Source: Candidatus Flemingiibacterium merdigallinarum
GTDB taxonomy: Bacteria; Bacillota; Clostridia; Oscillospirales; CAG-272
NCBI GenBank assembly: GCA_904386005.1
Contig: CAJFKR010000004.1
Coordinates: 1-64,000, forward strand
DNA: 64,000 nt
Direction: 5' to 3'
Shown: piece by piece, positions 1 to 64,000 of the stretch
How the letters are laid out: the number at the start of each line of letters is the position of its first letter
Position numbering within the stretch: position 1 is the first letter of the stretch
Notes under the pieces: model-generated
The model's database searches: none
What the model saw: only the letters and a program-made list of their open reading frames with translations
Told to the model about the DNA's origin: nothing
Made by a program: the position numbers and the translations under genes

Positions 1-65
1 TGATAACTTAATTATACCGCAAAATCGGAGAAAAATCAGTTGTATTTCTGTTAATAAAGCACCGT

Positions 66-97
66 GCCGATTGACTTTTTCGACTTTTTCAATCGGC
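66..97 (+). promoter_or_regulatory. Inverted repeat upstream of the first solute-binding protein
   Basis: GCCGATTGA (66-74) and TCAATCGGC (89-97) form a perfect 9-bp stem around a pyrimidine-rich 14-nt loop. It lies 35 nt before the start codon and is followed by the AAGGAGG ribosome site near 117-123. It could be an operator or a leader hairpin. I see no convincing promoter hexamer pair next to it, so the role is inferred only from position. Confidence 0.4.
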
Positions 98-131
98 TAA
101 ATAGCGATTCATATCAAGGAGGTAATGCCCA

Positions 132-1613
132 ATGCAAAGTCACAGAAATATTCTCTGCCACACGCTGATATTCACGTTGTTGTCCGGAATTCTAACCGCC
201 TGCGGTAATGCTGCAAATACCGACATTACCCAGACTGAATCAGCTGCCGCCGAACCGGATGAAACGACTGCCGGCGTCATTAATTGGGAATCGTCCGGAC
301 TCGAACGGGTCGATTACGGCGGTATTGACTTTACAATCTTCGCAAACAAGGATTCGTATGACAACACCTGGCATAAGCTCGACGTCGCCGAATTGAACGG
401 CGATTCGCTGAATGACGCGATATTCAACCGCAACCGCAAAATCGAGGAGCTGTATAATATCAATATATCGGTCATTGAATCGTCGACATTTGCCAACGAC
501 GCTAAAAATTCGATTGCCGCCGGAGACAACGCGTATTCGCTTTTCTTCGCGCAGCTGACACAGCTGGTTCCGCTCTCGCAGGAAGGTATGCTTACAAATT
601 TTTATGACGTCAATAACCTTTCGCTTGACAACGAATGGTGGGATCAGAACCTTATCGAGGGGTTGACTTACAGAGATTCGCTGTACGTGCTGAACGGCGA
701 CGTTTCGCCATCGGCTGACACGCGCATATTCGTGATTCTGTTCAACAAGGATATGTGCGATGAGCTGAATCTCGAATATCCGTATCAGTATGTGCTCGAC
801 GGAAGCTGGACGGTTGACCGGCTTAACGAGTATATAACCAATGTCAACCATGACGTCAACGGCGACGCTGTTATGGACTATGACGACCGCTGGGGCTTCT
901 TTACCGAATACGGCGTGTCATATATGATGTTCTTTGCCGGCGGCGGTAAAATCACCGAAAAAACGGAGGACGGCGGACTTCGGCTTGCCTTTAATCACGA
1001 AAAGGGAATAAACATGGCGCAGAAAGCGATAGACATTGCGCTGGACGCGTCTAAAACCTGTATGGCAAATCCATATGTCGTCGAAAACGGCAACTCCTGG
1101 CCGGCAGCGACCGCGTGGTTCGCAAACGGCGGCGCGCTCTTCCGTTCGACCGCGCTCGAACCTGTGCCGCGCGACATACGTACTCTCGAAGTCAACTTCG
1201 GAATACTTCCGTTCCCTAAGATGAGCGACGATCAGGAGCGTTATTATTCGCTGCCGGCAGTGCTTTGCAATGTTATAAGCATCCCTGTGACTGCCGATTC
1301 GGATATGGCGGGACTGATACTCGAGGCGCTCTGCGTCGAATCGGTCGGCAGCGTCAAGCCGGCGTTTTATGACACTCTGCTCAACGGCAAAATCGTACGC
1401 GACGACGATTCAAAGGAAATGCTCGACATAATATTCGACAGCAAGGTATATGATATCGGTCTTTATGCGAACATCATGAATTTCAAAGTCACGTTTGAAA
1501 ATATGGTAAAGGATAAAAAGAGCGATGTCGCGTCACTGTTTGCGTCAAATTATGAATCCGCACAGGCGCAGCTCGAAAAATTGTGCGAGCAGTATGACGA
1601 GCTGCTTGAATAA
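132..1613 (+). CDS. Extracellular solute-binding lipoprotein (paralog 1 of 4)
   Basis: A 493-residue protein with an N-terminal signal ending in a lipobox (LTAC, Cys24), so it is probably a membrane-anchored lipoprotein outside the cell. A Ser/Thr/Glu-rich linker follows. The body has the block set shared by the four paralogs in this window: an LNDAIFNRNRKIEE segment, a WWDQ motif, a Ca-loop-like DVNGD segment, and an ILPFPKM block near residue 360. The fold is inferred to be a sugar-type family 1 binding protein. The start is set by AAGGAGG 8 nt upstream. The next genes are a Gfo/Idh/MocA oxidoreductase and a GlcNAc-6-P deacetylase, which suggests an amino-sugar or related ligand. No permease or ATPase genes are nearby. 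Confidence 0.85.
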   Translation: MQSHRNILCHTLIFTLLSGILTACGNAANTDITQTESAAAEPDETTAGVINWESSGLERVDYGGIDFTIFANKDSYDNTWHKLDVAELNGDSLNDAIFNRNRKIEELYNINISVIESSTFANDAKNSIAAGDNAYSLFFAQLTQLVPLSQEGMLTNFYDVNNLSLDNEWWDQNLIEGLTYRDSLYVLNGDVSPSADTRIFVILFNKDMCDELNLEYPYQYVLDGSWTVDRLNEYITNVNHDVNGDAVMDYDDRWGFFTEYGVSYMMFFAGGGKITEKTEDGGLRLAFNHEKGINMAQKAIDIALDASKTCMANPYVVENGNSWPAATAWFANGGALFRSTALEPVPRDIRTLEVNFGILPFPKMSDDQERYYSLPAVLCNVISIPVTADSDMAGLILEALCVESVGSVKPAFYDTLLNGKIVRDDDSKEMLDIIFDSKVYDIGLYANIMNFKVTFENMVKDKKSDVASLFASNYESAQAQLEKLCEQYDELLE

Positions 1614-1636
1614 TTATATAATTATATAATTATATA
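1612..1636. repeat. AT-rich octamer tandem repeat
   Basis: Three consecutive copies of AATTATAT begin inside the stop codon of the preceding gene and lie 40 nt before the next start. It is probably a slippage product. No function is visible. Confidence 0.6.
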
Positions 1637-1675
1637 CAGTTATAAAATTACACAACCGACAAGGAGTGAAACAAA

Positions 1676-2743
1676 ATGCAACAAATGCGCATAGCAATAA
1701 TCGGACAGGGGCGCAGCGGACACGATATTCACAGCAAGTTCCTGTCAGGCGACGACTCGGGACGCTATAAGGTCATCGCCGTCGTCGATAAAATCGCCGA
1801 CCGGCGCGAGCGCGCGGCGGGCGAGTTCGGCTGCGACACTTATGAGGATTATCACGAGCTGTTTTCACGTGACGACATTGATATTGTCGTAAACTCGACA
1901 TTCTCGTTTGAACATTATCCGTTAACGCTCGACCTTTTGTCACATGGCTTTAACGTACTGGTTGAAAAGCCGTTCGCCATGAGATATGCGGACTGTAAGG
2001 ATATGATCGAAACCGCCGAGAAGCACAGCTGTAAGCTGTTCGTGTTCCAGCAGTCGCGCTTCGCGCCCTACTATACGAAGATACGCGAGGTCGTCGACTC
2101 GGGAGTCCTCGGACGAATTGTGCAGATATCGATTCGCTTCGGCGGCTTCTCGCGCCGCTGGGACTGGCAGACCTCACAGCGTTTCGGCGGCGGCAGCCTC
2201 TACAACACCGGACCTCACCCGCTCGATCAAGCGCTCGACCTGCTGGGCTTCGACGAAAATGTGCGGCTAATCTACTCAAAGTTCGACAAGCTTAATGTCT
2301 CGGGAGACGCCGAGGACTATGTAAAGCTGCTCGTGACCGCTCCGAACAAGCCGCTCATCGATATCGAAATTTCGAGCTGCGACGCGTATGTGCCGTTTGT
2401 CTACCACATCCAAGCCGAGCACGGCTCACTCAAGGCTTCGATGACGAATATCGACTACAAGTACTACATTCCGGCAGACGAGCCTGCGCGCCCGCTGATA
2501 CTCGAACCGCTCCGCGGAGACAAGGGACAGCCGATATACTGCTCCGAGAAGCTCACTTGGCACGAGGAGAACATCAAAATCGAGGGCAGCGCGTTCGACG
2601 TCGGCACGTCGCGTTACTACGACATGGTATATCGCTGCCTGTTTGAGGGACGCAAGCCGGAGATCGAGCCGTGGCAGTCAATGCTCCAGATTAAGCTGTC
2701 CGAGCAGGCTCACATCGACAATCCGCTGCCGATACTCTTTTGA
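1676..2743 (+). CDS. Gfo/Idh/MocA family NAD(P)-dependent oxidoreductase
   Basis: A 355-residue cytoplasmic protein. It starts with a Rossmann dinucleotide-binding segment (IIGQGRSGHDI) and carries the family EKP motif (VEKPFAM, about residue 98) that contacts the nicotinamide and substrate. A C-terminal GFO/IDH alpha-beta domain contains a GGGSLYNTGPHPLDQ segment with the usual catalytic-region His. The family oxidises or epimerises sugars and sugar derivatives; the substrate cannot be read here. An AAGGAG site precedes the ATG by 9 nt. It lies 62 nt after the solute-binding protein and 39 nt before nagA, so the three are probably co-transcribed. Confidence 0.9.
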   Translation: MQQMRIAIIGQGRSGHDIHSKFLSGDDSGRYKVIAVVDKIADRRERAAGEFGCDTYEDYHELFSRDDIDIVVNSTFSFEHYPLTLDLLSHGFNVLVEKPFAMRYADCKDMIETAEKHSCKLFVFQQSRFAPYYTKIREVVDSGVLGRIVQISIRFGGFSRRWDWQTSQRFGGGSLYNTGPHPLDQALDLLGFDENVRLIYSKFDKLNVSGDAEDYVKLLVTAPNKPLIDIEISSCDAYVPFVYHIQAEHGSLKASMTNIDYKYYIPADEPARPLILEPLRGDKGQPIYCSEKLTWHEENIKIEGSAFDVGTSRYYDMVYRCLFEGRKPEIEPWQSMLQIKLSEQAHIDNPLPILF

Positions 2744-2782
2744 CTCGGTCGACGAGTGACAGCGGTAATACAGATATAGCAT

Positions 2783-3940
2783 ATGATAACAAAAATCATC
2801 AACGCGCGTGTGGTTGACGGCGGTAGGATATCCGACGACCCGATTTGCTTTGACGACAGGATACTGCCACAGGGCAGCTTCGCCGAGCGGATAATCGACG
2901 CGGGCGGTCAGTTCGTCAGCGCGGGCTTCATCGACCTGCACCTGCACGGCGGCGATGGATATGACTTCATGGACGGCAGCGACGAGGCGTTTCGGCGTAT
3001 AGCGGCGTTCCACGCGCGTCACGGCACGACCGCGATGTGTCCGACGACGCTGTCGGGCGACCTCGACGAGACGCTCGAGGTGATCGAAGCGTACAAGCGG
3101 GTCAAAACCGAAGCGCAGACCAAGGTCACCGGCTCTGATTTCATCGGTCTGCACCTCGAGGGACCCTATTTCGCCTACTCGCAGCGGGGCGCGCAGGACC
3201 CGAAGTACATACACCCGCCGCGGCCTGACGAATATATACGCCTGCTCGACGCCTGCCCGGACATCGTGCGTTGGAGCGCCGCGCCCGAGCTCGACTCAGG
3301 CTGGGAGTTCGTCGGTGAGCTGAAGCGGCGGGGAATTCTGGCGAGCGCGGGTCACACCGACGCCGACTGCCGTCAGATGCTCGAAGCCGCAAGGCAGGGC
3401 TACACGCACATGACGCACCTCTACTCCGGAATGAAGGGCGTCGAGCGGATAGCCGGTATACGCGTAGCCGGAGCGGTCGAGGGGGCGTTCCTCTGCGACG
3501 ACATCACGGTCGAGGTGATAGCCGACGGTATGCACCTGCCGCACGAGATCTTGGCTCTGGTATACAAAATCAAAGGCGCAGATCGGACCGCGCTGATCAC
3601 CGACGCTATGCGCGGAGCGGGACTGCCCGACGGCTCGGAGACTCTGCTCGGCAGCAAGCAAAACGGACAGCCGGCGATAATCGAGCAGGGAGTGGCGTGG
3701 CTGCCGACGCGCGACGCGTTCGCGGGCAGCGTCGCTACGACCGACCGATTGGTGCGGAACATACTCGCCTCCGGTATAACGCTCACCGACGCGGTAAAAA
3801 TGGCGTCCGAGACTCCGGCGAAGCTGATCGGCTGTCGGAACAAGGGCAGACTCGAGGTCGGCTATGACGCGGACATTGTGATGTTCGACGAAGAAGTCAA
3901 GGTAAGTCGGGTATTTATACGCGGCGAGGAGCTCTTATAA
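2783..3940 (+). CDS. nagA: N-acetylglucosamine-6-phosphate deacetylase
   Basis: A 385-residue amidohydrolase, the usual NagA length. The family removes acetyl from GlcNAc-6-phosphate in the cytoplasm to give glucosamine-6-phosphate. Visible motifs in order: the metal-site HxH (DLHLHGG), LHLEGPY with the metal-binding Glu, SAGHTDA, THLYSGM (usually HLFNAM), VIADGMHL, and ITDAM with the catalytic Asp. No good Shine-Dalgarno sequence precedes the ATG, so translation may depend on the upstream gene. No nagB deaminase lies beside it. The divergent HLYSGM block leaves room for another N-acetylated sugar phosphate. Confidence 0.9.
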   Translation: MITKIINARVVDGGRISDDPICFDDRILPQGSFAERIIDAGGQFVSAGFIDLHLHGGDGYDFMDGSDEAFRRIAAFHARHGTTAMCPTTLSGDLDETLEVIEAYKRVKTEAQTKVTGSDFIGLHLEGPYFAYSQRGAQDPKYIHPPRPDEYIRLLDACPDIVRWSAAPELDSGWEFVGELKRRGILASAGHTDADCRQMLEAARQGYTHMTHLYSGMKGVERIAGIRVAGAVEGAFLCDDITVEVIADGMHLPHEILALVYKIKGADRTALITDAMRGAGLPDGSETLLGSKQNGQPAIIEQGVAWLPTRDAFAGSVATTDRLVRNILASGITLTDAVKMASETPAKLIGCRNKGRLEVGYDADIVMFDEEVKVSRVFIRGEELL

Positions 3941-3951
3941 CAGAGTTATTA

Positions 3952-3990
3952 CGCGGCGGAGAATTGTTTTCCGCCGCGGTTTCTGTTTTT
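3952..3990 (+). terminator. Rho-independent terminator after nagA
   Basis: CGCGGCGGA (3952-3960) pairs with TCCGCCGCG (3970-3978) and is followed by GTTTCTGTTTTT. It closes the unit formed by the solute-binding protein, oxidoreductase and nagA. Confidence 0.85.
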
Positions 3991-4115
3991 GCCGTGTGGT
4001 ATTGCGGTTATTCAACACATCTGAATTGACTGCGGAATCTCGGGAGTCATGCAGTCTGTATCATCTTAGTTGCATGGACTATACGAGCAAAATTATTAAA
4101 AATTGTGTGTATGGG

Positions 4116-4144
4116 TTGAAATCTGGTTTAGTTTAGTGTATAAT
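4116..4144 (+). promoter_or_regulatory. Sigma-70-type promoter for the FAD oxidoreductase
   Basis: TTGAAA (4116-4121), a 17-bp spacer and TATAAT (4139-4144). It lies 60 nt before the start at 4204 and after the nagA terminator, so the oxidoreductase has its own promoter. Confidence 0.8.
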
Positions 4145-4203
4145 GTTATTGTAAAATTCATAAAACCTGATGTGGTTTTACAATTTTGAAAGGACACATT
4201 GCC

Positions 4204-5553
4204 ATGGAGCTGAATTACACAAAATCGATAGAGATAAAATATGACGTCGACGTATTCATCGCCGGCGGCGGACCTGCCGGAGTCGCGGCGGCGGTCAGCT
4301 GCGCGCGCGAGGGGCGGTCGGTATTCGTAGCCGAGAGCTTCTCGGCGTTCGGCGGCGCGGCGGTGACGATGCTGATACCGGCGTATATGTGCTTCGGCGA
4401 CGGAATCAACTTCTGCGCCGACGGAATCGGCAAGGAGATATTCGACCGGCTCAAGGTCGAGTCGCCCGAGCGCTACAAGCGCTTCTGCCCCAGCTCGATT
4501 CCGGTCGAGACGCTCAAGCTGATATACGACGATATGGTCGAAAAATCGGGCGCGAAGTACATATTCCACACGAATATAATCGACGCCGTGGTCGAGGACG
4601 GGCAGATAAAGTATGTTATCTGCGCCGCGAAAGGCTCGATATTCGCGGTCAAGGCGAAGATATACATAGACTGCACCGGCGATGGAGACCTCGCGGCTTA
4701 TGCCGGAGCCGACATCGAATACGGCGACGAGAACGGCAAGGTCATGGCGACGACTCTGTGCGGAATCTGGAGCGGAATCGACTGGACGCGCGTCCAGCGC
4801 CCGGACAGCCGAAATCTCGACGCGGCGTTCGCCGACAATGTATTCACGAATGAGGACAGACATCTTCCGGGTATGTGGTCGCTCGCCGACCAGACTAAGG
4901 ACGCGGACGGCAAGCCGGTGCCGAACGGTATCGGCGGCTCGAACGCCGGACACATCTACGACATCAACGGCTGCGACGCGGCGTCGCTGACCGAGGGCAT
5001 CGTCAAGGCGAGACGTCAGCTGCTCGAATACCGCAAATACTACCGCGAGTATCTCACCGGCTACGAGGACATGGAGCTTGTATATTCGGCCTCCTATCTC
5101 GGAATCCGCGAGAGCCGCCGCGTGGTCTGCGACTTGCGACTCGAGGTCGACACCTTCCAGAACAAGTCGTCGTTTGACGACGAAATCGGTCGCTACTGCT
5201 ACCCGATCGACATCCACTCTCCGACCAACGACAAGGCGGGCTACGAGAAATTCCACTCGGAGCACTCATCTATGCGCTTAAAGCAGGGCGAGAACTACGG
5301 AATCCCCTACCGCTCGCTCGCGGTCAAGGGTATACGCAATCTGCTGTGCGCCGGACGCTGCATCAGTACCGATCGCTATATGCAGTCGTCGGTCAGAGTC
5401 ATGCCGGGCTGCTACATCACCGGTCAGGCTGCCGGAATCGCGGCGGCGGTACAGTGCGACGCGCACAGCGACGATATACACAATGTCGACATTCACGAGG
5501 TGCAGAAGCGGCTGCACAAGCTCGGCGCGTATCTGCCGAACTACAAGGCGTGA
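4204..5553 (+). CDS. FAD-dependent oxidoreductase (FAD_oxidored family)
   Basis: A 449-residue flavoprotein. The N-terminal FAD-binding Rossmann motif is IAGGGPAGVAAA, followed by a SVFVAE strand end. A DCTGDGDLAAYAG motif near residue 160 is typical of the FAD_oxidored family found in carbohydrate-degradation clusters. The C-terminal FAD segment ends with MPGCYITGQAAGIAAA. The start is ATG 4204, after GAAAGGACA; a TTG 18 nt upstream in frame sits on top of that ribosome site and is unlikely. It is monocistronic, with its own promoter and terminator. The substrate is unknown; a redox step on a released sugar or uronate is an inference from its neighbours. Confidence 0.85.
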   Translation: MELNYTKSIEIKYDVDVFIAGGGPAGVAAAVSCAREGRSVFVAESFSAFGGAAVTMLIPAYMCFGDGINFCADGIGKEIFDRLKVESPERYKRFCPSSIPVETLKLIYDDMVEKSGAKYIFHTNIIDAVVEDGQIKYVICAAKGSIFAVKAKIYIDCTGDGDLAAYAGADIEYGDENGKVMATTLCGIWSGIDWTRVQRPDSRNLDAAFADNVFTNEDRHLPGMWSLADQTKDADGKPVPNGIGGSNAGHIYDINGCDAASLTEGIVKARRQLLEYRKYYREYLTGYEDMELVYSASYLGIRESRRVVCDLRLEVDTFQNKSSFDDEIGRYCYPIDIHSPTNDKAGYEKFHSEHSSMRLKQGENYGIPYRSLAVKGIRNLLCAGRCISTDRYMQSSVRVMPGCYITGQAAGIAAAVQCDAHSDDIHNVDIHEVQKRLHKLGAYLPNYKA

Positions 5554-5620
5554 CTTTTGAAGCAGATATCATTATAATTTAATAATCATCTGCCGCAAAT
5601 TTACAGCATAATATTTATTT

Positions 5621-5649
5621 GGAGCTCCTTTTTAAGGAGCTCCATTTTT
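5621..5649 (+). terminator. Terminator after the FAD oxidoreductase
   Basis: GGAGCTCCTT (5621-5630) and AAGGAGCTCC (5634-5643) form a perfect 10-bp stem with a TTT loop, followed by ATTTTTAT. Confidence 0.9.
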
Positions 5650-5771
5650 ATGTTAGCTGAATATTGCGGTTTTGCGTCAGTTGTTAGGAGCTTAAATATA
5701 TGCTGCGAACAGCCGCACTGTTCACAAATAGTTAACCAATTGACAGAGGAGGTGTGATATAATGTTATATA

Positions 5772-5803
5772 CAAGATGTTAACACATTGATAACATTATC
5801 TTG
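5772..5803 (+). promoter_or_regulatory. Interrupted inverted repeat before solute-binding protein 2
   Basis: CAAGATGTTA (5772-5781) pairs with TAACATTATCTTG (5791-5803) with a three-base bulge. It sits between a promoter-like region and the GAAAGAGGGG ribosome site. TTGACA (5740-5745) and TATAAT (5758-5763) are present but only 12 bp apart, so the promoter assignment is doubtful. Operator or leader hairpin is possible. Confidence 0.4.
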
Positions 5804-5821
5804 GAAAGAGGGGATCCGAAA

Positions 5822-7312
5822 ATGAAAAAGCACCGATACACATCACTGCTGCCCGCGATATTGTTGCTCGCAATCGCAAGTTCTTCCTGTGCGCAGGAGT
5901 CGGATGACAGCGGCTCGACCGATACGACCGCGACCGCGTCCGAAGTCAGTGACACCGAGGAGCTGTCCGAGCTTGAAGCCCGCGCGCTGATAGCCGACGA
6001 CCTGCCCGAAAAGGACTACGACGGTATGCAGTTCCGCATATCGACAAAGAAAGGCACGCTGTACGAAATCGACACCGAGGAGACCGACGGCGATATCCTC
6101 AACGACGCGCTGTATGAGCGCAATCAGCGGATTGAGGAGCGTTTCAATATCGAAATTGTCCCTGTCATAACCGACAGCGCGGACGGATACGAACACGTGA
6201 ACTCGGTCAGACAGAGCATTATGGCTGCCGACGACGCGTTCGACCTTGCCGCGACATATGTGTTTACGACCGGTCCGCTCGTCACCGAGGGCTGTTTTCT
6301 GAACTGGCTGAATATGCCGCATACCGATCTGTCGAAGCCCTGGTGGATCAACGGTATCAACGAGAAATTCCAGGTCGGCGACGCTATCTACACCGCGGTC
6401 GGCGACACTTGCCTGTCGACCCTGAAGCTGACCTACGGCGTGTTCTTTAACCGCACGATAGGCGAGGACTACGGCTACACCGAGACGATCTACGACACGA
6501 TTCGAAACGGTGAATGGATCATCGACAAATTCATCGAGATGACCCGCGACGTCTACTCGGACGTGAACGGAGACACGGTGCGCGACTCGGGCGACTTCTA
6601 TGGCTTCACCGCCGAGAAGTACACGAACCTTGACGTCTACCCGTTCGCGTTCGACATCTCGATAATCTCGGCTGACAAGAACGGCGTGCCGCAGCTGACG
6701 CTGAACACGCCCAAGACCATCGAGGCGGTCGAAAAGATAAACCAGCTCTACTGGGGCGGCGAGGGCTCGTATATCCCCGAGGACGCCGGCTCTCCTATAA
6801 CAATGTTCAAGGACGGCAACGCGCTGTTCACGACGACATATCTTGAAAACGCGTTCTCGACCTTCCGCGTCATGAACGACGACTACAGCATTCTGCCCTA
6901 TCCGAAGTGGGACGAGAGTCAGGAAAAATACATGACCGGAGCCATGGACAATTACTCGGTGCTCGGCATACCGGTGACTGTGTCCGACCCGGAGATGGTG
7001 TCGATCATAACCGAGGCTATGAATATCGAGTCCTACAAGACGCTCTACCCGACCTACTACAAGCAGGCACTGCAGGACAAATTCTCGCGCGACGAGGAGT
7101 CGATCGAAATGATCGACCTGCTCATCTCGGGCAGGAACTTCGACTTCTGCACACTGTTCTCGTCGAACATACCCGGAATGCCGTGGATGTTCCGGACGCT
7201 CGTCGCGGCAAATTCGAACGATTTCGCCAGCACCTACGCGTCAAGCGAGGCGGCGGCGCAGTTGGAGCTTGACAAGATACTCGAAGCCTATGAAAAGAAC
7301 GCGGACAATTGA
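5822..7312 (+). CDS. Extracellular solute-binding lipoprotein (paralog 2 of 4)
   Basis: A 496-residue lipoprotein: signal peptide with Cys23 lipobox (ASSSC), a Ser/Thr/Asp-rich linker, then the paralog block set: LNDALYERNQRIEE, PWWINGI, SDVNGDTVRDSGDFYGF, SILPYPKWDESQEKY (about residue 360) and SRDEESIEMIDLL. The ATG at 5822 follows a GAGGGG ribosome site; the upstream in-frame TTG at 5801 would put extra charged residues before the signal. It is followed 7 nt later by a DUF4091 lipoprotein, so the binding protein and a glycosidase-like protein form one unit. Without permease genes the transport partner is unknown. Confidence 0.85.
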   Translation: MKKHRYTSLLPAILLLAIASSSCAQESDDSGSTDTTATASEVSDTEELSELEARALIADDLPEKDYDGMQFRISTKKGTLYEIDTEETDGDILNDALYERNQRIEERFNIEIVPVITDSADGYEHVNSVRQSIMAADDAFDLAATYVFTTGPLVTEGCFLNWLNMPHTDLSKPWWINGINEKFQVGDAIYTAVGDTCLSTLKLTYGVFFNRTIGEDYGYTETIYDTIRNGEWIIDKFIEMTRDVYSDVNGDTVRDSGDFYGFTAEKYTNLDVYPFAFDISIISADKNGVPQLTLNTPKTIEAVEKINQLYWGGEGSYIPEDAGSPITMFKDGNALFTTTYLENAFSTFRVMNDDYSILPYPKWDESQEKYMTGAMDNYSVLGIPVTVSDPEMVSIITEAMNIESYKTLYPTYYKQALQDKFSRDEESIEMIDLLISGRNFDFCTLFSSNIPGMPWMFRTLVAANSNDFASTYASSEAAAQLELDKILEAYEKNADN

Positions 7313-7319
7313 TTATTTT

Positions 7320-8975
7320 ATGCGCGGTATAAAATATATGCTGCGCGGCATATTGACCGCCGCGCTCGCGTGTATATTTCTGTCGATGTCGGGCTGCGGC
7401 GGGGAGGCTGAAAATGATACCGTCACTGATGCCGATAGCGGCGGGAACGAGACGAATCAGATTTATGAGGAGGATGAGAAAATGAACAGTGTAAAAGGTT
7501 GGCTGTATAACGGCTATGACAAGCTGTCCGAGTCGGGCGAGCTGCCGCGGGACAGCGCTGATGTCTACAATCTGTATATGGCAAAGAACGAGGCGGAGGG
7601 CTGCCAGCTCGCGCTGTGTGCTGATAAGCGGTACGGCAGTCTTTCGCTCGAAGCGGCGTCGGACGACGGCGCACCCGAGCTGACAATATACAAGGAGTCG
7701 TTCGTCTCGGTCAAAGACGACTACCTGCCCGACGCGCTCGCGCCGTTCAGCGGTAAGCTGACGCTGCTCGCCGACCGCAACGCGGTTCTGTATCTGCGCT
7801 TTACGTCTGACAATGAGACTACTGCCGGAGACTACAGCTATAGCTTTACGCTGAAGGACAAGGACGAGGTGCTGTACAGCTGCACGGTCAACGTCCATGT
7901 CATGGACTTCGCGCTGCCCGATACGCTCTCCTGCGCGACCGCGGTCGGACTGTACAAGGATTCAATTGCGGCGAAGCACAATGTCAGCGACCCGGACGAG
8001 ATCGACCGGCTGTACAAGGCTTACTACGACCTGATGCTCGAATACAAGGTCACGGCCTACGACCTGCCTTACGACATACTCGACGAGCGCGCCGACGAAT
8101 ATATGAGCAATCCGCGTGTGACCTCGTTCCGCGTGCCGACCTGCGACGGCGACGACGCGCGGCTCGAGGCGATATACGATAAGCTCAAATCGAACCCCGA
8201 GTGGCTCGACAAGGCGTATTTCTACCCGCTCGACGAGCCGACGAGCCGCGAGATGCTCGACACGCTCGCGTCATTGTGCGAGCGGCTCAATAAAATCGCA
8301 CCCGAGGTCAAGGTCTGCACGCCCTTCTTCCGCAACATCGACTACGACAACAACACCGACCAGATCGGATTCATGACCGGCAAGACGACGTTATGGTGTC
8401 CGAAGAGCTATATGTATGTGACGTCGAATGTCTACTCGGAGGCGCAGCTCGAGAAGTACCCGTCGTACGGCGAGCGCATGGCAGAGCGCAAGGCGGCGGG
8501 CGACAAGGTCTGGTGGTATGTCTGCTGGGAGCCGGGCGACCCGTACAACAATCTGTTTGTCGACCAGCTCGGGGTTCAGCACCGGATCCTGTTCTGGCAG
8601 CAATACGCGCACGACGTCGACGGCTTTCTTTACTGGGGCGCGAACTACTGGAACGGGACAAGCGACCCGTGGGGCGATATGGCTACGGTCAAGCAGCTCT
8701 CGCCCGACGTATACGGCGACGGTTCGCTGTTATACAACGGCAATATCGTCGGTGCGGACGGCGGATGTCCGTCGCTGCGGCTCGCGGCGATACGCGACGG
8801 AGTCGAAGACTTCGAGCTGCTCGCAATGGCGGCCAGACTGTACGGCGATGATTGGGTAGCCGAAAAGATCGCCGAAATCACGCCGTCGCTGACGCAATAC
8901 ACGACCGACAGCGCGCGCTTTGACGAGGTGCGCCGCTCGATATACGAAGCGGTCGAGACTGCTATGAAAAAGTAG
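7320..8975 (+). CDS. DUF4091-domain glycoside-hydrolase-like lipoprotein
   Basis: A 551-residue exported lipoprotein. Starting at ATG 7320 gives a signal peptide and lipobox (LSMSGC, Cys26). Longer in-frame starts at 7269 and 7290 lie inside the preceding gene and would spoil the signal. The body has a beta-rich N-terminal half, then a TIM-barrel-like region with YFYPLDEPTSREM, VWWYVCWEPGDPYNNLF and GFLYWGANYWN. It ends in the DUF4091 signature (LRLAAIRDGVEDFELLAM, about residues 495-515). The family is found in polysaccharide-degradation clusters and is poorly characterised. Acidic residues in DEP and EPGD are candidate catalytic groups by inference. Confidence 0.8.
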   Translation: MRGIKYMLRGILTAALACIFLSMSGCGGEAENDTVTDADSGGNETNQIYEEDEKMNSVKGWLYNGYDKLSESGELPRDSADVYNLYMAKNEAEGCQLALCADKRYGSLSLEAASDDGAPELTIYKESFVSVKDDYLPDALAPFSGKLTLLADRNAVLYLRFTSDNETTAGDYSYSFTLKDKDEVLYSCTVNVHVMDFALPDTLSCATAVGLYKDSIAAKHNVSDPDEIDRLYKAYYDLMLEYKVTAYDLPYDILDERADEYMSNPRVTSFRVPTCDGDDARLEAIYDKLKSNPEWLDKAYFYPLDEPTSREMLDTLASLCERLNKIAPEVKVCTPFFRNIDYDNNTDQIGFMTGKTTLWCPKSYMYVTSNVYSEAQLEKYPSYGERMAERKAAGDKVWWYVCWEPGDPYNNLFVDQLGVQHRILFWQQYAHDVDGFLYWGANYWNGTSDPWGDMATVKQLSPDVYGDGSLLYNGNIVGADGGCPSLRLAAIRDGVEDFELLAMAARLYGDDWVAEKIAEITPSLTQYTTDSARFDEVRRSIYEAVETAMKK

Positions 8976-8983
8976 AGCTTTCG

Positions 8984-9017
8984 GGAGTGCGCAAAATACC
9001 GCGCACTCCTAATTTTT
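8984..9017 (+). terminator. Terminator after the DUF4091 gene
   Basis: GGAGTGCGC (8984-8992) and GCGCACTCC (9001-9009) form a 9-bp stem followed by TAATTTTTTATT. It ends the solute-binding/DUF4091 unit. Confidence 0.9.
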
Positions 9018-9079
9018 TATTGTATTAATTTTAATAAATCGGGAACAAAAGGGCGAGGTGACACGTCTTATATGTAAAA

Positions 9080-9109
9080 AGCTCCGATTCACACTGGCGT
9101 ATCGGAGCT
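9080..9109 (+). repeat. Inverted repeat in a 5' leader
   Basis: AGCTCCGAT (9080-9088) and ATCGGAGCT (9101-9109) form a 9-bp stem. There is no T run, so it is not a standard terminator. It precedes the 9167 gene by 57 nt and may be a leader hairpin. Confidence 0.35.
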
Positions 9110-9166
9110 GGTATGGCAGACAGTCGAAAGTCTCAAATCGATTTTGCTAATGACGGAGGGATTGAC

Positions 9167-9616
9167 GTGTCGGAAAAATCCATGAACAAGCACCGGCTTT
9201 GCGGAATAATCAGTCTTGCGGCGGCGGTCGCGCTCGAGCTTCTGCCTGTGGGGGCGGTATGCTGCTTTGCGGTAGCTCCCGAAGCCGGCGGCGGTTATAT
9301 CCGCGAGACCTATTCGTATTTTGACCCGCTCGTATTCGGCTACGCTAATTTCGGACCGCTTATAACGGCGATTTTGTCCTGCGTTTTACTGACGCTCTGG
9401 ATTTACGGCGCGGTTTTCGAGTCGGAGGGGAAGTATTTCGGCGTGATGACCGTGCTTTCGGTAATCGCGCTGGCGGCGTCGCTGTTTCCGGTACTGCTGG
9501 GGATAAAGTTTTATTCTATAATCGGCTGCGGGATAACGCTGCTGATGCTCGTGTCAGGGCTGACCGCGGGCAGGTGCGCACGCGTATACACGCGCGGGGA
9601 CAAGCGGACGGTATGA
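9167..9616 (+). CDS. Small four-helix membrane protein, function unknown
   Basis: A 149-residue integral membrane protein. About four hydrophobic segments are visible: ISLAAAVALELLPVGAVCCF, a stretch around LITAILSCVLLTLW, the region GVMTVLSVIALAASLFPVLL, and IGCGITLLMLVSGL. I chose GTG 9167 because GGAGGG ends 6 nt upstream. ATG 9182 is a possible shorter start; longer in-frame codons run through the ribosome site. It lies 10 nt before the frameshifted membrane-anchored gene, so the two are probably co-expressed. No family recognised. Confidence 0.65.
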   Translation: MSEKSMNKHRLCGIISLAAAVALELLPVGAVCCFAVAPEAGGGYIRETYSYFDPLVFGYANFGPLITAILSCVLLTLWIYGAVFESEGKYFGVMTVLSVIALAASLFPVLLGIKFYSIIGCGITLLMLVSGLTAGRCARVYTRGDKRTV

Positions 9617-9626
9617 GAGGTGCGAT

Positions 9627-10188
9627 ATGCCAAGTGTGAAACGGCTTTCGAAAAAAAGCAATAGCCGCGGTCATTGCCGCGCTTGCGGTGATAGTCGCGG
9701 CGGTTTCGGCGTATTTCTACACACGCTCCGAAACCTTTGAGATTTCGCTTATGCTTGCCAAGGGGATATGGTCGGACGACGGCTTCAGTCATGACGAGCG
9801 GCAGATACCGGCTGAATATGAAATTACACTGAAACGGAATCTCTTTGGAAAAATCAACGTTTCGGGTACGGTCAGCTTTGACGGAACTACATATGTTATA
9901 ATAGAGGATTCATATTACAGCACTGACGAGAATGGCGAGAAATTTACGATTCGATTTGATTTTACTGACACTGACCGAAGTTCCTATATGGAGGGCAGTG
10001 TCGACCTAAATGATTACCGGAACGACCGTTACAGCGAGATAACCTCGGATTCGTTCTGTTTATATCATTTACAGAGCGACGGCGAGGGAGATTTTCCGAA
10101 TTACTTCCCCGCTATCGACTACTACATCTACCATCCGGACGAATACTACCGTATACTCAGGTTTATCGCAGATGTATTCGATTATTGA
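9627..10188 (+). CDS. Membrane-anchored hypothetical protein, frameshifted at an A7 tract
   Basis: ATG 9627 (after GAGAGG) encodes MPSVKRLSKK and then runs into a run of seven A at 9651-9657. Read as printed, the frame stops soon at a TGA. Removing one A joins it to a perfect anchor (AIAAVIAALAVIVAAVSAYF) and an uninterrupted soluble domain to 10188, 186 residues in total. The downstream part alone would need a GTG inside the membrane helix (9688). The soluble part has a beta-rich look (SGTVSFDGTTYVIIEDSYYS) and an acidic, tyrosine-rich end. Sequencing error in a homopolymer is the simplest explanation. No family recognised. Confidence 0.6.
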
Positions 10189-10215
10189 CAAAATCCACTT
10201 TTTTCGCATAATCCC

Positions 10216-10244
10216 TTGACAAACGGGGAAAATGGTAGTATAAT
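10216..10244 (+). promoter_or_regulatory. Promoter of the aspS-gatC operon
   Basis: TTGACA (10216-10221), 17-bp spacer, TATAAT (10239-10244), directly before the T-box leader. Confidence 0.85.
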
Positions 10245-10256
10245 TATACCATACCA

Positions 10257-10637
10257 AAGGCGATGACGGGAAGAGTAGCCTGCGATGCCGCGCAAAGCGA
10301 GCCGGTGACGGTGAGAGTCCGGCGGCGGCGCGTCGTGTGAAGAACATCCCCGAGCCGCCGACCGAACCGCGTGGCAATTTCCTGCGACCGCGAATTTACC
10401 GCCTCGCAGCTCAGATTTTGCCGTCACGCCAAGTAGACTCGGACGCAGCCGGAGCGTTACAGCCGGAGCATATCCTGAATGACGGGTTTGTGCCGCAATT
10501 GCCGGTATTTCGCGCAAGGCAGCTTCTATCCGCGTGTTCAGTGTATGAGCGAGCGCCGCGTATGCGGCATATGGGTGGTACCGCGGACAAATATTCAGTC
10601 GTTCGTCCCAGAAATTATTCTGGACGGGCGACTTTTT
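10257..10637 (+). promoter_or_regulatory. T-box riboswitch leader, probable Asn specifier
   Basis: A tRNA-sensing leader. The stem I base is GGCG..CGGG pairing with CCCG..CGCC around a kink-turn-like GA region. AGUA in the specifier loop is near 10275. On the 3' side, AAC (10343-10345) is followed by A and then UCCCCGAGC, which fits the usual specifier-purine-CCC-GAGC layout. The T-box GGTGGTACCGCGG is at 10574-10586, with UGGU to pair the tRNA acceptor end. The terminator is 10598-10637: GTCG..CGTCC pairing with GGACG..CGAC, then TTTTT. AAC would report uncharged tRNA-Asn. That suits the genes downstream, which make Asn-tRNA indirectly. The specifier was assigned by alignment from memory, so it is less certain than the T-box itself. 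Confidence 0.93.
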
Positions 10638-10684
10638 AGTTGTTAGTTTTTTAGTTGTTAGTTGTTAGTTATTAGTTATTAGTT
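10638..10684 (+). repeat. Heptamer-type tandem repeat (TTAGTTG/TTAGTTA)
   Basis: About six imperfect copies of a 7-nt unit (TTAGTTG, TTAGTTA) fill the space between the T-box terminator and the aspS ribosome site. A related TTAGGAG series sits at the same place after the pheS T-box. Confidence 0.7.
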
Positions 10685-10706
10685 TTAGGGAAAGGATTTT
10701 GCAAAC

Positions 10707-12797
<2,091 letters not shown>

Positions 12798-12813
12798 TGA
12801 AAGGACAATCGAA

Positions 12814-14277
12814 ATGAATGAAATTCTGAAGCTGACAGTCTCCGAGCTGTCCGAAAAGCTGGCGTCGCGCGAGCTGTCGAGCGTCGAGCTGACACAGGCT
12901 TACCTCGACCGCATCGATAAGACCGAGGAGACAATCGGCGCATATATAACCGTCTGCGGCGAGACTGCGCTGAAATCCGCCGCGGAGATAGACACAAGAC
13001 GAGTCGCCGGCGAAAAGCTCTCAGCTCTCGCCGGAATCCCGGTCGGAATAAAGGACAATATGTGTACCCGCGGACTCAAAACGACCTGCGCGTCAAGAAT
13101 GCTCGAAAACTTCGTTCCGCCATATGACGCGACTGTTGTCGAAAAGCTGAACGCTGTCGGCGCGGTCACACTCGGCAAATTGAATATGGACGAGTTCGCG
13201 ATGGGCTCGACTACCGAGAATTCCTATTTCAAAAAGACGCACAATCCGCGCGGAGTTGACCGCGTGCCCGGCGGCAGCTCGGGCGGCTCGGCGGCGGCGG
13301 TTGCGGCAGATGAAGCGCCGTATACGCTCGGTTCGGACACCGGCGGTTCGATAAGACAGCCGGCGGCGTTCTGCGGCGTCGTCGGTATGAAGCCGACCTA
13401 CGGCAGTGTATCGCGCTGGGGACTCATTGCGTTCGCGTCGTCGCTCGACCAGATAGGACCGCTGACGAAGAATGTGCGCGACAACGCGATAATCCTTAAC
13501 GCAATCATGGGTCACGACAGCCGCGACGCGACGTCGGTCGACCGCGAATACACCGACTGCACGTTCGGACTCGACCTCGGCGTCGCGAAAATGCGCATCG
13601 GCATACCCGAGGAGTTCTTCGGCGAGGGTATCAACGAGGAAGTCAAAGCGGCGGTGCTTAATGCCGCAAAGCTATTCGAGAAGCTCGGTGCCGCTACAGT
13701 TCCGGTTTCGATGAAAACGATATCGCACGCCCTGCCGGCCTACTATGTAATCTCGAGCGCAGAGGCGTCGTCTAACCTCGCGCGTTTCGACGGTGTGCGC
13801 TACGGCTACCGCAGTGAGAAGTACGACGACATCGTCGACCTCTACAAGAATTCGCGCAGCGAGGGCTTCGGCGCGGAGGTCAAGCGCAGAATCATGCTCG
13901 GCACGTTCGCGCTGTCTTCGGGCTACTACGACGCGTATTACAAGAAAGCCCTGCAGGTCAGAACGCTTGTGATGAACGATTTTTCGAAGATATTCGAGAC
14001 CTGCGACTTCATTCTATCTCCGGTCGCGCCGACGGTGGCGTACAAGCTCGGCGAAAAGAGCTCGAATCCGCTCGAGATGTATATGGGCGACATCTACACC
14101 GTGCCGGTGAATATCGCGGGAATCCCATCGCTGTCGCTGCCCTGCGGCACCGATTCAAACGGTATGCCGATAGGTATGCAGCTTATCGGCAAGGCGTTCG
14201 ACGAGGCGACGCTCTACCGCGCGGCAAACGCGTATGAGACTGAAACCGGCTGCTATCATCTGTCACGTGAAAAGTAA
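12814..14277 (+). CDS. gatA: Aspartyl/glutamyl-tRNA amidotransferase subunit A
   Basis: A 487-residue amidase-signature protein that releases ammonia from glutamine for the transamidation done with GatB. The Ser-cisSer-Lys triad is visible: Lys in [10 protein letters not shown] (about 78), the cis-Ser in [16 protein letters not shown] (about 172-187) and the loop [11 protein letters not shown] (about 151). Length and motifs match GatA. It starts 16 nt after the aspS-gatC stop with an AAAGGA site, so GatA should be made with its GatC partner. Conservation suggests it is fully functional. Confidence 0.96.
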
Positions 14278-14352
14278 TTTGGTCCTGACAAGACGTAATC
14301 GCAGCCTGCATAATGGCTGCAACCCAGACCTAAAAAGGGAGATATAAATCAA

Positions 14353-15785
<1,433 letters not shown>

Positions 15786-15789
<4 letters not shown>

Positions 15790-16178
15790 ATATAGAAAAC
15801 CCGCGGCGCGAGGTTTGTAAAGCGAATAAAGAGCGGCCGCGCGGCGCGCTGACTTGCGCGAGGTTATGGGCGTCCGGCAAAATCAAGATGCCCGAAGCCC
15901 GCCCCGCGATATTGGCTTGTCATGCCGCTGCGCGCGATATGCCGAACGAAACCGCTGCGCTGTTATGCCACGCGGTCGGTCAGGCTTGCTCGGTCGTTCA
16001 CACGGTCGGACACGCGCTCGGATATCCGAGCTACGAGCTGACCGCAATCGCGCGCAGTGTCGGAGTATATGACTGTCGTGTACAGATAGAAGCGAGGGTG
16101 CGCGAGTACATCGAGCGGCTTTATTACTGGCGCTCGCACACGTGCGACTACTCTGACTGGGCGAGGTTCCTGCGGTGA
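15786..16178 (+). CDS. Imm-5-like putative immunity-family protein
   Basis: A 130-residue soluble protein, helical in appearance. The pattern ARLWASGKIKMPEARPAILACHAAARD followed by AVGQACSVVHTVGHALG resembles the Imm-5-like family (conserved ARAWA, EAR, AAHAAAR and GHA..T.H...HA segments). Annotators call this family putative immunity proteins, although most members have no tested toxin partner. The GTG start overlaps the gatB stop (GTGA), which indicates translational coupling. There is no toxin gene beside it. It may be a housekeeping protein of unknown role. Confidence 0.7.
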
Positions 16179-16190
16179 CATAAGAATATA

Positions 16191-16232
16191 AAAACGGATA
16201 CCTGTCGATATGTGCGGGTATCCGTTTTAATT
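16191..16232 (+). terminator. Terminator of the aspS-gatC operon
   Basis: AAAACGGATACC (16191-16202) pairs with GGTATCCGTTTT (16217-16228), a 12-bp stem whose A and T arms let it work in both directions. It follows the Imm-5-like stop by 12 nt. Confidence 0.85.
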
Positions 16233-16284
16233 ATGATTTGAGGCGTGATGTTATATTAATGTATGAAAATTATAATTTGCTTCT

Positions 16285-16306
16285 GCGAAAAATCAATTTT
16301 TCACGC
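16285..16306 (-). terminator. Terminator-like hairpin after the flavin-binding protein
   Basis: Read on the minus strand, GCGTGAAAAAT and ATTTTTCGC form a short AT-rich hairpin just after the 16317 stop. It faces the terminator of the opposite operon. Confidence 0.5.
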
Positions 16307-16316
16307 TGACGTCTGG

Positions 16317-16715
16317 TTAGAACTTGATAACTACCGGCGCGCTTGTGAATGAGCTGATTGTCGCGACCGCGTTTTTCATATAGAATACCTGCGTGTTGCC
16401 GTCGTTTTCATCATACATTTTGCGCAGATTCGGATAAGCGTCAAGCATTGACTTTCTTGCCTCTACGCGATCGTCCTCGCAGAGCTCGCACGCGATGCGA
16501 ATCCATTCGCCGTCGCGGAACGCGCAGATCTCGACCTTCGGGTTCGCGGCGATTTGGCGGCTGACCGGCTTTATCTTGCCGGTCTGTATGTAGAGCTTGC
16601 CCTCGAATTCGTTCACCGTTCCGAACGGGCGCACCCTCGGCTGGTCGCCGTCTACTGTAGCGAGATAATAAGTCTCGGCTTTTTTGAGAAAATCGTATAC
16701 TCGTTTCACATTCAT
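16317..16715 (-). CDS. Pyridoxamine 5'-phosphate oxidase-family protein
   Basis: A 132-residue split-barrel flavin-binding protein. It has FLKKAETYYLATVDGDQPRVRPFGTV at the start, LYIQTGKIKPVSRQIAANPKVEICAF in the middle and a C-terminal SSFTSAPVVIKF end. The family includes FMN- or F420-binding reductases and proteins of unknown role; this one is probably FMN-binding, not the vitamin B6 enzyme. The ATG at 16715 follows AGAAAGGGGA; longer in-frame starts run into the promoter. Monocistronic. Confidence 0.85.
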   Translation of the reverse strand: MNVKRVYDFLKKAETYYLATVDGDQPRVRPFGTVNEFEGKLYIQTGKIKPVSRQIAANPKVEICAFRDGEWIRIACELCEDDRVEARKSMLDAYPNLRKMYDENDGNTQVFYMKNAVATISSFTSAPVVIKF

Positions 16716-16757
16716 TCCCCTTTCTGATTCCGACACAGATATAATTGATACGACTAT

Positions 16758-16786
16758 ATTATATAATAAAAACCGGTGAATTGCAA
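16758..16786 (-). promoter_or_regulatory. Promoter of the flavin-binding protein gene
   Basis: On the minus strand, TTGCAA (16786-16781), 17-bp spacer and TATAAT (16763-16758), 43 nt before the start codon. Confidence 0.75.
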
Positions 16787-16922
16787 GATGATACCTGAAT
16801 ATTAACAGCGAGTTTTTGATTTGCGAAATGTTTCGCCTGGTCACGCCGCGCCGCGTCTGACAATACTGCGCCTGCGACATCCGGAGAAGCGCGTATTGCC
16901 CGATTCGTCAGACAGCAGGCTG

Positions 16923-19310
16923 TCATGACTGCCGGACTCCGAATGTGACCGATTTCATCAGCTTCGCGTCCGGCAGCCAGATCCGCGCTGACCGCTCGTC
17001 CGGCATACCCGCATAGCTTCCCTCGCGCATAAACGAAAGTCTGCGGAGCTTGTTGTCCCAGCGAATCGTCGTCAGCGAGTATTCGCCGTTCTCGTAGCCG
17101 TAGCCGTCGCCCGCGTCGTCGTACAGCCTGTACTCGGCGTCGCGCCCCGGATATATTCGCAGCGTCAGCTCGGGATTTTCCTGCTGCTCGGGGTACTCGA
17201 GCGCGGGCGCGAGCGGGATTATCGAGCCCTCGCGCGCAAACAGCGGCAGCTTGTCGAGCGGCGCGTCGACCTCGATCTCGCGGCCGCCCTGATAGTATTC
17301 GCCGGTCTCGAAGTCGTACCAGCCGCAGCCGGCGGGCAGGTAGACAGTCCATTTCTTCGCGGCGTCAATCGGGCGCGAGTCGGAATCATAATACATCGGT
17401 TTCGTGACCGGACATACGAGCAGCGAGTCGCCGAACATGAACTCGTCTCTGATATCATAACACACAGTGTCAAACGGGAACGCGAGTCCGAGCGGCGTCA
17501 TGAACGCGCCGCCGTCGAAGCAGACGTCGGCAGCCGTAGAGTAGATGTAGGGCATGAGCTCGCTGCGCAGACGAATATATTTCGCGATAGCGTCGTAGAA
17601 CGGCTCGCCCGCCTCGCCGAAGCGCCAGATTTCGCGCGGCGTGTCGGTGCCGTGCGAGCGCATCATCGGCAGAAACGCGCCGAGCTCGAGCCAACGGACA
17701 TACAGCTCGCGGTAGCCGAGGTCGTCGCAGCCGTCCTTGTATTCACCGGTCCGGAACCAGCCGCCGCCCGGAGCGACAAAGAAGCCGCCGATGTCAAACG
17801 ACCAGTAGGGTTCACCCGACGCGCAGAAGTTCAGTCCCTCGGGTATCTGCCGCGCGAGCACGTCCCAGCTCGACGCGATGTCGCCCGACCACGTGATCGT
17901 AGCGTAGCGGTGTTGTCCGGCGTAGGACGAACGGGTCAGGTTGACGACGCGCTTATCGGAGACTGCGCGCTGTCCTTCGTAGATTCCGCGCGAATGGTTC
18001 AGCGAATATGCCGAAATCTCGGCGTCGTCGAGATATTTCTTGCCCTCGCCGACATTTATCGCGATGCGCTCGTGCGGCTCGGGCTTGACGTCTCCCGACC
18101 AGTCGGCTTCGAACGGCTCGGAGCAGTCGCACCACCATGCGTCGACGCCGTGGCTGAACAGCCCGTCATATGCCTGCCGCCAGTAGATGTCGCGCGCCTG
18201 CTTCATAAACGCGTTGTAGGTCGAGCGGTTGCCGAGCATACAGCCCGCGTCGATGAGCTCCTTTTGATTTGCGCCCATGCCGTTCATGTTCGGCCAGATT
18301 GAGATCATCATGCGCGCTCCCAGCTCGTGCAGCTTCGCGGTCAGCTTGTCCGGGTCGGGGAAGCGCGCGGGATCGAAGGTCTTTTGCCCCCACTTTCCGT
18401 CCTCCCAGGTCAGCCAGTCTTGAATTATGAACCAGAGCGGGATATTCCGGCGGCGGTATTCCTCGACTATCGCGATAAGCTCGTCGGCGCATTTGTATCT
18501 TTCCTTTGACTGACCATAGCCATAAGCCCACTTCGGCAACAGCGGCGAGCTTCCGGTCAGCATCCGATATCCGCGGTGTATATCGCGGACATCTCTGCCG
18601 GCGATGAAATAGTAATCAAGCTCGTCGACCGTGTCGCACCAGACATGTGAGCCGACCTCGGTGTCGTCGAAGGTCATAAACGACCGGCAGTCGAACAGGA
18701 AGCCGTAGCCCTTGGTCGATACGAACGACGGCACGCAGGCTTTCATGTTGTGCTGATAGAGGTCGCGGTGATGACCGCGCAGGTTGCCGACTCCCTCCTC
18801 ATGCGAGCCGAAGCCGTAGAGTGCTTCGTCGCCGAATTCGAATTTCACCTTCGCCTGATATGCCTTGCGGTCGAATACAGATGTGCTGCTTCCGGCGACG
18901 ACCTTGACGCCGTCGGCAGTGTAGCGGTGCGAGACGTTGCCGTCGGCTGAGAACTCGTTTCGGTACACGTCGACCTCACGCAGAATCCTGCCGCCGCGGT
19001 CGGGCTCCTTTGTATACAGCCGTCCGAACTTGTCAAAGTAGCTGATAGCTCCGGTCGACTTTGACACTTTGACCGTGCATTCGTTCATGCACAGACTGAC
19101 GCGCTCGTCGTCCTCGGTGACAGTGAAGTCGCGGCAGGGCGGGCGGTGCGTAACTATCGGCGTGTAGTCGTCGTCAGAGCACTCGGGCAGAAACTCGCCG
19201 CGCGCGGTGAAGCTGATACGGACGATGTTATCGCCAATCGGCACAAGGCGCAGCAGATTCGCCTGTGATTTCAGAATTATCTCCGGATTTTTCGAAATGA
19301 GTGTATACAT
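16923..19310 (-). CDS. Glycoside hydrolase family 31 (alpha-glucosidase/alpha-xylosidase type)
   Basis: A 795-residue GH31 protein without a signal peptide, probably cytoplasmic. The N-terminal beta-sandwich is followed by the barrel: LPKWAYGYGQSKERYK, PLWFIIQDWLTWEDGKWG, and the nucleophile Asp395 in DAWWCDCSEPFEADW. The candidate acid/base is Asp477 in TWSGDIASSWDVL; GLNFCASGEPYWSFDIGGFF follows, and the protein ends in the usual C-terminal beta-domains. The subfamily and exact linkage cannot be read. The ATG at 19310 has a GAGGTGA ribosome site. It lies downstream of a sulfatase in the same direction, separated by a structured intergenic element, which suggests a sulfated or decorated alpha-glycan. 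Confidence 0.92.
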   Translation of the reverse strand: MYTLISKNPEIILKSQANLLRLVPIGDNIVRISFTARGEFLPECSDDDYTPIVTHRPPCRDFTVTEDDERVSLCMNECTVKVSKSTGAISYFDKFGRLYTKEPDRGGRILREVDVYRNEFSADGNVSHRYTADGVKVVAGSSTSVFDRKAYQAKVKFEFGDEALYGFGSHEEGVGNLRGHHRDLYQHNMKACVPSFVSTKGYGFLFDCRSFMTFDDTEVGSHVWCDTVDELDYYFIAGRDVRDIHRGYRMLTGSSPLLPKWAYGYGQSKERYKCADELIAIVEEYRRRNIPLWFIIQDWLTWEDGKWGQKTFDPARFPDPDKLTAKLHELGARMMISIWPNMNGMGANQKELIDAGCMLGNRSTYNAFMKQARDIYWRQAYDGLFSHGVDAWWCDCSEPFEADWSGDVKPEPHERIAINVGEGKKYLDDAEISAYSLNHSRGIYEGQRAVSDKRVVNLTRSSYAGQHRYATITWSGDIASSWDVLARQIPEGLNFCASGEPYWSFDIGGFFVAPGGGWFRTGEYKDGCDDLGYRELYVRWLELGAFLPMMRSHGTDTPREIWRFGEAGEPFYDAIAKYIRLRSELMPYIYSTAADVCFDGGAFMTPLGLAFPFDTVCYDIRDEFMFGDSLLVCPVTKPMYYDSDSRPIDAAKKWTVYLPAGCGWYDFETGEYYQGGREIEVDAPLDKLPLFAREGSIIPLAPALEYPEQQENPELTLRIYPGRDAEYRLYDDAGDGYGYENGEYSLTTIRWDNKLRRLSFMREGSYAGMPDERSARIWLPDAKLMKSVTFGVRQS

Positions 19311-19352
19311 AAATTCACCTCGCTGTGTTATTCTTTCATTTTTATCATTATT

Positions 19353-19454
19353 CCTTTTTGTGTCGATGTTTTGTGATGGTTTTGCGCAGCAAAATCGCAA
19401 TCGAAGATTGCGAAGTCACAAAACTCGTGAGTCTTAAAAATTTATTTTTAAGAC
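19353..19454 (-). repeat. Structured intergenic element, copy A
   Basis: Read on the minus strand: an AT-rich palindrome GTCTTAAAAAT/ATTTTTAAGAC (19454-19431), then CACGAG, then the outer stem GTTTTGTGAC with (A)TCACAAAAC (19424-19415 and 19377-19368). The outer stem encloses hairpin CGCAATC/GATTGCG (19412-19396) and hairpin TTTTGC/GCAAAA (19394-19380), and the copy ends at AAAAAGG. The first palindrome overlaps the sulfatase 3' end and supplies its last codons and stop. It matches copies at 27717 and 40816, with compensatory base changes in the stems. Confidence 0.8.
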
Positions 19455-20846
19455 TTCGGGCATATCGGAATATGGCAGTATTGTCGGCAGCGTTTCGCCC
19501 GCTTTTTCCATATGTTTTAGCAGCAGCTGTTTCAGATTTTCGCGTATGCCGCCATATTTTTCGTCGGCGACCAGATTGTTCCGCTCGTGCGGGTCGGAGT
19601 TGAGGTCATAGAGAAAGTCCTCGTAGTATATATCCGCCGAGCTGTCCTGCCAGCCCTTCGCGTCGGCTCTGACCGAATACTTCCAGTCGCGCGTCCTGAC
19701 CGCTCGCCCGACCTGACTCTCGCTTATCTGCATGAACACCGAGTCGTCCCAGTCTTTGGCGCGCCCCTCGGCGAGCGGCAGGAGCGAGCGACCGTCCCAG
19801 CTCTCGGGTATGTCGATTCCGGCGCAGTCGAGCAGTGTCGCCGGCAGGTCTATAAGACTGACCATCGCGTCCTCGACCTTGCCGTTTCTGATATCGCGGG
19901 AAATCGCTTCAGAAACGCCGTCGGCAGTATTGTCAGTATTGCCGCTGAACGCGCCGCCGTGGATTATCAGCGGTATGTGCGTGCAGCCGTCGTGACAGGA
20001 GCGCTTGTATTCACGGTTGCGTGTGCAGAAGTGCGAGCCGTGGTCGGAGGTGTAGATGAATATCGTGTTGTCCCAGTCGCCCGTCTCGCGCAGCGTGTCG
20101 ACCAAGCGACCGACGTTGTAGTCGAGACTCGCGCACTGACCAAGGTAGTCGGGATAATTCTCGCGCCAGTCGCCGCCGGTGCCGACAAGGTCGCCGGGAA
20201 CATCGAAGTCGGCAAAGCGCGCCTTGCTGCCGTCCGGACCCTCAAAAATGCCGTGGTCGTTCTGGTGGTGCGGCTCGATCTGCGATATAAACAGGAAGAA
20301 CGGCTTTGAGCGGTCTCGGCTGTGCAGGTAGTCTATCGCGAAATTGTTTATGCAGTCGGCGCGGTAGCCGATGAATTCACGCCGCCGCATATCGCCGTCA
20401 TATACATAGCCGTTGTAGCCGTGCGACGTGAACTCGAGCACATCGGCAGCCATCCAGTAGTTATAACCGCCGCGGTATTCGGGTGGAATCGGCTCGGTGC
20501 GGTGGTTGATGCCCTTTGCGCTGTTTGACGCTAAGTGCCACTTGCCGACATACGCGGTGTCGTAGCCGGCGGCGTTGAACAGGTCGGCGAGTCGGTTCTC
20601 GCAGCCTGTCGGCAGCTCGATGTCGTTTCTAAAGCAGCCGGTACGGGTCGCGTATTTGCCGCTTTGCAGGCAGGCGCGCGCCGGACCGCAGACCGGCTGA
20701 CAGGTGAACGCGTTCGCGTATCTTGTCCCCTCGGCGGCGATAGAGTCGAGGTTCGGCGTGACCGGCAGACGCTGACCGTAGCAGCCAAGAGTGTCCCAAC
20801 GCTGCTGGTCGGAGAAGTAAAAGACGATATTCGGACGGGTGGTCAT
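19434..20846 (-). CDS. Sulfatase (type I, formylglycine-dependent)
   Basis: A 470-residue sulfatase without a signal peptide. It begins RPNIVFYFSDQQRWDTLGCYG, with the metal-binding Asp after FYFS. The maturation motif is C-x-P-x-R (VCGPARACLQSG, Cys53), the Cys-type substrate of a formylglycine-generating enzyme. YTSDHGSHF carries the second metal-site Asp/His. Substrate class is uncertain; neighbours suggest a sulfated oligosaccharide. In an anaerobe the Cys would need a radical SAM maturase (anSME), and none is in the window. The last six residues (VLKINF) lie inside the palindrome of the intergenic element, so the C-terminus may have been reshaped by it. Confidence 0.92.
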   Translation of the reverse strand: MTTRPNIVFYFSDQQRWDTLGCYGQRLPVTPNLDSIAAEGTRYANAFTCQPVCGPARACLQSGKYATRTGCFRNDIELPTGCENRLADLFNAAGYDTAYVGKWHLASNSAKGINHRTEPIPPEYRGGYNYWMAADVLEFTSHGYNGYVYDGDMRRREFIGYRADCINNFAIDYLHSRDRSKPFFLFISQIEPHHQNDHGIFEGPDGSKARFADFDVPGDLVGTGGDWRENYPDYLGQCASLDYNVGRLVDTLRETGDWDNTIFIYTSDHGSHFCTRNREYKRSCHDGCTHIPLIIHGGAFSGNTDNTADGVSEAISRDIRNGKVEDAMVSLIDLPATLLDCAGIDIPESWDGRSLLPLAEGRAKDWDDSVFMQISESQVGRAVRTRDWKYSVRADAKGWQDSSADIYYEDFLYDLNSDPHERNNLVADEKYGGIRENLKQLLLKHMEKAGETLPTILPYSDMPEVLKINF

Positions 20847-20890
20847 AGGTTCATTCCTTTCCTTGATAGTTCAATATGTATACAAACTAT

Positions 20891-20920
20891 ATTATACCGC
20901 GGATTGCATGACTGAGTCAA
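20891..20920 (-). promoter_or_regulatory. Promoter of the sulfatase-GH31 unit
   Basis: On the minus strand, TTGACT (20920-20915), 18-bp spacer, TATAAT (20896-20891), 45 nt before the sulfatase start and its GGAAAGGA ribosome site. Confidence 0.75.
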
Positions 20921-21004
20921 TAATTTGACGAATATTTGTAATTTTGAATGATATTTGCGTTAAAAATATTAGTTTAAACTTTGTAGAAATATTCGTGATT
21001 TCTA

Positions 21005-21033
21005 TTGACAAACATAGCGGAATGTGGTATTAT
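21005..21033 (+). promoter_or_regulatory. Promoter of the 21068 gene
   Basis: TTGACA (21005-21010), 17-bp spacer, TATTAT (21028-21033). Confidence 0.8.
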
Positions 21034-21067
21034 TAATATAGAACAACCGACAAAGGAGGGCGGAACT

Positions 21068-22009
21068 ATGCACGAAAGCGAACGTGCCGAATTCGGCAAA
21101 ATGCTGCTTGACGTATTTCGGGGATTGGTTATCGGGATCGTGGTATTCGCGCTGATGGTGACCGCGATATTTTTGTCAAGCGAATACGAGTGGAATCAAC
21201 AAGTCAAGCGGCTTGAACTCGAAAAGAAACGGATCCAGCTTGAGCAGATCGCGAAAGCCGATGTCGTCGGCGTATACGCGTGGGTCAACGAGTGGGGAAC
21301 CGGATTTGGAGCGATCGGCGAGGAGCGCCATGTTGAGAAGCTTGTGCCGGGGGTCGAATACATAGTCGGTCAGCTTCGCAAATATGATGTGAATGAGTTC
21401 ACCGGCTTCAACAATATCAAGATGGACCCCGACGATGATATGCGCTATATGTATCCGGTCGTTACCTTCAACTATTCGGGCTGGGTCAACTTCAGACATT
21501 CAATCAACAACGGCTCGGGCTGGCTCTATTACGGTTCGACCTCGAAAGGACTGAAAACCGGAAACTGGCAGTACCTGCCGAGCGAGGAAAACTACGAAGC
21601 CGACGCGAGCGGCTGGGGGAATGGCGCGACCAGCCTGTCCTGCGCGGTCAACGGGCGCGACAATTTGTATGTGAACCTGCATGACAAGTCGATAAGCGAC
21701 GATATGCGCCGATATAACTATTGTACGACATTAACACTCGGCGAGCTTTATGAAAATGTACCGGCCGAATACGCCGGACGCGAGCGCGAGGTCTGGACGT
21801 CGCACATTGTTGTCGATGCTTACAATGTAGACCCGCGTGAAGCCGGAAATGGCGACGTGAAGCCGGAGGTCAGCTTTCTGCTGCGGATTCGCCATTATGG
21901 AAACTGGGATATCACACAGGAGGAGTACGACGAGCTGATTTTTATAATACCTGATATCTCGGGCAGAAACGCGAGCGAGTATACGACAATTGAACTTGTG
22001 ATCGAATGA
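21068..22009 (+). CDS. Membrane-anchored protein of unknown function
   Basis: A 313-residue protein with one N-terminal transmembrane helix (LVIGIVVFALMVTAIFLSS, about residues 21-40). A charged coiled-coil stretch (NQQVKRLELEKKRIQLEQI) follows. A roughly 240-residue beta-rich domain outside the membrane then has aromatic-rich segments (FNYSGWVNF, GSGWLYYGS, SGWGNGATS). The ATG at 21068 follows AAGGAGGG; nothing longer is needed. It has its own promoter and ends before a tandem repeat and a weak hairpin. I do not recognise the family. The aromatic pattern could suit a carbohydrate-binding or scaffold role, which is a guess. Confidence 0.7.
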   Translation: MHESERAEFGKMLLDVFRGLVIGIVVFALMVTAIFLSSEYEWNQQVKRLELEKKRIQLEQIAKADVVGVYAWVNEWGTGFGAIGEERHVEKLVPGVEYIVGQLRKYDVNEFTGFNNIKMDPDDDMRYMYPVVTFNYSGWVNFRHSINNGSGWLYYGSTSKGLKTGNWQYLPSEENYEADASGWGNGATSLSCAVNGRDNLYVNLHDKSISDDMRRYNYCTTLTLGELYENVPAEYAGREREVWTSHIVVDAYNVDPREAGNGDVKPEVSFLLRIRHYGNWDITQEEYDELIFIIPDISGRNASEYTTIELVIE

Positions 22010-22016
22010 TACAATA

Positions 22017-22097
22017 ATTGCGCCTGTGATTTAATAATACCACGATTGCGCCTGTGATTTAATAATACCACGATTGCGCTTGTAATTCAGTAAAGCG
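22017..22097 (+). repeat. 28-bp tandem repeat, three copies
   Basis: Units at 22017-22044 and 22045-22072 are identical, and a diverged third runs to about 22097. Each begins ATTGCGCCTGTGATTTAATA and ends ACCACG. It is intergenic and 28 is not a multiple of 3, so it is not coding. No spacers, so not CRISPR. Confidence 0.9.
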
Positions 22098-22117
22098 AAT
22101 CGCGGTCGGTAAGGTGA

Positions 22118-22147
22118 GAGGGAAGCCGATTTTATACGGTTTCCCTC
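22118..22147 (+). terminator. Hairpin after the 21068 gene
   Basis: GAGGGAAGCCG (22118-22128) pairs with CGGTTTCCCTC (22137-22147), including a G-T pair, followed by GATTTAT. The T run is weak, so termination is probable but not certain. Confidence 0.55.
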
Positions 22148-22156
22148 GATTTATGC

Positions 22157-22185
22157 TTGACAGCGGGCGGCATTTATTATATAAT
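22157..22185 (+). promoter_or_regulatory. Promoter of the GH42-like gene
   Basis: TTGACA (22157-22162), 17-bp spacer, TATAAT (22180-22185). Confidence 0.85.
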
Positions 22186-22237
22186 GAAGTTGAACTTGAT
22201 GAATCCGGGCTTGTATCCCGCAAGGAGATGATATTAA

Positions 22238-24355
22238 TTGAACAGCAAATACAGCGAATTGCAGCGGCAGCTGCGCGATACGCCGTTTTTCTGGTCGAGA
22301 CTCGGCTTCTGCTACGACCCGCCGCGCGCCGGAGCAGACGGAAAGCAAATTATTTTTTCGCGTGAATTCGATGAGTACCGCCGCGTTTGCCGTGACTTCG
22401 CCGACGCCGGAGTCAGGTGGCAGACGACGATACTGCACAGCGGGTGGGTCGCGGACGGCAAATACGACTACACGTTGTGCGACGAGACGCTCGACGCGCT
22501 GCTCGACGGCAATCCCGACATCATGTATATGCCGCGTGTCAAGCTGAATGTGCCGCCCGACTGGTGCAAAAATCATCCCGAGGACACGTTCGTCTACTAT
22601 TTCGGTCCGCGCGAAGCCGACGAGATCGCGGCTCTCGCCACTACCAACCGGCACGACTATTTCGGCGCGGACACAGACGGCTACTCGGTCAACGGCGGCA
22701 AGGGCGTCTGGCGCGACGACCGCGTCAACCGCGGCGGACTGATTGGGCTGCAAAGCTTTTCGTCCCGAAAGTGGGTCGAGGACGCGTCCGAGACGCTGCG
22801 CCGGCTGCTTTCGCACCTGTCGGAGTCGAAGTATCGAAAGCAGATTATCGGCGTTCACATCGCCTACGGTATGAGCGGCGAGACGAATGTCTGGGGCGTG
22901 TGGTCGCCGCTCGGCGACGGTCATCGCGGCGACTTCGGAATCAATGCCCGCCGGAACTTTGCCGAATACGGAATAGCCAAATACGGCAGTCGCGAAGCCG
23001 CGCTCGCCGCTTGGGGCGGCAGCCTCGAGCCGCCGACTCCGCTCGAGCGTGAAGCTCCGCGCGAGCGGCTTTGCGAGCTGTTCCTCTCGGGAAATCAGAA
23101 GGTGCGCGATTATTTTGAGTTCACGTCCGCGACCAACGCCGACGCGATTGAAGCTTACTGCAAAATTGTCAAGGACGCGTCGGGGCTGTTCGGACGGGAG
23201 CTCGCGGCAGGCGTGTTCTACGGCTATATGTACCTGCCGCAGTCGCCGAACGCCGGTCATCTCGCGATCGAGCGGCTGCTCGACTCGCCATATGTCGATT
23301 TCATGTCATCGCCAAAGGGCTACTTCCGCTGCCTTGCCGGAGACCCGGGCGGCGAGCAGGGACCGAGTGAGTCGATAGCCCTATCAAAGGTCTGGCTCGA
23401 CGAGATAGACAATCACACGCATCTCGACCGCCGACCCGAGGGACGCGCGCGCGACATGGCTGAATCAAAGACTCTGCTCTGGCGCGAAGCTACCAAGAAT
23501 CTGACGCACGGTCAGGGCTTCTGGTGGATGGACCTCGGCGAGGGCTGGTACGACGACCCCGAGCTGATGCATGAGATACGTAAGCTAACCGAGCTCGGCG
23601 AGCGCCTGAAGTCGAAGCCGCGCGAAAGTGCCGCCGAGATTCTGCTTGTCGTTGACGAAAAATCGCTCGGCTCAATGTCGATTTCCTACGGTCTCAATTA
23701 CATACTGATGTATCAGCTTCACAGCGAGCTCAAGCTCTGCGGCGCGCCGGTGGACACGCTGCGGTTTACTGACCTTTTCACACAGCCGCTCGACAACTAC
23801 AAGCTGATCGTGTTCGCGAACTGCTTCTGCGTCACGCCCGACGAGCGCGAGCGGCTGCTCGAATTGACCGCTGACAAGCTGGTCGTCTGGCACTATGCCG
23901 CCGGTATACTGTCGCCCGAATTCGACATTGACAATTACCGAAAGCTCACCGGCTTCAGACTGCGCGAGCTTGACCGCGGCGGCTCGGATTTCATCGGCTA
24001 TCCGCGAGAATATTACAACAACTCGCACCGCCGCGAGCCGAACGATTTCCCGCTGATCACATTTGACGCGGACGGCGCGGAGCTGCTTCACCGCTATCCG
24101 ACCGGAGAGCCGCTCGCGGCGATACGCGGCAGGGTCTGCGTGGCGGCGGCGCCGTGTCTTAATGCCGCCGATTTCCGTTCGCTCGCGCGCCGCGCGGGTG
24201 TCGACATCCTGTGCGACGCTGACTGCACGGTCTATGCCGACAACCGTATCGTCGGATTCTTTCCGAGGGAGGATTTCCACGGTCAGGTCAGGCTTGGCGG
24301 CAGGAAAATCGCCGCGGATATCCCCGCGCATGGCATGAAGGTTTTCGAGCTGTGA
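22238..24355 (+). CDS. GH42-like (beta-galactosidase-type) glycoside hydrolase
   Basis: A 705-residue cytoplasmic protein starting at a TTG preceded by AAGGAG; an overlapping ATG is in another frame. The N-terminal TIM-barrel region has WQTTILHSGW, MPRVKLNVPPDWCK, and HIAYGMSGETNVWG, whose Glu is a candidate acid/base. A FWWMDLGEGWYDDPE stretch near residue 430 follows. From about residue 460 a flavodoxin-like domain (AEILLVVDEKS... LIVFANCF... ERERLLEL) resembles the trimerisation domain of GH42 enzymes, and a short beta end follows. The family call rests on this layout and is less certain than a GH42 with clear motifs. Confidence 0.65.
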   Translation: MNSKYSELQRQLRDTPFFWSRLGFCYDPPRAGADGKQIIFSREFDEYRRVCRDFADAGVRWQTTILHSGWVADGKYDYTLCDETLDALLDGNPDIMYMPRVKLNVPPDWCKNHPEDTFVYYFGPREADEIAALATTNRHDYFGADTDGYSVNGGKGVWRDDRVNRGGLIGLQSFSSRKWVEDASETLRRLLSHLSESKYRKQIIGVHIAYGMSGETNVWGVWSPLGDGHRGDFGINARRNFAEYGIAKYGSREAALAAWGGSLEPPTPLEREAPRERLCELFLSGNQKVRDYFEFTSATNADAIEAYCKIVKDASGLFGRELAAGVFYGYMYLPQSPNAGHLAIERLLDSPYVDFMSSPKGYFRCLAGDPGGEQGPSESIALSKVWLDEIDNHTHLDRRPEGRARDMAESKTLLWREATKNLTHGQGFWWMDLGEGWYDDPELMHEIRKLTELGERLKSKPRESAAEILLVVDEKSLGSMSISYGLNYILMYQLHSELKLCGAPVDTLRFTDLFTQPLDNYKLIVFANCFCVTPDERERLLELTADKLVVWHYAAGILSPEFDIDNYRKLTGFRLRELDRGGSDFIGYPREYYNNSHRREPNDFPLITFDADGAELLHRYPTGEPLAAIRGRVCVAAAPCLNAADFRSLARRAGVDILCDADCTVYADNRIVGFFPREDFHGQVRLGGRKIAADIPAHGMKVFEL

Positions 24356-24462
24356 GCGGTCAGCCACGTCGATGAATGTCGAATTCTGCCGTAAAGCTAT
24401 GCGGCGCGGCAAAAATCGCGGAAATTATCCGAAAATCAACGAAATTGTCATAAAATCACGCG

Positions 24463-24488
24463 AAAATCCGTAATATTGCCGGATTTTT
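24463..24488 (+). terminator. Terminator after the GH42-like gene
   Basis: AAAATCCG (24463-24470) and CGGATTTT (24480-24487) with a 9-nt loop and a T run ending the stem. The symmetric A/T arms allow both directions. Confidence 0.7.
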
Positions 24489-24507
24489 CTAAATTTCGCG
24501 CGGGTTA

Positions 24508-24536
24508 TTGACAAAACGCGGATTTTGTGATATACT
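24508..24536 (+). promoter_or_regulatory. Promoter of the 24.5-kb noncoding RNA
   Basis: TTGACA (24508-24513), 17-bp spacer, TATACT (24531-24536). No open reading frame with a ribosome site follows within the next 500 nt, so it drives an RNA. Confidence 0.85.
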
Positions 24537-24542
24537 ATCTCC

Positions 24543-24908
24543 CGATGGGAAAATATGAGTCATTCATAGCTACCTCACTTTTTGAACCACCCGCTTCGCG
24601 GGGCAGGCTAACGGTGTGCCGGGTTCACTGCCGGACGGATGAGCTCCGTCGTTATTGATTGAGTTGAAAGCTCAAATTTTATAAGTTGGTTACTTTATAA
24701 CCGGTGCGGAGCGCGTGACGCGAAAAGCGTGCAACAAGCGCACAAAACTTGTGAAACGGTCAATAAGAGTAGTAAAAGTAGTATTGCTATATAGACTCTG
24801 AACCCAGAATATATAATCGGAGACTGAAATCTCCGGTTTCTGTCGGTCGATTGAACGATTAGAGCAGGCTTTGTACCAAACCGCGGTTATGGTATGAGCC
24901 TGCTTTTT
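24543..24908 (+). ncRNA. Unidentified structured noncoding RNA, about 365 nt
   Basis: It is bounded by a strong promoter and a clear terminator: AGCAGGCT (24863-24870) pairs with AGCCTGCT (24897-24904), extended by GTACC/GGTAT, then TTTTT. No coding frame of note. The ends of the core pair over long range: GAGT..TAGC..ACTTTT near 24555-24582 with AAAAGT..GCTA..ACTC near 24774-24806. Inside are several hairpins: CCCGC/GCGGG, GAACC/GGTTC enclosing it, GACGGA/TCCGTC, TTGAG/CTCAA and GGTTA/TAACC. Hallmarks of tmRNA, RNase P RNA and SRP RNA are absent. I cannot name it. A 6S-like RNA, or a large Firmicutes RNA class such as raiA or Clostridiales-1, should be tested. Confidence 0.75.
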
Positions 24909-24961
24909 GATTTGTCACGATATTGTAACGGGGACTTAAAGCTATTGATAATTTTGCGGTC

Positions 24962-25036
24962 TCACGAGATTTATAACTCCGCTATCACAATAATAATTTG
25001 CTTTGCAAAATCATCACATACATCAACAAGGAAAGG
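24962..25036 (+). repeat. Structured intergenic element, degenerate copy D
   Basis: It aligns to the full copies from CACGAG through TTTGCTTTGCAAA to ATCAACAAGGAAAGG. The outer stem arms have decayed, but the TTTGC/GCAAA hairpin is intact. It lies 35 nt before the 25071 gene. Confidence 0.6.
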
Positions 25037-25070
25037 CAGACCTTGCTAACGCAATGTCAGGGTCATATTT

Positions 25071-25367
25071 ATGATATCGAAAAAGCAGTATATAATAATA
25101 TTGATTTCAGTGCTTGTCGTTGTCTGGCTCTCCATGTTCGTGACTGATTTTATCTCGGCGTCGACGCTTCGCATGCCGAAGTTCGTTTTGCCAATTGATA
25201 CCGCTGACGACGGCGGGTCGGGAACTTATCTCGGTCTCGGCTACACAGTCGAGCTTGAGGTGCACCTTGACGTCGACTTAGGTGTAGTAATTGAAAAGAC
25301 TGAAATGAAAGTATTCGGCAGGGTCATTGCCTCGTCCGAGCGAGAAAGGGAGAGTATAGGATATTGA
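25071..25367 (+). CDS. Small single-pass membrane protein upstream of speA
   Basis: 98 residues: one N-terminal helix (YIIILISVLVVVWLSMFVTDF), then an extracytoplasmic tail with GTYLGLGYTVELEVHLD and EKTEMKVFGRVIAS. This GLGY-V-E....MKMFGKVI pattern recurs in small Firmicutes membrane proteins of unknown role. The start is ATG 25071 behind AGGG. Its TGA overlaps the TTG start of speA, so the two are translationally coupled and it may be the first gene of the polyamine operon. Confidence 0.75.
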   Translation: MISKKQYIIILISVLVVVWLSMFVTDFISASTLRMPKFVLPIDTADDGGSGTYLGLGYTVELEVHLDVDLGVVIEKTEMKVFGRVIASSERERESIGY

Positions 25368-26821
25368 ATAGATTTATTTTGAATCAGAATCGCGCGCCGG
25401 TTTACGAGGCGCTTGAAGAATTCCGGAACGCACGCGTCGTGCCGTTCGACGTGCCGGGACACAAACACGGTCGCGGTAATCCCGAGCTCACCGCCTTTCT
25501 CGGCAAGCAGTGCGTCGAGGTCGACGTCAACTCGATGAAACCGCTCGACAACCTCTGTCACCCGATTTCGGTCATCAAGGAGGCCGAGGAGCTGGCAGCC
25601 GACGCGTTCGGAGCGGCTAACGCCTTTTTCATGGTCGGCGGCACAACGAGCGCCGTGCAGAGCATGGTTTTGTCTGTCACAAAGGCGGGCGATGAGATAA
25701 TCCTGCCGCGCAACGTACACCGCAGCGTGATTAACGCGCTGGTACTCAACGGCGCGATTCCGGTCTATGTCAACCCCGACGTCGAGCCGAACCTCGGCAT
25801 CTCGCTCGGTATGCGCCGTGAGGACGTCGAGCGCGCGGTGCGTGAGCACCCGAAGGCTCGGGCGATACTCGTCAACAACCCGACCTACTACGGAATATGC
25901 AGCGACCTCAAGGCGATAGTCGAGCTCGCGCACCAAAACGGTATGTACTGCCTTGCCGACGAGGCGCACGGCACGCATTTCTATTTTGGAGAGGATATGC
26001 CGATTTCGGCTATGGCCGCCGGAGCGGACATGGCGGCGGTCAGTATGCACAAGAGCGGCGGCTCGCTGACCCAGTCGAGTCTGCTGCTGCTCGGTGAGGG
26101 CATCGACCCGGGCTATGTGCGGCAGATTATAAACCTGACACAGACGACGTCGGGCAGCTATCTTCTGATGAGCAGTCTCGATATCAGCCGTCGCAACCTC
26201 GCGCTGCGCGGCCGGCAGGTGTTCGCGCACGTCGCCGACCTCGCGCGCTACGCGCGCGAGGAGATAAACTTCGTCGGCGGCTTCTACGCGTTCGGCGACG
26301 AGCTTATCAACGGCAACTCGGTGTACGCATTCGACACGACCAAGCTGTCGGTCCATACGCTCGACGTCGGACTCGCCGGAATCGAGGTCTACGACCTGCT
26401 GCGTGACGAGTACGACATACAGATTGAATTCGGCGACATCGGCAACATCCTCGCGTATATCTCAATGGGCGACCGTATGCCCGAGCTCGAGCGTCTGATA
26501 AGCGCGCTTGCCGAAATCCGCCGCCGCTTCGAGCGGGACAAGGTCGGACTTCTGTCGCAGGAATACATCGAGCCGCAGGTCGTGATGAGCCCGCAGCAGG
26601 CCTTCTACGCCGAAAAGGAGAGCCTGCCGCTCGAGGAGACGCGCGGACGGGTTTCGAGCGAGTTCGTGATGTGCTACCCGCCCGGAATCCCGGTGCTCGC
26701 GCCGGGCGAGGTAATAACCGACAAGGTCATCGAATACATCAACTACGCAAAGGAAAAGGGATGCAGCATGACCGGTCCGCAGGACGAGACGATATCGCGG
26801 CTCAATGTATTGGTACATTGA
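25364..26821 (+). CDS. speA: Orn/Lys/Arg decarboxylase, probable arginine decarboxylase
   Basis: A 485-residue PLP enzyme of the short Bacillus SpeA/YaaO type. It begins APVYEALEEF and has VPFDVPGHKHGRGNPEL. PLP-site motifs are MVGGTTSAVQSM, LADEAHGTHFYF and SMHKSGGSLTQSSLL with the Schiff-base Lys230. The C-terminal region (YPPGIPVLAPGEVI, near residue 440) is the family signature. The inferred reaction is arginine to agmatine, because agmatinase and aminopropyl genes follow. It starts at a TTG overlapping the previous stop; GAAAGGGAG lies about 12 nt upstream. Lysine or ornithine specificity cannot be excluded by sequence alone. Confidence 0.9.
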   Translation: MNRFILNQNRAPVYEALEEFRNARVVPFDVPGHKHGRGNPELTAFLGKQCVEVDVNSMKPLDNLCHPISVIKEAEELAADAFGAANAFFMVGGTTSAVQSMVLSVTKAGDEIILPRNVHRSVINALVLNGAIPVYVNPDVEPNLGISLGMRREDVERAVREHPKARAILVNNPTYYGICSDLKAIVELAHQNGMYCLADEAHGTHFYFGEDMPISAMAAGADMAAVSMHKSGGSLTQSSLLLLGEGIDPGYVRQIINLTQTTSGSYLLMSSLDISRRNLALRGRQVFAHVADLARYAREEINFVGGFYAFGDELINGNSVYAFDTTKLSVHTLDVGLAGIEVYDLLRDEYDIQIEFGDIGNILAYISMGDRMPELERLISALAEIRRRFERDKVGLLSQEYIEPQVVMSPQQAFYAEKESLPLEETRGRVSSEFVMCYPPGIPVLAPGEVITDKVIEYINYAKEKGCSMTGPQDETISRLNVLVH

Positions 26822-26863
26822 ACTCAATGTCATGACACATTGATATGAAAGGAAATTATCGGA

Positions 26864-27715
26864 ATGGATTTATGGTTCAGTGAAAATCATACGGAAAATG
26901 TAAAATTCAGTCTCAGAGTCGAGCAGCAGCTGTTTTCGGCGGAGAGTGAATATCAGCGTATAGATGTGTTTGACAGCATGGAGTTCGGGCGTGTGCTCGT
27001 GCTCGACGGAGACATAATGCTGACCGAGCGCGACGAGTTCGTATACGACGAGATGATAACTCACGTGCCGATGGCGGTTCACCCGAACCCGAAGAATATA
27101 CTTGTCATCGGCGTCGGCGACGGCGGAGTCGTCAAGGAGCTGACGAGATACGATTCGGTCGAGTCGATAGACCTTGTCGAGATGGACCCGATGGTAGTCG
27201 AGGTCTGCAAGAAGTATCTGCCGAACAACGCCTGTCAGCTCGACAATCCGCGCGTGCATATCCACTACGAGAACGGACTCAAGTTCCTGCGCCGGCATGA
27301 GAGCGAGTACGATATAATCATAATCGACAGCCCCGACCCGTTCGGACCGTCCGAGGGACTGTTCACCAAGGAGTTCTACGGCAGCTGCTACAAGGCACTG
27401 AAGGACGACGGAATCATGGTCAACCAGCAGGGAAGTCCGTTCTACCGCGAGGACGCGGTCGCGATGCAGCGCAGTCACCGCCGCATCGCCAGCACCTTCC
27501 CGATAGCGCGCACCTATCAGGCGCATATTCCGAGCTACGCCGCCGGTTACTGGCTGTTCGGCTTCGCGAGCAAGAAATATCATCCGATAAACAGCTTTGA
27601 CGGCGCGAAGTGGCGCTCGCTCGGACTCAAGACGAAATACTACACGACAAAGCTGCACATAGGCTGCTTCTATCTGCCGGCCTTCCTTGAGGAAATGCTG
27701 CTGAGTGTTGAGTGA
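26864..27715 (+). CDS. speE: Polyamine aminopropyltransferase (spermidine synthase)
   Basis: A 283-residue cytoplasmic SpeE. DLWFSENHTENVKFSLRVE leads into the beta N-domain. The decarboxylated-AdoMet-binding site is ILVIGVGDGGVVKELTRY (about residue 80-97), and IIIDSPDPFGPSEGLF (about 150-165) has the catalytic Asp and the DP-GP loop. The family adds an aminopropyl group from decarboxylated AdoMet to putrescine. It lies 42 nt after speA with GAAAGGAA before ATG. No AdoMet decarboxylase (speD) is in the window, and the same operon also encodes the carboxyspermidine route, so its acceptor or donor use is worth testing. Confidence 0.92.
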   Translation: MDLWFSENHTENVKFSLRVEQQLFSAESEYQRIDVFDSMEFGRVLVLDGDIMLTERDEFVYDEMITHVPMAVHPNPKNILVIGVGDGGVVKELTRYDSVESIDLVEMDPMVVEVCKKYLPNNACQLDNPRVHIHYENGLKFLRRHESEYDIIIIDSPDPFGPSEGLFTKEFYGSCYKALKDDGIMVNQQGSPFYREDAVAMQRSHRRIASTFPIARTYQAHIPSYAAGYWLFGFASKKYHPINSFDGAKWRSLGLKTKYYTTKLHIGCFYLPAFLEEMLLSVE

Positions 27716-27716
27716 A

Positions 27717-27853
27717 GTTTGAAATTGATTTCAGACTGCGAGTTTTGTGACTACGCGGTCAAAGACCGCGATATGCTTTGCCAACCGTCATAAAACATCG
27801 ACAAAGGAAAGGATACTTTGCGGTCGCCAAGGATACTTTGCTGTCGCAAAGTC
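27717..27853 (+). repeat. Structured intergenic element, copy B, with start-codon hairpin
   Basis: Palindrome GTTTGAAAT/ATTTCAGAC (27717-27736). The outer stem GTTTTGTGAC/GTCATAAAAC (27742-27751, 27787-27796) encloses CGCGGTC/GACCGCG (27754-27770), and GGAAAGG follows (27806-27812). GGATACTTTGC then occurs twice, the second time as hairpin CTTTGC/GCAAAG (27836-27851), ending two bases before the ATG of speB. The same final hairpin-TC-ATGG arrangement occurs before ygiQ. Confidence 0.8.
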
Positions 27854-28741
27854 ATGGTCAATATAATGCTTAATAAAAATATCGAAACCTTTATCGGCTG
27901 CGACGCCGAATTCGACGAGGCGAAAATTGTGCTGTACGGCGCGCCGTTCGACTCGACCACGAGCTACCGCCCGGGCGCGCGCTTCGGTCCGTCGGCGATA
28001 CGCCATGAAAGTTATGGAATTGAGACCTATTCGCCCTACCAAAAGCGCGACCTCACCGATATAAACGTGTTCGACAGCGGCGACCTCGAGCTCTGCTTCG
28101 GCGATACCGCCGCCGCTCTGGCTGTGATCGGCGAGAGGGCGGACGAGATAGTGTCGACCGGAAAAATTCCGTTGCTGCTCGGCGGAGAGCATCTGGTCAC
28201 GCTGCCGCCGGTCGAACGGCTGTACAAGCAGTATCCCGACCTGCACGTGATACACTTCGACGCACACGCCGACCTGCGCGACGATTACCTCGGCGCGCGT
28301 CTGTCGCACGCCTGCGTGCTGCGGAGAATACACGACCTTGTCGGTGACGGCAGAATACACCAGTTCGGCATACGCAGCGGCGAGAGGGGCGAATTTGAGT
28401 TCGCGGCGGCTCACACCGATATGCACCCACTGACGCTCGGCGGCTTCGGCGAGGTTCGCGCCGCGCTCGACGAGATGACAACGCTGCTCGCCGGACGGAA
28501 AGTCCCGGTCTATGTCACGGTCGACCTTGATGTGCTTGACCCGTCCGAGTTCCCGGGAACGGGCACGCCCGAAGCCGGCGGAATCAGCTTTCTCGAGCTG
28601 CTCGACTCGCTCATTATGATTGCGTCTCGGCTGAATGTCGTCGGTGCGGATTTGGTCGAGCTCGCGCCGAGTCTCGACAGCTCGGGTAGGTCGACCGCGC
28701 TCGCCTGCAAGCTGCTGCGCGAGGTGCTGCTCGCGCTGTGA
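27854..28741 (+). CDS. speB: Agmatinase
   Basis: A 295-residue arginase-family enzyme that hydrolyses agmatine to putrescine and urea. Manganese-binding motifs are all present: LLGGEHLVTL, HFDAHADLRDDY and TVDLDVLDPSEFPGTGTPEAGG. GAPFDSTTSYRPGARFGPSAIR is the substrate-loop region. I chose ATG 27854 because the hairpin-TC-ATGG context is conserved before ygiQ; ATG 27866 is an alternative 12 nt on. The upstream element could sequester the ribosome site. Its place between speE and the carboxynorspermidine genes completes arginine to putrescine. Confidence 0.92.
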   Translation: MVNIMLNKNIETFIGCDAEFDEAKIVLYGAPFDSTTSYRPGARFGPSAIRHESYGIETYSPYQKRDLTDINVFDSGDLELCFGDTAAALAVIGERADEIVSTGKIPLLLGGEHLVTLPPVERLYKQYPDLHVIHFDAHADLRDDYLGARLSHACVLRRIHDLVGDGRIHQFGIRSGERGEFEFAAAHTDMHPLTLGGFGEVRAALDEMTTLLAGRKVPVYVTVDLDVLDPSEFPGTGTPEAGGISFLELLDSLIMIASRLNVVGADLVELAPSLDSSGRSTALACKLLREVLLAL

Positions 28742-28866
28742 TCGGTGCTCTGTCACTGTCTGTACTACTGCGTGAGAGGGGATATTGATTGCCGGTACAT
28801 CGTTTAAGTTATATATCATAATTTCAAATTAAAATAATCCAGAAATTTCTACAGGAGGATAATATA

Positions 28867-30121
28867 ATGTCAAGAGTACTCATCATTGGCTGCGGCGCGG
28901 TCGCGAGCGTGGCTATACACAAGTGCTGCGCTTTGCCCGAGGTGTTTTCGGAAATCTGCATCGCGAGCCGTCACCGCGAAAACTGCGAGGCGCTCGCAGA
29001 GAAGCTGCGTCCGAACACGAAAACAATAATCACGACCGCGAAGGTCGACGCGTCGATAACATCGGACGTCGTGCGTCTCATCAAGGATTACAAGCCCGAG
29101 CTGGTCATGAACATCGCGCTGCCCTATCAGGACCTCACCATCATGGACGCCTGCCTCGAGTGCGGAGTCAACTACATGGACACCGCGAACTACGAGCCGG
29201 AGGACACCAACGACCCTGCGTGGAGAACAGTATATGAAAAGCGCTGCCAAGGGCTTCTCGGCATATTTCGATTATTCGTGGCAGTGGGCATACCGCGAGC
29301 GCTTCGAAAAAGCCGGACTCTGTGCTCTGCTCGGCAGCGGCTTCGACCCCGGCGTCACACAGGCATACTGCGCGTACGCGAAGAAGCATCAGTTCGACAC
29401 CATCGACACTATCGACATCCTCGACTGCAACGGCGGCGACCACGGCTATCCGTTCGCGACCAACTTCAATCCCGAGATAAACCTGCGCGAGGTCAGCGCG
29501 CCCGGAAGCTATATTGAGAACGGCAAGTGGATAGAGGTTCCGGCGATGAGCATCAAGCGTGAGTATTTATTCGACGGAGTCGGCAAAAAGGATATGTACC
29601 TCTTGCACCACGAGGAGCTCGAGTCGCTCGCGGTCAACATCCCGGGTGTTAAGCGCCTGCGTTTCTTCATGACGTTCGGTCAGAGCTATCTCGAACATAT
29701 GCGTTGTCTCGAGGATGTGGGAATGCTGTCGACGACGCCAATAAACTACAACGGAGTTGAGATAGTGCCGATACAGTTCTTAAAGGCATTGCTGCCCGAC
29801 CCGTCGACGCTCGGTCCGCGCACTCACGGCAAGACAAATATCGGCTGCATATTCAGCGGCACCAAGGATGGCAAGCCGAAGCACTACTATATTTATAACA
29901 TCTGCGACCATCAGGAGTGCTATCGCGAGGTCGGCTCGCAGGCGGTCGCCTACACTACCGGCGTACCGGCAATGTGCGGCGCGCTGATGATGCTCAACGG
30001 AAAATGGAACAAGCCGGGCGTATACACGGTCGAACAGTTCGATCCCGATCCCTTCCTCGAAGCGCTGTCGACGTACGGTCTGCCGTATAAGGAGAGCTTC
30101 GAGCCGCTCATGGTAGACTGA
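28867..30121 (+). CDS. Carboxynorspermidine/carboxyspermidine dehydrogenase, frameshifted
   Basis: A saccharopine-dehydrogenase-like enzyme that joins putrescine and aspartate semialdehyde reductively. The N-terminal Rossmann part (VLIIGCGAVASVAIHKC... NIALPYQDLTIMDACLECGVNYMDTANYEPED) is in one frame to VYEKRC near 29250. The rest (KGFSAYFDYSWQWAYRERFEKAG... GSGFDPGVTQAY... to the stop) is in the +1 frame. One extra base, or two missing, near 29248-29254 explains it. Rejoined, the protein is about 417 residues, normal for the family, with no other damage. An ACAGGAGG site precedes the start. Its TGA overlaps the nspC ATG. Both halves look well conserved, so sequencing error or a very recent mutation is likely. 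Confidence 0.85.
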
Positions 30122-31260
30122 TGAGACGCGACGAGCTGCGAACCCCCTGCTTTGTCATAGAGGAAGCCAAGCTCCGCCGCAACGGGCGGATTTTAGCCGA
30201 GCTGCGGCGGAATACCGGCTGCAGGATACTGCTCGCGCAGAAGTGCTTCTCGAATTGGGAGCTCTACCCGCTGCTCGCCGAGTATCTCGACGGCAGCGAG
30301 GCGAGCGGATTATATGAGGCGAGACTCGGACACGAGAAATTCCCGGGCGAGTGCCATGTCTTTTCGGCGGCGTTCCGCGACGACGAGTTCGACGAGCTGC
30401 TCGGTTATGCCGACCACATCGTGTTTAACAGTCTGCGCCAATTGCAGAAATTCGGAGAGCGTGCTAAAACTGCCGGTCTGAGCGTCGGACTGAGGGTGAA
30501 TCCCGAACATTCGACGCAGGTCGGACATGAGATATACGACCCCTGCGCGCCGGGCAGCCGGCTCGGCGTCACCGCGGACGAGCTGTCGGAGGGCGGGGAA
30601 CTGCTCAGACTGCTCGATGGCATACACTTTCACACGCTCTGCGAGCAGGACAGCGATTCGCTCGAGGAGACGCTCGACGCGGTCGAGGAGAAGTTCGGAT
30701 ATCTTTTCGGTTCGCTCAAATGGATAAACTTCGGCGGCGGGCACCACATCACGCGCGAGGGCTACGACCTCATGCGCTTGGAGAGCTGCATACTGCGCAT
30801 ACGCGACAAATACGGGCTTGACGTATACCTTGAGCCGGGAGAGGCGGTCGCGCTGAACGCGGGAGTGCTGATTACGAGCGTACTTGATGTGTCGCCGTCC
30901 GACCGCAAGCCGCTGCCGTACGCGATACTCGACACTTCGGCGGCCTGCCATATGCCGGATGTGCTCGAGATGCCCTATCGACCGCCGCTCTTTAATTCGG
31001 GCGAGCCGGACGAATACAGCTACACCTACCGGCTCGGCTCGCAGACCTGTCTCGCCGGCGACATCATCGGCGACTACAGCTTCGAGCACGAGCTGCACGA
31101 GGGCGACCGTCTGACCTTCGGCGACATGGCGATATACACGATGGTCAAGACGAACACGTTCAACGGTATGCCGCTGCCCGACATTTATGTCGAGCACGAG
31201 GACGGCGAATGCGAGCTGCTGCGCAGGTTTGGGTACGACGATTTCTTCGGCAGACTCTGA
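30121..31260 (+). CDS. nspC: Carboxynorspermidine decarboxylase
   Basis: A 379-residue fold-type III PLP enzyme of the alanine-racemase/DAP-decarboxylase class. TPCFVIEEAKLRRN is followed by the PLP Lys in ILLAQKCFSNW (about residue 41). HVFSAAFRDDEF, LRVNPEHSTQVG, DGIHFHTLCEQ and WINFGGGHHIT follow, and the EPGEAV phosphate loop is near residue 240. It decarboxylates carboxyspermidine or carboxynorspermidine, the last step. ATG overlaps the previous TGA (TGATG), so both enzymes are coupled. The expected product is spermidine, since putrescine is the diamine made upstream. Confidence 0.93.
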   Translation: MRRDELRTPCFVIEEAKLRRNGRILAELRRNTGCRILLAQKCFSNWELYPLLAEYLDGSEASGLYEARLGHEKFPGECHVFSAAFRDDEFDELLGYADHIVFNSLRQLQKFGERAKTAGLSVGLRVNPEHSTQVGHEIYDPCAPGSRLGVTADELSEGGELLRLLDGIHFHTLCEQDSDSLEETLDAVEEKFGYLFGSLKWINFGGGHHITREGYDLMRLESCILRIRDKYGLDVYLEPGEAVALNAGVLITSVLDVSPSDRKPLPYAILDTSAACHMPDVLEMPYRPPLFNSGEPDEYSYTYRLGSQTCLAGDIIGDYSFEHELHEGDRLTFGDMAIYTMVKTNTFNGMPLPDIYVEHEDGECELLRRFGYDDFFGRL

Positions 31261-31424
31261 CGTATACGTTAAACTGACCATAGATATTTGCCTGCCGCGG
31301 ACGCTGGCTTTCTACACCTTTTCGCGATCTATTTATTGAAACTGCGTTAATATTTATAATACTTCCGCAATATTCTGTCAATGCTGATATCAATTCGTAT
31401 ATAACGCATATGCCGAATTGATAA

Positions 31425-31453
31425 TTGACAATCAGTCCGATTTGTGTTATAAT
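31425..31453 (+). promoter_or_regulatory. Promoter of the iron alcohol dehydrogenase
   Basis: TTGACA (31425-31430), 17-bp spacer, TATAAT (31448-31453). It gives a 5' leader of about 100 nt with a small hairpin GCGGAAT/ATTCCGC (about 31515-31538). The rest of the 31261-31560 gap shows nothing else. Confidence 0.85.
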
Positions 31454-31560
31454 TTTAACAGAAGTTAAGAAGTCGATAAAATAACACCGACTGACACAAA
31501 TATATGGATTGAATATTGCGGAATTTGTATTTATTCCGCGGTTGAAAGGATGGCAAAAAT

Positions 31561-32784
31561 ATGGCAAGATTTACACTCCCGAGAGATATTTATCACGGCA
31601 AGGACGCGCTCGAAGCACTCAAGAGCTTTACCGGTAAGCGTGCTATGGTTTGCACCGGCGGCGGAAGCATGAAGCGTTTTGGCTTCCTCGATAAGGTAGT
31701 CTCCTACCTCAAGGAGGCAGGCATGGAGGTCGAGCTTTTCGAGGGCATCGAGCCCGACCCCTCTGTCGAAACGGTTATGCGCGGCGCTGAAGCCATGATG
31801 AAGTTCCAGCCCGACTGGATTGTCGCAATCGGCGGCGGTTCGCCTATCGACGCGGCTAAGGCTATGTGGATCAAGTATGAGTATCCGGAAGTTACCTTCG
31901 AGGATATGTGCAAGGTATTCGGCATCCCGACCCTGCGCCGCAAGGCTCATTTCTGCGCGATTTCGTCGACGTCCGGCACCGCTACCGAGGTCACCGCGTT
32001 CTCGATTATCACCGACTACTCAAAGGGCATCAAGTACCCGATCGCCGACTTTGAAATCACTCCCGACGTCGCTATCGTCGACCCCGAGCTCGCTCACACG
32101 ATGCCGAAGAAGCTGGTCGCTCACACCGGTATGGACGCTATGACCCACGCAATCGAAGCGTACGTTTCGACCGCGAATTGCGACTACACCGACCCGCTCG
32201 CGCTGCACGCGATCGAGATGATCGAGCATGACCTTGTCAAGTCCTACAACGACGACATGGACGCGCGCGACAGAATGCACAACGCACAGTGCCTTGCCGG
32301 AATGGCGTTCTCGAACGCTCTGCTCGGTATCGTTCACTCGATGGCACACAAGACCGGTGCTGCGTTCGCCGACTACGGCGCACACATCATTCACGGCGCG
32401 GCAAACGCTATGTACCTGCCGAAGGTAATCGCGTTCAACGCCAAGGACGAGACCGCGAAGAAGCGTTACGCGTACATAGTCGACCGCATGGAGATCTGCG
32501 ACAAGACCGCGTCCGACGACGACAAGGTAAAGGCGCTGATCGCCTACCTGCGCAAAATGAACGACGAGCTCAACATCCCGCACTGCATCAAGAACTACGG
32601 CGCGGACAGCTATCCCTGCGAGAACGGCTTCGTTCCCGAGAGCGTATTCCTCGAGCGTCTGCCTGAGATCGCGAAGAACGCTATCGGCGATGCCTGCACC
32701 GGCTCGAACCCGCGTCAGCCGAGCCAGGAAGAGATGGAGAAGCTCTTGAAGTGCTGCTACTACGACACTGAAGTCGATTTCTGA
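31561..32784 (+). CDS. Iron-containing alcohol dehydrogenase
   Basis: A 407-residue group III alcohol dehydrogenase. The nucleotide-binding loop is IVAIGGGSPIDAAKAMW. Iron ligands come from the DPELAHTMPKKLVAHTGMDAMTHAIEAY region and VHSMAHKTGAAF. An ISSTSGTATEVTAFSII segment is typical of the family. Its likely role is fermentative reduction of an aldehyde to an alcohol with NAD(P)H; substrate unknown. It has its own promoter, a long leader, a GAAAGGATG ribosome site and a strong terminator. Codons look more uniform than in neighbours, which would fit high expression, though I did not compute this. Confidence 0.93.
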   Translation: MARFTLPRDIYHGKDALEALKSFTGKRAMVCTGGGSMKRFGFLDKVVSYLKEAGMEVELFEGIEPDPSVETVMRGAEAMMKFQPDWIVAIGGGSPIDAAKAMWIKYEYPEVTFEDMCKVFGIPTLRRKAHFCAISSTSGTATEVTAFSIITDYSKGIKYPIADFEITPDVAIVDPELAHTMPKKLVAHTGMDAMTHAIEAYVSTANCDYTDPLALHAIEMIEHDLVKSYNDDMDARDRMHNAQCLAGMAFSNALLGIVHSMAHKTGAAFADYGAHIIHGAANAMYLPKVIAFNAKDETAKKRYAYIVDRMEICDKTASDDDKVKALIAYLRKMNDELNIPHCIKNYGADSYPCENGFVPESVFLERLPEIAKNAIGDACTGSNPRQPSQEEMEKLLKCCYYDTEVDF

Positions 32785-32814
32785 TAAACCGCTTTCTTCT
32801 TGTATAGATAAAAT

Positions 32815-32846
32815 AAACGCACGACAGATTTTCTGCCGTGCGTTTT
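32815..32846 (+). terminator. Terminator of the alcohol dehydrogenase
   Basis: AAACGCACG-CAGA pairs with TCTG-CGTGCGTTTT around a two-base loop, with a T run at the end. Confidence 0.9.
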
Positions 32847-32885
32847 ACTATTGAAGTAAAAAGTGCGGCAAATTATTAAAAACTA

Positions 32886-32914
32886 TTGACATATTGGCTG
32901 AATAATGGTATAAT
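32886..32914 (+). promoter_or_regulatory. Promoter of the 32993 gene
   Basis: TTGACA (32886-32891), 17-bp spacer, TATAAT (32909-32914). Confidence 0.85.
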
Positions 32915-32992
32915 TTGATTACAATCATTGACTTGCTTATTGTTTATGAAAAGAATGATTGCGGAAATTCAATCGATTCTGGAGGTTGTATT

Positions 32993-33559
32993 ATGAAGAC
33001 AAAGACCATAATCAAGCGCCTCCTTGTTCTCGGCTGCATTGTTGCCGCACTGGCTTTGGCGGCGTTTGCCGGATATCTTACCTATGACCACGTTGGTTAT
33101 AAGCCGTTTGGCTCGATAGACGACGATGAGATTGAAACTCTGTTATTTACATATGACAGCGGTTCTCCTACAGAAAACTGGTTTGAAATAATCGATTATG
33201 AAATTCCGGAACTGTACTATGACTCTATTCTTGACGCTCTGAGAAATGTACGCGTATTTTTCCCGTATGAGGATCAGAATTTGGGCTATTACGGAAACGC
33301 GTACATTCTGTATACAATAGTCCTGAAAGACGGAACAAAGCACACGGCTGAAATCGTCGGTTGGTCAAAAAATGATATTGACACCGGATATTACCTGCGC
33401 GGCGAATCGGGAACCTTTCGGATAATGAAGGACGGCGTGCGAACCTATTTTGTGCGTGTGGACGGCGTGCTTTACGATATCCGCGACGAGCTGATCTATA
33501 CCGACCTGCGCGACTATTCGAGAGGGATAATCAACGAGTATGACCGTGAATATAATTGA
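32993..33559 (+). CDS. Single-pass membrane protein, function unknown
   Basis: A 188-residue protein with a basic start (MKTKTIIKR), one helix (LLVLGCIVAALALAAFAGYL), then an acidic, tyrosine-rich extracytoplasmic domain (YEIPELYYDSILDALRNVRVFFPY, LYTIVLKDGTKHTAEIVGW). ATG 32993 follows TCTGGAGG; a longer in-frame extension would run into the promoter. Monocistronic with its own promoter and terminator. No family recognised; the domain somewhat resembles small PepSY/DUF-type sensors, which is only an impression. Confidence 0.7.
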   Translation: MKTKTIIKRLLVLGCIVAALALAAFAGYLTYDHVGYKPFGSIDDDEIETLLFTYDSGSPTENWFEIIDYEIPELYYDSILDALRNVRVFFPYEDQNLGYYGNAYILYTIVLKDGTKHTAEIVGWSKNDIDTGYYLRGESGTFRIMKDGVRTYFVRVDGVLYDIRDELIYTDLRDYSRGIINEYDREYN

Positions 33560-33564
33560 ATGTT

Positions 33565-33604
33565 ACGCCCTGTTCAATGCCTTGGCTTGAACAGGGCGTT
33601 CCTT
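33565..33604 (+). terminator. Terminator after the 32993 gene
   Basis: ACGCCCTGTTCA (33565-33576) and TGAACAGGGCGT (33588-33599) form a perfect 12-bp stem, then TCCTTTAT. Confidence 0.85.
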
Positions 33605-33637
33605 TATAAAAATTTTCACATTGTTCAGCACTCTTTA

Positions 33638-33666
33638 TTGACTTTCGGCGGCGCGTATGGTATCAT
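33638..33666 (+). promoter_or_regulatory. Promoter of ygiQ
   Basis: TTGACT (33638-33643), 17-bp spacer, TATCAT (33661-33666). The transcript would start just before the structured element. Confidence 0.7.
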
Positions 33667-33712
33667 TTATTGTAGGATATCATAACAATAATGATAAATC
33701 CAACGTAAAACG

Positions 33713-33783
33713 ACCCTTTGACTTTGCTGTGCAAAGACGTCCGAATTTCGACAAGTGAAAGGTAGCTTTGCGTATGCAAAGTC
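33713..33783 (+). repeat. Structured intergenic element, partial copy E, with start-codon hairpin
   Basis: It keeps the 3' half of the element: hairpin CTTTGC/GCAAAG (33722-33736), then GACGTC..TTTCGACAAGTGAAAGG. The start-codon hairpin follows: CTTTGC (33766-33771), GTAT, GCAAAG (33776-33781), TC, ATGG. The last part is nearly identical to that before speB. Confidence 0.65.
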
Positions 33784-35847
33784 ATGGATATAATAACTAT
33801 GTATACTGAATTTCTGCCGCTCTCTCGCGCCGAAGCTGACGCGCGTGGGTGGGACCGCCCCGATTTCGTCTATGTCACCGGCGACGCGTATGTCGACCAC
33901 CCGAGCTTCGGCGTCGCGATTATCTCGCGTGTCCTTGAAGCCGAGGGCTTCCGCGTCGCGATATTGTCGCAGCCCGACTACAAGTCCTGCGACGCCTTCC
34001 GCGAATACGGACGCCCGCGTCTCGGCTTTCTCGTCACCGCCGGAAATATCGACTCGATGGTCGCGCACTATACCGTATCGAAAAAACGCCGCTCGTACGA
34101 TTACTACTCGCCCGGAGGCAGGATGGGACTGCGCCCCGACCGCGCGACTATCGTCTACTGCAACCGCATACGCGAAGCCTTCGGCGACGTGCCGATAATA
34201 CTCGGCGGACTCGAAGCCTCGCTGCGCCGGCTCGCGCACTACGACTACTGGGACGACAAGGTGCGCCGCAGTATATTGGTAGACTCGCGCGCCGACTTAC
34301 TCACCTACGGCATGGGCGAGAATATCCTGCGCCGCGTCGCCGAGCTGCTCGACCGCGGCGTGCCGATAAAGAAGATACACGATGTGCGCGGCACGGTATA
34401 TCTGACGAGCCGCGACGACAAGCCGCATTTCGACGTCGGCGGCGAATGGAATTATGACGACCTGAAAGCCGACTGTAAGCTCTACGCCGAGGCGTTCGGC
34501 GTGCAGTACAAGAACACCGACGCTGTAACCGGCAAGGCGCTCGTCGAATACTATGACAATAAAATGCTCGTGCAGAACCCGCCGATGCCGCCGCTCGAGC
34601 GCGACGAGCTCGACGCGGTCTACGCGCTCCCATATACCCGCCGTCCTCACCCGAGCTATGACAGCGTCGGCGGAGTTCCGGCTATAGCCGAGGTCGAGAT
34701 GTCGATAACGCACAACCGCGGCTGTTTCGGCGGCTGCAATTTCTGCGCACTGGCCTTTCATCAGGGCAGAACCGTGCGCTCGCGCTCGATCGAGTCGGTT
34801 GTCAATGAGGCGAAGCTCATCACCGAGTCGCCTAATTTCAAAGGCTACATCAACGACATCGGAGGTCCGACCGCGAATTTCCGCTATCCCGCCTGCGAGA
34901 AGCAGAAGACTCAGGGCGTCTGCGCAAACCGGAAGTGTCTCGCGCCGAAGCCCTGCCCGAATCTTATCGCCGACCATTCGGAATATATCGAGCTGCTCCG
35001 CCGCGTCGAGAGCCTGCCTAAAGTGAAAAAGGTGTTCATTCGTTCGGGCATACGCTTTGACTATATGCTCGCCGACAAGGATGAGAGCTTCTTCAAGAAG
35101 CTGGTGCGCGATCATGTCAGCGGTCAATTAAAGGTCGCGCCCGAGCACTGCTCGAACGCGGTGTTATGCGAGATGGGCAAGCCGCCGATCGAGGTTTTCG
35201 AGCGGTTCAAGCGCCGTTTCTTTGAGCTTACTAAGAGCATCGGCAAGGAGCAGTACCTCGTCCCCTACCTGATGTCGAGCCACCCGGGCAGCCGGCTTTC
35301 CGACGCGGTCGAGCTGGCGGTATATCTCAAAAAATGGGGCTACTCTCCCGAACAGGTGCAGGACTTCTACCCGACTCCCGGCACGGCGTCGACGGTAATG
35401 TATTACACCGGAATCGACCCTCTGACGATGAAGCCGGTTTACTGTGCGCACGATTATGAGGAAAAACGTATGCAGCGCGCGCTGTTACAGTACAGCCGTC
35501 CGGACAATGCCGAGCTTGTGCGCCGCGCGCTCGAGAAGTGTCACCGCACCGACCTCATCGGATATGGTCCCGACTGTCTTGCGAGGCCGCGCTCGGGTAA
35601 CGGCGGCAGCAGATCGCAGAGAGACGCGAAGTCGAACAAGGATGTAAAATCGCGCTCCGGTCAAAATCAGCCGTCATTGCGCGTGAGCAGAGAAGCGTCT
35701 GACCGCTCACGGAATCGCGGTCACCAAAAAGACAGCGGCAGACCTATTACAAAGGGCGGACGCGCCGACAATAAATCTCAAGCGTTTTCCGGCAAGAAGG
35801 CTCAAGCATCCAATGATAAGAACCGCGGCGGGTATCCTCACCGATAA
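33784..35847 (+). CDS. ygiQ: YgiQ family radical SAM protein
   Basis: A 687-residue protein of the YgiQ family (UPF0313). The conserved N-terminal region has DFVYVTGDAYVDHPSFGVAI and the VTAGNIDSMVAHYT and IILGGLEASLRRLAHYDYW blocks. The 4Fe-4S cluster cysteines are C314, C318 and C321 (CFGGCNFC) and bind S-adenosylmethionine. PYLMSSHPGS and VQDFYPTPGTASTVMYYTG follow. The last 90 residues are basic, Ser/Gly/Lys/Arg-rich and probably disordered. The reaction of the family is not established. It is not a sulfatase maturase. An upstream hairpin element lies between the ribosome site GAAAGG and ATG. Confidence 0.95.
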   Translation: MDIITMYTEFLPLSRAEADARGWDRPDFVYVTGDAYVDHPSFGVAIISRVLEAEGFRVAILSQPDYKSCDAFREYGRPRLGFLVTAGNIDSMVAHYTVSKKRRSYDYYSPGGRMGLRPDRATIVYCNRIREAFGDVPIILGGLEASLRRLAHYDYWDDKVRRSILVDSRADLLTYGMGENILRRVAELLDRGVPIKKIHDVRGTVYLTSRDDKPHFDVGGEWNYDDLKADCKLYAEAFGVQYKNTDAVTGKALVEYYDNKMLVQNPPMPPLERDELDAVYALPYTRRPHPSYDSVGGVPAIAEVEMSITHNRGCFGGCNFCALAFHQGRTVRSRSIESVVNEAKLITESPNFKGYINDIGGPTANFRYPACEKQKTQGVCANRKCLAPKPCPNLIADHSEYIELLRRVESLPKVKKVFIRSGIRFDYMLADKDESFFKKLVRDHVSGQLKVAPEHCSNAVLCEMGKPPIEVFERFKRRFFELTKSIGKEQYLVPYLMSSHPGSRLSDAVELAVYLKKWGYSPEQVQDFYPTPGTASTVMYYTGIDPLTMKPVYCAHDYEEKRMQRALLQYSRPDNAELVRRALEKCHRTDLIGYGPDCLARPRSGNGGSRSQRDAKSNKDVKSRSGQNQPSLRVSREASDRSRNRGHQKDSGRPITKGGRADNKSQAFSGKKAQASNDKNRGGYPHR

Positions 35848-35896
35848 ACGTTTTCCGGCGGAATATTACATTATCATTACATTTACAAATATCCTC

Positions 35897-35925
35897 TTGC
35901 AAAATTCCGCAGGATGGTGTATCAT
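35897..35925 (+). promoter_or_regulatory. Promoter of the ireB-ribF operon
   Basis: TTGCAA (35897-35902), 17-bp spacer, TATCAT (35920-35925), 76 nt before ireB. Confidence 0.7.
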
Positions 35926-36001
35926 ATATTCATGACAGTGAGCCGCCGCTCGATTGTGAAAACGGCTCGGGGCAACAGTATTTACGAAAGGACTGAATAA
36001 G

Positions 36002-36286
36002 ATGCCGATGCAGACGCAAGACAAGGAAGAACAGGGCTTCGACAAATCGAAGACCATAACCTTTACCGTCCACGACGAAAAGGAAAATGAAATGAAGCGC
36101 ATACTCTCCGCAATTTACGAAGCTTTGCGTGAAAAGGGATACAACCCGATAAATCAGATCGTGGGATATATCCTCTCCGAAGACCCGACCTATATTACAA
36201 ACTACAAGAACGCACGCAGCCTTATCCGCCGCATCGACCGTGACGAGCTTCTCAACGCGCTTGTGAGAAATTATCTCGGACTCTGA
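36002..36286 (+). CDS. ireB: IreB family regulatory phosphoprotein
   Basis: 94 residues: a short Thr-rich start ([21 protein letters not shown]), then the family core [34 protein letters not shown], and [14 protein letters not shown] at the end. In Enterococcus faecalis IreB is phosphorylated by the PASTA kinase IreK and affects cephalosporin resistance and cell envelope stress. The family is small and cytoplasmic. The ATG follows GAAAGGACT. It starts an operon with ribF (24-nt gap) and probably the penicillin-binding-type gene at 37289, an envelope link that fits IreB. Confidence 0.95.
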
Positions 36287-36310
36287 TCGGGCGGCAGAAT
36301 ATCCCGATAA

Positions 36311-37264
36311 ATGGAAATATATAATCTTTCGACAATGAAAAGGGAGGAGAGGGCGGTCTCTCCTCTTTCACCCGAGAGCGACCGCGGCTTCGCGGTCGCG
36401 CTCGGCAGCTTTGACGGAATTCACGCTGGTCACGTCGCGCTGATCACACGCGCCGTCAGTGCCGCGCGTCAGCGCGGACTATATTCGGCCGTCTGGACCT
36501 TCCGCGACGACGCGTCGCAATTGCCCGGAAAGAAGGGCACGCGCGTGATAACAACTCTCAAAGAAAAGCTCGGACTCATAGCCTCGCTCGGCGTAGATTA
36601 TGCGCTGCTCGAGGATTTTTCGCGTGTCAGAGACTATTCGCCCGATTATTTTGTGAATCAGCTGCTGCGGGTCGACTGTAACACCAAGCTCGCGGTCTGC
36701 GGCTTTAATTTCCGCTTCGGCAAGGGCGGACTCGGAGACTGCGACACGCTGTGCGAGCTGATGGGCAGTGAGAATTGTATCGTGGTGCCTCCGGTCTACC
36801 GCGCCGGTCATTTGGTCAGCTCGAGCGCGATCAGACTGCTCATATCCGCAGGCGAAATGGAGCAGGCGGCGGAGCTTTTGACCCGCCCTTTCTTCATCGA
36901 CTTTCCGGTCGTACACGGAAAACAGCTCGGACGAACTATCGGCATACCGACGATAAATCAGGAATTTCCCGAGGGGCACGTGATCCCGAAAAACGGCATC
37001 TACGCCTGCACGGTCGAGATTGCCGACGACATATTCCTCGGAGTCGCGAACGTCGGCGTGCGTCCGACCGTCGACCACGATCCTGCGCATATCAACTGCG
37101 AGACTCACATCATCAACTACAACGGCTGGCTGTACGGCAAGAACATCAAGGTTTCGTTCTACAAGCGAATACGCGACGAGATCAAATTCCCGTCGGTCGA
37201 CGAGCTGAGGGCGCAGATAAAGCGCGATATCGCGTCGGCTATCGATTATTTTTCGAAGAAGTGA
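36311..37264 (+). CDS. ribF: Bifunctional riboflavin kinase/FAD synthetase
   Basis: A 317-residue RibF that makes FMN and then FAD from riboflavin. The N-terminal nucleotidyltransferase has ALGSFDGIHAGHVALI (HxGH motif) and VSSSAIR near residue 173. The C-terminal flavokinase has GKQLGRTIGIPTINQEFP and ANVGVRPTVD. It starts 24 nt after ireB. A short direct repeat GTGATCCCA lies between its stop and the next start. Confidence 0.95.
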   Translation: MEIYNLSTMKREERAVSPLSPESDRGFAVALGSFDGIHAGHVALITRAVSAARQRGLYSAVWTFRDDASQLPGKKGTRVITTLKEKLGLIASLGVDYALLEDFSRVRDYSPDYFVNQLLRVDCNTKLAVCGFNFRFGKGGLGDCDTLCELMGSENCIVVPPVYRAGHLVSSSAIRLLISAGEMEQAAELLTRPFFIDFPVVHGKQLGRTIGIPTINQEFPEGHVIPKNGIYACTVEIADDIFLGVANVGVRPTVDHDPAHINCETHIINYNGWLYGKNIKVSFYKRIRDEIKFPSVDELRAQIKRDIASAIDYFSKK

Positions 37265-37288
37265 TCCCAGAAAAGGTGATCCCATAAG

Positions 37289-38881
37289 ATGAAATATAGA
37301 ATTACCCTATTCGAGCGTATGCTCTCGCTTATACTCGCGCTTACAATGACGGCGGTTATGCTGGCGTCGGGCGTATATGTACGCGCTGCCGATGTCGATA
37401 CCGGCGCGGTAAGTACCGCTGGAACTGACAGTACCGCCGCAACTGACAGTACCGCTGGAACTGACAGTACCGCCGCAACTGACAGTACCGCTGGAACTGA
37501 CAGTACCGCCGCTGCTGACAGTACTGCCGCAACTGACAGTACTGCCGCAACTGACAGTACCGCTGCCGGCGACAATGGCGCGTCAGGCTCGGTCGACATA
37601 TCCGACGCGACCGAACCCGCTGACACCTCGGATGAGTCGGACGAGGACTCCAACCCCATGCCAACCGTCGACCACGCGAACGCCGCTTGTGTCTACAACA
37701 TCGAGAACGACCGCTACATCTTTGACAAAAACAAGGACGAGCAGATCTATCCGGCGTCGACGGTCAAGCTGATGACCGCGATACTCGCCGTCGAGGCGTT
37801 CGGCGAAGACCTCGACCGCGAAATCACCGCGACGTCCGAGGCGCTCGGCGCGACGTCAGGCAACAACATCGCGATAAAGCGCGACGAGGTATTGACCGCC
37901 GAGCAGCTGCTATACGCGCTGATCTGCGGCTGCGCGAACGACGCGGCGAATGTGCTGGCAGTCGAGATCGCCGGAAGCATCGAGGGCTTCGTCGTGATGA
38001 TGAACCAAAAGGCGAGGGAGCTCGGCGCGGTCAACACAAACTACATGAACCCGACGGGTATGCACCACCCCGCGATGGTGACGACCGCGGCGGATACCGC
38101 GCTGATCGCGGCTGAAGCCGCGAAAAACGAGCTGATAGTCGAGATGTCGACCGTCGAAAAATACACGATTGAAGCCACGAACAAGCAGCCGCAGCGGATT
38201 ATCTTCAACAAGAACTACTACTATTCGTCGAATATGGAGTATATCTACCGCTGGAGTGTGCCGCGCGGACTGAATGCCGGCTACACCGCGGAGGGCGGCT
38301 ACTGCATCGCGACGTCGGCGGCGCGCGACGGACTGACTTATATAATCATCGTAATGGGCGCGCGGGCGGACGACAAATATATCTACTCCTACACCGAGGC
38401 GGCCGACCTCATCAATTGGGCGCTGTACGCTTATGGCTACGTGAAAGTGCTGACCACGTCGAGTATGATCTGTGAGGTGCCGGTCAAGCTCGCGAGCAAG
38501 GTCGACTATGTGACCCTGTTCCCGTCGTCCGACATCGAGCTTTACCTGCCGGTCGACGTCGACCTGTCGAACGACGTGCAGATAAGCTGGCAGCTGACGG
38601 TCGACTCATTCACCGCGCCGGTCGATGAGGGAGAGGTCGGCGGAACACTGACCGCGACCTACAAGGGCGAGAGTCTCGGCAGCTACGAGCTGATTACGAA
38701 AAGCAGTGTGAACCGAAGCAACATATTGTATATAGTTGACCTTGCGAGACAGCTGGTCGAGACGCAGCAGTTCAAGACGGTGGTTGTCATTGTCGTCATA
38801 CTGTTTGTCGGATATATCGGTGTCTCGTTCCTGCTCGCGTACAATTCGCGTCAGCGCAGAAGCCGCGGTCGGAGACGATAG
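37289..38881 (+). CDS. D-Ala-D-Ala carboxypeptidase-family protein with altered active-site motifs
   Basis: 530 residues: signal peptide (ends near VYVRA), a tandem hexapeptide linker, a penicillin-binding S11-type domain (about residues 125-380), a beta C-domain, and a C-terminal helix (VVVIVVILFVGYIGVSFLLAY) with a basic tail. Membrane-bound at both ends is possible. SxxK is intact (S157-T-V-K160). The usual SxN is C215-A-N217, and the usual KTG is N329-A-G331 (GLNAGYTAEGGYC). Activity against peptidoglycan is therefore uncertain, though Clostridia have related variants. The ATG has AAAGGTG upstream. It follows ribF by 24 nt in an operon with ireB. Confidence 0.85.
   Translation: MKYRITLFERMLSLILALTMTAVMLASGVYVRAADVDTGAVSTAGTDSTAATDSTAGTDSTAATDSTAGTDSTAAADSTAATDSTAATDSTAAGDNGASGSVDISDATEPADTSDESDEDSNPMPTVDHANAACVYNIENDRYIFDKNKDEQIYPASTVKLMTAILAVEAFGEDLDREITATSEALGATSGNNIAIKRDEVLTAEQLLYALICGCANDAANVLAVEIAGSIEGFVVMMNQKARELGAVNTNYMNPTGMHHPAMVTTAADTALIAAEAAKNELIVEMSTVEKYTIEATNKQPQRIIFNKNYYYSSNMEYIYRWSVPRGLNAGYTAEGGYCIATSAARDGLTYIIIVMGARADDKYIYSYTEAADLINWALYAYGYVKVLTTSSMICEVPVKLASKVDYVTLFPSSDIELYLPVDVDLSNDVQISWQLTVDSFTAPVDEGEVGGTLTATYKGESLGSYELITKSSVNRSNILYIVDLARQLVETQQFKTVVVIVVILFVGYIGVSFLLAYNSRQRRSRGRRR
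37412..37573 (+). repeat. 18-bp in-frame tandem repeat (STAxTD hexapeptide)
   Basis: Nine units of 18 bp encode Ser-Thr-Ala-Gly/Ala-Thr-Asp. The first five alternate in a 36-bp higher-order pattern (GGA/GCA), which suggests recent expansion. It forms a flexible, probably extracytoplasmic linker. Copy number may vary between strains. Confidence 0.95.
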
Positions 38882-38910
38882 CCGTTCAGAAAAAGTTTAC
38901 AAATGACCGG

Positions 38911-38939
38911 TTGCAGTGTCGAGCTTTATATGATATAAT
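38911..38939 (+). promoter_or_regulatory. Promoter upstream of the pheS leader region
   Basis: TTGCAG (38911-38916), 17-bp spacer, TATAAT (38934-38939). A hairpin TTAGCGA/TCGCTAA lies at about 38974-39007. A second, weaker set, TTGACA (39048-39053) with GGATAC (39071-39076), is closer to the T-box and may be the real pheS promoter. The gap 38882-39084 holds nothing else. Confidence 0.55.
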
Positions 38940-39084
38940 ATTTTTGTATAGGCAGTGGGATCAGCGAGTGAATGGCTTAGCGATGACATTGAGAAGATTC
39001 GCTAAAACAAATTAACTTTAATTTTCACTCATATCCGGAGCTCGCGCTTGACAACACTGAACACAAAATAGGATACAACTTGAT

Positions 39085-39440
39085 TAAATGCTATGATGAG
39101 GTCTGCGCCCGCGGCACTGACAGACAGAGAGAACCGTCACCGGCTGAAAGCGGTTTTGTTATGTGCGTGGGATTGCGTTTCGCCTCGGAGCAGAGTCGGT
39201 CAACATGATGCGTGGCGGGATGGCAGGGTCGCCTGTCCGTTGATATTTGTGACAAGCGCAAAATATTTGCGGAAAACACAAATATACGTAAGTAGCCGAC
39301 TACGTTTACCGGCGTTATTCGGTCAGAGTGCATCGTCCGTACACGGACTGTGAACACAGGTGGTACCGCGGGGTACGCATTTTCCGTTATCGGAATTATG
39401 CCGCTTCGTCCTTGTTTATACGAGGACGGGCGGCTTTTTT
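39085..39440 (+). promoter_or_regulatory. T-box riboswitch leader, Phe specifier
   Basis: The stem I base is TGCT..GAGG pairing with CCTC..AGCA. TTC (39179-39181) is followed by G and CCTCGGAGC, the expected place for the specifier; it codes for Phe and matches pheS downstream. The T-box GGTGGTACCGCGG is at 39359-39371. The terminator is 39400-39440 (GCCG..CGTCCT with AGGACG..CGGC, then TTTTTT). Uncharged tRNA-Phe should favour read-through into pheS, the uridine-kinase-like gene and pheT. Confidence 0.94.
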
Positions 39441-39506
39441 AGTTAGGAATGAGGAGTTAGGAGTGAGGAGTTGAGGTTGAAAAATTCCCTGCGAGAATTT
39501 TTCAAC
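39437..39506 (+). repeat. TTAGGAG-type heptamer repeat and 12-bp inverted repeat
   Basis: After the T-box terminator comes an imperfect series of AGTTAGGA/ATGAGGA/GTTAGGA/GTGAGGA units (39441-39475). A perfect 12-bp inverted repeat follows, GTTGAAAAATTC (39476-39487) and GAATTTTTCAAC (39495-39506). The rest to 39714 is AT-rich, with a 13-bp near-direct repeat CTTGATTTCACAT/CTTGATTTTACAT. Confidence 0.7.
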
Positions 39507-39714
39507 ATTATATTTTCCATATTATATAGCGAGTGATTTATTAGAAGGATGTTTGGTGTCAAGTGAGAAGTGAGGCTGAAACCCGCTATGGCAGGCACGA
39601 ATTGATATTCAGTGCTTGATTTCACATTATTCCATACTTGATTTTACATCATAATTATATTTTTCATTACCGCATTGACAGTGATAATAGCAATTTTTGG
39701 AAAGGATTTTTGCC

Positions 39715-40728
39715 ATGAAAGAAAAACTTGAACAGATACGCGCCGCGGCGGCTGAACAGCTGAACGCCGTGGGAGCCGACCTCGAGGCGATACGCATTCG
39801 CTTCCTCGGCAAAAAGGGCGAGCTGACCGCGGTGCTGCGCGGAATGGGACAGCTCTCCTCCGAGGAGCGTCCGGTCATAGGTCAGCTCGCGAACGAGGTG
39901 CGCGAGTATATCGAGCGATTGATTGCCGAAAAGACCGAGTCGCAGAAGCGCGAAGCGCTTGAAAACAAGCTGAAAAGCGAGCGGCTCGACGTCACTATGC
40001 CCGGCAGGGCTCCCGAGCTCGGCTGCCGCCATCCGCTCGAGCAGGTGCGCCGCGAGCTCGAGGACCTGTTCGTCGGCATGGGCTTCAGCATCGTCGACGG
40101 TCCCGAGGTCGAATACGACTACTACAACTTCCAAGCGCTGAACATCCCCGAAAATCATCCGGCGCGCGACACGCAGGACACCTTCTACATCACCGACAAC
40201 ATTCTGCTGCGCTCGCAGACCTCGTCGGTTCAGGTGCGCGTAATGGAGCAGCAGAAGCCGCCGATCCGCGTGATCTCGCCCGGCAGAGTCTACCGTTCGG
40301 ACGCGGTCGACGCGTCGCACTCGCCGATGTTCCACCAATTAGAGGGCTTGGTCGTCGAGCGCGGGATAACGATGGGCGACCTCAAGGGCACGCTCGAGAC
40401 CTTCGCTAAGGCCATGTTCGGCGAGTCGACGCAGATTCGCTTCCGTCCGCACCACTTCCCGTTCACTGAGCCGTCTGCCGAGGTCGACGTCTCCTGCTTC
40501 GCCTGCGGCGGCAAGGGCTGCAAGCTCTGCAAGGGCGAGGGCTGGCTCGAGATTCTCGGTGCGGGCATGGTACACCCGAACGTGCTGCGCGGCTGCGACA
40601 TCGACCCGGACGAATACAGCGGCTTCGCGTTCGGCATGGGTATTGAGCGCGTGACAATGATAAAATACGGCATTGATGATATGCGCTATCTGTACGAGAA
40701 CGACATCCGCTTCTTGTCGCAGTTCTAA
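39715..40728 (+). CDS. pheS: Phenylalanyl-tRNA synthetase alpha subunit
   Basis: A 337-residue class II synthetase subunit. The N-terminal coiled coil is followed by [16 protein letters not shown]; motif 2 area is [40 protein letters not shown] leads into the Firmicutes-type cysteine set ([14 protein letters not shown], near residue 265). Motif 3 is [13 protein letters not shown]. It charges Phe on tRNA-Phe with PheT. ATG 39715 follows GGAAAGGA; the TTG 18 nt upstream overlaps that site. Confidence 0.97.
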
Positions 40729-40815
40729 AAAATAATAACAGCGGATTGACCATATACGACAATGGAGCCGCGATTTGCGCGGCAAATAAACGACCACGCA
40801 TACGATATGAGCTAA

Positions 40816-40911
40816 GTCTGAAAATAAATTTTCAGACACGAGTTTTGTGACTTCGCGGTCTTCAACCGCGATTTGCTTCGCAAACCGTCACAAAACATCG
40901 ACATAGAAAGG
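40816..40911 (+). repeat. Structured intergenic element, copy C (best-formed)
   Basis: A perfect palindrome GTCTGAAAAT/ATTTTCAGAC (40816-40837) and the CACGAG junction come first. The outer stem GTTTTGTGAC/GTCACAAAAC (40842-40851 and 40887-40896, perfect) encloses hairpin CGCGGT/ACCGCG (40854-40870) and hairpin TTTGC/GCAAA (40872-40884). ATCGACATAGAAAGG follows. It lies between pheS and the uridine-kinase-like gene. Confidence 0.85.
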
Positions 40912-40980
40912 TCCATATACGCAATAGTGTTTCGGCTGTATACGATACAAAACCACGATATACGCGATTGGAGACGGACA

Positions 40981-41541
40981 ATGTATACAATAGGAGTCGC
41001 GGGCGGCTCCTGCTCGGGCAAGACTACACTGACCGGCGCGCTCGAGCGCCGCTTCAAGGACGGCGGGCTGAATACAAGTGTCATACACATGGACTCCTTT
41101 TTCAAGAATCCGCCGCCGAGGACTGTCGCCCCATTTACGGGCGTCGAATACAAAGACTGCAACCACCCGAATTCGTTCAGGCTCGACGATTTCTACGCCG
41201 CGATAGACAACGCGAGGGCTTCGGCGACCGATATCGTCATAGTCGAGGGGCTGTTGGTGCTGTGGCTCGACGAGGCGCGGCAGAGGCTTGATTTGCGGAT
41301 ATTTGTCGACCTCGCGAGCGACGAGCGGCTCTACCGGCGCATCAAGCGCTTCATGCGCGACACAAACGAGACTATCGACGAAATCGCGTCGCGCTATCTC
41401 GATACGGTGCGCTTCAGGTACGACGAATTCATCGAGCCGTCGCGCTGGTACGCCGACCTTGTCATAAACGGCTCTGCCGACACGAATAGAAGCTCGGAGA
41501 TAGTATATCGCTATGTAAACGGTGAAATCCACGGCAAATAA
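40981..41541 (+). CDS. Uridine kinase-family nucleoside kinase
   Basis: A 186-residue P-loop kinase. Walker A is AGGSCSGKTTLTGAL (about residues 8-22); HMDSFFKNPP is the usual DSFY-like segment; LDDFYAAIDNAR and IVIVEGLLVLW follow, then the lid RLYRRIKRFMRDTNET. It resembles the phosphoribulokinase/uridine kinase family but is shorter than classical Udk (about 210). The substrate is probably a pyrimidine nucleoside, by inference. ATG 40981 follows GGAGACGG; longer in-frame starts enter the upstream element. It splits the usual pheS-pheT pair. Confidence 0.85.
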   Translation: MYTIGVAGGSCSGKTTLTGALERRFKDGGLNTSVIHMDSFFKNPPPRTVAPFTGVEYKDCNHPNSFRLDDFYAAIDNARASATDIVIVEGLLVLWLDEARQRLDLRIFVDLASDERLYRRIKRFMRDTNETIDEIASRYLDTVRFRYDEFIEPSRWYADLVINGSADTNRSSEIVYRYVNGEIHGK

Positions 41542-41585
41542 AATACGATGTATAGTTTTCAGCAATCTGAAAGGAATGAATATAT

Positions 41586-43997
41586 ATGAATTTATCGCTT
41601 GAATGGGCAAACGATTTCGTAGACCTTAATGGAATCGCACCCAAGGAATACTGCGACCGGCTGACCGCGACCGGCTCGAAGGTCGAGGGCTGGGAGACTC
41701 TCGGCGACGATATCGAGAACGTGGTCGTCGCGCGCGTTATATCGCTCGAACGCCACCCAGACTCCGACCACCTCTGGGTCTGCCAGGTCGACGTCGGCGA
41801 GGCGGAGCCGGTGCAGATTGTCACCGGCGCACAGAACCTGTACGCCGGAGCTGTCGTGCCAGCGGCAAAGGCACCGTCGCGTCTGCCGGGCGGCGTTAAT
41901 ATCAAGGCGGGCAAGCTGCGCGGAGTCGAGTCGAACGGAATGCTCTGCTCGATTGCCGAGCTGGGACTGACAACGCACGATATGCCCGGCGCGGCTGAGG
42001 ACGGAATCTTCATTCTGAGCGACTCGGCTATCGATACCGACAAGCTGACCTGCGGCATGGACATCCGCGACGCTCTACGTATGCGCGACACGGTCGTCGA
42101 GTTCGAGATAACATCGAACCGCCCCGACTGCCTGTCGGTCATCGGACTCGCGCGCGAGAGCGCGGTATCGTTCGACCGCGAGTTCAATCTGCCGACTCCG
42201 GTCGTCACATACACCAAAGACGGCGACGACATCTCGAACTACCTGTCGGTCGAGGTCACAGACTCGAAGCTCTGTCCGCGCTACACGGCGCGCGTCGTCA
42301 AGAACGTGAAGATCGCGCCGAGCCCATTGTGGCTGCGTATGCGGCTGCGCGCGTCGGGCGTGCGGCCGATAAACAACATCGTCGACATCACTAACTATGT
42401 AATGCTCGAATACGGACAGCCGATGCACGCGTTCGACTACTCCTGCCTTGACGGCAAGAAGATAATCGTCCGCACCGCCGCCGATGGCGAGAGCTTCAAG
42501 TCGCTGGACGACACCGACCATGTGCTCACATCGAAGAATCTCGTCATAGCCGATGAGAAAAAGGCGGTCGCGCTCGCCGGAGTCATGGGTGGAGCGAACA
42601 GCGAGATCAAGGACGACACCGCTACGGTCGTATTCGAGAGCGCGAACTTCCTCGGCAGCTCGGTTCGTGTGACCGCGAAGAGTCAGGGTATGCGCACCGA
42701 ATCGTCGAGCCGCTTTGAGAAAGGACTTGACCCCGAGAACACGCTGCCGGCGGTCGACCGTGCCTGCGAGCTGGTGACGCTGCTCGGCGCGGGCGAGGTC
42801 GTCGATGGTACCATCGATGTATACGGCGGACGCGAGGAGCCGTACAAGATGAAGCTCGAAGTAGATCGCATCAACTCGTTCCTCGGGCTTAATGTCAGTG
42901 CCGACTACATGAAGCGGGTGCTCGAACGACTCGAATTCAAGGTCGATGGCGACACGCTGACCGTTCCGTCCTTCCGCGCCGACTGCCGCTGCATGAACGA
43001 CATCGCCGAGGAGATACTGCGCATCTACGGCTACAACACGATTGAAGCCACGAATTTCGTCACGCCTATCGTCGCCGGCGGCCGCACGCCCGAGCAGAAG
43101 TTCGAGTTGAAGTGCGCCGACACGCTCTGCGCGATGGGGCTTTACGAGTGCGAGACCTTCTCGTTCATCAGCCCGCGTTACTATGACAAGATAAATATGC
43201 CTGCCGACGACCCCCGCCGCAATTCGATTGTGATATCGAATCCGCTCGGCGAGGACACGAGCGTAATGCGCACGACCGCGATACCGTCGATGCTCGAGGT
43301 GCTTGCGCGCAACAACAACTACCACGCCGACAAGACCGCGCTGTATGAAATGGCGCGCGTGTATATTCCGAGGGAGGACAAGACGCTGCTGCCCGACGAG
43401 CGTCGTCGCATTGTAATCGGCTTCTTCCGTGACGGCGACTTCTACACGCTGAAGGGTATGTGCGACGCGCTGCTCAAAGCCGCCGGAATCGACGACGCCG
43501 CGTATGTCGCCGAGTCGAACGACGCCGCGTTCCATCCCGGACGCTGCGCGAAGATCGTATTCGCTGACGGCGAGGTGCTGGGTGTGTTTGGCGAGATTCA
43601 CCCGTCGGTGCAGGAGAACTACGCGATCGACGCGCCGGTATACATCGCCGACCTCGACTTCGCGACTCTGTTCGCGCATTCGAAGCGAGACCGTATGTTC
43701 AGCCCGCTGCCGAAATTCCCGGCGGTCACTCGCGACTTCGCGTTCGTCTGCGACGACGAGCTCGAGGTCGGCAAGATCGAAGCGGTGATGAAGCTGGCAG
43801 GCGGCAAGACAGTCGAGTCGGTGAAGCTGTTCGACGTATATCGCGGCAAGCAGCTTGGCGAGGGCAAGAAGAGCGTGGCATACAGTGTCAGCCTGCGCGC
43901 CGCCGACCACACGCTGACCGACGAGGAGGCAGACAAGACCGCGAAGAAGATACTGACTCTGCTCGAGCGCGAGCTGGGCATTACTCTGCGCGCGTGA
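41586..43997 (+). CDS. pheT: Phenylalanyl-tRNA synthetase beta subunit
   Basis: An 803-residue PheT of normal length. Domains in order: N-terminal B1; EMAP-like tRNA-binding domain (about 38-150, HPDSDHLWVCQVDVG); B3/B4 editing domain (LWLRMRLRASGVRPINNIVDITNYVMLEYGQPMHAFD split by small variations); B5 (EEPYKMKLEVDRINSFLGL, about 415); the catalytic-like core; and the C-terminal FDX-ACB domain (FSPLPKFPAVTRDFAFVCDD, from about 700). It pairs with PheS. It has a GAAAGGAATG site, 45 nt after the kinase gene. Confidence 0.97.
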   Translation: MNLSLEWANDFVDLNGIAPKEYCDRLTATGSKVEGWETLGDDIENVVVARVISLERHPDSDHLWVCQVDVGEAEPVQIVTGAQNLYAGAVVPAAKAPSRLPGGVNIKAGKLRGVESNGMLCSIAELGLTTHDMPGAAEDGIFILSDSAIDTDKLTCGMDIRDALRMRDTVVEFEITSNRPDCLSVIGLARESAVSFDREFNLPTPVVTYTKDGDDISNYLSVEVTDSKLCPRYTARVVKNVKIAPSPLWLRMRLRASGVRPINNIVDITNYVMLEYGQPMHAFDYSCLDGKKIIVRTAADGESFKSLDDTDHVLTSKNLVIADEKKAVALAGVMGGANSEIKDDTATVVFESANFLGSSVRVTAKSQGMRTESSSRFEKGLDPENTLPAVDRACELVTLLGAGEVVDGTIDVYGGREEPYKMKLEVDRINSFLGLNVSADYMKRVLERLEFKVDGDTLTVPSFRADCRCMNDIAEEILRIYGYNTIEATNFVTPIVAGGRTPEQKFELKCADTLCAMGLYECETFSFISPRYYDKINMPADDPRRNSIVISNPLGEDTSVMRTTAIPSMLEVLARNNNYHADKTALYEMARVYIPREDKTLLPDERRRIVIGFFRDGDFYTLKGMCDALLKAAGIDDAAYVAESNDAAFHPGRCAKIVFADGEVLGVFGEIHPSVQENYAIDAPVYIADLDFATLFAHSKRDRMFSPLPKFPAVTRDFAFVCDDELEVGKIEAVMKLAGGKTVESVKLFDVYRGKQLGEGKKSVAYSVSLRAADHTLTDEEADKTAKKILTLLERELGITLRA

Positions 43998-44012
43998 CTA
44001 TCTGACTTTGTC

Positions 44013-44043
44013 AAAATAATATTTTTCAGAAATATTATTTTTT
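44013..44043 (+). terminator. Terminator of the pheS-pheT operon
   Basis: AATAATATTT (44013-44022) and AAATATTATT (44028-44037) form an AT-only stem, running into TTTTTT. Confidence 0.75.
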
Positions 44044-44046
44044 CAC

Positions 44047-44075
44047 TTGACATACCTGCGTTTTTATAGTATAAT
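44047..44075 (+). promoter_or_regulatory. Promoter of rpsU
   Basis: TTGACA (44047-44052), 17-bp spacer, TATAAT (44070-44075). Confidence 0.9.
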
Positions 44076-44128
44076 ATTCTGGAGATAAAAAATCTCTTTT
44101 CCACTTGCGGAGGGAGGGATTGTAGTTA

Positions 44129-44305
44129 ATGGCAGAGGTCAGAGTAAAGGAGAACGAATCGCTCGACAGCGCTCTTCGCAGATTTAAGAGACAGTGCGCA
44201 AGATCCGGTGTGCTTTCGGAACTCCGTAAAAGAGAGCATTACGAAAAGCCGAGTGTAAAACGCAAGAAGAAATCTGAAGCGGCTAGAAAGCGCAAGTCTA
44301 AATAA
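44129..44305 (+). CDS. rpsU: 30S ribosomal protein S21
   Basis: A 58-residue basic protein. [22 protein letters not shown] is followed by [20 protein letters not shown] and a Lys/Arg-rich tail ending RKRKSK, the standard bacterial S21 form. It binds the 16S rRNA near the anti-Shine-Dalgarno end and helps start translation. A very strong GGAGGGAGGG site is 8 nt upstream. It has its own promoter and a following hairpin, so it is a monocistronic, probably highly expressed gene. Confidence 0.97.
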
Positions 44306-44333
44306 TATTCCGCAAGATGTTTTATACTTCTGG

Positions 44334-44369
44334 ATTTAAGGGGGTGGCAGCAATGCCATCCCCTTAAAT
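44334..44369 (+). terminator. Hairpin after rpsU
   Basis: TTTAAGGGGGTGGCA and TGCCATCCCCTTAAA form a long stem around GCAA. The T run after it is short (ATTTG). Confidence 0.75.
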
Positions 44370-44395
44370 TTGCGTATTTAAAATTGTTATTGTTC

Positions 44396-44424
44396 TTGAC
44401 ATTTTATAATAACAATGATATAAT
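44396..44424 (+). promoter_or_regulatory. Promoter of solute-binding protein 3
   Basis: TTGACA (44396-44401), 17-bp spacer, TATAAT (44419-44424): consensus at every position. It sits 35 nt before the start codon, so the leader is short. Confidence 0.9.
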
Positions 44425-44458
44425 ATTTCTGTAAATTTAATTTCATGGAGATGTGAAT

Positions 44459-45910
44459 ATGAAAAGGTTATTTTCGATATTATTGCTTTTTCTGCTCATC
44501 ACACAAACGGCGTGCGGTGATAAATCGGATGATGTGCCGTCAGACGATACTGAAAAAGTGAGTGAAACAGTAACTGACGAGACTGAACCCGAGTATGTAT
44601 TCCCAAATTTAGACTGGGATGGAGATACGTTCACTGTGCTGAACGCCAACACGACGTGGGGCTTCTACCACTATATGGATTTTGAGGAGCAGACCGGCGA
44701 GAAGCTCGACGACGCGATATATGAACGCAACCGTTCGGTCGAGGAAATGTACAATCTGACGCTTGAAATTGTCGAGGACGATATAGACACGAACTACGAA
44801 AAATATCGCACCTCGATACTCGCGCAGGACGATGTGTACGACGTCGCTTACATACGCTGCGACCGGATATCGTCGTTCATGGAGGAGGGCTATTTATACA
44901 ATCTGCTCGACTACCCAGAGTTTCAGCTCGACGAGCCGTGGTGGGATCAGGTCATACGTGAAAAATCACTGATCGGCGACAAGACAAAGCTCTATTTTGC
45001 CGGCAACGATTTCTCGCTGATCGGCTTTGAGGGCACGCTCTGCTGCTATTTCAACGAGAATATGCTCTATGACCTCGGACTCGAGACGCCGTATGATCTG
45101 GTTCGCGACGGCGCATGGACAATTGACAAGCTCCACGAATACGCGACCGCGGGCGCGAATCTTAATGGCGACAGCAGCTTCGCATGGGACGAAAACGGCA
45201 GCGCGATATACGGTCTCGCGTCATACGAGGACTCGTTGAACGCGTTTATAACCGGCGGCGGCGAGAGCTATGTTTCGATTGACGAAAATGGTCAGCCGGT
45301 GCTGCTGAATAACGCCGAGAAGTTCTACGATATTATAGACAAGGCATACAGCATATACAACACCGAGGGTGAATTTATATTTATGAACGGCAGCGGCAAC
45401 AGCCACTACGAGATGATATTCAAGAACGGTCGCTCGCTGTTCACTATAGCCGAAATCAAGGCAAGCTCGAAGTACCGCGATATGGAGGACACATTCGGTA
45501 TAGTTCCGATTCCGAAATACGACGAGGAGCAGGAGCAGTATTACAGCCATCGCACACACATATGTTTAGTGATGAGCGTACCGGTCACAAATCAGCGACC
45601 GGAGGACACCGGAAAGATCATGGATACATTCTCGTATCTGTCCTATACCGACATCTTGCCGATATTCTACAATGAAAAGGTCGCTCAGAAAGGACTCCGC
45701 AACGAGGAATCGATTGAAATGCTCGGCATCATTGCCGAGACTCGCAGCTTTGACATCGGCGAGGCTTACGCGTGGACCGAGGAGCTGTCCGGCGCGGTCA
45801 ATACATCGGTCGTAAATCAGAAGAACAACAACGTCGCGTCGCTGGTCGAGTCCTATCGTTCGGCGATTGAGGAGAGCTTCAAAAAGACGCTCGAATTTAT
45901 GGAGGGTTGA
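44459..45910 (+). CDS. Extracellular solute-binding lipoprotein (paralog 3 of 4)
   Basis: A 483-residue lipoprotein with Cys19 in TQTAC, a Ser/Thr/Glu-rich linker and the shared blocks: LDDAIYERNRSVEEMYNL, PWWDQVIREK, YDEEQEQYYSH and RNEESIEMLGII. The first Ca-loop-like stretch is NLNGDSSFAWDENG. ATG 44459 follows GGAG by 8 nt; a GTG two codons earlier would be too close. It has a consensus promoter. It precedes an AraC regulator and glycoside hydrolases, so a plant polysaccharide fragment is a plausible ligand. No permease is nearby. Confidence 0.85.
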   Translation: MKRLFSILLLFLLITQTACGDKSDDVPSDDTEKVSETVTDETEPEYVFPNLDWDGDTFTVLNANTTWGFYHYMDFEEQTGEKLDDAIYERNRSVEEMYNLTLEIVEDDIDTNYEKYRTSILAQDDVYDVAYIRCDRISSFMEEGYLYNLLDYPEFQLDEPWWDQVIREKSLIGDKTKLYFAGNDFSLIGFEGTLCCYFNENMLYDLGLETPYDLVRDGAWTIDKLHEYATAGANLNGDSSFAWDENGSAIYGLASYEDSLNAFITGGGESYVSIDENGQPVLLNNAEKFYDIIDKAYSIYNTEGEFIFMNGSGNSHYEMIFKNGRSLFTIAEIKASSKYRDMEDTFGIVPIPKYDEEQEQYYSHRTHICLVMSVPVTNQRPEDTGKIMDTFSYLSYTDILPIFYNEKVAQKGLRNEESIEMLGIIAETRSFDIGEAYAWTEELSGAVNTSVVNQKNNNVASLVESYRSAIEESFKKTLEFMEG

Positions 45911-45945
45911 TCGGACAAGACCGGTTAGTGAGATCAGCGGAAACC

Positions 45946-45994
45946 GCCGCTTCGGTCAAAGCTGTCACTACATCCAAACCCGCTTCGGTCAAAG
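45946..45994 (+). repeat. 16-bp direct repeat, 33 bp apart
   Basis: CCGCTTCGGTCAAAGC occurs at 45946-45961 and 45979-45994, with a partial third copy after. The period of 33 is a multiple of 3, but no open frame with a start covers it. Role unknown. Confidence 0.6.
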
Positions 45995-46055
45995 CCGCCG
46001 CTTCTGATATAACGGCTACAGTCAAGCAATCGTTGATTTTATCAATAATCTGCGA

Positions 46056-46084
46056 TTGACTTGACTATTTTTTTATTGTATAAT
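46056..46084 (+). promoter_or_regulatory. Promoter of the AraC-regulator operon
   Basis: TTGACT (46056-46061), 17-bp spacer, TATAAT (46079-46084), 20 nt before the start codon, so the leader is very short. Confidence 0.85.
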
Positions 46085-46104
46085 AAAAGCGGGGCGGGGA
46101 TGTG

Positions 46105-46995
46105 ATGATTAAATTACGAGGTGAATATCAAGTCGAGCGAAATGGCGAAACGCTTCATGTTACAAAAAGCGGCGAGGATTTCACGATCGGCAGCTATGTA
46201 AAAACGCCGTCGAAATTCAAGCGCCGGCTGCATTATCATGACTTCTATGAGCTTGAATTTGTTGTGGACGGCTGCGGCGCCAACATCATCAACGGTCTAC
46301 GGTTTGAATTGCGGCGTGGGTCCATGTTTCTCTGCCGTCCGACCGATATGCACAAATACGAAATTGGCGAGGGCGAGCGGCTCGAGGTTTACAGCGTCAG
46401 ATTCAGCGGCGCGATGCTGTCGGGTGAAATTGACCAAGCTCTCAATGAAAGCTCTGCTCTCTGCGGTAATTTCAATGCCGAATACCGTGAGCTGAAGCGA
46501 ATATTTGACAACGCGGTCAATGAATATCGGCATCCGGACCGCTATTCAAATTATATCTATAAAACAGCCGTGACACAGCTGGTGGTCAGACTGCTGCGCG
46601 TGAGACGCGATAATTCCGACGGTAAGTTTGTTTCGCGGCTCGCTGCCGAAGCGCAGCGATATATCAACACTCGGTTTGCGTCTCACATCACGCTGCGAGA
46701 TGTGGCCGCGAGTCTGGGTGTGTCGCCGAATCATCTCGGCAAGATATTCAGTGAGAGCATGAATATCAGCTTTTGTCAATACCTTAAACGTGTGCGGCTG
46801 CTGTACGCGATGAATCGTATCGTCAATACCGATGATACTATACAATGTATCGCGCTTGAATGTGGGTTTTCATCGGCGAGTGTGTTCGCGCGTGAATTCA
46901 AAAGCTATTATGGCAATCCGCCCACGTTCTACCGGGATGGCAGTCATAATGATATGGACAAGCGAAAATCAATACAAATAGATAATCAAAATTAA
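46105..46995 (+). CDS. AraC family transcriptional regulator
   Basis: A 296-residue AraC-type activator. The N-terminal cupin-like sensor contains RLHYHDFYELEFVVDGCGANIINGL and HKYEIGEGERLEVYSV. The C-terminal DNA-binding domain has two helix-turn-helix units: SHITLRDVAASLGVSPNHLGKIF and DTIQCIALECGFSSASVFAREFKSYYGNPPTFYR, the family signature. ATG 46105 follows GGGGCGGGG; the overlapping GTG at 46102 is less likely. It is 12 nt before a GH5-type gene and so most likely controls this carbohydrate locus; the sensed sugar is unknown. Confidence 0.93.
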   Translation: MIKLRGEYQVERNGETLHVTKSGEDFTIGSYVKTPSKFKRRLHYHDFYELEFVVDGCGANIINGLRFELRRGSMFLCRPTDMHKYEIGEGERLEVYSVRFSGAMLSGEIDQALNESSALCGNFNAEYRELKRIFDNAVNEYRHPDRYSNYIYKTAVTQLVVRLLRVRRDNSDGKFVSRLAAEAQRYINTRFASHITLRDVAASLGVSPNHLGKIFSESMNISFCQYLKRVRLLYAMNRIVNTDDTIQCIALECGFSSASVFAREFKSYYGNPPTFYRDGSHNDMDKRKSIQIDNQN

Positions 46996-47006
46996 GGGGT
47001 GGTTTT

Positions 47007-48116
47007 ATGAACGGTCAGTGGACTAAGGAACAGGCATGGAGCTGGTATAACTCGAAGCCATGGATTCGCGGCTGCAACTTTATGTCGAGCGACTGCGCGA
47101 ACCGTATCGACGAATGGCAGGAGTTCGGCTTCGAGGATAAGTTTGCGACTACGGCTCGCGAGATTGAGCTTGCCGAGGCTATCGGCTACAACTCGGTGCG
47201 GGTTATACTCGAGTTTGAGGTTTGGGATAAGCAGCACGACGGATTCATGCAGCGGCTGGACCGCTACCTTACATTGTTTTGGCAGCATGGGATCAGCGCG
47301 ATGCTTGTGCTCGCGAACGACTGCTCCGTGCCGAAATCGCTCTGGCAGCCGGCAAAATTCGGCGAGCAGAAATATGATATCGGATATCACGGCGGTAAGA
47401 AGAACTCACCGCATAAGAAACACGGCGAATTGAGCTGGCACCTGCTGGATGATCCTGACATCGCGGCGAGATATTATGAATTTGTAAAAGAGATAATATC
47501 TGTTTATGCGCACGACGAACGTGTGATTGTATGGAACCTGTTCAACGAGCCGGGCAACAATCGCGGAAATCTGAGCCTTGGTCACATGGAGAAGTTTTTT
47601 GAGATAGCTTGGACGATAGCACCCGACCAGCCGCTCTGCGCTGATATATGGTCAGGATTGCGCGGTTCGAGAGCGACGACAGAGACCGAACAGCGCGCGC
47701 TTGAGCTGTCTGACGTGATCAGCTATCACAATTACGGCAGTTATGACTCGAATGTTATGCTGGTTGAACAGCTTAAAGCAATCGGTCGACCGGCGCTGAA
47801 TACCGAGTGGCTGAATCGGATACTGCACAACAATGTAAATGAGCTGTATCCGTTGTTCTACCTTGAAAAAATCGGTTGCTACAACTGGGGCTTTGTCGCG
47901 GGGAAGTATCAGACCTTTGAGCCGTGGGAGGGCTTGTGGCAGCAGGTCGAGTCGGGCGGCGGCAAGAATCTCGACCTTACGAAATGGCAGCACGACCTGT
48001 TCCGTCCGAGTCTGCGGCCATATGATCCGGCGGAAATTGATATAATCAAAACCTACAACCGGCGTGCCGATGAGAGGTTCAAGTCTGGGCTTGATAAGCG
48101 TCTGTTTGGCAAGTAG
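47007..48116 (+). CDS. GH5-type (clan A) glycoside hydrolase
   Basis: A 369-residue TIM-barrel hydrolase without a signal peptide. The acid/base is Glu181 in VWNLFNEPGNN, the GH5-like NEP motif. The nucleophile is Glu267 in LNTEWLNR. The barrel start is WIRGCNFMSSDCANRIDEWQ, and YNSVRVILEFEVW and GISAMLVLANDC fit clan A. A cytoplasmic place and short form point to action on imported oligosaccharides. Mannan, xylan or glucan specificity cannot be told. Starts 11 nt after the AraC gene with AAGGGG. Confidence 0.8.
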   Translation: MNGQWTKEQAWSWYNSKPWIRGCNFMSSDCANRIDEWQEFGFEDKFATTAREIELAEAIGYNSVRVILEFEVWDKQHDGFMQRLDRYLTLFWQHGISAMLVLANDCSVPKSLWQPAKFGEQKYDIGYHGGKKNSPHKKHGELSWHLLDDPDIAARYYEFVKEIISVYAHDERVIVWNLFNEPGNNRGNLSLGHMEKFFEIAWTIAPDQPLCADIWSGLRGSRATTETEQRALELSDVISYHNYGSYDSNVMLVEQLKAIGRPALNTEWLNRILHNNVNELYPLFYLEKIGCYNWGFVAGKYQTFEPWEGLWQQVESGGGKNLDLTKWQHDLFRPSLRPYDPAEIDIIKTYNRRADERFKSGLDKRLFGK

Positions 48117-48144
48117 CGGCAGTTTACATTAAATAATGGTTCAT

Positions 48145-48184
48145 AATGAAGAGATGATGTTTTTTAACCATCTCTTCATTTTTA
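48145..48184 (+). terminator. Terminator after the GH5-type gene
   Basis: AATGAAGAGATG (48145-48156) and CATCTCTTCATT (48169-48180), then TTTAT. Confidence 0.85.
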
Positions 48185-48295
48185 TATAAATTTTCGATTC
48201 AAAATCAAGCTAAAGGTTTACTTTTATATCGCGTGGTAGTATAATAAACTTGCCGTAGGCGTTAAAATAAAAAGATAAATTCTGTCAACTTTGCC

Positions 48296-48324
48296 TTGAC
48301 ACACCGACCGGTATTCGTTACAAT
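48296..48324 (+). promoter_or_regulatory. Promoter of the alpha-galactosidase
   Basis: TTGACA (48296-48301), 17-bp spacer, TACAAT (48319-48324), 71 nt before the start. Confidence 0.8.
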
Positions 48325-48394
48325 TATTGTGTATGCGGCATATCATGCCCGAATATCGAGCCTGCGCCAACGCGGGCTGAAAGGTTGTGTTAAA

Positions 48395-50518
48395 ATGAAA
48401 ATAAGCTACGATGAAACACGGAAATTGTTCCGCATGGTCTCGAGTGAGATGGAATACGCGTTTGCGGTGAATCAATATGGACGGCTGATTAACCTGTACT
48501 GGGGCGCACCCAACCGCTCGGAGAGCGACTATGATATATTGCTGTCGTATAATCCGGTAATAAAGCCCGGACCGCGCGGAGTTCAGCGCGCCGAATATCC
48601 GTCGCGCGACAGCTTCGACTTTGGCGAGCCTTGCCTGCGCGCCGCGTTCGACGATGGCGCGGAGACGCTGCGGCTGGTCTATTCGAGCCATGTAATCAGC
48701 GGTGGCGAGCTGCGCGTGACACTGCGCGACGAATACTACCCGCTCGAGGTCGAGTTGGTCTATACGACCTGGGGCGACCTGCCGCTTGTGGGCAGGCGCG
48801 CGGTCATAAAAAATACCGGCAGCGAGCCGGTGCGCCTCGATTCGGCTAAGAGCGCGGCATTCTGGCTGCCGTATGGCAGAAGGTGGCGGCTCACGCACTA
48901 CGCGGGCGACTGGGCGTCCGAATATCAAAAGCAGCAGCAGCTTTTGACGCAGTCGAGTCTGCGGCTCGAAACCTCGCAGCTGACCGACGCGGCGGCACAC
49001 CACACGCCCTTCTTCGCGCTCGACGCGGACGGCGGCTCGACCGAGGAGCTGGGCGAGGTCTATTTCGGTATGCTTCACTGGAGCGGAGATTTTCAAATGA
49101 CCTTCGAGACGCAGCACACGCAGCAGCTCGACTGCCTTGGTGTGACCGGCGGCGTCAGCGACTATATGTCGCGACCGGTGCTTTGCGGCGGTGAGAGCTT
49201 TGTGACGCCGTTGTTCACCTGCGGATTTTCGTCGCGCGGTTTCGGACATATGAGCGAAATTTTGTACGACTGGCAGTTCGACTATATTCTGCCGCGCGGG
49301 GACAAGACTGACAAGGGGCACGGCGAGCGCCCGATAATCTGCAACACGTGGTACCCGTATGAGTTCGACATCGACGAAAAGAAGCTGCTCGATTACATAC
49401 CCAAGGTAAAGCGGATCGGCGGCGAGCTGTTTGTCATCGACGACGGCTGGATGAGCGGCAGGACAAATGACCGCGCCGGTCTCGGCGACTGGGTCGCCGA
49501 CCCGAAACGCTTCCCGGGCGGGCTCGGCAAGATCGCCGACGCGGTGCATGACGCCGGACTCCTGTTCGGAATCTGGGTCGAGCCGGAGATGGTCAACCCC
49601 GACAGCGACCTGTACCGCGCGCACCCCGACTGGATTCTGTCCGAGCCGAACCGAAATCCGCTGACCATGCGCAGTCAGTACATACTGGATATGTCGCGCG
49701 AGGATATACGCGACTGGGCGATTGACTGGCTCGACGAGCTTATCGAGTCGGCGAAGCTCGACTATCTGAAATGGGACATGAACCGTCAGGCGAATGAGCT
49801 GGGACTGTACGCGCTCGAGCGCGCGGTCTCGGTCAAATATATGCGGTCGATCGAATATATCTGGCGGCACATAAACGAGAAATACCCCGACCTGCTGCTC
49901 GAAAACTGCGCGGGCGGCGGCGGGCGCGCCGACTTCGGTATGCTCGGCTTCGCCGACCGGATGAACCGCTCAGACAACGCCGACCCTATCGACGTCATGA
50001 CGATACACGAGAATTACTCGACCTTCTTCGTGCCGAAGCTCGCCGGCGGCGCGGGCAACGTCTCGCCGTCGCCGAACGGAATTAACGGTCGGGCAGTGCC
50101 GCTCGAGTTCCGTATCGCGAGCGGAATGACCGGCTCGATGAGCATCGGTATCGATCTGCTGACGGCTGACGACGCGACGCTCGAACGGCTGAAATCGGCG
50201 ATTGCCGAGTTCAAGCTGCACCGGCGCGCATTGCAGAACTCGTATGTATATCGAATCGCGTCGGTATACGACCATTCGTATCAGGTGCTCGAATATCTTG
50301 AGCGGGATAAAAATGAGTTCACGGTATTCGCGTTCGGGCACAACCTGCACCAATGGGACAAGCAGCTGCCGCGCTTCCGTATGCGCGGGCTCGACCCCGA
50401 CGCGGTATACGAATCGGACGGAGTGCGGATGTCGGGCGCGGCGCTTATGAATATCGGCATACAGCTTCGCTTGATGGGCGACTATACGAGCTCGGTCAGC
50501 TTCTGGCACAGGGTCTGA
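48395..50518 (+). CDS. Alpha-galactosidase, glycoside hydrolase family 36
   Basis: A 707-residue GH36 enzyme that removes terminal alpha-galactose, for example from raffinose-type sugars or galactomannan. The N-terminal beta-supersandwich is followed by the barrel: NTWYPYEFDIDEKKLLDYI, ELFVIDDGWM, GIWVEPEMVNPDSDLYR, the nucleophile Asp461 in YLKWDMNR, and CAGGGGRADFGMLGFADRMNRSDNADP with the acid/base Asp527. The C-domain is short. No signal, so cytoplasmic. ATG 48395 has AAAGG upstream; a longer in-frame reading enters the promoter. Starts a unit of sugar-processing genes to 53695. Confidence 0.94.
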   Translation: MKISYDETRKLFRMVSSEMEYAFAVNQYGRLINLYWGAPNRSESDYDILLSYNPVIKPGPRGVQRAEYPSRDSFDFGEPCLRAAFDDGAETLRLVYSSHVISGGELRVTLRDEYYPLEVELVYTTWGDLPLVGRRAVIKNTGSEPVRLDSAKSAAFWLPYGRRWRLTHYAGDWASEYQKQQQLLTQSSLRLETSQLTDAAAHHTPFFALDADGGSTEELGEVYFGMLHWSGDFQMTFETQHTQQLDCLGVTGGVSDYMSRPVLCGGESFVTPLFTCGFSSRGFGHMSEILYDWQFDYILPRGDKTDKGHGERPIICNTWYPYEFDIDEKKLLDYIPKVKRIGGELFVIDDGWMSGRTNDRAGLGDWVADPKRFPGGLGKIADAVHDAGLLFGIWVEPEMVNPDSDLYRAHPDWILSEPNRNPLTMRSQYILDMSREDIRDWAIDWLDELIESAKLDYLKWDMNRQANELGLYALERAVSVKYMRSIEYIWRHINEKYPDLLLENCAGGGGRADFGMLGFADRMNRSDNADPIDVMTIHENYSTFFVPKLAGGAGNVSPSPNGINGRAVPLEFRIASGMTGSMSIGIDLLTADDATLERLKSAIAEFKLHRRALQNSYVYRIASVYDHSYQVLEYLERDKNEFTVFAFGHNLHQWDKQLPRFRMRGLDPDAVYESDGVRMSGAALMNIGIQLRLMGDYTSSVSFWHRV

Positions 50519-50639
50519 AAATGACAGTATGCCGCATAGTCGTGCCGCGGCGACCGATTTGTCCGATTCAGCGCGGTCAATCAATTAAAAACGAAGCACA
50601 GGCTTCAATAAATATATCTGACACAAGGTGGTTATAAAA

Positions 50640-51683
50640 ATGAAAAACGGAAAAATCGGTTATGCCGTGGTAGGTCTCGGCATAGGCAAAGCACACGTCG
50701 ACGCGGCGGCGGCATCGAAAAAATGCGAGCTTGTCGCGGTCTGCGACCTGATACAGGCGAAGCTCGACAAGGTTGTAGAGCGCTATCCGGGCACGCTTAC
50801 CTATCTCGACTTTGACGAGATGCTTAAAAATCCCGAGATCGACGTCGTCAGCATCTGTCTGCCGAGCGCGATGCACGCTGAATTCGCGGTCAGAGCTATG
50901 GAAGCCGGCAAGAACGTGCTCGTCGAAAAGCCGATAGACATCACGGTCGACGCGGCGATGAAGATTGAGGAGGCGCGCGTCCGCACCGGCAAGATCGCCG
51001 GCGTGATTCACCAGAACCGCAACAACGCGGTCATGAAGCCTATCAAGGAGGCGCTCGACTCGGGATGTCTCGGCAAGCTGATCCTCGGCACGTTCGCGGT
51101 CAAGTGGTACCGCGACCAGCACTACTACGAGGGCTGGCACGGCACGTGGGACATGGACGGCGGCGGCTCGCTGATGAATCAGGCCGTACACACGGTCGAC
51201 CTCATGCAGTGGCTGATGGGCGACGTCGAGAGCGTACATTCGACTATGGGAATATACGACCACGACATCGAAACCGAGGATTTGACCGCGTCGATTGTAA
51301 AGTTCAAGAGCGGCGCGACCGCGACCTTTGTCAGCACGACCTGCGCCTACCCGGGTATCAGCACCGACATCCAGCTTTACGGCACGGGCGGCACAATCGA
51401 GGCTGACGCGGACATATTGAAGCGCTGGATTCTGCGCGACTCTGACGACGCGGAGGAAGAGGAGGCAGAGATGCTCGAAAAGTACGGCGGAGGCAATCGC
51501 GCCGCCGAGAAGAACGACCCGATGCTTGTCACCGGACACGCGTCCATGGTCGAGAATATGCTCGACGCCGTCATCAATCACACCGACCCGCAGATTCTGC
51601 CGCTCGAGGCTATCAAGAGCGTGCGCATAGTCAACGCGGTATACGAGTCGGCGCGCACCGGCAAGACGATATATTTTGACTGA
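50640..51683 (+). CDS. Gfo/Idh/MocA family oxidoreductase
   Basis: A 347-residue NAD(P)-dependent dehydrogenase. It has a Rossmann VVGLGIGKAH start, VSICLPSAMHAEFAVRAME, the EKP motif (VEKPIDI), HQNRNNAVMKPIK, and GGGSLMNQAVHTVDLMQWLMGD with the catalytic-region His. The substrate is presumably a sugar such as an inositol, gluco- or galacto-type compound; unknown. ATG 50640 follows AAGGTGG. It sits between the alpha-galactosidase and a TIM-barrel isomerase in the same direction. Confidence 0.92.
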   Translation: MKNGKIGYAVVGLGIGKAHVDAAAASKKCELVAVCDLIQAKLDKVVERYPGTLTYLDFDEMLKNPEIDVVSICLPSAMHAEFAVRAMEAGKNVLVEKPIDITVDAAMKIEEARVRTGKIAGVIHQNRNNAVMKPIKEALDSGCLGKLILGTFAVKWYRDQHYYEGWHGTWDMDGGGSLMNQAVHTVDLMQWLMGDVESVHSTMGIYDHDIETEDLTASIVKFKSGATATFVSTTCAYPGISTDIQLYGTGGTIEADADILKRWILRDSDDAEEEEAEMLEKYGGGNRAAEKNDPMLVTGHASMVENMLDAVINHTDPQILPLEAIKSVRIVNAVYESARTGKTIYFD

Positions 51684-51808
51684 TATCCGCCCGCGCGACA
51701 GACGAATTCAATTGCATGGCGCGATTCGGGCTGATATACAGTCGAAGCAAATGCGAAGCTAATCGTACAGCCATTTTGGCTGTGATAACAGAAAAGAGGT
51801 AATTTGAA

Positions 51809-52567
51809 ATGATAAAAACACTTGGTGTACAGCTGTTCACAATCCGCTCGGCTATGACCGACGAGGACAGCATCAGAAGCAGCTTTTTAAAGCTAAAGGA
51901 GCTCGGCTACGAGGAGGGACAGACGGCGGGATTCTTTGTCGGCGCGCCCAAATTCGCCGAGATCGCGAAGGAGACCGGACTGAAGATCTGCGGCACGCAC
52001 TGCGGCTTCGGCGAGCTCATCGCCGACCCCGACCGCGCTATGGAGGAGCACGACCTGCTGGGTACTAAAAACATCGGTATCGGCGGTATGCCGGGCGAGG
52101 CGCGCGAGAGTCTGGACGCGCTCTATCGCTTCGTCGAACAGTTCAACGAGTTCGCGGCGAAGGTCAACAAGTACGGCTTCAAGTTCACCTACCACAACCA
52201 CAGCTTTGAGTTCGCGCGTCTCGGCGGCAAGCGGATAATCGACGTGCTGGTCGACGGTCTTGACCCGAAGACCACGTCGTTCGTGCTCGACACCTACTGG
52301 GTACAGCACGGCGGCGGAGATGTAATCTGGTGGATGAACAAGCTCGCCGGACGCATTGACATTCTGCACCTCAAGGACATGGCTATGGCTGACAAGCAGT
52401 ACATAACCGAAATCGGTCAGGGAAATATCAACTTTGACGGAATCATTGCGACGGCAGAGAAGATCGGCGTAAAGCACTATGTCGTCGAGCAGGACACCTG
52501 CCCGGGCGATCCGTTTGACAGTCTCAAGATAAGCTACGAATACATCAAGTCGAAATACATGGCGTAA
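51809..52567 (+). CDS. Sugar phosphate isomerase/epimerase (AP endonuclease 2-like TIM barrel)
   Basis: A 252-residue TIM-barrel protein of the xylose-isomerase-like family. It starts TLGVQLFTIRS, then ICGTHCGFGEL, FKFTYHNHSFEFARLGGKRI with metal-binding His/Glu candidates, FVLDTYWVQHGGGDVIWWM, and ILHLKDMA, ending YVVEQDTCPG. Members isomerise or epimerise sugars or keto-acids. Here it probably acts on the product of the adjacent Gfo/Idh/MocA enzyme, an inference. A hairpin AGCC/GGCT lies just before its GAGGTAA site. Confidence 0.9.
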   Translation: MIKTLGVQLFTIRSAMTDEDSIRSSFLKLKELGYEEGQTAGFFVGAPKFAEIAKETGLKICGTHCGFGELIADPDRAMEEHDLLGTKNIGIGGMPGEARESLDALYRFVEQFNEFAAKVNKYGFKFTYHNHSFEFARLGGKRIIDVLVDGLDPKTTSFVLDTYWVQHGGGDVIWWMNKLAGRIDILHLKDMAMADKQYITEIGQGNINFDGIIATAEKIGVKHYVVEQDTCPGDPFDSLKISYEYIKSKYMA

Positions 52568-52594
52568 GGTCCGCGCCGAGACGAGGTGAACAGC

Positions 52595-53695
52595 ATGAGC
52601 GCAATTGTCAGATATACCGAGACGATGTCGCCGAAGGAGCGTGTGCGCCGGACATTCGAGTTCGATAAGACCGACCGTGTGACGATCGGTTATGAGGCAA
52701 ATGGAGCGGTACATATGCGGCTTTCACAGGCGCTCGGCATTCCCGACGGCAACCTCGAGCTGGTATACCGCGCGCTCGGTGTCGATTACCGCGGAGTGAA
52801 TCCGGCGTATACCGGACCACAGCTGTTCACCGCCCCCAAGGGACGGCAGGTCGACCCGCTCGAGGGTTTCATCATGCGCTGGGTGCCGAACGAGAACGGC
52901 GGCTACTGGGATTTCTGCGACTTCCCGCTAAAGGACGCTGACGACGAAGATTTCGACAATTTCCCGATACCGAATCCCGACGACTTTGACTATGCCGGCG
53001 CGGCCGAATACGCCGCGTCGGTCGGTCGCGAATACGCGCTGTACGTCGGAAATCCGGGCGTGCCGGATATAATCAACTCAAACGGTCGAATTATGGGTAT
53101 GGAGGATGTGCTCTGCCACCTGATGCTCGGCGACGAAGCCGCGCTGTCGCTGATTCAGCGCCGCAGCGATTTCTTCCTCGCGCGCATGGAGCGGACGATC
53201 GAAGCCTGCCGAGACTACATCGATTTTGTATGGCTCGGCGAGGATCTCGGCACGCAGATTGCGCCGATGATCAGCCTGGAGCTGTACCGCAAAGAGATAA
53301 AGCCGCTGCACAAGCTGTTTGTCGACCTCGCTAAGAGTTATGATCTGCCGGTGCTCTTTCACACCTGCGGCAGCTCGAGCTGGGTATACGAGGACTTCAT
53401 TGAGCTGGGCGTGCGCGGCGTCGACACGCTCCAGCCCGAAGCGCACAACATGAGCCCCGAATATCTCGTCTCGCGTTTCGGCGGCAGGCTGAACTTTCGC
53501 GGCTGCATATCGACCGCCGGACCGCTCGCTTACGGCACGCCTGAGGACACCGAGAGGGTCTGCCGCGAGACGCTCGAGACGATGATGCCTACCCGCGGCT
53601 ATCACTTCGCGCCGACTCACGCGATACAGGACAACACTCCGGTCGAGAACATCATCGCGATGTACAACGCCGCGCACAAATACGGAAGATATTGA
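52595..53695 (+). CDS. Uroporphyrinogen decarboxylase-family protein
   Basis: A 366-residue UroD/MtaA-like TIM-barrel protein. It has MSPKERVRRTFEFDKTDRV at the start, then FVWLGEDLGTQIAPMISLELYRKEIKPLHK in pieces, LFHTCGSSSWVYEDFIELGVRGVDTLQPEA and NFRGCISTAGPLAYG. The HxCG motif is typical of corrinoid or thiol methyltransferase relatives. Classical UroD motifs for haem synthesis are not clear, and haem genes are absent. Such proteins often sit in sugar clusters of Clostridia with unknown roles. ATG 52595 follows GAGGTGA; a GTG at 52586 lies on that site. Confidence 0.87.
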   Translation: MSAIVRYTETMSPKERVRRTFEFDKTDRVTIGYEANGAVHMRLSQALGIPDGNLELVYRALGVDYRGVNPAYTGPQLFTAPKGRQVDPLEGFIMRWVPNENGGYWDFCDFPLKDADDEDFDNFPIPNPDDFDYAGAAEYAASVGREYALYVGNPGVPDIINSNGRIMGMEDVLCHLMLGDEAALSLIQRRSDFFLARMERTIEACRDYIDFVWLGEDLGTQIAPMISLELYRKEIKPLHKLFVDLAKSYDLPVLFHTCGSSSWVYEDFIELGVRGVDTLQPEAHNMSPEYLVSRFGGRLNFRGCISTAGPLAYGTPEDTERVCRETLETMMPTRGYHFAPTHAIQDNTPVENIIAMYNAAHKYGRY

Positions 53696-53770
53696 GGCTT
53701 GCGGTGGCTTTGAGCTTGCTGGCGTTGGTGCGGTTTATGCGGGCTTTGAGTTAGGAGTTGCGGAACACAT

Positions 53771-53790
53771 AAATTGCCGCAGGCAATTTT
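53771..53790 (+). terminator. Terminator after the UroD-family gene
   Basis: AAATTGCC (53771-53778), GCA loop, GGCAATTT (53782-53789), then TTG. A TTAGGAG heptamer copy lies nearby at 53749. Confidence 0.7.
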
Positions 53791-53848
53791 TGTGATTCAA
53801 TATATTTGATTTACGGATTGATATTATATAGTGAAAGCAGGTGAGAAT

Positions 53849-55042
53849 GTGATTTATCTGAATGGGCAGGGGATTGACAAATACAGGATATATACGACCG
53901 AAGAAATTCCGGTCGACATATTGAATTCGCTCGAATATCTGCGCGGCAGAATTGAGGATTTGACCGGACACAGGCTGACGATTTCGTCGGAACGCGGTGA
54001 GCTGAATATTGAGGCGCGGATTGCTGACCTCGCGCCCGAATACGCCGAGTGCGGATTCGATGGCGGCGACCTGATATTTGCCGGCGGGCATTATCTGTCA
54101 GCCGCTGAGCTTGTGCGCTCGTTTGCCGACTCGCTGCGCGACGGCGACTACGACGCCGCGTTTACGCTGTCATACAGCTACGACAAGCAGCCGCTGTATT
54201 CGACGCGCTATCCCGAGATGAAGCTGGTCTGGGACGACGAATTCGACTATACCGGAGACCTGTACGACCGCAGAAAGTGGGTGCAGCGTCCGCAGATGCG
54301 CGCGAAGGATGTCGTCAACGGCACAGGCGAGCGCAATGTCGTCGTGCGCGACGGCAAGCTCGTGCTGCGCTCCTGGAGCGAGGACGGCGACAAGCCTTAT
54401 TCGACGAATATGTCAATGACGACCTACGACTCGCTCAATTACAGCTACGGCTATCTTGAAATGCGTGCGAAGGTGCCGTTCGGAAAAGGCTGCTGGCCAT
54501 CGTTCTGGATGATCTCGAAGCCCGAGTATTCGGACCAGGTATACAACACCGAGATCGACATTTTCGAGGTGTTCGCGTCGCCCGACTCACTCTGGCCGAA
54601 CATACACAAGTGGTTCCACGACGGCAGCGGCTACCACTCGCAGCTGGGCGGCGACCGCAAGTGTCCGTATGTGTTCGGTCACACCGCGGGGCTGTCGGAC
54701 GAATGGCACACCTACGGCTTTTTCTGGGACGAGACGCGGATGATATTTTCGGTCGACGGTCAGGATTACTGCACGTTCGACATTACCGAGACCGGCGATT
54801 TCGGCGACAGGCCGGGCATGGGCGGATTTCATGTGCCCTGCTATGTGATACTGAACAATTTCATCTTCACTCCGCTCGCGCACTGGAAGCCGAACGGCGA
54901 CGCGTCGCTCGTCGACGAGCGGACGGTCTATCCGGTCACCTACACAATCGACTACATCCGGCTCTATCAGGGCGAGAACGGAATACTGCACAAGCCGAGC
55001 GAGCGGGCGGGATATGTGCCGCCGGTCGTCGTCGGCGAGTGA
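53849..55042 (+). CDS. Glycoside hydrolase family 16 (laminarinase/agarase-type)
   Basis: A 397-residue protein. Residues 1-115 are a divergent N-domain; the GH16 jelly roll follows. The catalytic motif is E235-I-D-I-F-E240, nucleophile and acid/base, in YNTEIDIFEVF. LEMRAKVPFGKGCWPSFWMI and YPVTYTIDYIRLYQGEN frame the fold. It hydrolyses beta-1,3- or beta-1,3-1,4-glucans or galactans, specificity unknown. No signal peptide is visible, which is unusual for GH16. GTG 53849 follows AGGTGAG; the GTG at 53831 lacks a ribosome site. Confidence 0.88.
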   Translation: MIYLNGQGIDKYRIYTTEEIPVDILNSLEYLRGRIEDLTGHRLTISSERGELNIEARIADLAPEYAECGFDGGDLIFAGGHYLSAAELVRSFADSLRDGDYDAAFTLSYSYDKQPLYSTRYPEMKLVWDDEFDYTGDLYDRRKWVQRPQMRAKDVVNGTGERNVVVRDGKLVLRSWSEDGDKPYSTNMSMTTYDSLNYSYGYLEMRAKVPFGKGCWPSFWMISKPEYSDQVYNTEIDIFEVFASPDSLWPNIHKWFHDGSGYHSQLGGDRKCPYVFGHTAGLSDEWHTYGFFWDETRMIFSVDGQDYCTFDITETGDFGDRPGMGGFHVPCYVILNNFIFTPLAHWKPNGDASLVDERTVYPVTYTIDYIRLYQGENGILHKPSERAGYVPPVVVGE

Positions 55043-55124
55043 CGGCAGCTTGTGGTCGACAAATAACTCGATTTCGGGTTTGTGAATGGATGACGTATAC
55101 AACCACACGATATTACGCATAACA

Positions 55125-55160
55125 ACAAGCCGGAGCGAACGCTCCGGCTTGTATTTGTAT
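55125..55160 (+). terminator. Terminator after the GH16 gene
   Basis: ACAAGCCGGAGC (55125-55136), GAAC loop, GCTCCGGCTTGT (55141-55152), then ATTTGTATT. Confidence 0.85.
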
Positions 55161-55213
55161 TCGCGATGTGTGCCGCGACCGCCGCGCAAATATACGGCAG
55201 GCGCGACTTTAGT

Positions 55214-55311
55214 GTCTGATATGACAGATGTAGCTTTAACGTCCGATATGACAGATGTAGCTTTAGTGTCCGATATTACAGCCGTGGCTATAATATCAGA
55301 TGCGGCAGGCG
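55214..55311 (-). repeat. 27-bp tandem repeat, three full copies plus a partial
   Basis: Units at 55214-55240, 55241-55267 and 55268-55294 begin GTCYGATATGACAG and end GCTTTAAC or GCTTTAGT. A diverged part reaches into the 3' end of the oxidoreductase and includes its stop codon. 27 is a multiple of 3, and the plus-strand reading gives a nine-residue Ser/Asp/Thr/Val repeat, but no start or ribosome site supports translation. Confidence 0.85.
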
Positions 55312-56351
55312 AGACCGTGTCCCTCTTCCTCGGACTTGAACAGCAGGTCGATGACCTTCATAACGCGCAGTGCCTGCGCCGGTTTTACAATCAGCTCAGC
55401 TTCACCGTCCAGCACGCCGAGGATGTTCTTGTAATAGTCGCTCCAGTCGGACGAAACGTCGGGCAGCGGCAGCTCTGTAAGCGAGGTCTTGGGTCTCGGC
55501 ACCATAGTGCGTGTCGGTCCGGCTTCGGTGTAGACAATCTCGTCGTCCCACGCCATCTCGGCGTTGGTGTTCAGCTTGACCATCTTGCCCTTGCAGCTCC
55601 AGTCCTCGATTATAGCCGTGCCGTCGGTGCAGGACATATGCCAGCGCGGCAGATTTATAAAGCAGTTGGTCGACATTTCGAGCAGCGCGGACACGCCGTT
55701 CTCGAAGCGGAGCATCAGCTTGATGTTGTCGTCGACGTCGCTGCCGAACAGCTTTAAAAGGTGCGCGTTGACCGATACGACCGGCGAGTCGATCAGGTTC
55801 ATCATCTGGTCGATGAGGTGTACGCCCCAGTCGAGCAGCATTCCGCCGCCGTTGACCTTATGGTTGCGCCAGCCGTGCATCGAGCCGCGCGAGCCCTGAA
55901 CCCGGCTTTCGATGAAATAGGGCTTGCCGATGACGCCGCTCGCGACTATCTCCTTGATTATACAATAGTCGCGGTCCCAGCGGCGGTTCTGGTGGATCGA
56001 GAAGAGCTTGCCATTCATCTCGGACGCGGCGATGATCTCCTCGAGCTCGGCTGAATTCAGTGTGACCGGCTTCTCGCAGATCACGTTCTTGCCGGCGTTG
56101 AGGCAGGCTATAGCCAGATCCTTGTGGAAGTTGTTCGGTGTGGCGATTGTGACAAGGTCGACCTCCTTATCCGCGAGTAGCTCGTCGAGCGACGAATATG
56201 GATACAGCCCTTTCTCCTCGGCCGATTTGAGTGCCTCCGGACGTATGTCGTAGGCTCCTTTTGTATTGAGCTCGGGCAGGCGCGACTTGATATTGCTGTA
56301 GTGCCAGCCGCCCATTCCGCCGAATCCGATAAGTGCCCATGTATGCTGCAT
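55296..56351 (-). CDS. Gfo/Idh/MocA family oxidoreductase
   Basis: A 351-residue NAD(P) dehydrogenase: LIGFGGMGGWHYSNIK, LVTIATPNNFHKDLAIACLNAGKNVICEKPVTL (EKP motif), FSIHQNRRWDRDY and GGGMLLDWGVHLIDQMM. It resembles the 1676 and 50640 proteins in layout. ATG 56351 follows AAAGGAG. Its last codons overlap the 27-bp repeat. Upstream lie two palindromes and a promoter, so it is separately regulated; the neighbouring solute-binding gene is about 265 nt upstream. Confidence 0.92.
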   Translation of the reverse strand: MQHTWALIGFGGMGGWHYSNIKSRLPELNTKGAYDIRPEALKSAEEKGLYPYSSLDELLADKEVDLVTIATPNNFHKDLAIACLNAGKNVICEKPVTLNSAELEEIIAASEMNGKLFSIHQNRRWDRDYCIIKEIVASGVIGKPYFIESRVQGSRGSMHGWRNHKVNGGGMLLDWGVHLIDQMMNLIDSPVVSVNAHLLKLFGSDVDDNIKLMLRFENGVSALLEMSTNCFINLPRWHMSCTDGTAIIEDWSCKGKMVKLNTNAEMAWDDEIVYTEAGPTRTMVPRPKTSLTELPLPDVSSDWSDYYKNILGVLDGEAELIVKPAQALRVMKVIDLLFKSEEEGHGLACRI

Positions 56352-56468
56352 ATTGACAACTCCTTTCATATATCCTGCCGCCGGACACATCCGGCGGGAA
56401 TTCGATTATCCGCTGCTGTCTATGCGGCGCGGTAATATGTCAAACAGTAATGAACCACACGGCAATAC

Positions 56469-56496
56469 ATTACATAGTAATACATTACACAGTAAT
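56469..56496 (-). promoter_or_regulatory. Paired operator-like palindromes ATTAC-N3-GTAAT
   Basis: ATTACATAGTAAT (56469-56481) and ATTACACAGTAAT (56484-56496) are perfect palindromes 15 bp apart centre to centre. They lie downstream of the -10 and upstream of the oxidoreductase start, in the transcribed leader, so a repressor road-block is possible. A third half-site GTAAT is near 56447. Confidence 0.6.
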
Positions 56497-56508
56497 GTTC
56501 ACACAGTC

Positions 56509-56537
56509 ATTATAGCACCAAATCCCGATGATTTCCA
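56509..56537 (-). promoter_or_regulatory. Promoter of the minus-strand oxidoreductase
   Basis: On the minus strand, TGGAAA (56537-56532), 17-bp spacer, TATAAT (56514-56509). The -35 matches consensus at four positions. Leader of about 150 nt. Confidence 0.6.
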
Positions 56538-56654
56538 GTCAATATTTCGGTTTGAATGGACAGATTTTGTGTTCTTGCGAATTTTGATATCTCCGAGGAC
56601 GTTTTGTTTTTGACTATTCAGTATATTATATGATACATCATTTCATGCGGTCGG

Positions 56655-58130
56655 TCATTCGAGCTCGCGGAAAAAGCTGTTGACCTTTTCCAGCTCGGCT
56701 TCGATTGCGGCGCGTTTTGATTCCATTGTAGACACGAGCGTGCGGTCGTTTTTCTTGAACATCTGCGCAAAGATGCCGTCGCGTATCTGCTCGCACCAGA
56801 AGGTGTCGCCAAGGTCGTAGGTGCGGTTTTTTAGTATCAGGTCGAACATCTCAGCCGAGTCGTCGTCGCGCGAATATTTCGCCTTGATCGTCATCTCGTA
56901 ATAAGCCGGAATCACATTCTGGTACGAATACGAGCACATCGCCTCGATGACCGCTCCGGCGACTTCGGTGTCGGCGTTCGTGATCGGTACGATGCAGACC
57001 TGCGCTCCGCCCTCGACGCGCGAGTAGTAGTCGGTCTGGCTCTCGTCCCACTTCGGATAGGGAAGCACGCCGAAGTCGTCGACCATGTCACGCAGCTGCC
57101 CGACCGAGTAAAGCGTATGCGCGGCGAAGAGTGAGTGACCCTCCTGAAATTGGCGCAGCGTCTCATAATATGTGTTGCTGTCGTTGGTGTTGACATACCA
57201 GATATTGGTATCCCAAATCAGCTCGTAGATTCGGTCAAAAACATCGGCGAAGTGCGTGTCGGCGGGAATCGAAAAATACGGATAGCCGTCGTCGTCCTTT
57301 TTGATCGACTGCTCGCCGGCGGCAATCCAGAAGCAGGGAAGTATCTGCTTCGGCGCAGAGACAAAGCCGTACATATCGTCCTCGTCCTGAATCGAGTTGC
57401 CGTTCAGGTCGGATGTGACCGCTTTCGCCAGATCGGCGAACTTGTCGTAGGTCCATTCGCCGCTTCGAACGAGGTCATACGGATTCTCGAGCGAGTAGTC
57501 GGAAATCAGCCGCGAGTTGAACGCGATGAGGTGCGTGTAGTCGAGCGCGGTCATCGATATGTCGCCGAACAGGAAGTAGAGCCGTCCGCCTACCCGCATC
57601 GCGTCGTTGATCTGCCGCGTCCAGTAAGGCTTTTCGGTGTCGATATACGGAATTTCGTTCATATCGTATATGGTGTTTTGCAGAGCGAGTTGCAACGCGT
57701 AGCGGTCGGTCATCATACAGAAGTCGTAGGTGCAATCGCCGGCGGCAACCTCCTTGATGATGTTGTCGCGAAGGACGCCCGACGTGCCGTTTGGGAATAT
57801 CTCCTCGTCAATGCTTACGTTAAAGCGTTCCTCTATCGTCTGCTCGCGCGACCAGAGCGCGTCGTTGTAGACCTCGCCGTTCTGCTCGTCGGTTGTGAGG
57901 TCACCGTTGTAGTGTGTGTTGTCGGGCGTGCCGATGAGGATTTCGGTCCCGTCGAAGTTCAGAGCGGGGACGCTGTCGCTGCCGTCGTCGACTGTCGTTT
58001 CAGCCGCGGTCGACGTCGTCACGTCGTCAGTGACGACGTCCGCATCGGACATATCGCCGCAGGCTGAAATCGAGAACGATAATGACAATATGAGCAGGGC
58101 TGTGAGCTGTCGGTGGCTTTTTTGTGACAT
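56655..58130 (-). CDS. Extracellular solute-binding lipoprotein (paralog 4 of 4)
   Basis: A 491-residue lipoprotein with Cys24 in SISAC, then an acidic Thr/Ser linker and the same blocks: YNDALWSREQTIEERFNV, PYWTRQINDAM, SDLNGNSIQDEDDMYGF, VLPYPKWDESQTDYYS and SRDDDSAEMFDLIL. The start is ATG 58130 with GAAAGGA 11 nt upstream. It has a consensus promoter (58183-58211). The Gfo/Idh/MocA gene is downstream on the same strand but has its own promoter. Ligand unknown. Confidence 0.85.
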   Translation of the reverse strand: MSQKSHRQLTALLILSLSFSISACGDMSDADVVTDDVTTSTAAETTVDDGSDSVPALNFDGTEILIGTPDNTHYNGDLTTDEQNGEVYNDALWSREQTIEERFNVSIDEEIFPNGTSGVLRDNIIKEVAAGDCTYDFCMMTDRYALQLALQNTIYDMNEIPYIDTEKPYWTRQINDAMRVGGRLYFLFGDISMTALDYTHLIAFNSRLISDYSLENPYDLVRSGEWTYDKFADLAKAVTSDLNGNSIQDEDDMYGFVSAPKQILPCFWIAAGEQSIKKDDDGYPYFSIPADTHFADVFDRIYELIWDTNIWYVNTNDSNTYYETLRQFQEGHSLFAAHTLYSVGQLRDMVDDFGVLPYPKWDESQTDYYSRVEGGAQVCIVPITNADTEVAGAVIEAMCSYSYQNVIPAYYEMTIKAKYSRDDDSAEMFDLILKNRTYDLGDTFWCEQIRDGIFAQMFKKNDRTLVSTMESKRAAIEAELEKVNSFFRELE

Positions 58131-58182
58131 GATTTTACATTCCTTTCAGACACGACTGCGTAAGGTCGCTTATTATAAATAG

Positions 58183-58211
58183 ATTATACCAAACTGCAAC
58201 TGATATGTCAA
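58183..58211 (-). promoter_or_regulatory. Promoter of solute-binding protein 4
   Basis: On the minus strand, TTGACA (58211-58206), 17-bp spacer, TATAAT (58188-58183). Confidence 0.9.
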
Positions 58212-58232
58212 TACAATTATAAAAAATATTAA

Positions 58233-58269
58233 AAAATGCACCACATGGATATACCATGTGGTGCATTTT
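58233..58269 (-). terminator. Terminator of the SPFH-Arc unit
   Basis: AAAATGCACCACATGG and CCATGTGGTGCATTTT form a perfect 16-bp stem; on the minus strand the second arm runs into more T. It follows the Arc gene stop by 2 nt. Confidence 0.92.
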
Positions 58270-58271
58270 GT

Positions 58272-58466
58272 CTACAGCTTGAAATCGGGCGGCTTATCGA
58301 TTTCATCCGAGACATATTTTCCGCTCTTCTTGTGCTGTTTTACACATTCGGTCAGGATATACTCGATCTGACCGTTGACCGAGCGGAAATCCTCCTCCGC
58401 CCACGCCGCGAGCTCATTGTACAGCTTCTCGGACAGGCGCAGTGGTATCTGCTTCTTCTCCGGCAT
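58272..58466 (-). CDS. Arc-like ribbon-helix-helix protein
   Basis: 64 residues: KKQIPLRLSEKLYNELAAWAEEDFRSVNGQIEYILTECV is the Arc/MetJ ribbon-helix-helix form (a beta strand and two helices, N-Q-E positions in the second helix). The tail KSGKYVSDEIDKPPDFKL is charged. Such proteins bind DNA as dimers. Its ATG lies one base after the SPFH stop, so the pair is coupled. This Arc-after-SPFH arrangement recurs in Firmicutes. Whether it acts on DNA or as an SPFH partner is unknown. Confidence 0.85.
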   Translation of the reverse strand: MPEKKQIPLRLSEKLYNELAAWAEEDFRSVNGQIEYILTECVKQHKKSGKYVSDEIDKPPDFKL

Positions 58467-58467
58467 A

Positions 58468-59496
58468 TCAGTAAAGCGAACCGGAGTTGACTACCGGCTG
58501 TGCGTCGTGATTGCCGCAGAGGACTACGAGCAGATTCGAAACCATTGCCGCCTTGCGCTCCTCGTCGAGCTCGACCGTGCCCTTTTCGGCGAGACGTTCG
58601 AGCGCCATTTCGACCATGCCGACCGCTCCGTCGACTATCATCTTGCGCGCGTCGATTATTGCCGACGCCTGCTGACGTTGAAGCATGACCGCGGCGATTT
58701 CGGGCGCGTAAGCGAGGTAGGTGATCCGCGCTTCGATTATTTCGAGCCCGGCGTCGGCGACGCGGCTTTGCAGTTCGTCGCGTATGCGCGAGACCACGAC
58801 CTCGCTCGAGCCGCGAAGGCTCCCGTCGTCGGCGAAGCCGTCGCCGGTAGTGTCGACATTCGGCGCGACGTCGTAGGGATATATTCTGACGATGTTTCTA
58901 ACCGCGCTGTCGCATTGAAGCGACAGATATTCTTTGTAATTGTCGACGTTGAAGACAGCCTTTGCCGTGTCGACGACCCGCCACATTACGGCGATGCCGA
59001 TTTCGACCGGATTGCCGAGACAGTCGTTTATCTTCTGCCGGCTATTGTTTAGTGTCATAATCTTGAGCGACAGCTTGTTGTTCGGCATCTCGAGCGAATT
59101 GTTAATCGAGTTCAGCCCGATGTTGATGTGACTCTGCTGATTCGACACGTCGCCGCTCTGTCCGAGCCGAGTCTTTGCGGCAGGGTTGACTGCGATGCAG
59201 AAAGGATTGACAAAGTAGAACCCTTCGTTTTTGAGCGTGCCGATGTATTTGCCGAACAGCGTGAGCACAAGAGCTTCCTGCGGCTTTAGGATTTTAAGCC
59301 CCATAAACGGTATCCAGCCGACGGCGAGCCATACCACGCCGACGACAATCATAATTATCGCCAGCGGGGGATATTTCTCGTTTTCTGTCATGATCGCGCC
59401 GACTATGACCAGCGCGATTGCCGCAATGTAGGCTATAATGATCCAGACCAATGCAGCCATGCCGTTTTTGTGTTTTTCGATGATTTTTTCATTCAT
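58468..59496 (-). CDS. SPFH/Band 7 domain membrane protein
   Basis: 342 residues. Two N-terminal helices ([21 protein letters not shown] and [19 protein letters not shown]) are followed by an SPFH domain from [22 protein letters not shown] to about residue 260, with the GFYFVNPFC entry. A helical coiled stretch ([30 protein letters not shown]) follows. These flotillin-like scaffolds organise membrane domains. Its start is ATG 59496 with TTGTATTAATT before it and a weak AAGGG upstream. Coupled to the Arc-like gene. Confidence 0.93.
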
Positions 59497-59543
59497 AATT
59501 AATACAACCCTTCATGTGCGATTGATGTAATCTTGATATCAAT

Positions 59544-59572
59544 ATGATATCACAAAATTCCGCGATTGTCAA
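59544..59572 (-). promoter_or_regulatory. Promoter of the SPFH-Arc unit
   Basis: On the minus strand, TTGACA (59572-59567), 17-bp spacer, TATCAT (59549-59544). Confidence 0.8.
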
Positions 59573-59585
59573 TAGGCAAAATAAA

Positions 59586-59611
59586 AAATCCGGAAAAAAA
59601 CTTCCGGATTC
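59586..59611 (-). terminator. Terminator after the membrane spermidine-synthase-like gene
   Basis: On the minus strand, AATCCGGAA and TTCCGGATT form a stem with a T-rich loop and a following TTTTTATTTT. Confidence 0.9.
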
Positions 59612-59615
59612 GATT

Positions 59616-61295
59616 TTAACTGCCGGTCAATTCGGAAATCAGCCCGAGGAGCCCTTTTTCATGAAAAACCTGCTTGTAATAGCCGAGTTCGTCGGAGATA
59701 AGCCCGTCAATCACGCCCATTCCGAGCAGCTCGACCGGCGCGCGGTCGTCGGTGAAGATATTGTCTCCGCCCGAATAGGGAGTCAGCCCCTCGGCAACCG
59801 AGAGCATACGGGACTCAAAGTCAATGTCGCCGAAGCCCTCGGGCGCTCCGTCAAAGTCGAGCAGCGATATACTGCCGTCAGCCGCGCCGCCATCGGACGC
59901 GCGCGCGAACAGCTCGCGGTTGGTAGTGCCGGGCACGTCCACTGTGACGACATCGTCGAACACCGAAGCTATTGTGTCGCACAGCCATTCGTTAATGCTG
60001 CCCTCGCCGTCGCTGACCATGTTGAGGTTGACTACCATCACACCGCCCGGCTTTAAGTGGTCGCGCACAAGCGTGAAGAATTCGGCGCTCGACATCTGGA
60101 ACGGTATCGTTATGTCCTGATACGCGTCGACCATGATGACGTCGTATTTGTTCGGGTCGACCTCGAGATAGGCGCGTCCGTCGTAGGTTATTGACTCGAC
60201 CGTCTCGGGCAGACCGAAGTATTCGTGCGCGAGGTCGGTTATATTCTCGTCTATCTCGACGCCGGTGACGGTCGACCCCGGGTAATATTTCTGGCAGAGG
60301 GTCGCGTAGGTGCCGCTGCCCATGCCGAGGACGAGTATATCGAGCTTGTCCGAGCTGCTGCCGGTTGTGTCCATGCTCATCAGCGGCGCGGCGAGCGCGG
60401 TGTCGTAGTACATACCGGTGAGTCCGCCGTCCTTCATCGCGACCGACTGCACGCCGAACAGGACATTCGTAGACAACAGTATGCTGCGGTCGGTCTCCTT
60501 GACCTGTAGGTAGTTGTAGATCGACTCGCCCTCATACAATAGATCCTTTTCCCAGAACGCGAAGCTGTCCGAATGACCGAATATTGAGCAGACGACAAAT
60601 ATAACTACCGACACCGCGGACGCTATGAGCTTTGTCTTTGTCGATATAAAATAGATAAGTCCGAGTATCAGCAGCACCGACGAGAATATCAGGAAGGTTA
60701 TCGATGTGCCGACCGCGGGTATCGTCACAAAGGTCGGGAGAAATGTTCCGAGTATGCTGCCGACCGTGTTGAACGCTTCGAGCCGACCGACAGTGCGTCC
60801 GCTGTCGTCCATTGACTCCATCGCGAATTTGACGAGCGACGGCGTCGCGGTTCCGAGCAGGAACAGCGGGTAGGCGAATATCACCATACAGGATACGAAA
60901 GCCGCGACGACGAGGTAGCCGGTGTCGACCGCGAGGACGAGCAGTCCGGATATGCCGATTATAATATACTTGCCGACGAGCGGTATGCAGGCGATCCAGA
61001 CAGCCGCGACGACGAGCCGCATATACAGCCGTCCCGGGTCGGGGTCGCGGTCGGCGATACGCCCGCCCCAGATATTGCCGAGGGCGAGCGCGATCATAAT
61101 TGTGCCGATGATTATCGTCCAGACGATCTGCGACGAGCTGAAATAAGGAGCGAGCAGGCGGCTCGCGCCGAGCTCGACCGCCATTACGGCGATTCCCGAG
61201 AAGAATTCGGTCAGGTAGAGATAGAGCTTGTTTTTGAGCAGTTTGTTCTGCGCGATTTTGGCTTTTAAGTCTGACAATTCTGATTTTTCAGTCAT
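59616..61295 (-). CDS. Membrane protein with spermidine-synthase-like domain
   Basis: 559 residues. About seven transmembrane segments fill residues 20-240 and include MFS-like motifs (GNIWGGRIADRD, GRTVGRLEAFNTVGSILGTFLP). The C-terminal half is a class I methyltransferase-like fold: LDILVLGMGSGTYATLCQKYYP, VTGVEIDENI, DGRAYLEV and the acidic VDAYQDI, then KPGGVMVVNLN. These fused proteins are widespread; aminopropyl transfer is unproven, and a different substrate or a membrane sensor role is possible. ATG 61295 has GGAAG 10 nt upstream. Followed by a terminator. Confidence 0.88.
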   Translation of the reverse strand: MTEKSELSDLKAKIAQNKLLKNKLYLYLTEFFSGIAVMAVELGASRLLAPYFSSSQIVWTIIIGTIMIALALGNIWGGRIADRDPDPGRLYMRLVVAAVWIACIPLVGKYIIIGISGLLVLAVDTGYLVVAAFVSCMVIFAYPLFLLGTATPSLVKFAMESMDDSGRTVGRLEAFNTVGSILGTFLPTFVTIPAVGTSITFLIFSSVLLILGLIYFISTKTKLIASAVSVVIFVVCSIFGHSDSFAFWEKDLLYEGESIYNYLQVKETDRSILLSTNVLFGVQSVAMKDGGLTGMYYDTALAAPLMSMDTTGSSSDKLDILVLGMGSGTYATLCQKYYPGSTVTGVEIDENITDLAHEYFGLPETVESITYDGRAYLEVDPNKYDVIMVDAYQDITIPFQMSSAEFFTLVRDHLKPGGVMVVNLNMVSDGEGSINEWLCDTIASVFDDVVTVDVPGTTNRELFARASDGGAADGSISLLDFDGAPEGFGDIDFESRMLSVAEGLTPYSGGDNIFTDDRAPVELLGMGVIDGLISDELGYYKQVFHEKGLLGLISELTGS

Positions 61296-61343
61296 ATGTG
61301 ATACTTCCGGCTTTGATAATTAACTGTTTAGCAACGAATAAAT

Positions 61344-62243
61344 TCATTTTTTACGTCTGCCCTGATAGCCGCGGTATTCATTAGGACCGTCGAAGAATTC
61401 GACTCCGCCGCGGCAGCGTTTCAGATAATCGAGTGAGGTCAGCTGCGCCGACCATTCGAGGTCGTCGAAGAACACCGGATCATGGTAGCCCTCGATGTCG
61501 CAGCTGCCGACAAAGCCGTGCTGCATCAATATCGTGAAGATATCGACCCAGTCGGTGTCGCCGAATCCGGGCGTACGGTTCCAGCAGAACGGCGACGTGC
61601 CGGTTATGCCCTCGTCGCGGATGATGTCCCACGCGATGTGCCCGTCCTTGCCGTGGACGTGGACTACCTTGCCCGCCCAATGGTGCAGCTGGATTATCGG
61701 GTCGGCGAGCGTCTCTATCGCGTGAGTCGGCTCCCATTCAAGCCCGAGCGCGCCGCTCGGAACGGCGTCGAACATCAGCTCCCACGATTTGGGACAGAAC
61801 GCGATATTCGTCGAACCGCGATGCCAGCCGCCGCCGCAGCCCTCGAACGCGATGCGGACGCCATTCGCTTCGGCGCGGCGGGCGAGCTCGTCGAATACGC
61901 GCTTGAACTCGGGGATTGTATCGGGCACGCTCTTTTCGGGATTGCCGCCGGCGAATACTGAAACGATATTCGTGCCGTAAAGCCGCGCGCTGTCAATCAG
62001 CTTTTCGACCGCGCGGCGCACCTTTTCGTCGAGCAGAGTATTGCCGTAGCGACCGAGCGCGCCGACCGTTCTGCCGTCGAGCGAATCGCGTATACGCGCG
62101 GCGTGTTCTGTGAGGTCGACCTCGTCGATATCCCAGCTGTTGAAATCGAGCTCGTAGCTCTCGAAGCCCTTTGGGTTGAGCTGCGGGATCATCGCCGCGG
62201 CCTTTTCGGCGGGGATAAGCGTACCGATTTTGATGTCAAACAT
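61344..62243 (-). CDS. Sugar phosphate isomerase/epimerase family protein
   Basis: A 299-residue TIM-barrel protein (xylose isomerase-like). FDIKIGTLIPAEKAAAM is followed by YGTNIVSVFAGGNPEKSVPDT, VRIAFEGCGGGWHRGSTNIAFCP, ALGLEWEPTHAI, WAGKVVHVHGKD and CDIEGYHDPVF, with metal-ligand Glu/Asp/His positions. Its substrate is unknown. ATG 62243 follows GAGGTGA, which also contains the stop of the preceding small membrane gene, so both are coupled. Confidence 0.88.
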   Translation of the reverse strand: MFDIKIGTLIPAEKAAAMIPQLNPKGFESYELDFNSWDIDEVDLTEHAARIRDSLDGRTVGALGRYGNTLLDEKVRRAVEKLIDSARLYGTNIVSVFAGGNPEKSVPDTIPEFKRVFDELARRAEANGVRIAFEGCGGGWHRGSTNIAFCPKSWELMFDAVPSGALGLEWEPTHAIETLADPIIQLHHWAGKVVHVHGKDGHIAWDIIRDEGITGTSPFCWNRTPGFGDTDWVDIFTILMQHGFVGSCDIEGYHDPVFFDDLEWSAQLTSLDYLKRCRGGVEFFDGPNEYRGYQGRRKK

Positions 62244-62248
62244 TGAAA

Positions 62249-62674
62249 TCACCTCTGTGTGCGTCTATATTTATAGTTTCGGTAGTCGTCAAAAAAAGTC
62301 CTATGCAGCCGCCGTAGCAAAATAGATATTCCTATCCCGACCGCCAGCGGCACAAAGCTGACAGCGATAATCATGACGGTCATATCGGCTGTCTCGGGCA
62401 GGAACCCGCGTATAAGTCCGGCAAGCATGAACACAAGCAGGTTCACGATGAGATAGCCGTTGTCGCGGAACGCGAGCGGCAGCGCGAGAAGTCCGTAGGC
62501 AAGCGCGAAGATAAAGCAGTATAGGGTTGTAGCCATTCCTTTTGTGTCAACCTGCATTGTTATCATACCCTCGTCCGGCGTCCAGCCGCAGTATATGATG
62601 AAGAACCATACCGCGACCGCACCGAGCAGAAGGGAAGATATCAGCTTTGCTTTGAGCCTGGCACATCGAAACAT
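62249..62674 (-). CDS. Small four-helix membrane protein, unknown function
   Basis: 141 residues with about four helices: LISSLLLGAVAVWFFIIYC, TLYCFIFALAYGLLALPLA, YLIVNLLVFMLAGLIRGFLP and MTVMIIAVSFVPLAVGIGISI. The end is Tyr/Arg-rich (DDYRNYKYRRTQR). No family recognised. Its stop lies within the ribosome site of the downstream isomerase gene. ATG 62674 follows TAAAGAC; a better start was not found. Confidence 0.7.
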   Translation of the reverse strand: MFRCARLKAKLISSLLLGAVAVWFFIIYCGWTPDEGMITMQVDTKGMATTLYCFIFALAYGLLALPLAFRDNGYLIVNLLVFMLAGLIRGFLPETADMTVMIIAVSFVPLAVGIGISILLRRLHRTFFDDYRNYKYRRTQR

Positions 62675-62740
62675 TGTCTTTACCTCATTGATTTTGGCGT
62701 CGCTGTTTTCGATTATTTATTCAGCTGTTATTCTTGTGTT

Positions 62741-62783
62741 TATTCAACATTGAATATTCAGCATGAATATTCAATGTTGAATA
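62741..62783 (-). terminator. 20-bp perfect inverted repeat after ftsH
   Basis: TATTCAACATTGAATATTCA (62741-62760), GCA loop, and its exact reverse complement (62764-62783). It begins one base after the ftsH stop on the minus strand. There is no long T run, so it could be a 3' stabilising hairpin or a weak terminator. Each arm is itself partly palindromic (GAATATTC). Confidence 0.6.
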
Positions 62784-62784
62784 T

Positions 62785-64000
62785 TCAGCCGTTCAGAATC
62801 TTCATGAACTCGTCGCCGGTGATAGTCTCGCGTTCGAGCAGATACGCCGCGAGCTCATCGAGCTTCTGACGGTTGTCGGACAGAATCGATATCGCCTTTT
62901 CGTGTGCCGCGCGGATGGTCTCGACGACCTTTTCGTCGATCTTCGCCGCCGTCTCGTCTGAGCAGGCGAGCGATGTGTCCTGTGTCAGGTACTTGCCGCT
63001 GACCGTCTCGAGCGCGACCATGCCGAACTCGTCGCTCATGCCGTAGCGCGTGATCATCGCACGGGCGAGCTTGGTCGCCTGCTCGATGTCGTTCGACGCT
63101 CCGGTCGTGGCGCGACCGAACACGATCTCCTCGGCGGCGCGTCCGCCGGTGAGGGTAGCGAGCTTGTTCTTTATCTCCTCGCTGTTCATCAGACTGCGCT
63201 GTCCGTCGTCTACCTGCATAGTGTAGCCGAGCGCGCCGGATGTGCGCGGTACGATCGTAATCTTCGTGACCGGAGCCGAATCCGACTGGCGCGCGGCGAC
63301 GAGTGCGTGGCCGATTTCGTGGTATGCGACTATGCGCTTCTCGCTGTCCGAGATAACCGCGTTCTTGCGCTGATAGCCGGCGATGACCGTCTCGACACTC
63401 TCCTCGAGGTCGGAGTCTATGACCTCGCTTCGTCCGAGCCGAACCGCGCGCAGCGCAGCTTCGTTGATGATATTCGCGAGCTCCGCGCCGGACGCTCCGG
63501 CGGTCATGCGGGCAATTTTCGCGAAATCTGCGTTAGGCGCGATTTTGACGCCTTTGGCGTGGACGCGGAGTATGGCTTCACGTCCGGCGAGGTCGGGCAG
63601 CTCAACCGGAACACGTCGGTCGAAACGTCCGGGGCGCAGCAGCGCCGGGTCGAGCGTTTCGGGACGGTTGGTTGCGGCGAGTATCACGACGCCGCTCGCC
63701 GGGTCGAAGCCGTCCATCTCGGCCAGCAGCTGGTTTAAGGTCTGTTCGCGCTCGTCGTTGCCTCCGATGCCCGACGTGTCGCGCTTTTTGCCGATCGCGT
63801 CGATTTCGTCTATAAATACGATACAGGGAGCTTTCTCGTTCGCCTGCTTAAAAAGGTCGCGGACCTTTGCCGCGCCCATGCCGACGAACATCTCTACAAA
63901 TTCCGATCCGGAGATCGAGAAGAACGGAACCTTCGCCTCACCGGCGACCGCCTTTGCGAGCAGGGTCTTACCTGTGCCGGGAGGTCCGACGAGCAGCACG
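62785..64000 (-). CDS. ftsH: ATP-dependent zinc metalloprotease FtsH, 3' part
   Basis: The C-terminal 405 residues or so of FtsH; the start lies beyond the window. AAA motifs are visible: Walker [13 protein letters not shown] at the window edge, the pore loop [19 protein letters not shown], Walker [12 protein letters not shown], and the second region of homology [20 protein letters not shown]. The zinc site is HEIGH (usually HEAGH), with the Asp/Glu ligand downstream. FtsH degrades misfolded membrane and regulatory proteins. The missing N-terminus should hold two membrane helices. Confidence 0.96.

Follow-up and report, generated by a model that had tools for sequence, protein, structure and literature searches.

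A conserved leader RNA of polyamine operons: a widespread class of candidate polyamine riboswitches

The RNA specified by positions 24543 to 24908 of the window, the 64,000-nucleotide stretch of Candidatus Flemingiibacterium merdigallinarum DNA analyzed here, is very probably the 5′ leader of the polyamine operon that follows it and a cis-acting attenuator of that operon's transcription. It likely belongs to a widespread class of candidate polyamine riboswitches for which spermidine is the most probable ligand, and because close relatives precede genes for making or importing spermidine in many bacteria, the switch appears to be both widespread and undescribed. Its conserved structure, gene association, terminator, core-terminator complementarity, and covariation can be read directly from the sequences, while recognition of a polyamine and the OFF direction of the switch are inferred from them. 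Polyamines are among the most abundant cellular cations. The initial annotation had treated the RNA as free-standing; we find instead a leader whose terminator serves as its switch.

Leader boundaries and downstream genes

The leader and its signals, all on the forward strand, are as follows.

24508 to 24536, +: promoter TTGACA-17-TATACT, matching 11 of 12 positions in a consensus scan
24543 to 24908, +: whole leader, comprising sensor core and transcription terminator (covariance model and folding z score)
24863 to 24908, +: intrinsic terminator, AGCAGGCTTTGTACC/GGTATGAGCCTGCT followed by a T-run, about -24 kcal/mol

Both the consensus promoter and the strong terminator had been claimed at these positions and were recovered here, and an RNA start near 24543 is expected from the position of the promoter. 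The folding energy of 24543 to 24908 was lower than that of all 100 shuffles (z -4.1). The earlier statement that the region lacks a coding frame also stood: the sole frame spanning the 5′ part (24527 to 24658, 43 amino acids) opens before the point where the RNA probably starts, and stop codons interrupt all three frames of the 3′ core (24652 to 24800). For both reasons, and with no conserved frame found, a leader peptide is unlikely.

Downstream, five genes make up the proposed regulated operon.

25364 to 31260, +: proposed regulated operon (Pfam and NCBIfam)
from 25364, +: Orn/Lys/Arg decarboxylase (Pfam PF01276, above cut-off)
from 26864, +: spermidine synthase, speE (NCBIfam, above cut-off)
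from 27818, +: agmatinase, speB (NCBIfam agmatinase, above cut-off)
from 28867, +: carboxynorspermidine synthase, frame-shifted (NF043000 over its second half)
from 30121, +: nspC (NCBIfam, above cut-off)

Gene identities were tested with NCBIfam and Pfam on the proteins of the window and on one speD and one potA example from other loci; the latter two passed curated cut-offs as adenosylmethionine decarboxylase and spermidine/putrescine ATP-binding protein. The RNA had been placed between a glycoside hydrolase and the polyamine operon. The operon was confirmed, but the 705-amino-acid upstream protein (22238 to 24355) had no Pfam match at E values up to 0.001. The carboxynorspermidine synthase gene, a single frame in relatives, is split here into 28867 to 29517 and 29234 to 30121 with an offset that is not a multiple of three, owing either to misassembly or to a genuine disruption of the gene. 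Between leader and decarboxylase lies a 98-amino-acid, membrane protein-like frame (25071 to 25367), which matched no Pfam family and, among the 80 named loci that were tested, had no counterpart 3′ of the RNA.

The association with polyamine genes extends to every relative for which it could be scored. Of the distinct loci, 130 had 250 bases of flank or more, and in every one of them the first recognized gene after the RNA was a polyamine gene: an Orn/Lys/Arg decarboxylase, heading an operon, in 48 (47 plus the window's own), speD in 43, the spermidine importer gene potA in 20, and carboxynorspermidine synthase in 19. A conserved, structured leader thus stands before one functional class of genes, as is expected of a riboswitch. 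At one potA locus, within the stretch 45 to 840 downstream of the RNA, a small protein resembling P-II nitrogen regulators when read by eye is encoded ahead of potA in the importer operon.

Conserved core and its relatives

The conserved core spans some 240 to 250 nt (about 24555 to 24800), and the aligned RNAs share the long runs GGCCAUACGGACAGCCGGGU, UUAUUGAUUGAG, UUUUAUAAGUUGG, CUUGUGAAACGGUCAAUAAGAGUAGUAAAAGUA, and GCUAUAUAGACUC. Its elements are listed below.

24566 to 24573, +: 5′ strand of P0, a long-range helix (AUAGC.UAC) whose partner is 24781 to 24790 (covariation test)
24584 to 24634, +: first domain, with GAACC/GGUUC, the hairpin CCCGC/GCGGG, then GGCUAACGGUGUGCC...CUGCCGG; equivalent of Rfam RF02440 (28.1 bits)
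24634 to 24650, +: variable hairpin GACGG/CCGUC, covarying in relatives (helices 4 and 5)
24652 to 24766, +: central domain, P1 to P5 (RNAalifold and pair counts)
24652-24658/24760-24766, +: P1, closing P2 to P5
24659-24663/24671-24675, +: P2
24677-24687/24746-24756, +: P3
24688-24692/24698-24702, +: P4
24704-24708/24739-24743, +: P5
24766 to 24799, +: hairpin P6 (AGAGU/ACUCU), with the P0 3′ strand in its loop; U-A to C-G changes in relatives

The structure was obtained by RNAalifold from a MAFFT alignment of 12 relatives and contains 57 pairs, 17 of which show compensatory changes among the 12. Across 100 copies, 96.5% of pair cells were paired, compared with 35 to 41% when partners were slid by one to three columns, and both sides had changed in 40 of the 57 pairs, although this count leans toward the model because the 100-copy alignment was fitted to it. 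Homologues with covariation, to which the initial annotation had looked for support, are therefore in hand, and the internal hairpins that it noted are present, most of them with covariation.

The annotation had also proposed long-range pairing of the core ends through three segments, of which one survived. TAGC/GCTA (24566 to 24573 with 24781 to 24790) is real and conserved with covariation, its conserved form being P0. In an alignment-free test, P0 strands scored 14.6 with their own partners against 11.5 ± 0.31 with permuted ones (n = 80 sequences), a signal that persisted among the 19 sequences with less than 70% identity and is exemplified by the pairs GCAAAUAUU/AAUAUUUGC, GCAGAUAAU/AUUAUUUGC, and GCGAUUAU/AUAAUUGC. 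Since the 3′ strand of P0 lies within the P6 hairpin loop, the two together form a pseudoknot. The remaining proposals fell away: ACTC pairs better with the local AGAGT at 24766 to 24770 (P6) than with the 5′ GAGT, and AAAAGT is nearly invariant while its supposed partner ACTTTT varies freely, so that this pairing is not conserved. The loop strand UUGCU of P6 (24775 to 24788) has two alternative partners, the 5′ strand in P0 or AGUA in the same hairpin, and both pairings covary, suggesting a second conformational choice within the core.

Relatives are numerous in Bacillota. A nucleotide search of 39 related genomes found 24652 to 24799 conserved across the order. One distant copy was located on a Paenibacillus replicon. 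With a covariance model built from 12 sequences, full-length matches were found in 41 of 291 genomes of the window's class, 24 of 399 genomes of a phylum sample, and 29 of 301 genomes of the class of another genome (G391), always one per genome. The window's genome likewise has a single copy, at 24537 to 24804 (198.8 bits, E 9e-53; this copy was one of the 12 seeds). The core is conserved in Clostridia, Bacilli, and Negativicutes. Scanning named genomes with a 29-base pattern from the first domain yielded at least 80 loci, with Paenibacillus, Fontibacillus, Bacillus, Neobacillus, Kurthia, Blautia, Faecalibacterium, Gemmiger, Flavonifractor, Acidaminococcus, Phascolarctobacterium, and others among the matches listed, and all 80 loci among those listed also matched the full-length model. 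A divergent full-length copy occurs in four genomes of one genus, probably Streptococcus, before genes in the order decarboxylase-speE-synthase. Two copies lie on contigs binned as Spirochaetes and Synergistaceae (L116 and L140), which reflects either spread outside Bacillota or wrong binning. As to a mobile or viral origin, no phage record matched, and the two viral contigs in which an 18-base pattern had matched failed to align with the core.

Known families were sought with Rfam 15, the search that the initial annotation had recommended. Across the whole window no family reached its gathering score, T-box, tmRNA, RNase P, SRP, 6S, raiA, and other large RNAs included, in agreement with the earlier exclusion of known large RNAs. 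The lone notable lead in a permissive scan was RF02440 (SpF59_sRNA, or ldcC RNA) at 28.1 bits (E = 0.0066), below its gathering cut-off of 37.2 bits; ctRNA_pT181 and P13 (E of 5 to 8) were dismissed as chance matches. The RF02440 lead mattered because the downstream genes start with an Orn/Lys/Arg decarboxylase. Relatives scored up to 73.7 bits, and in all 10 genomes of a 300-genome sample that exceeded the cut-off, the match fell within a copy that the full-length model also identified. One of the four divergent-copy genomes, probably a Streptococcus, likewise combines an RF02440 match (39.8 bits) with a full-length match. The match in the window is therefore taken as genuine and RF02440 as a fragment of the class. 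The RNA thus has no confident Rfam match, yet part of it has a name already, the first domain being catalogued as the 54-nt RF02440.

A terminator and a predicted antiterminator

Of 130 loci, 121 have an intrinsic terminator no more than 300 nt from the core, compared with 13 to 17 in shuffles and with 11 of 120 upstream control stretches. The nine loci without a terminator by the criterion used may include some that act on translation and some that are divergent. Two segments of the window are central to the proposed switch.

24742 to 24752, +: antiterminator core strand ACAAAACUUGU, common to P3 and P5, pairing with 24864 to 24874 with one A-C mismatch
24864 to 24874, +: segment of the terminator 5′ arm, GCAGGCUUUGU, complementary to 24742 to 24752

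Across relatives, the invariant core strand (A)CUUGUG, itself the 3′ strand of P3, finds its complement in the terminator 5′ arm (13.7, versus 9.5 ± 0.18 for shuffled arms), and CAAG or CAGG occurs in 100 of 120 arms, versus 16.7 in shuffled arms, the anchors of all the terminator tests having been picked after the pattern was seen. The complementarity was absent from the terminator 3′ arm and from five other core segments. A strictly contiguous extension of the CUUGUG/CARG pairing showed no covariation (z -0.16); once a short bulge was permitted, the 3′ side of P5, which precedes CUUGUG, covaried with the remainder of the arm (14.5 versus 11.8 permuted, n = 102). Both the complementarity and the bulged extension persisted among representatives with less than 70% core identity. 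The predicted antiterminator would thus compete with helices of the core, as in an OFF riboswitch, and the terminator, mostly placed between core and first gene and complementary to the core, is accordingly read as the switch. For the window's own leader, the P3 fold and the antiterminator fold have nearly the same energy while the terminator is incomplete (-100.1 versus -100.7 kcal/mol), and once its 3′ arm is made the terminator fold is preferred (-121.7 versus -107.2 kcal/mol). An expression platform that is mutually exclusive with the sensor, the other hallmark of a riboswitch, is thereby predicted.

In the model that we propose, transcription would begin near 24543, and an abundant polyamine would bind the core and stabilize it, P3 and P5 included, so that the terminator at 24863 to 24908 forms and transcription ends before the genes. 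Under polyamine scarcity, ACAAAACUUGU (24742 to 24752), made up of P5 and P3 3′ strands, would instead pair with the terminator 5′ arm (24864 to 24874), and the resulting antiterminator would let polymerase read into the operon.

That the RNA is instead a trans-acting small RNA, its product being the terminated transcript of about 365 nt, is highly improbable. Its own promoter and strong terminator would suit such a role, and SpF59 is catalogued in this way, pneumococcal F59 (82 nt) having been mapped between SP0915 and SP0916 and listed as an sRNA (PMC3395615). However, a free RNA would not be expected to precede polyamine genes in the same orientation at every one of 130 loci, nor to have a terminator complementary to its own core, and F59 itself lies within the intergenic stretch before SP0916. 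Alternatively, the leader may attenuate the operon yet sense polyamine indirectly, through an RNA-binding protein or through a translated leader peptide of the kind found in the enterobacterial speF leader. A terminator with an antiterminator would suit any attenuator, but we consider indirect sensing unlikely: some 250 nt of near-invariant, covarying structure far exceeds what a protein-dependent attenuator site usually needs, and the stop codons of the 3′ core and the early start of the one 5′ frame speak against a peptide. Direct sensing of a polyamine by the leader is therefore the probable reading.

As for the ligand, spermidine is where the decarboxylase, SpeD/SpeE, the carboxynorspermidine route, and PotABCD all converge, and on balance we favor it. 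S-adenosylmethionine is disfavored, since neither the carboxynorspermidine route nor PotABCD uses it. A neighboring metabolite (putrescine, agmatine, cadaverine, decarboxylated S-adenosylmethionine, or methylthioadenosine) is a less likely ligand, although still a more plausible alternative than indirect sensing. The products of the decarboxylase and agmatinase genes act near putrescine and agmatine, putrescine is also imported by PotABCD transporters, and the fit of putrescine, agmatine, or some other polyamine would be almost as good as that of spermidine; ligands derived from S-adenosylmethionine would leave the 19 carboxynorspermidine-route loci and the 20 importer loci unexplained.

Comparison with known polyamine-associated RNAs

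If spermidine is the ligand, one RNA would control two routes of spermidine synthesis as well as import, suggesting that polyamine control in gut bacteria can run through a single RNA. The presence of the element in gut Clostridia, Bacillus, Paenibacillus, and probably Streptococcus makes the question of a further polyamine riboswitch directly testable, and an orphan Streptococcus sRNA is recast as a leader fragment with a proposed function. The element is undescribed in the open-access literature searched, and it may have been named earlier elsewhere.

Several known RNAs invite comparison. RF02440, typed as an sRNA of Streptococcus, corresponds in its 54 nt to the first domain of the present RNA, but it ends there, without P0, the central domain, P6, an antiterminator, or an assigned function. 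The speF motif, the odc1 and potE motifs, and the Haemophilus/Pasteurella potABCD ABC-leader are likewise RNA elements proposed to control polyamine genes; they are reported, however, from Proteobacteria or Veillonella, and no Rfam model matches here.

The closest functional parallel is the published spermidine riboswitch (Salvail et al. 2023), a rare SAM-I variant and the only validated polyamine riboswitch class that we found, whose authors held that more classes surely await discovery (PMC10853860). Like the present RNA, it lies upstream of polyamine genes, including ldcC, speB, and speE, and turns them off by transcription termination (PMC10853860), the direction proposed for the present RNA as well. 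It is built on the SAM-I aptamer, whereas the structure of the present RNA is unrelated, and SAM-I and other SAM families had no match at E values up to 10 over 24300 to 25100. On balance, the present RNA may well represent a second spermidine riboswitch class in Bacillota, independent in structure and much more widely distributed, of which RF02440 would be a mistyped fragment.
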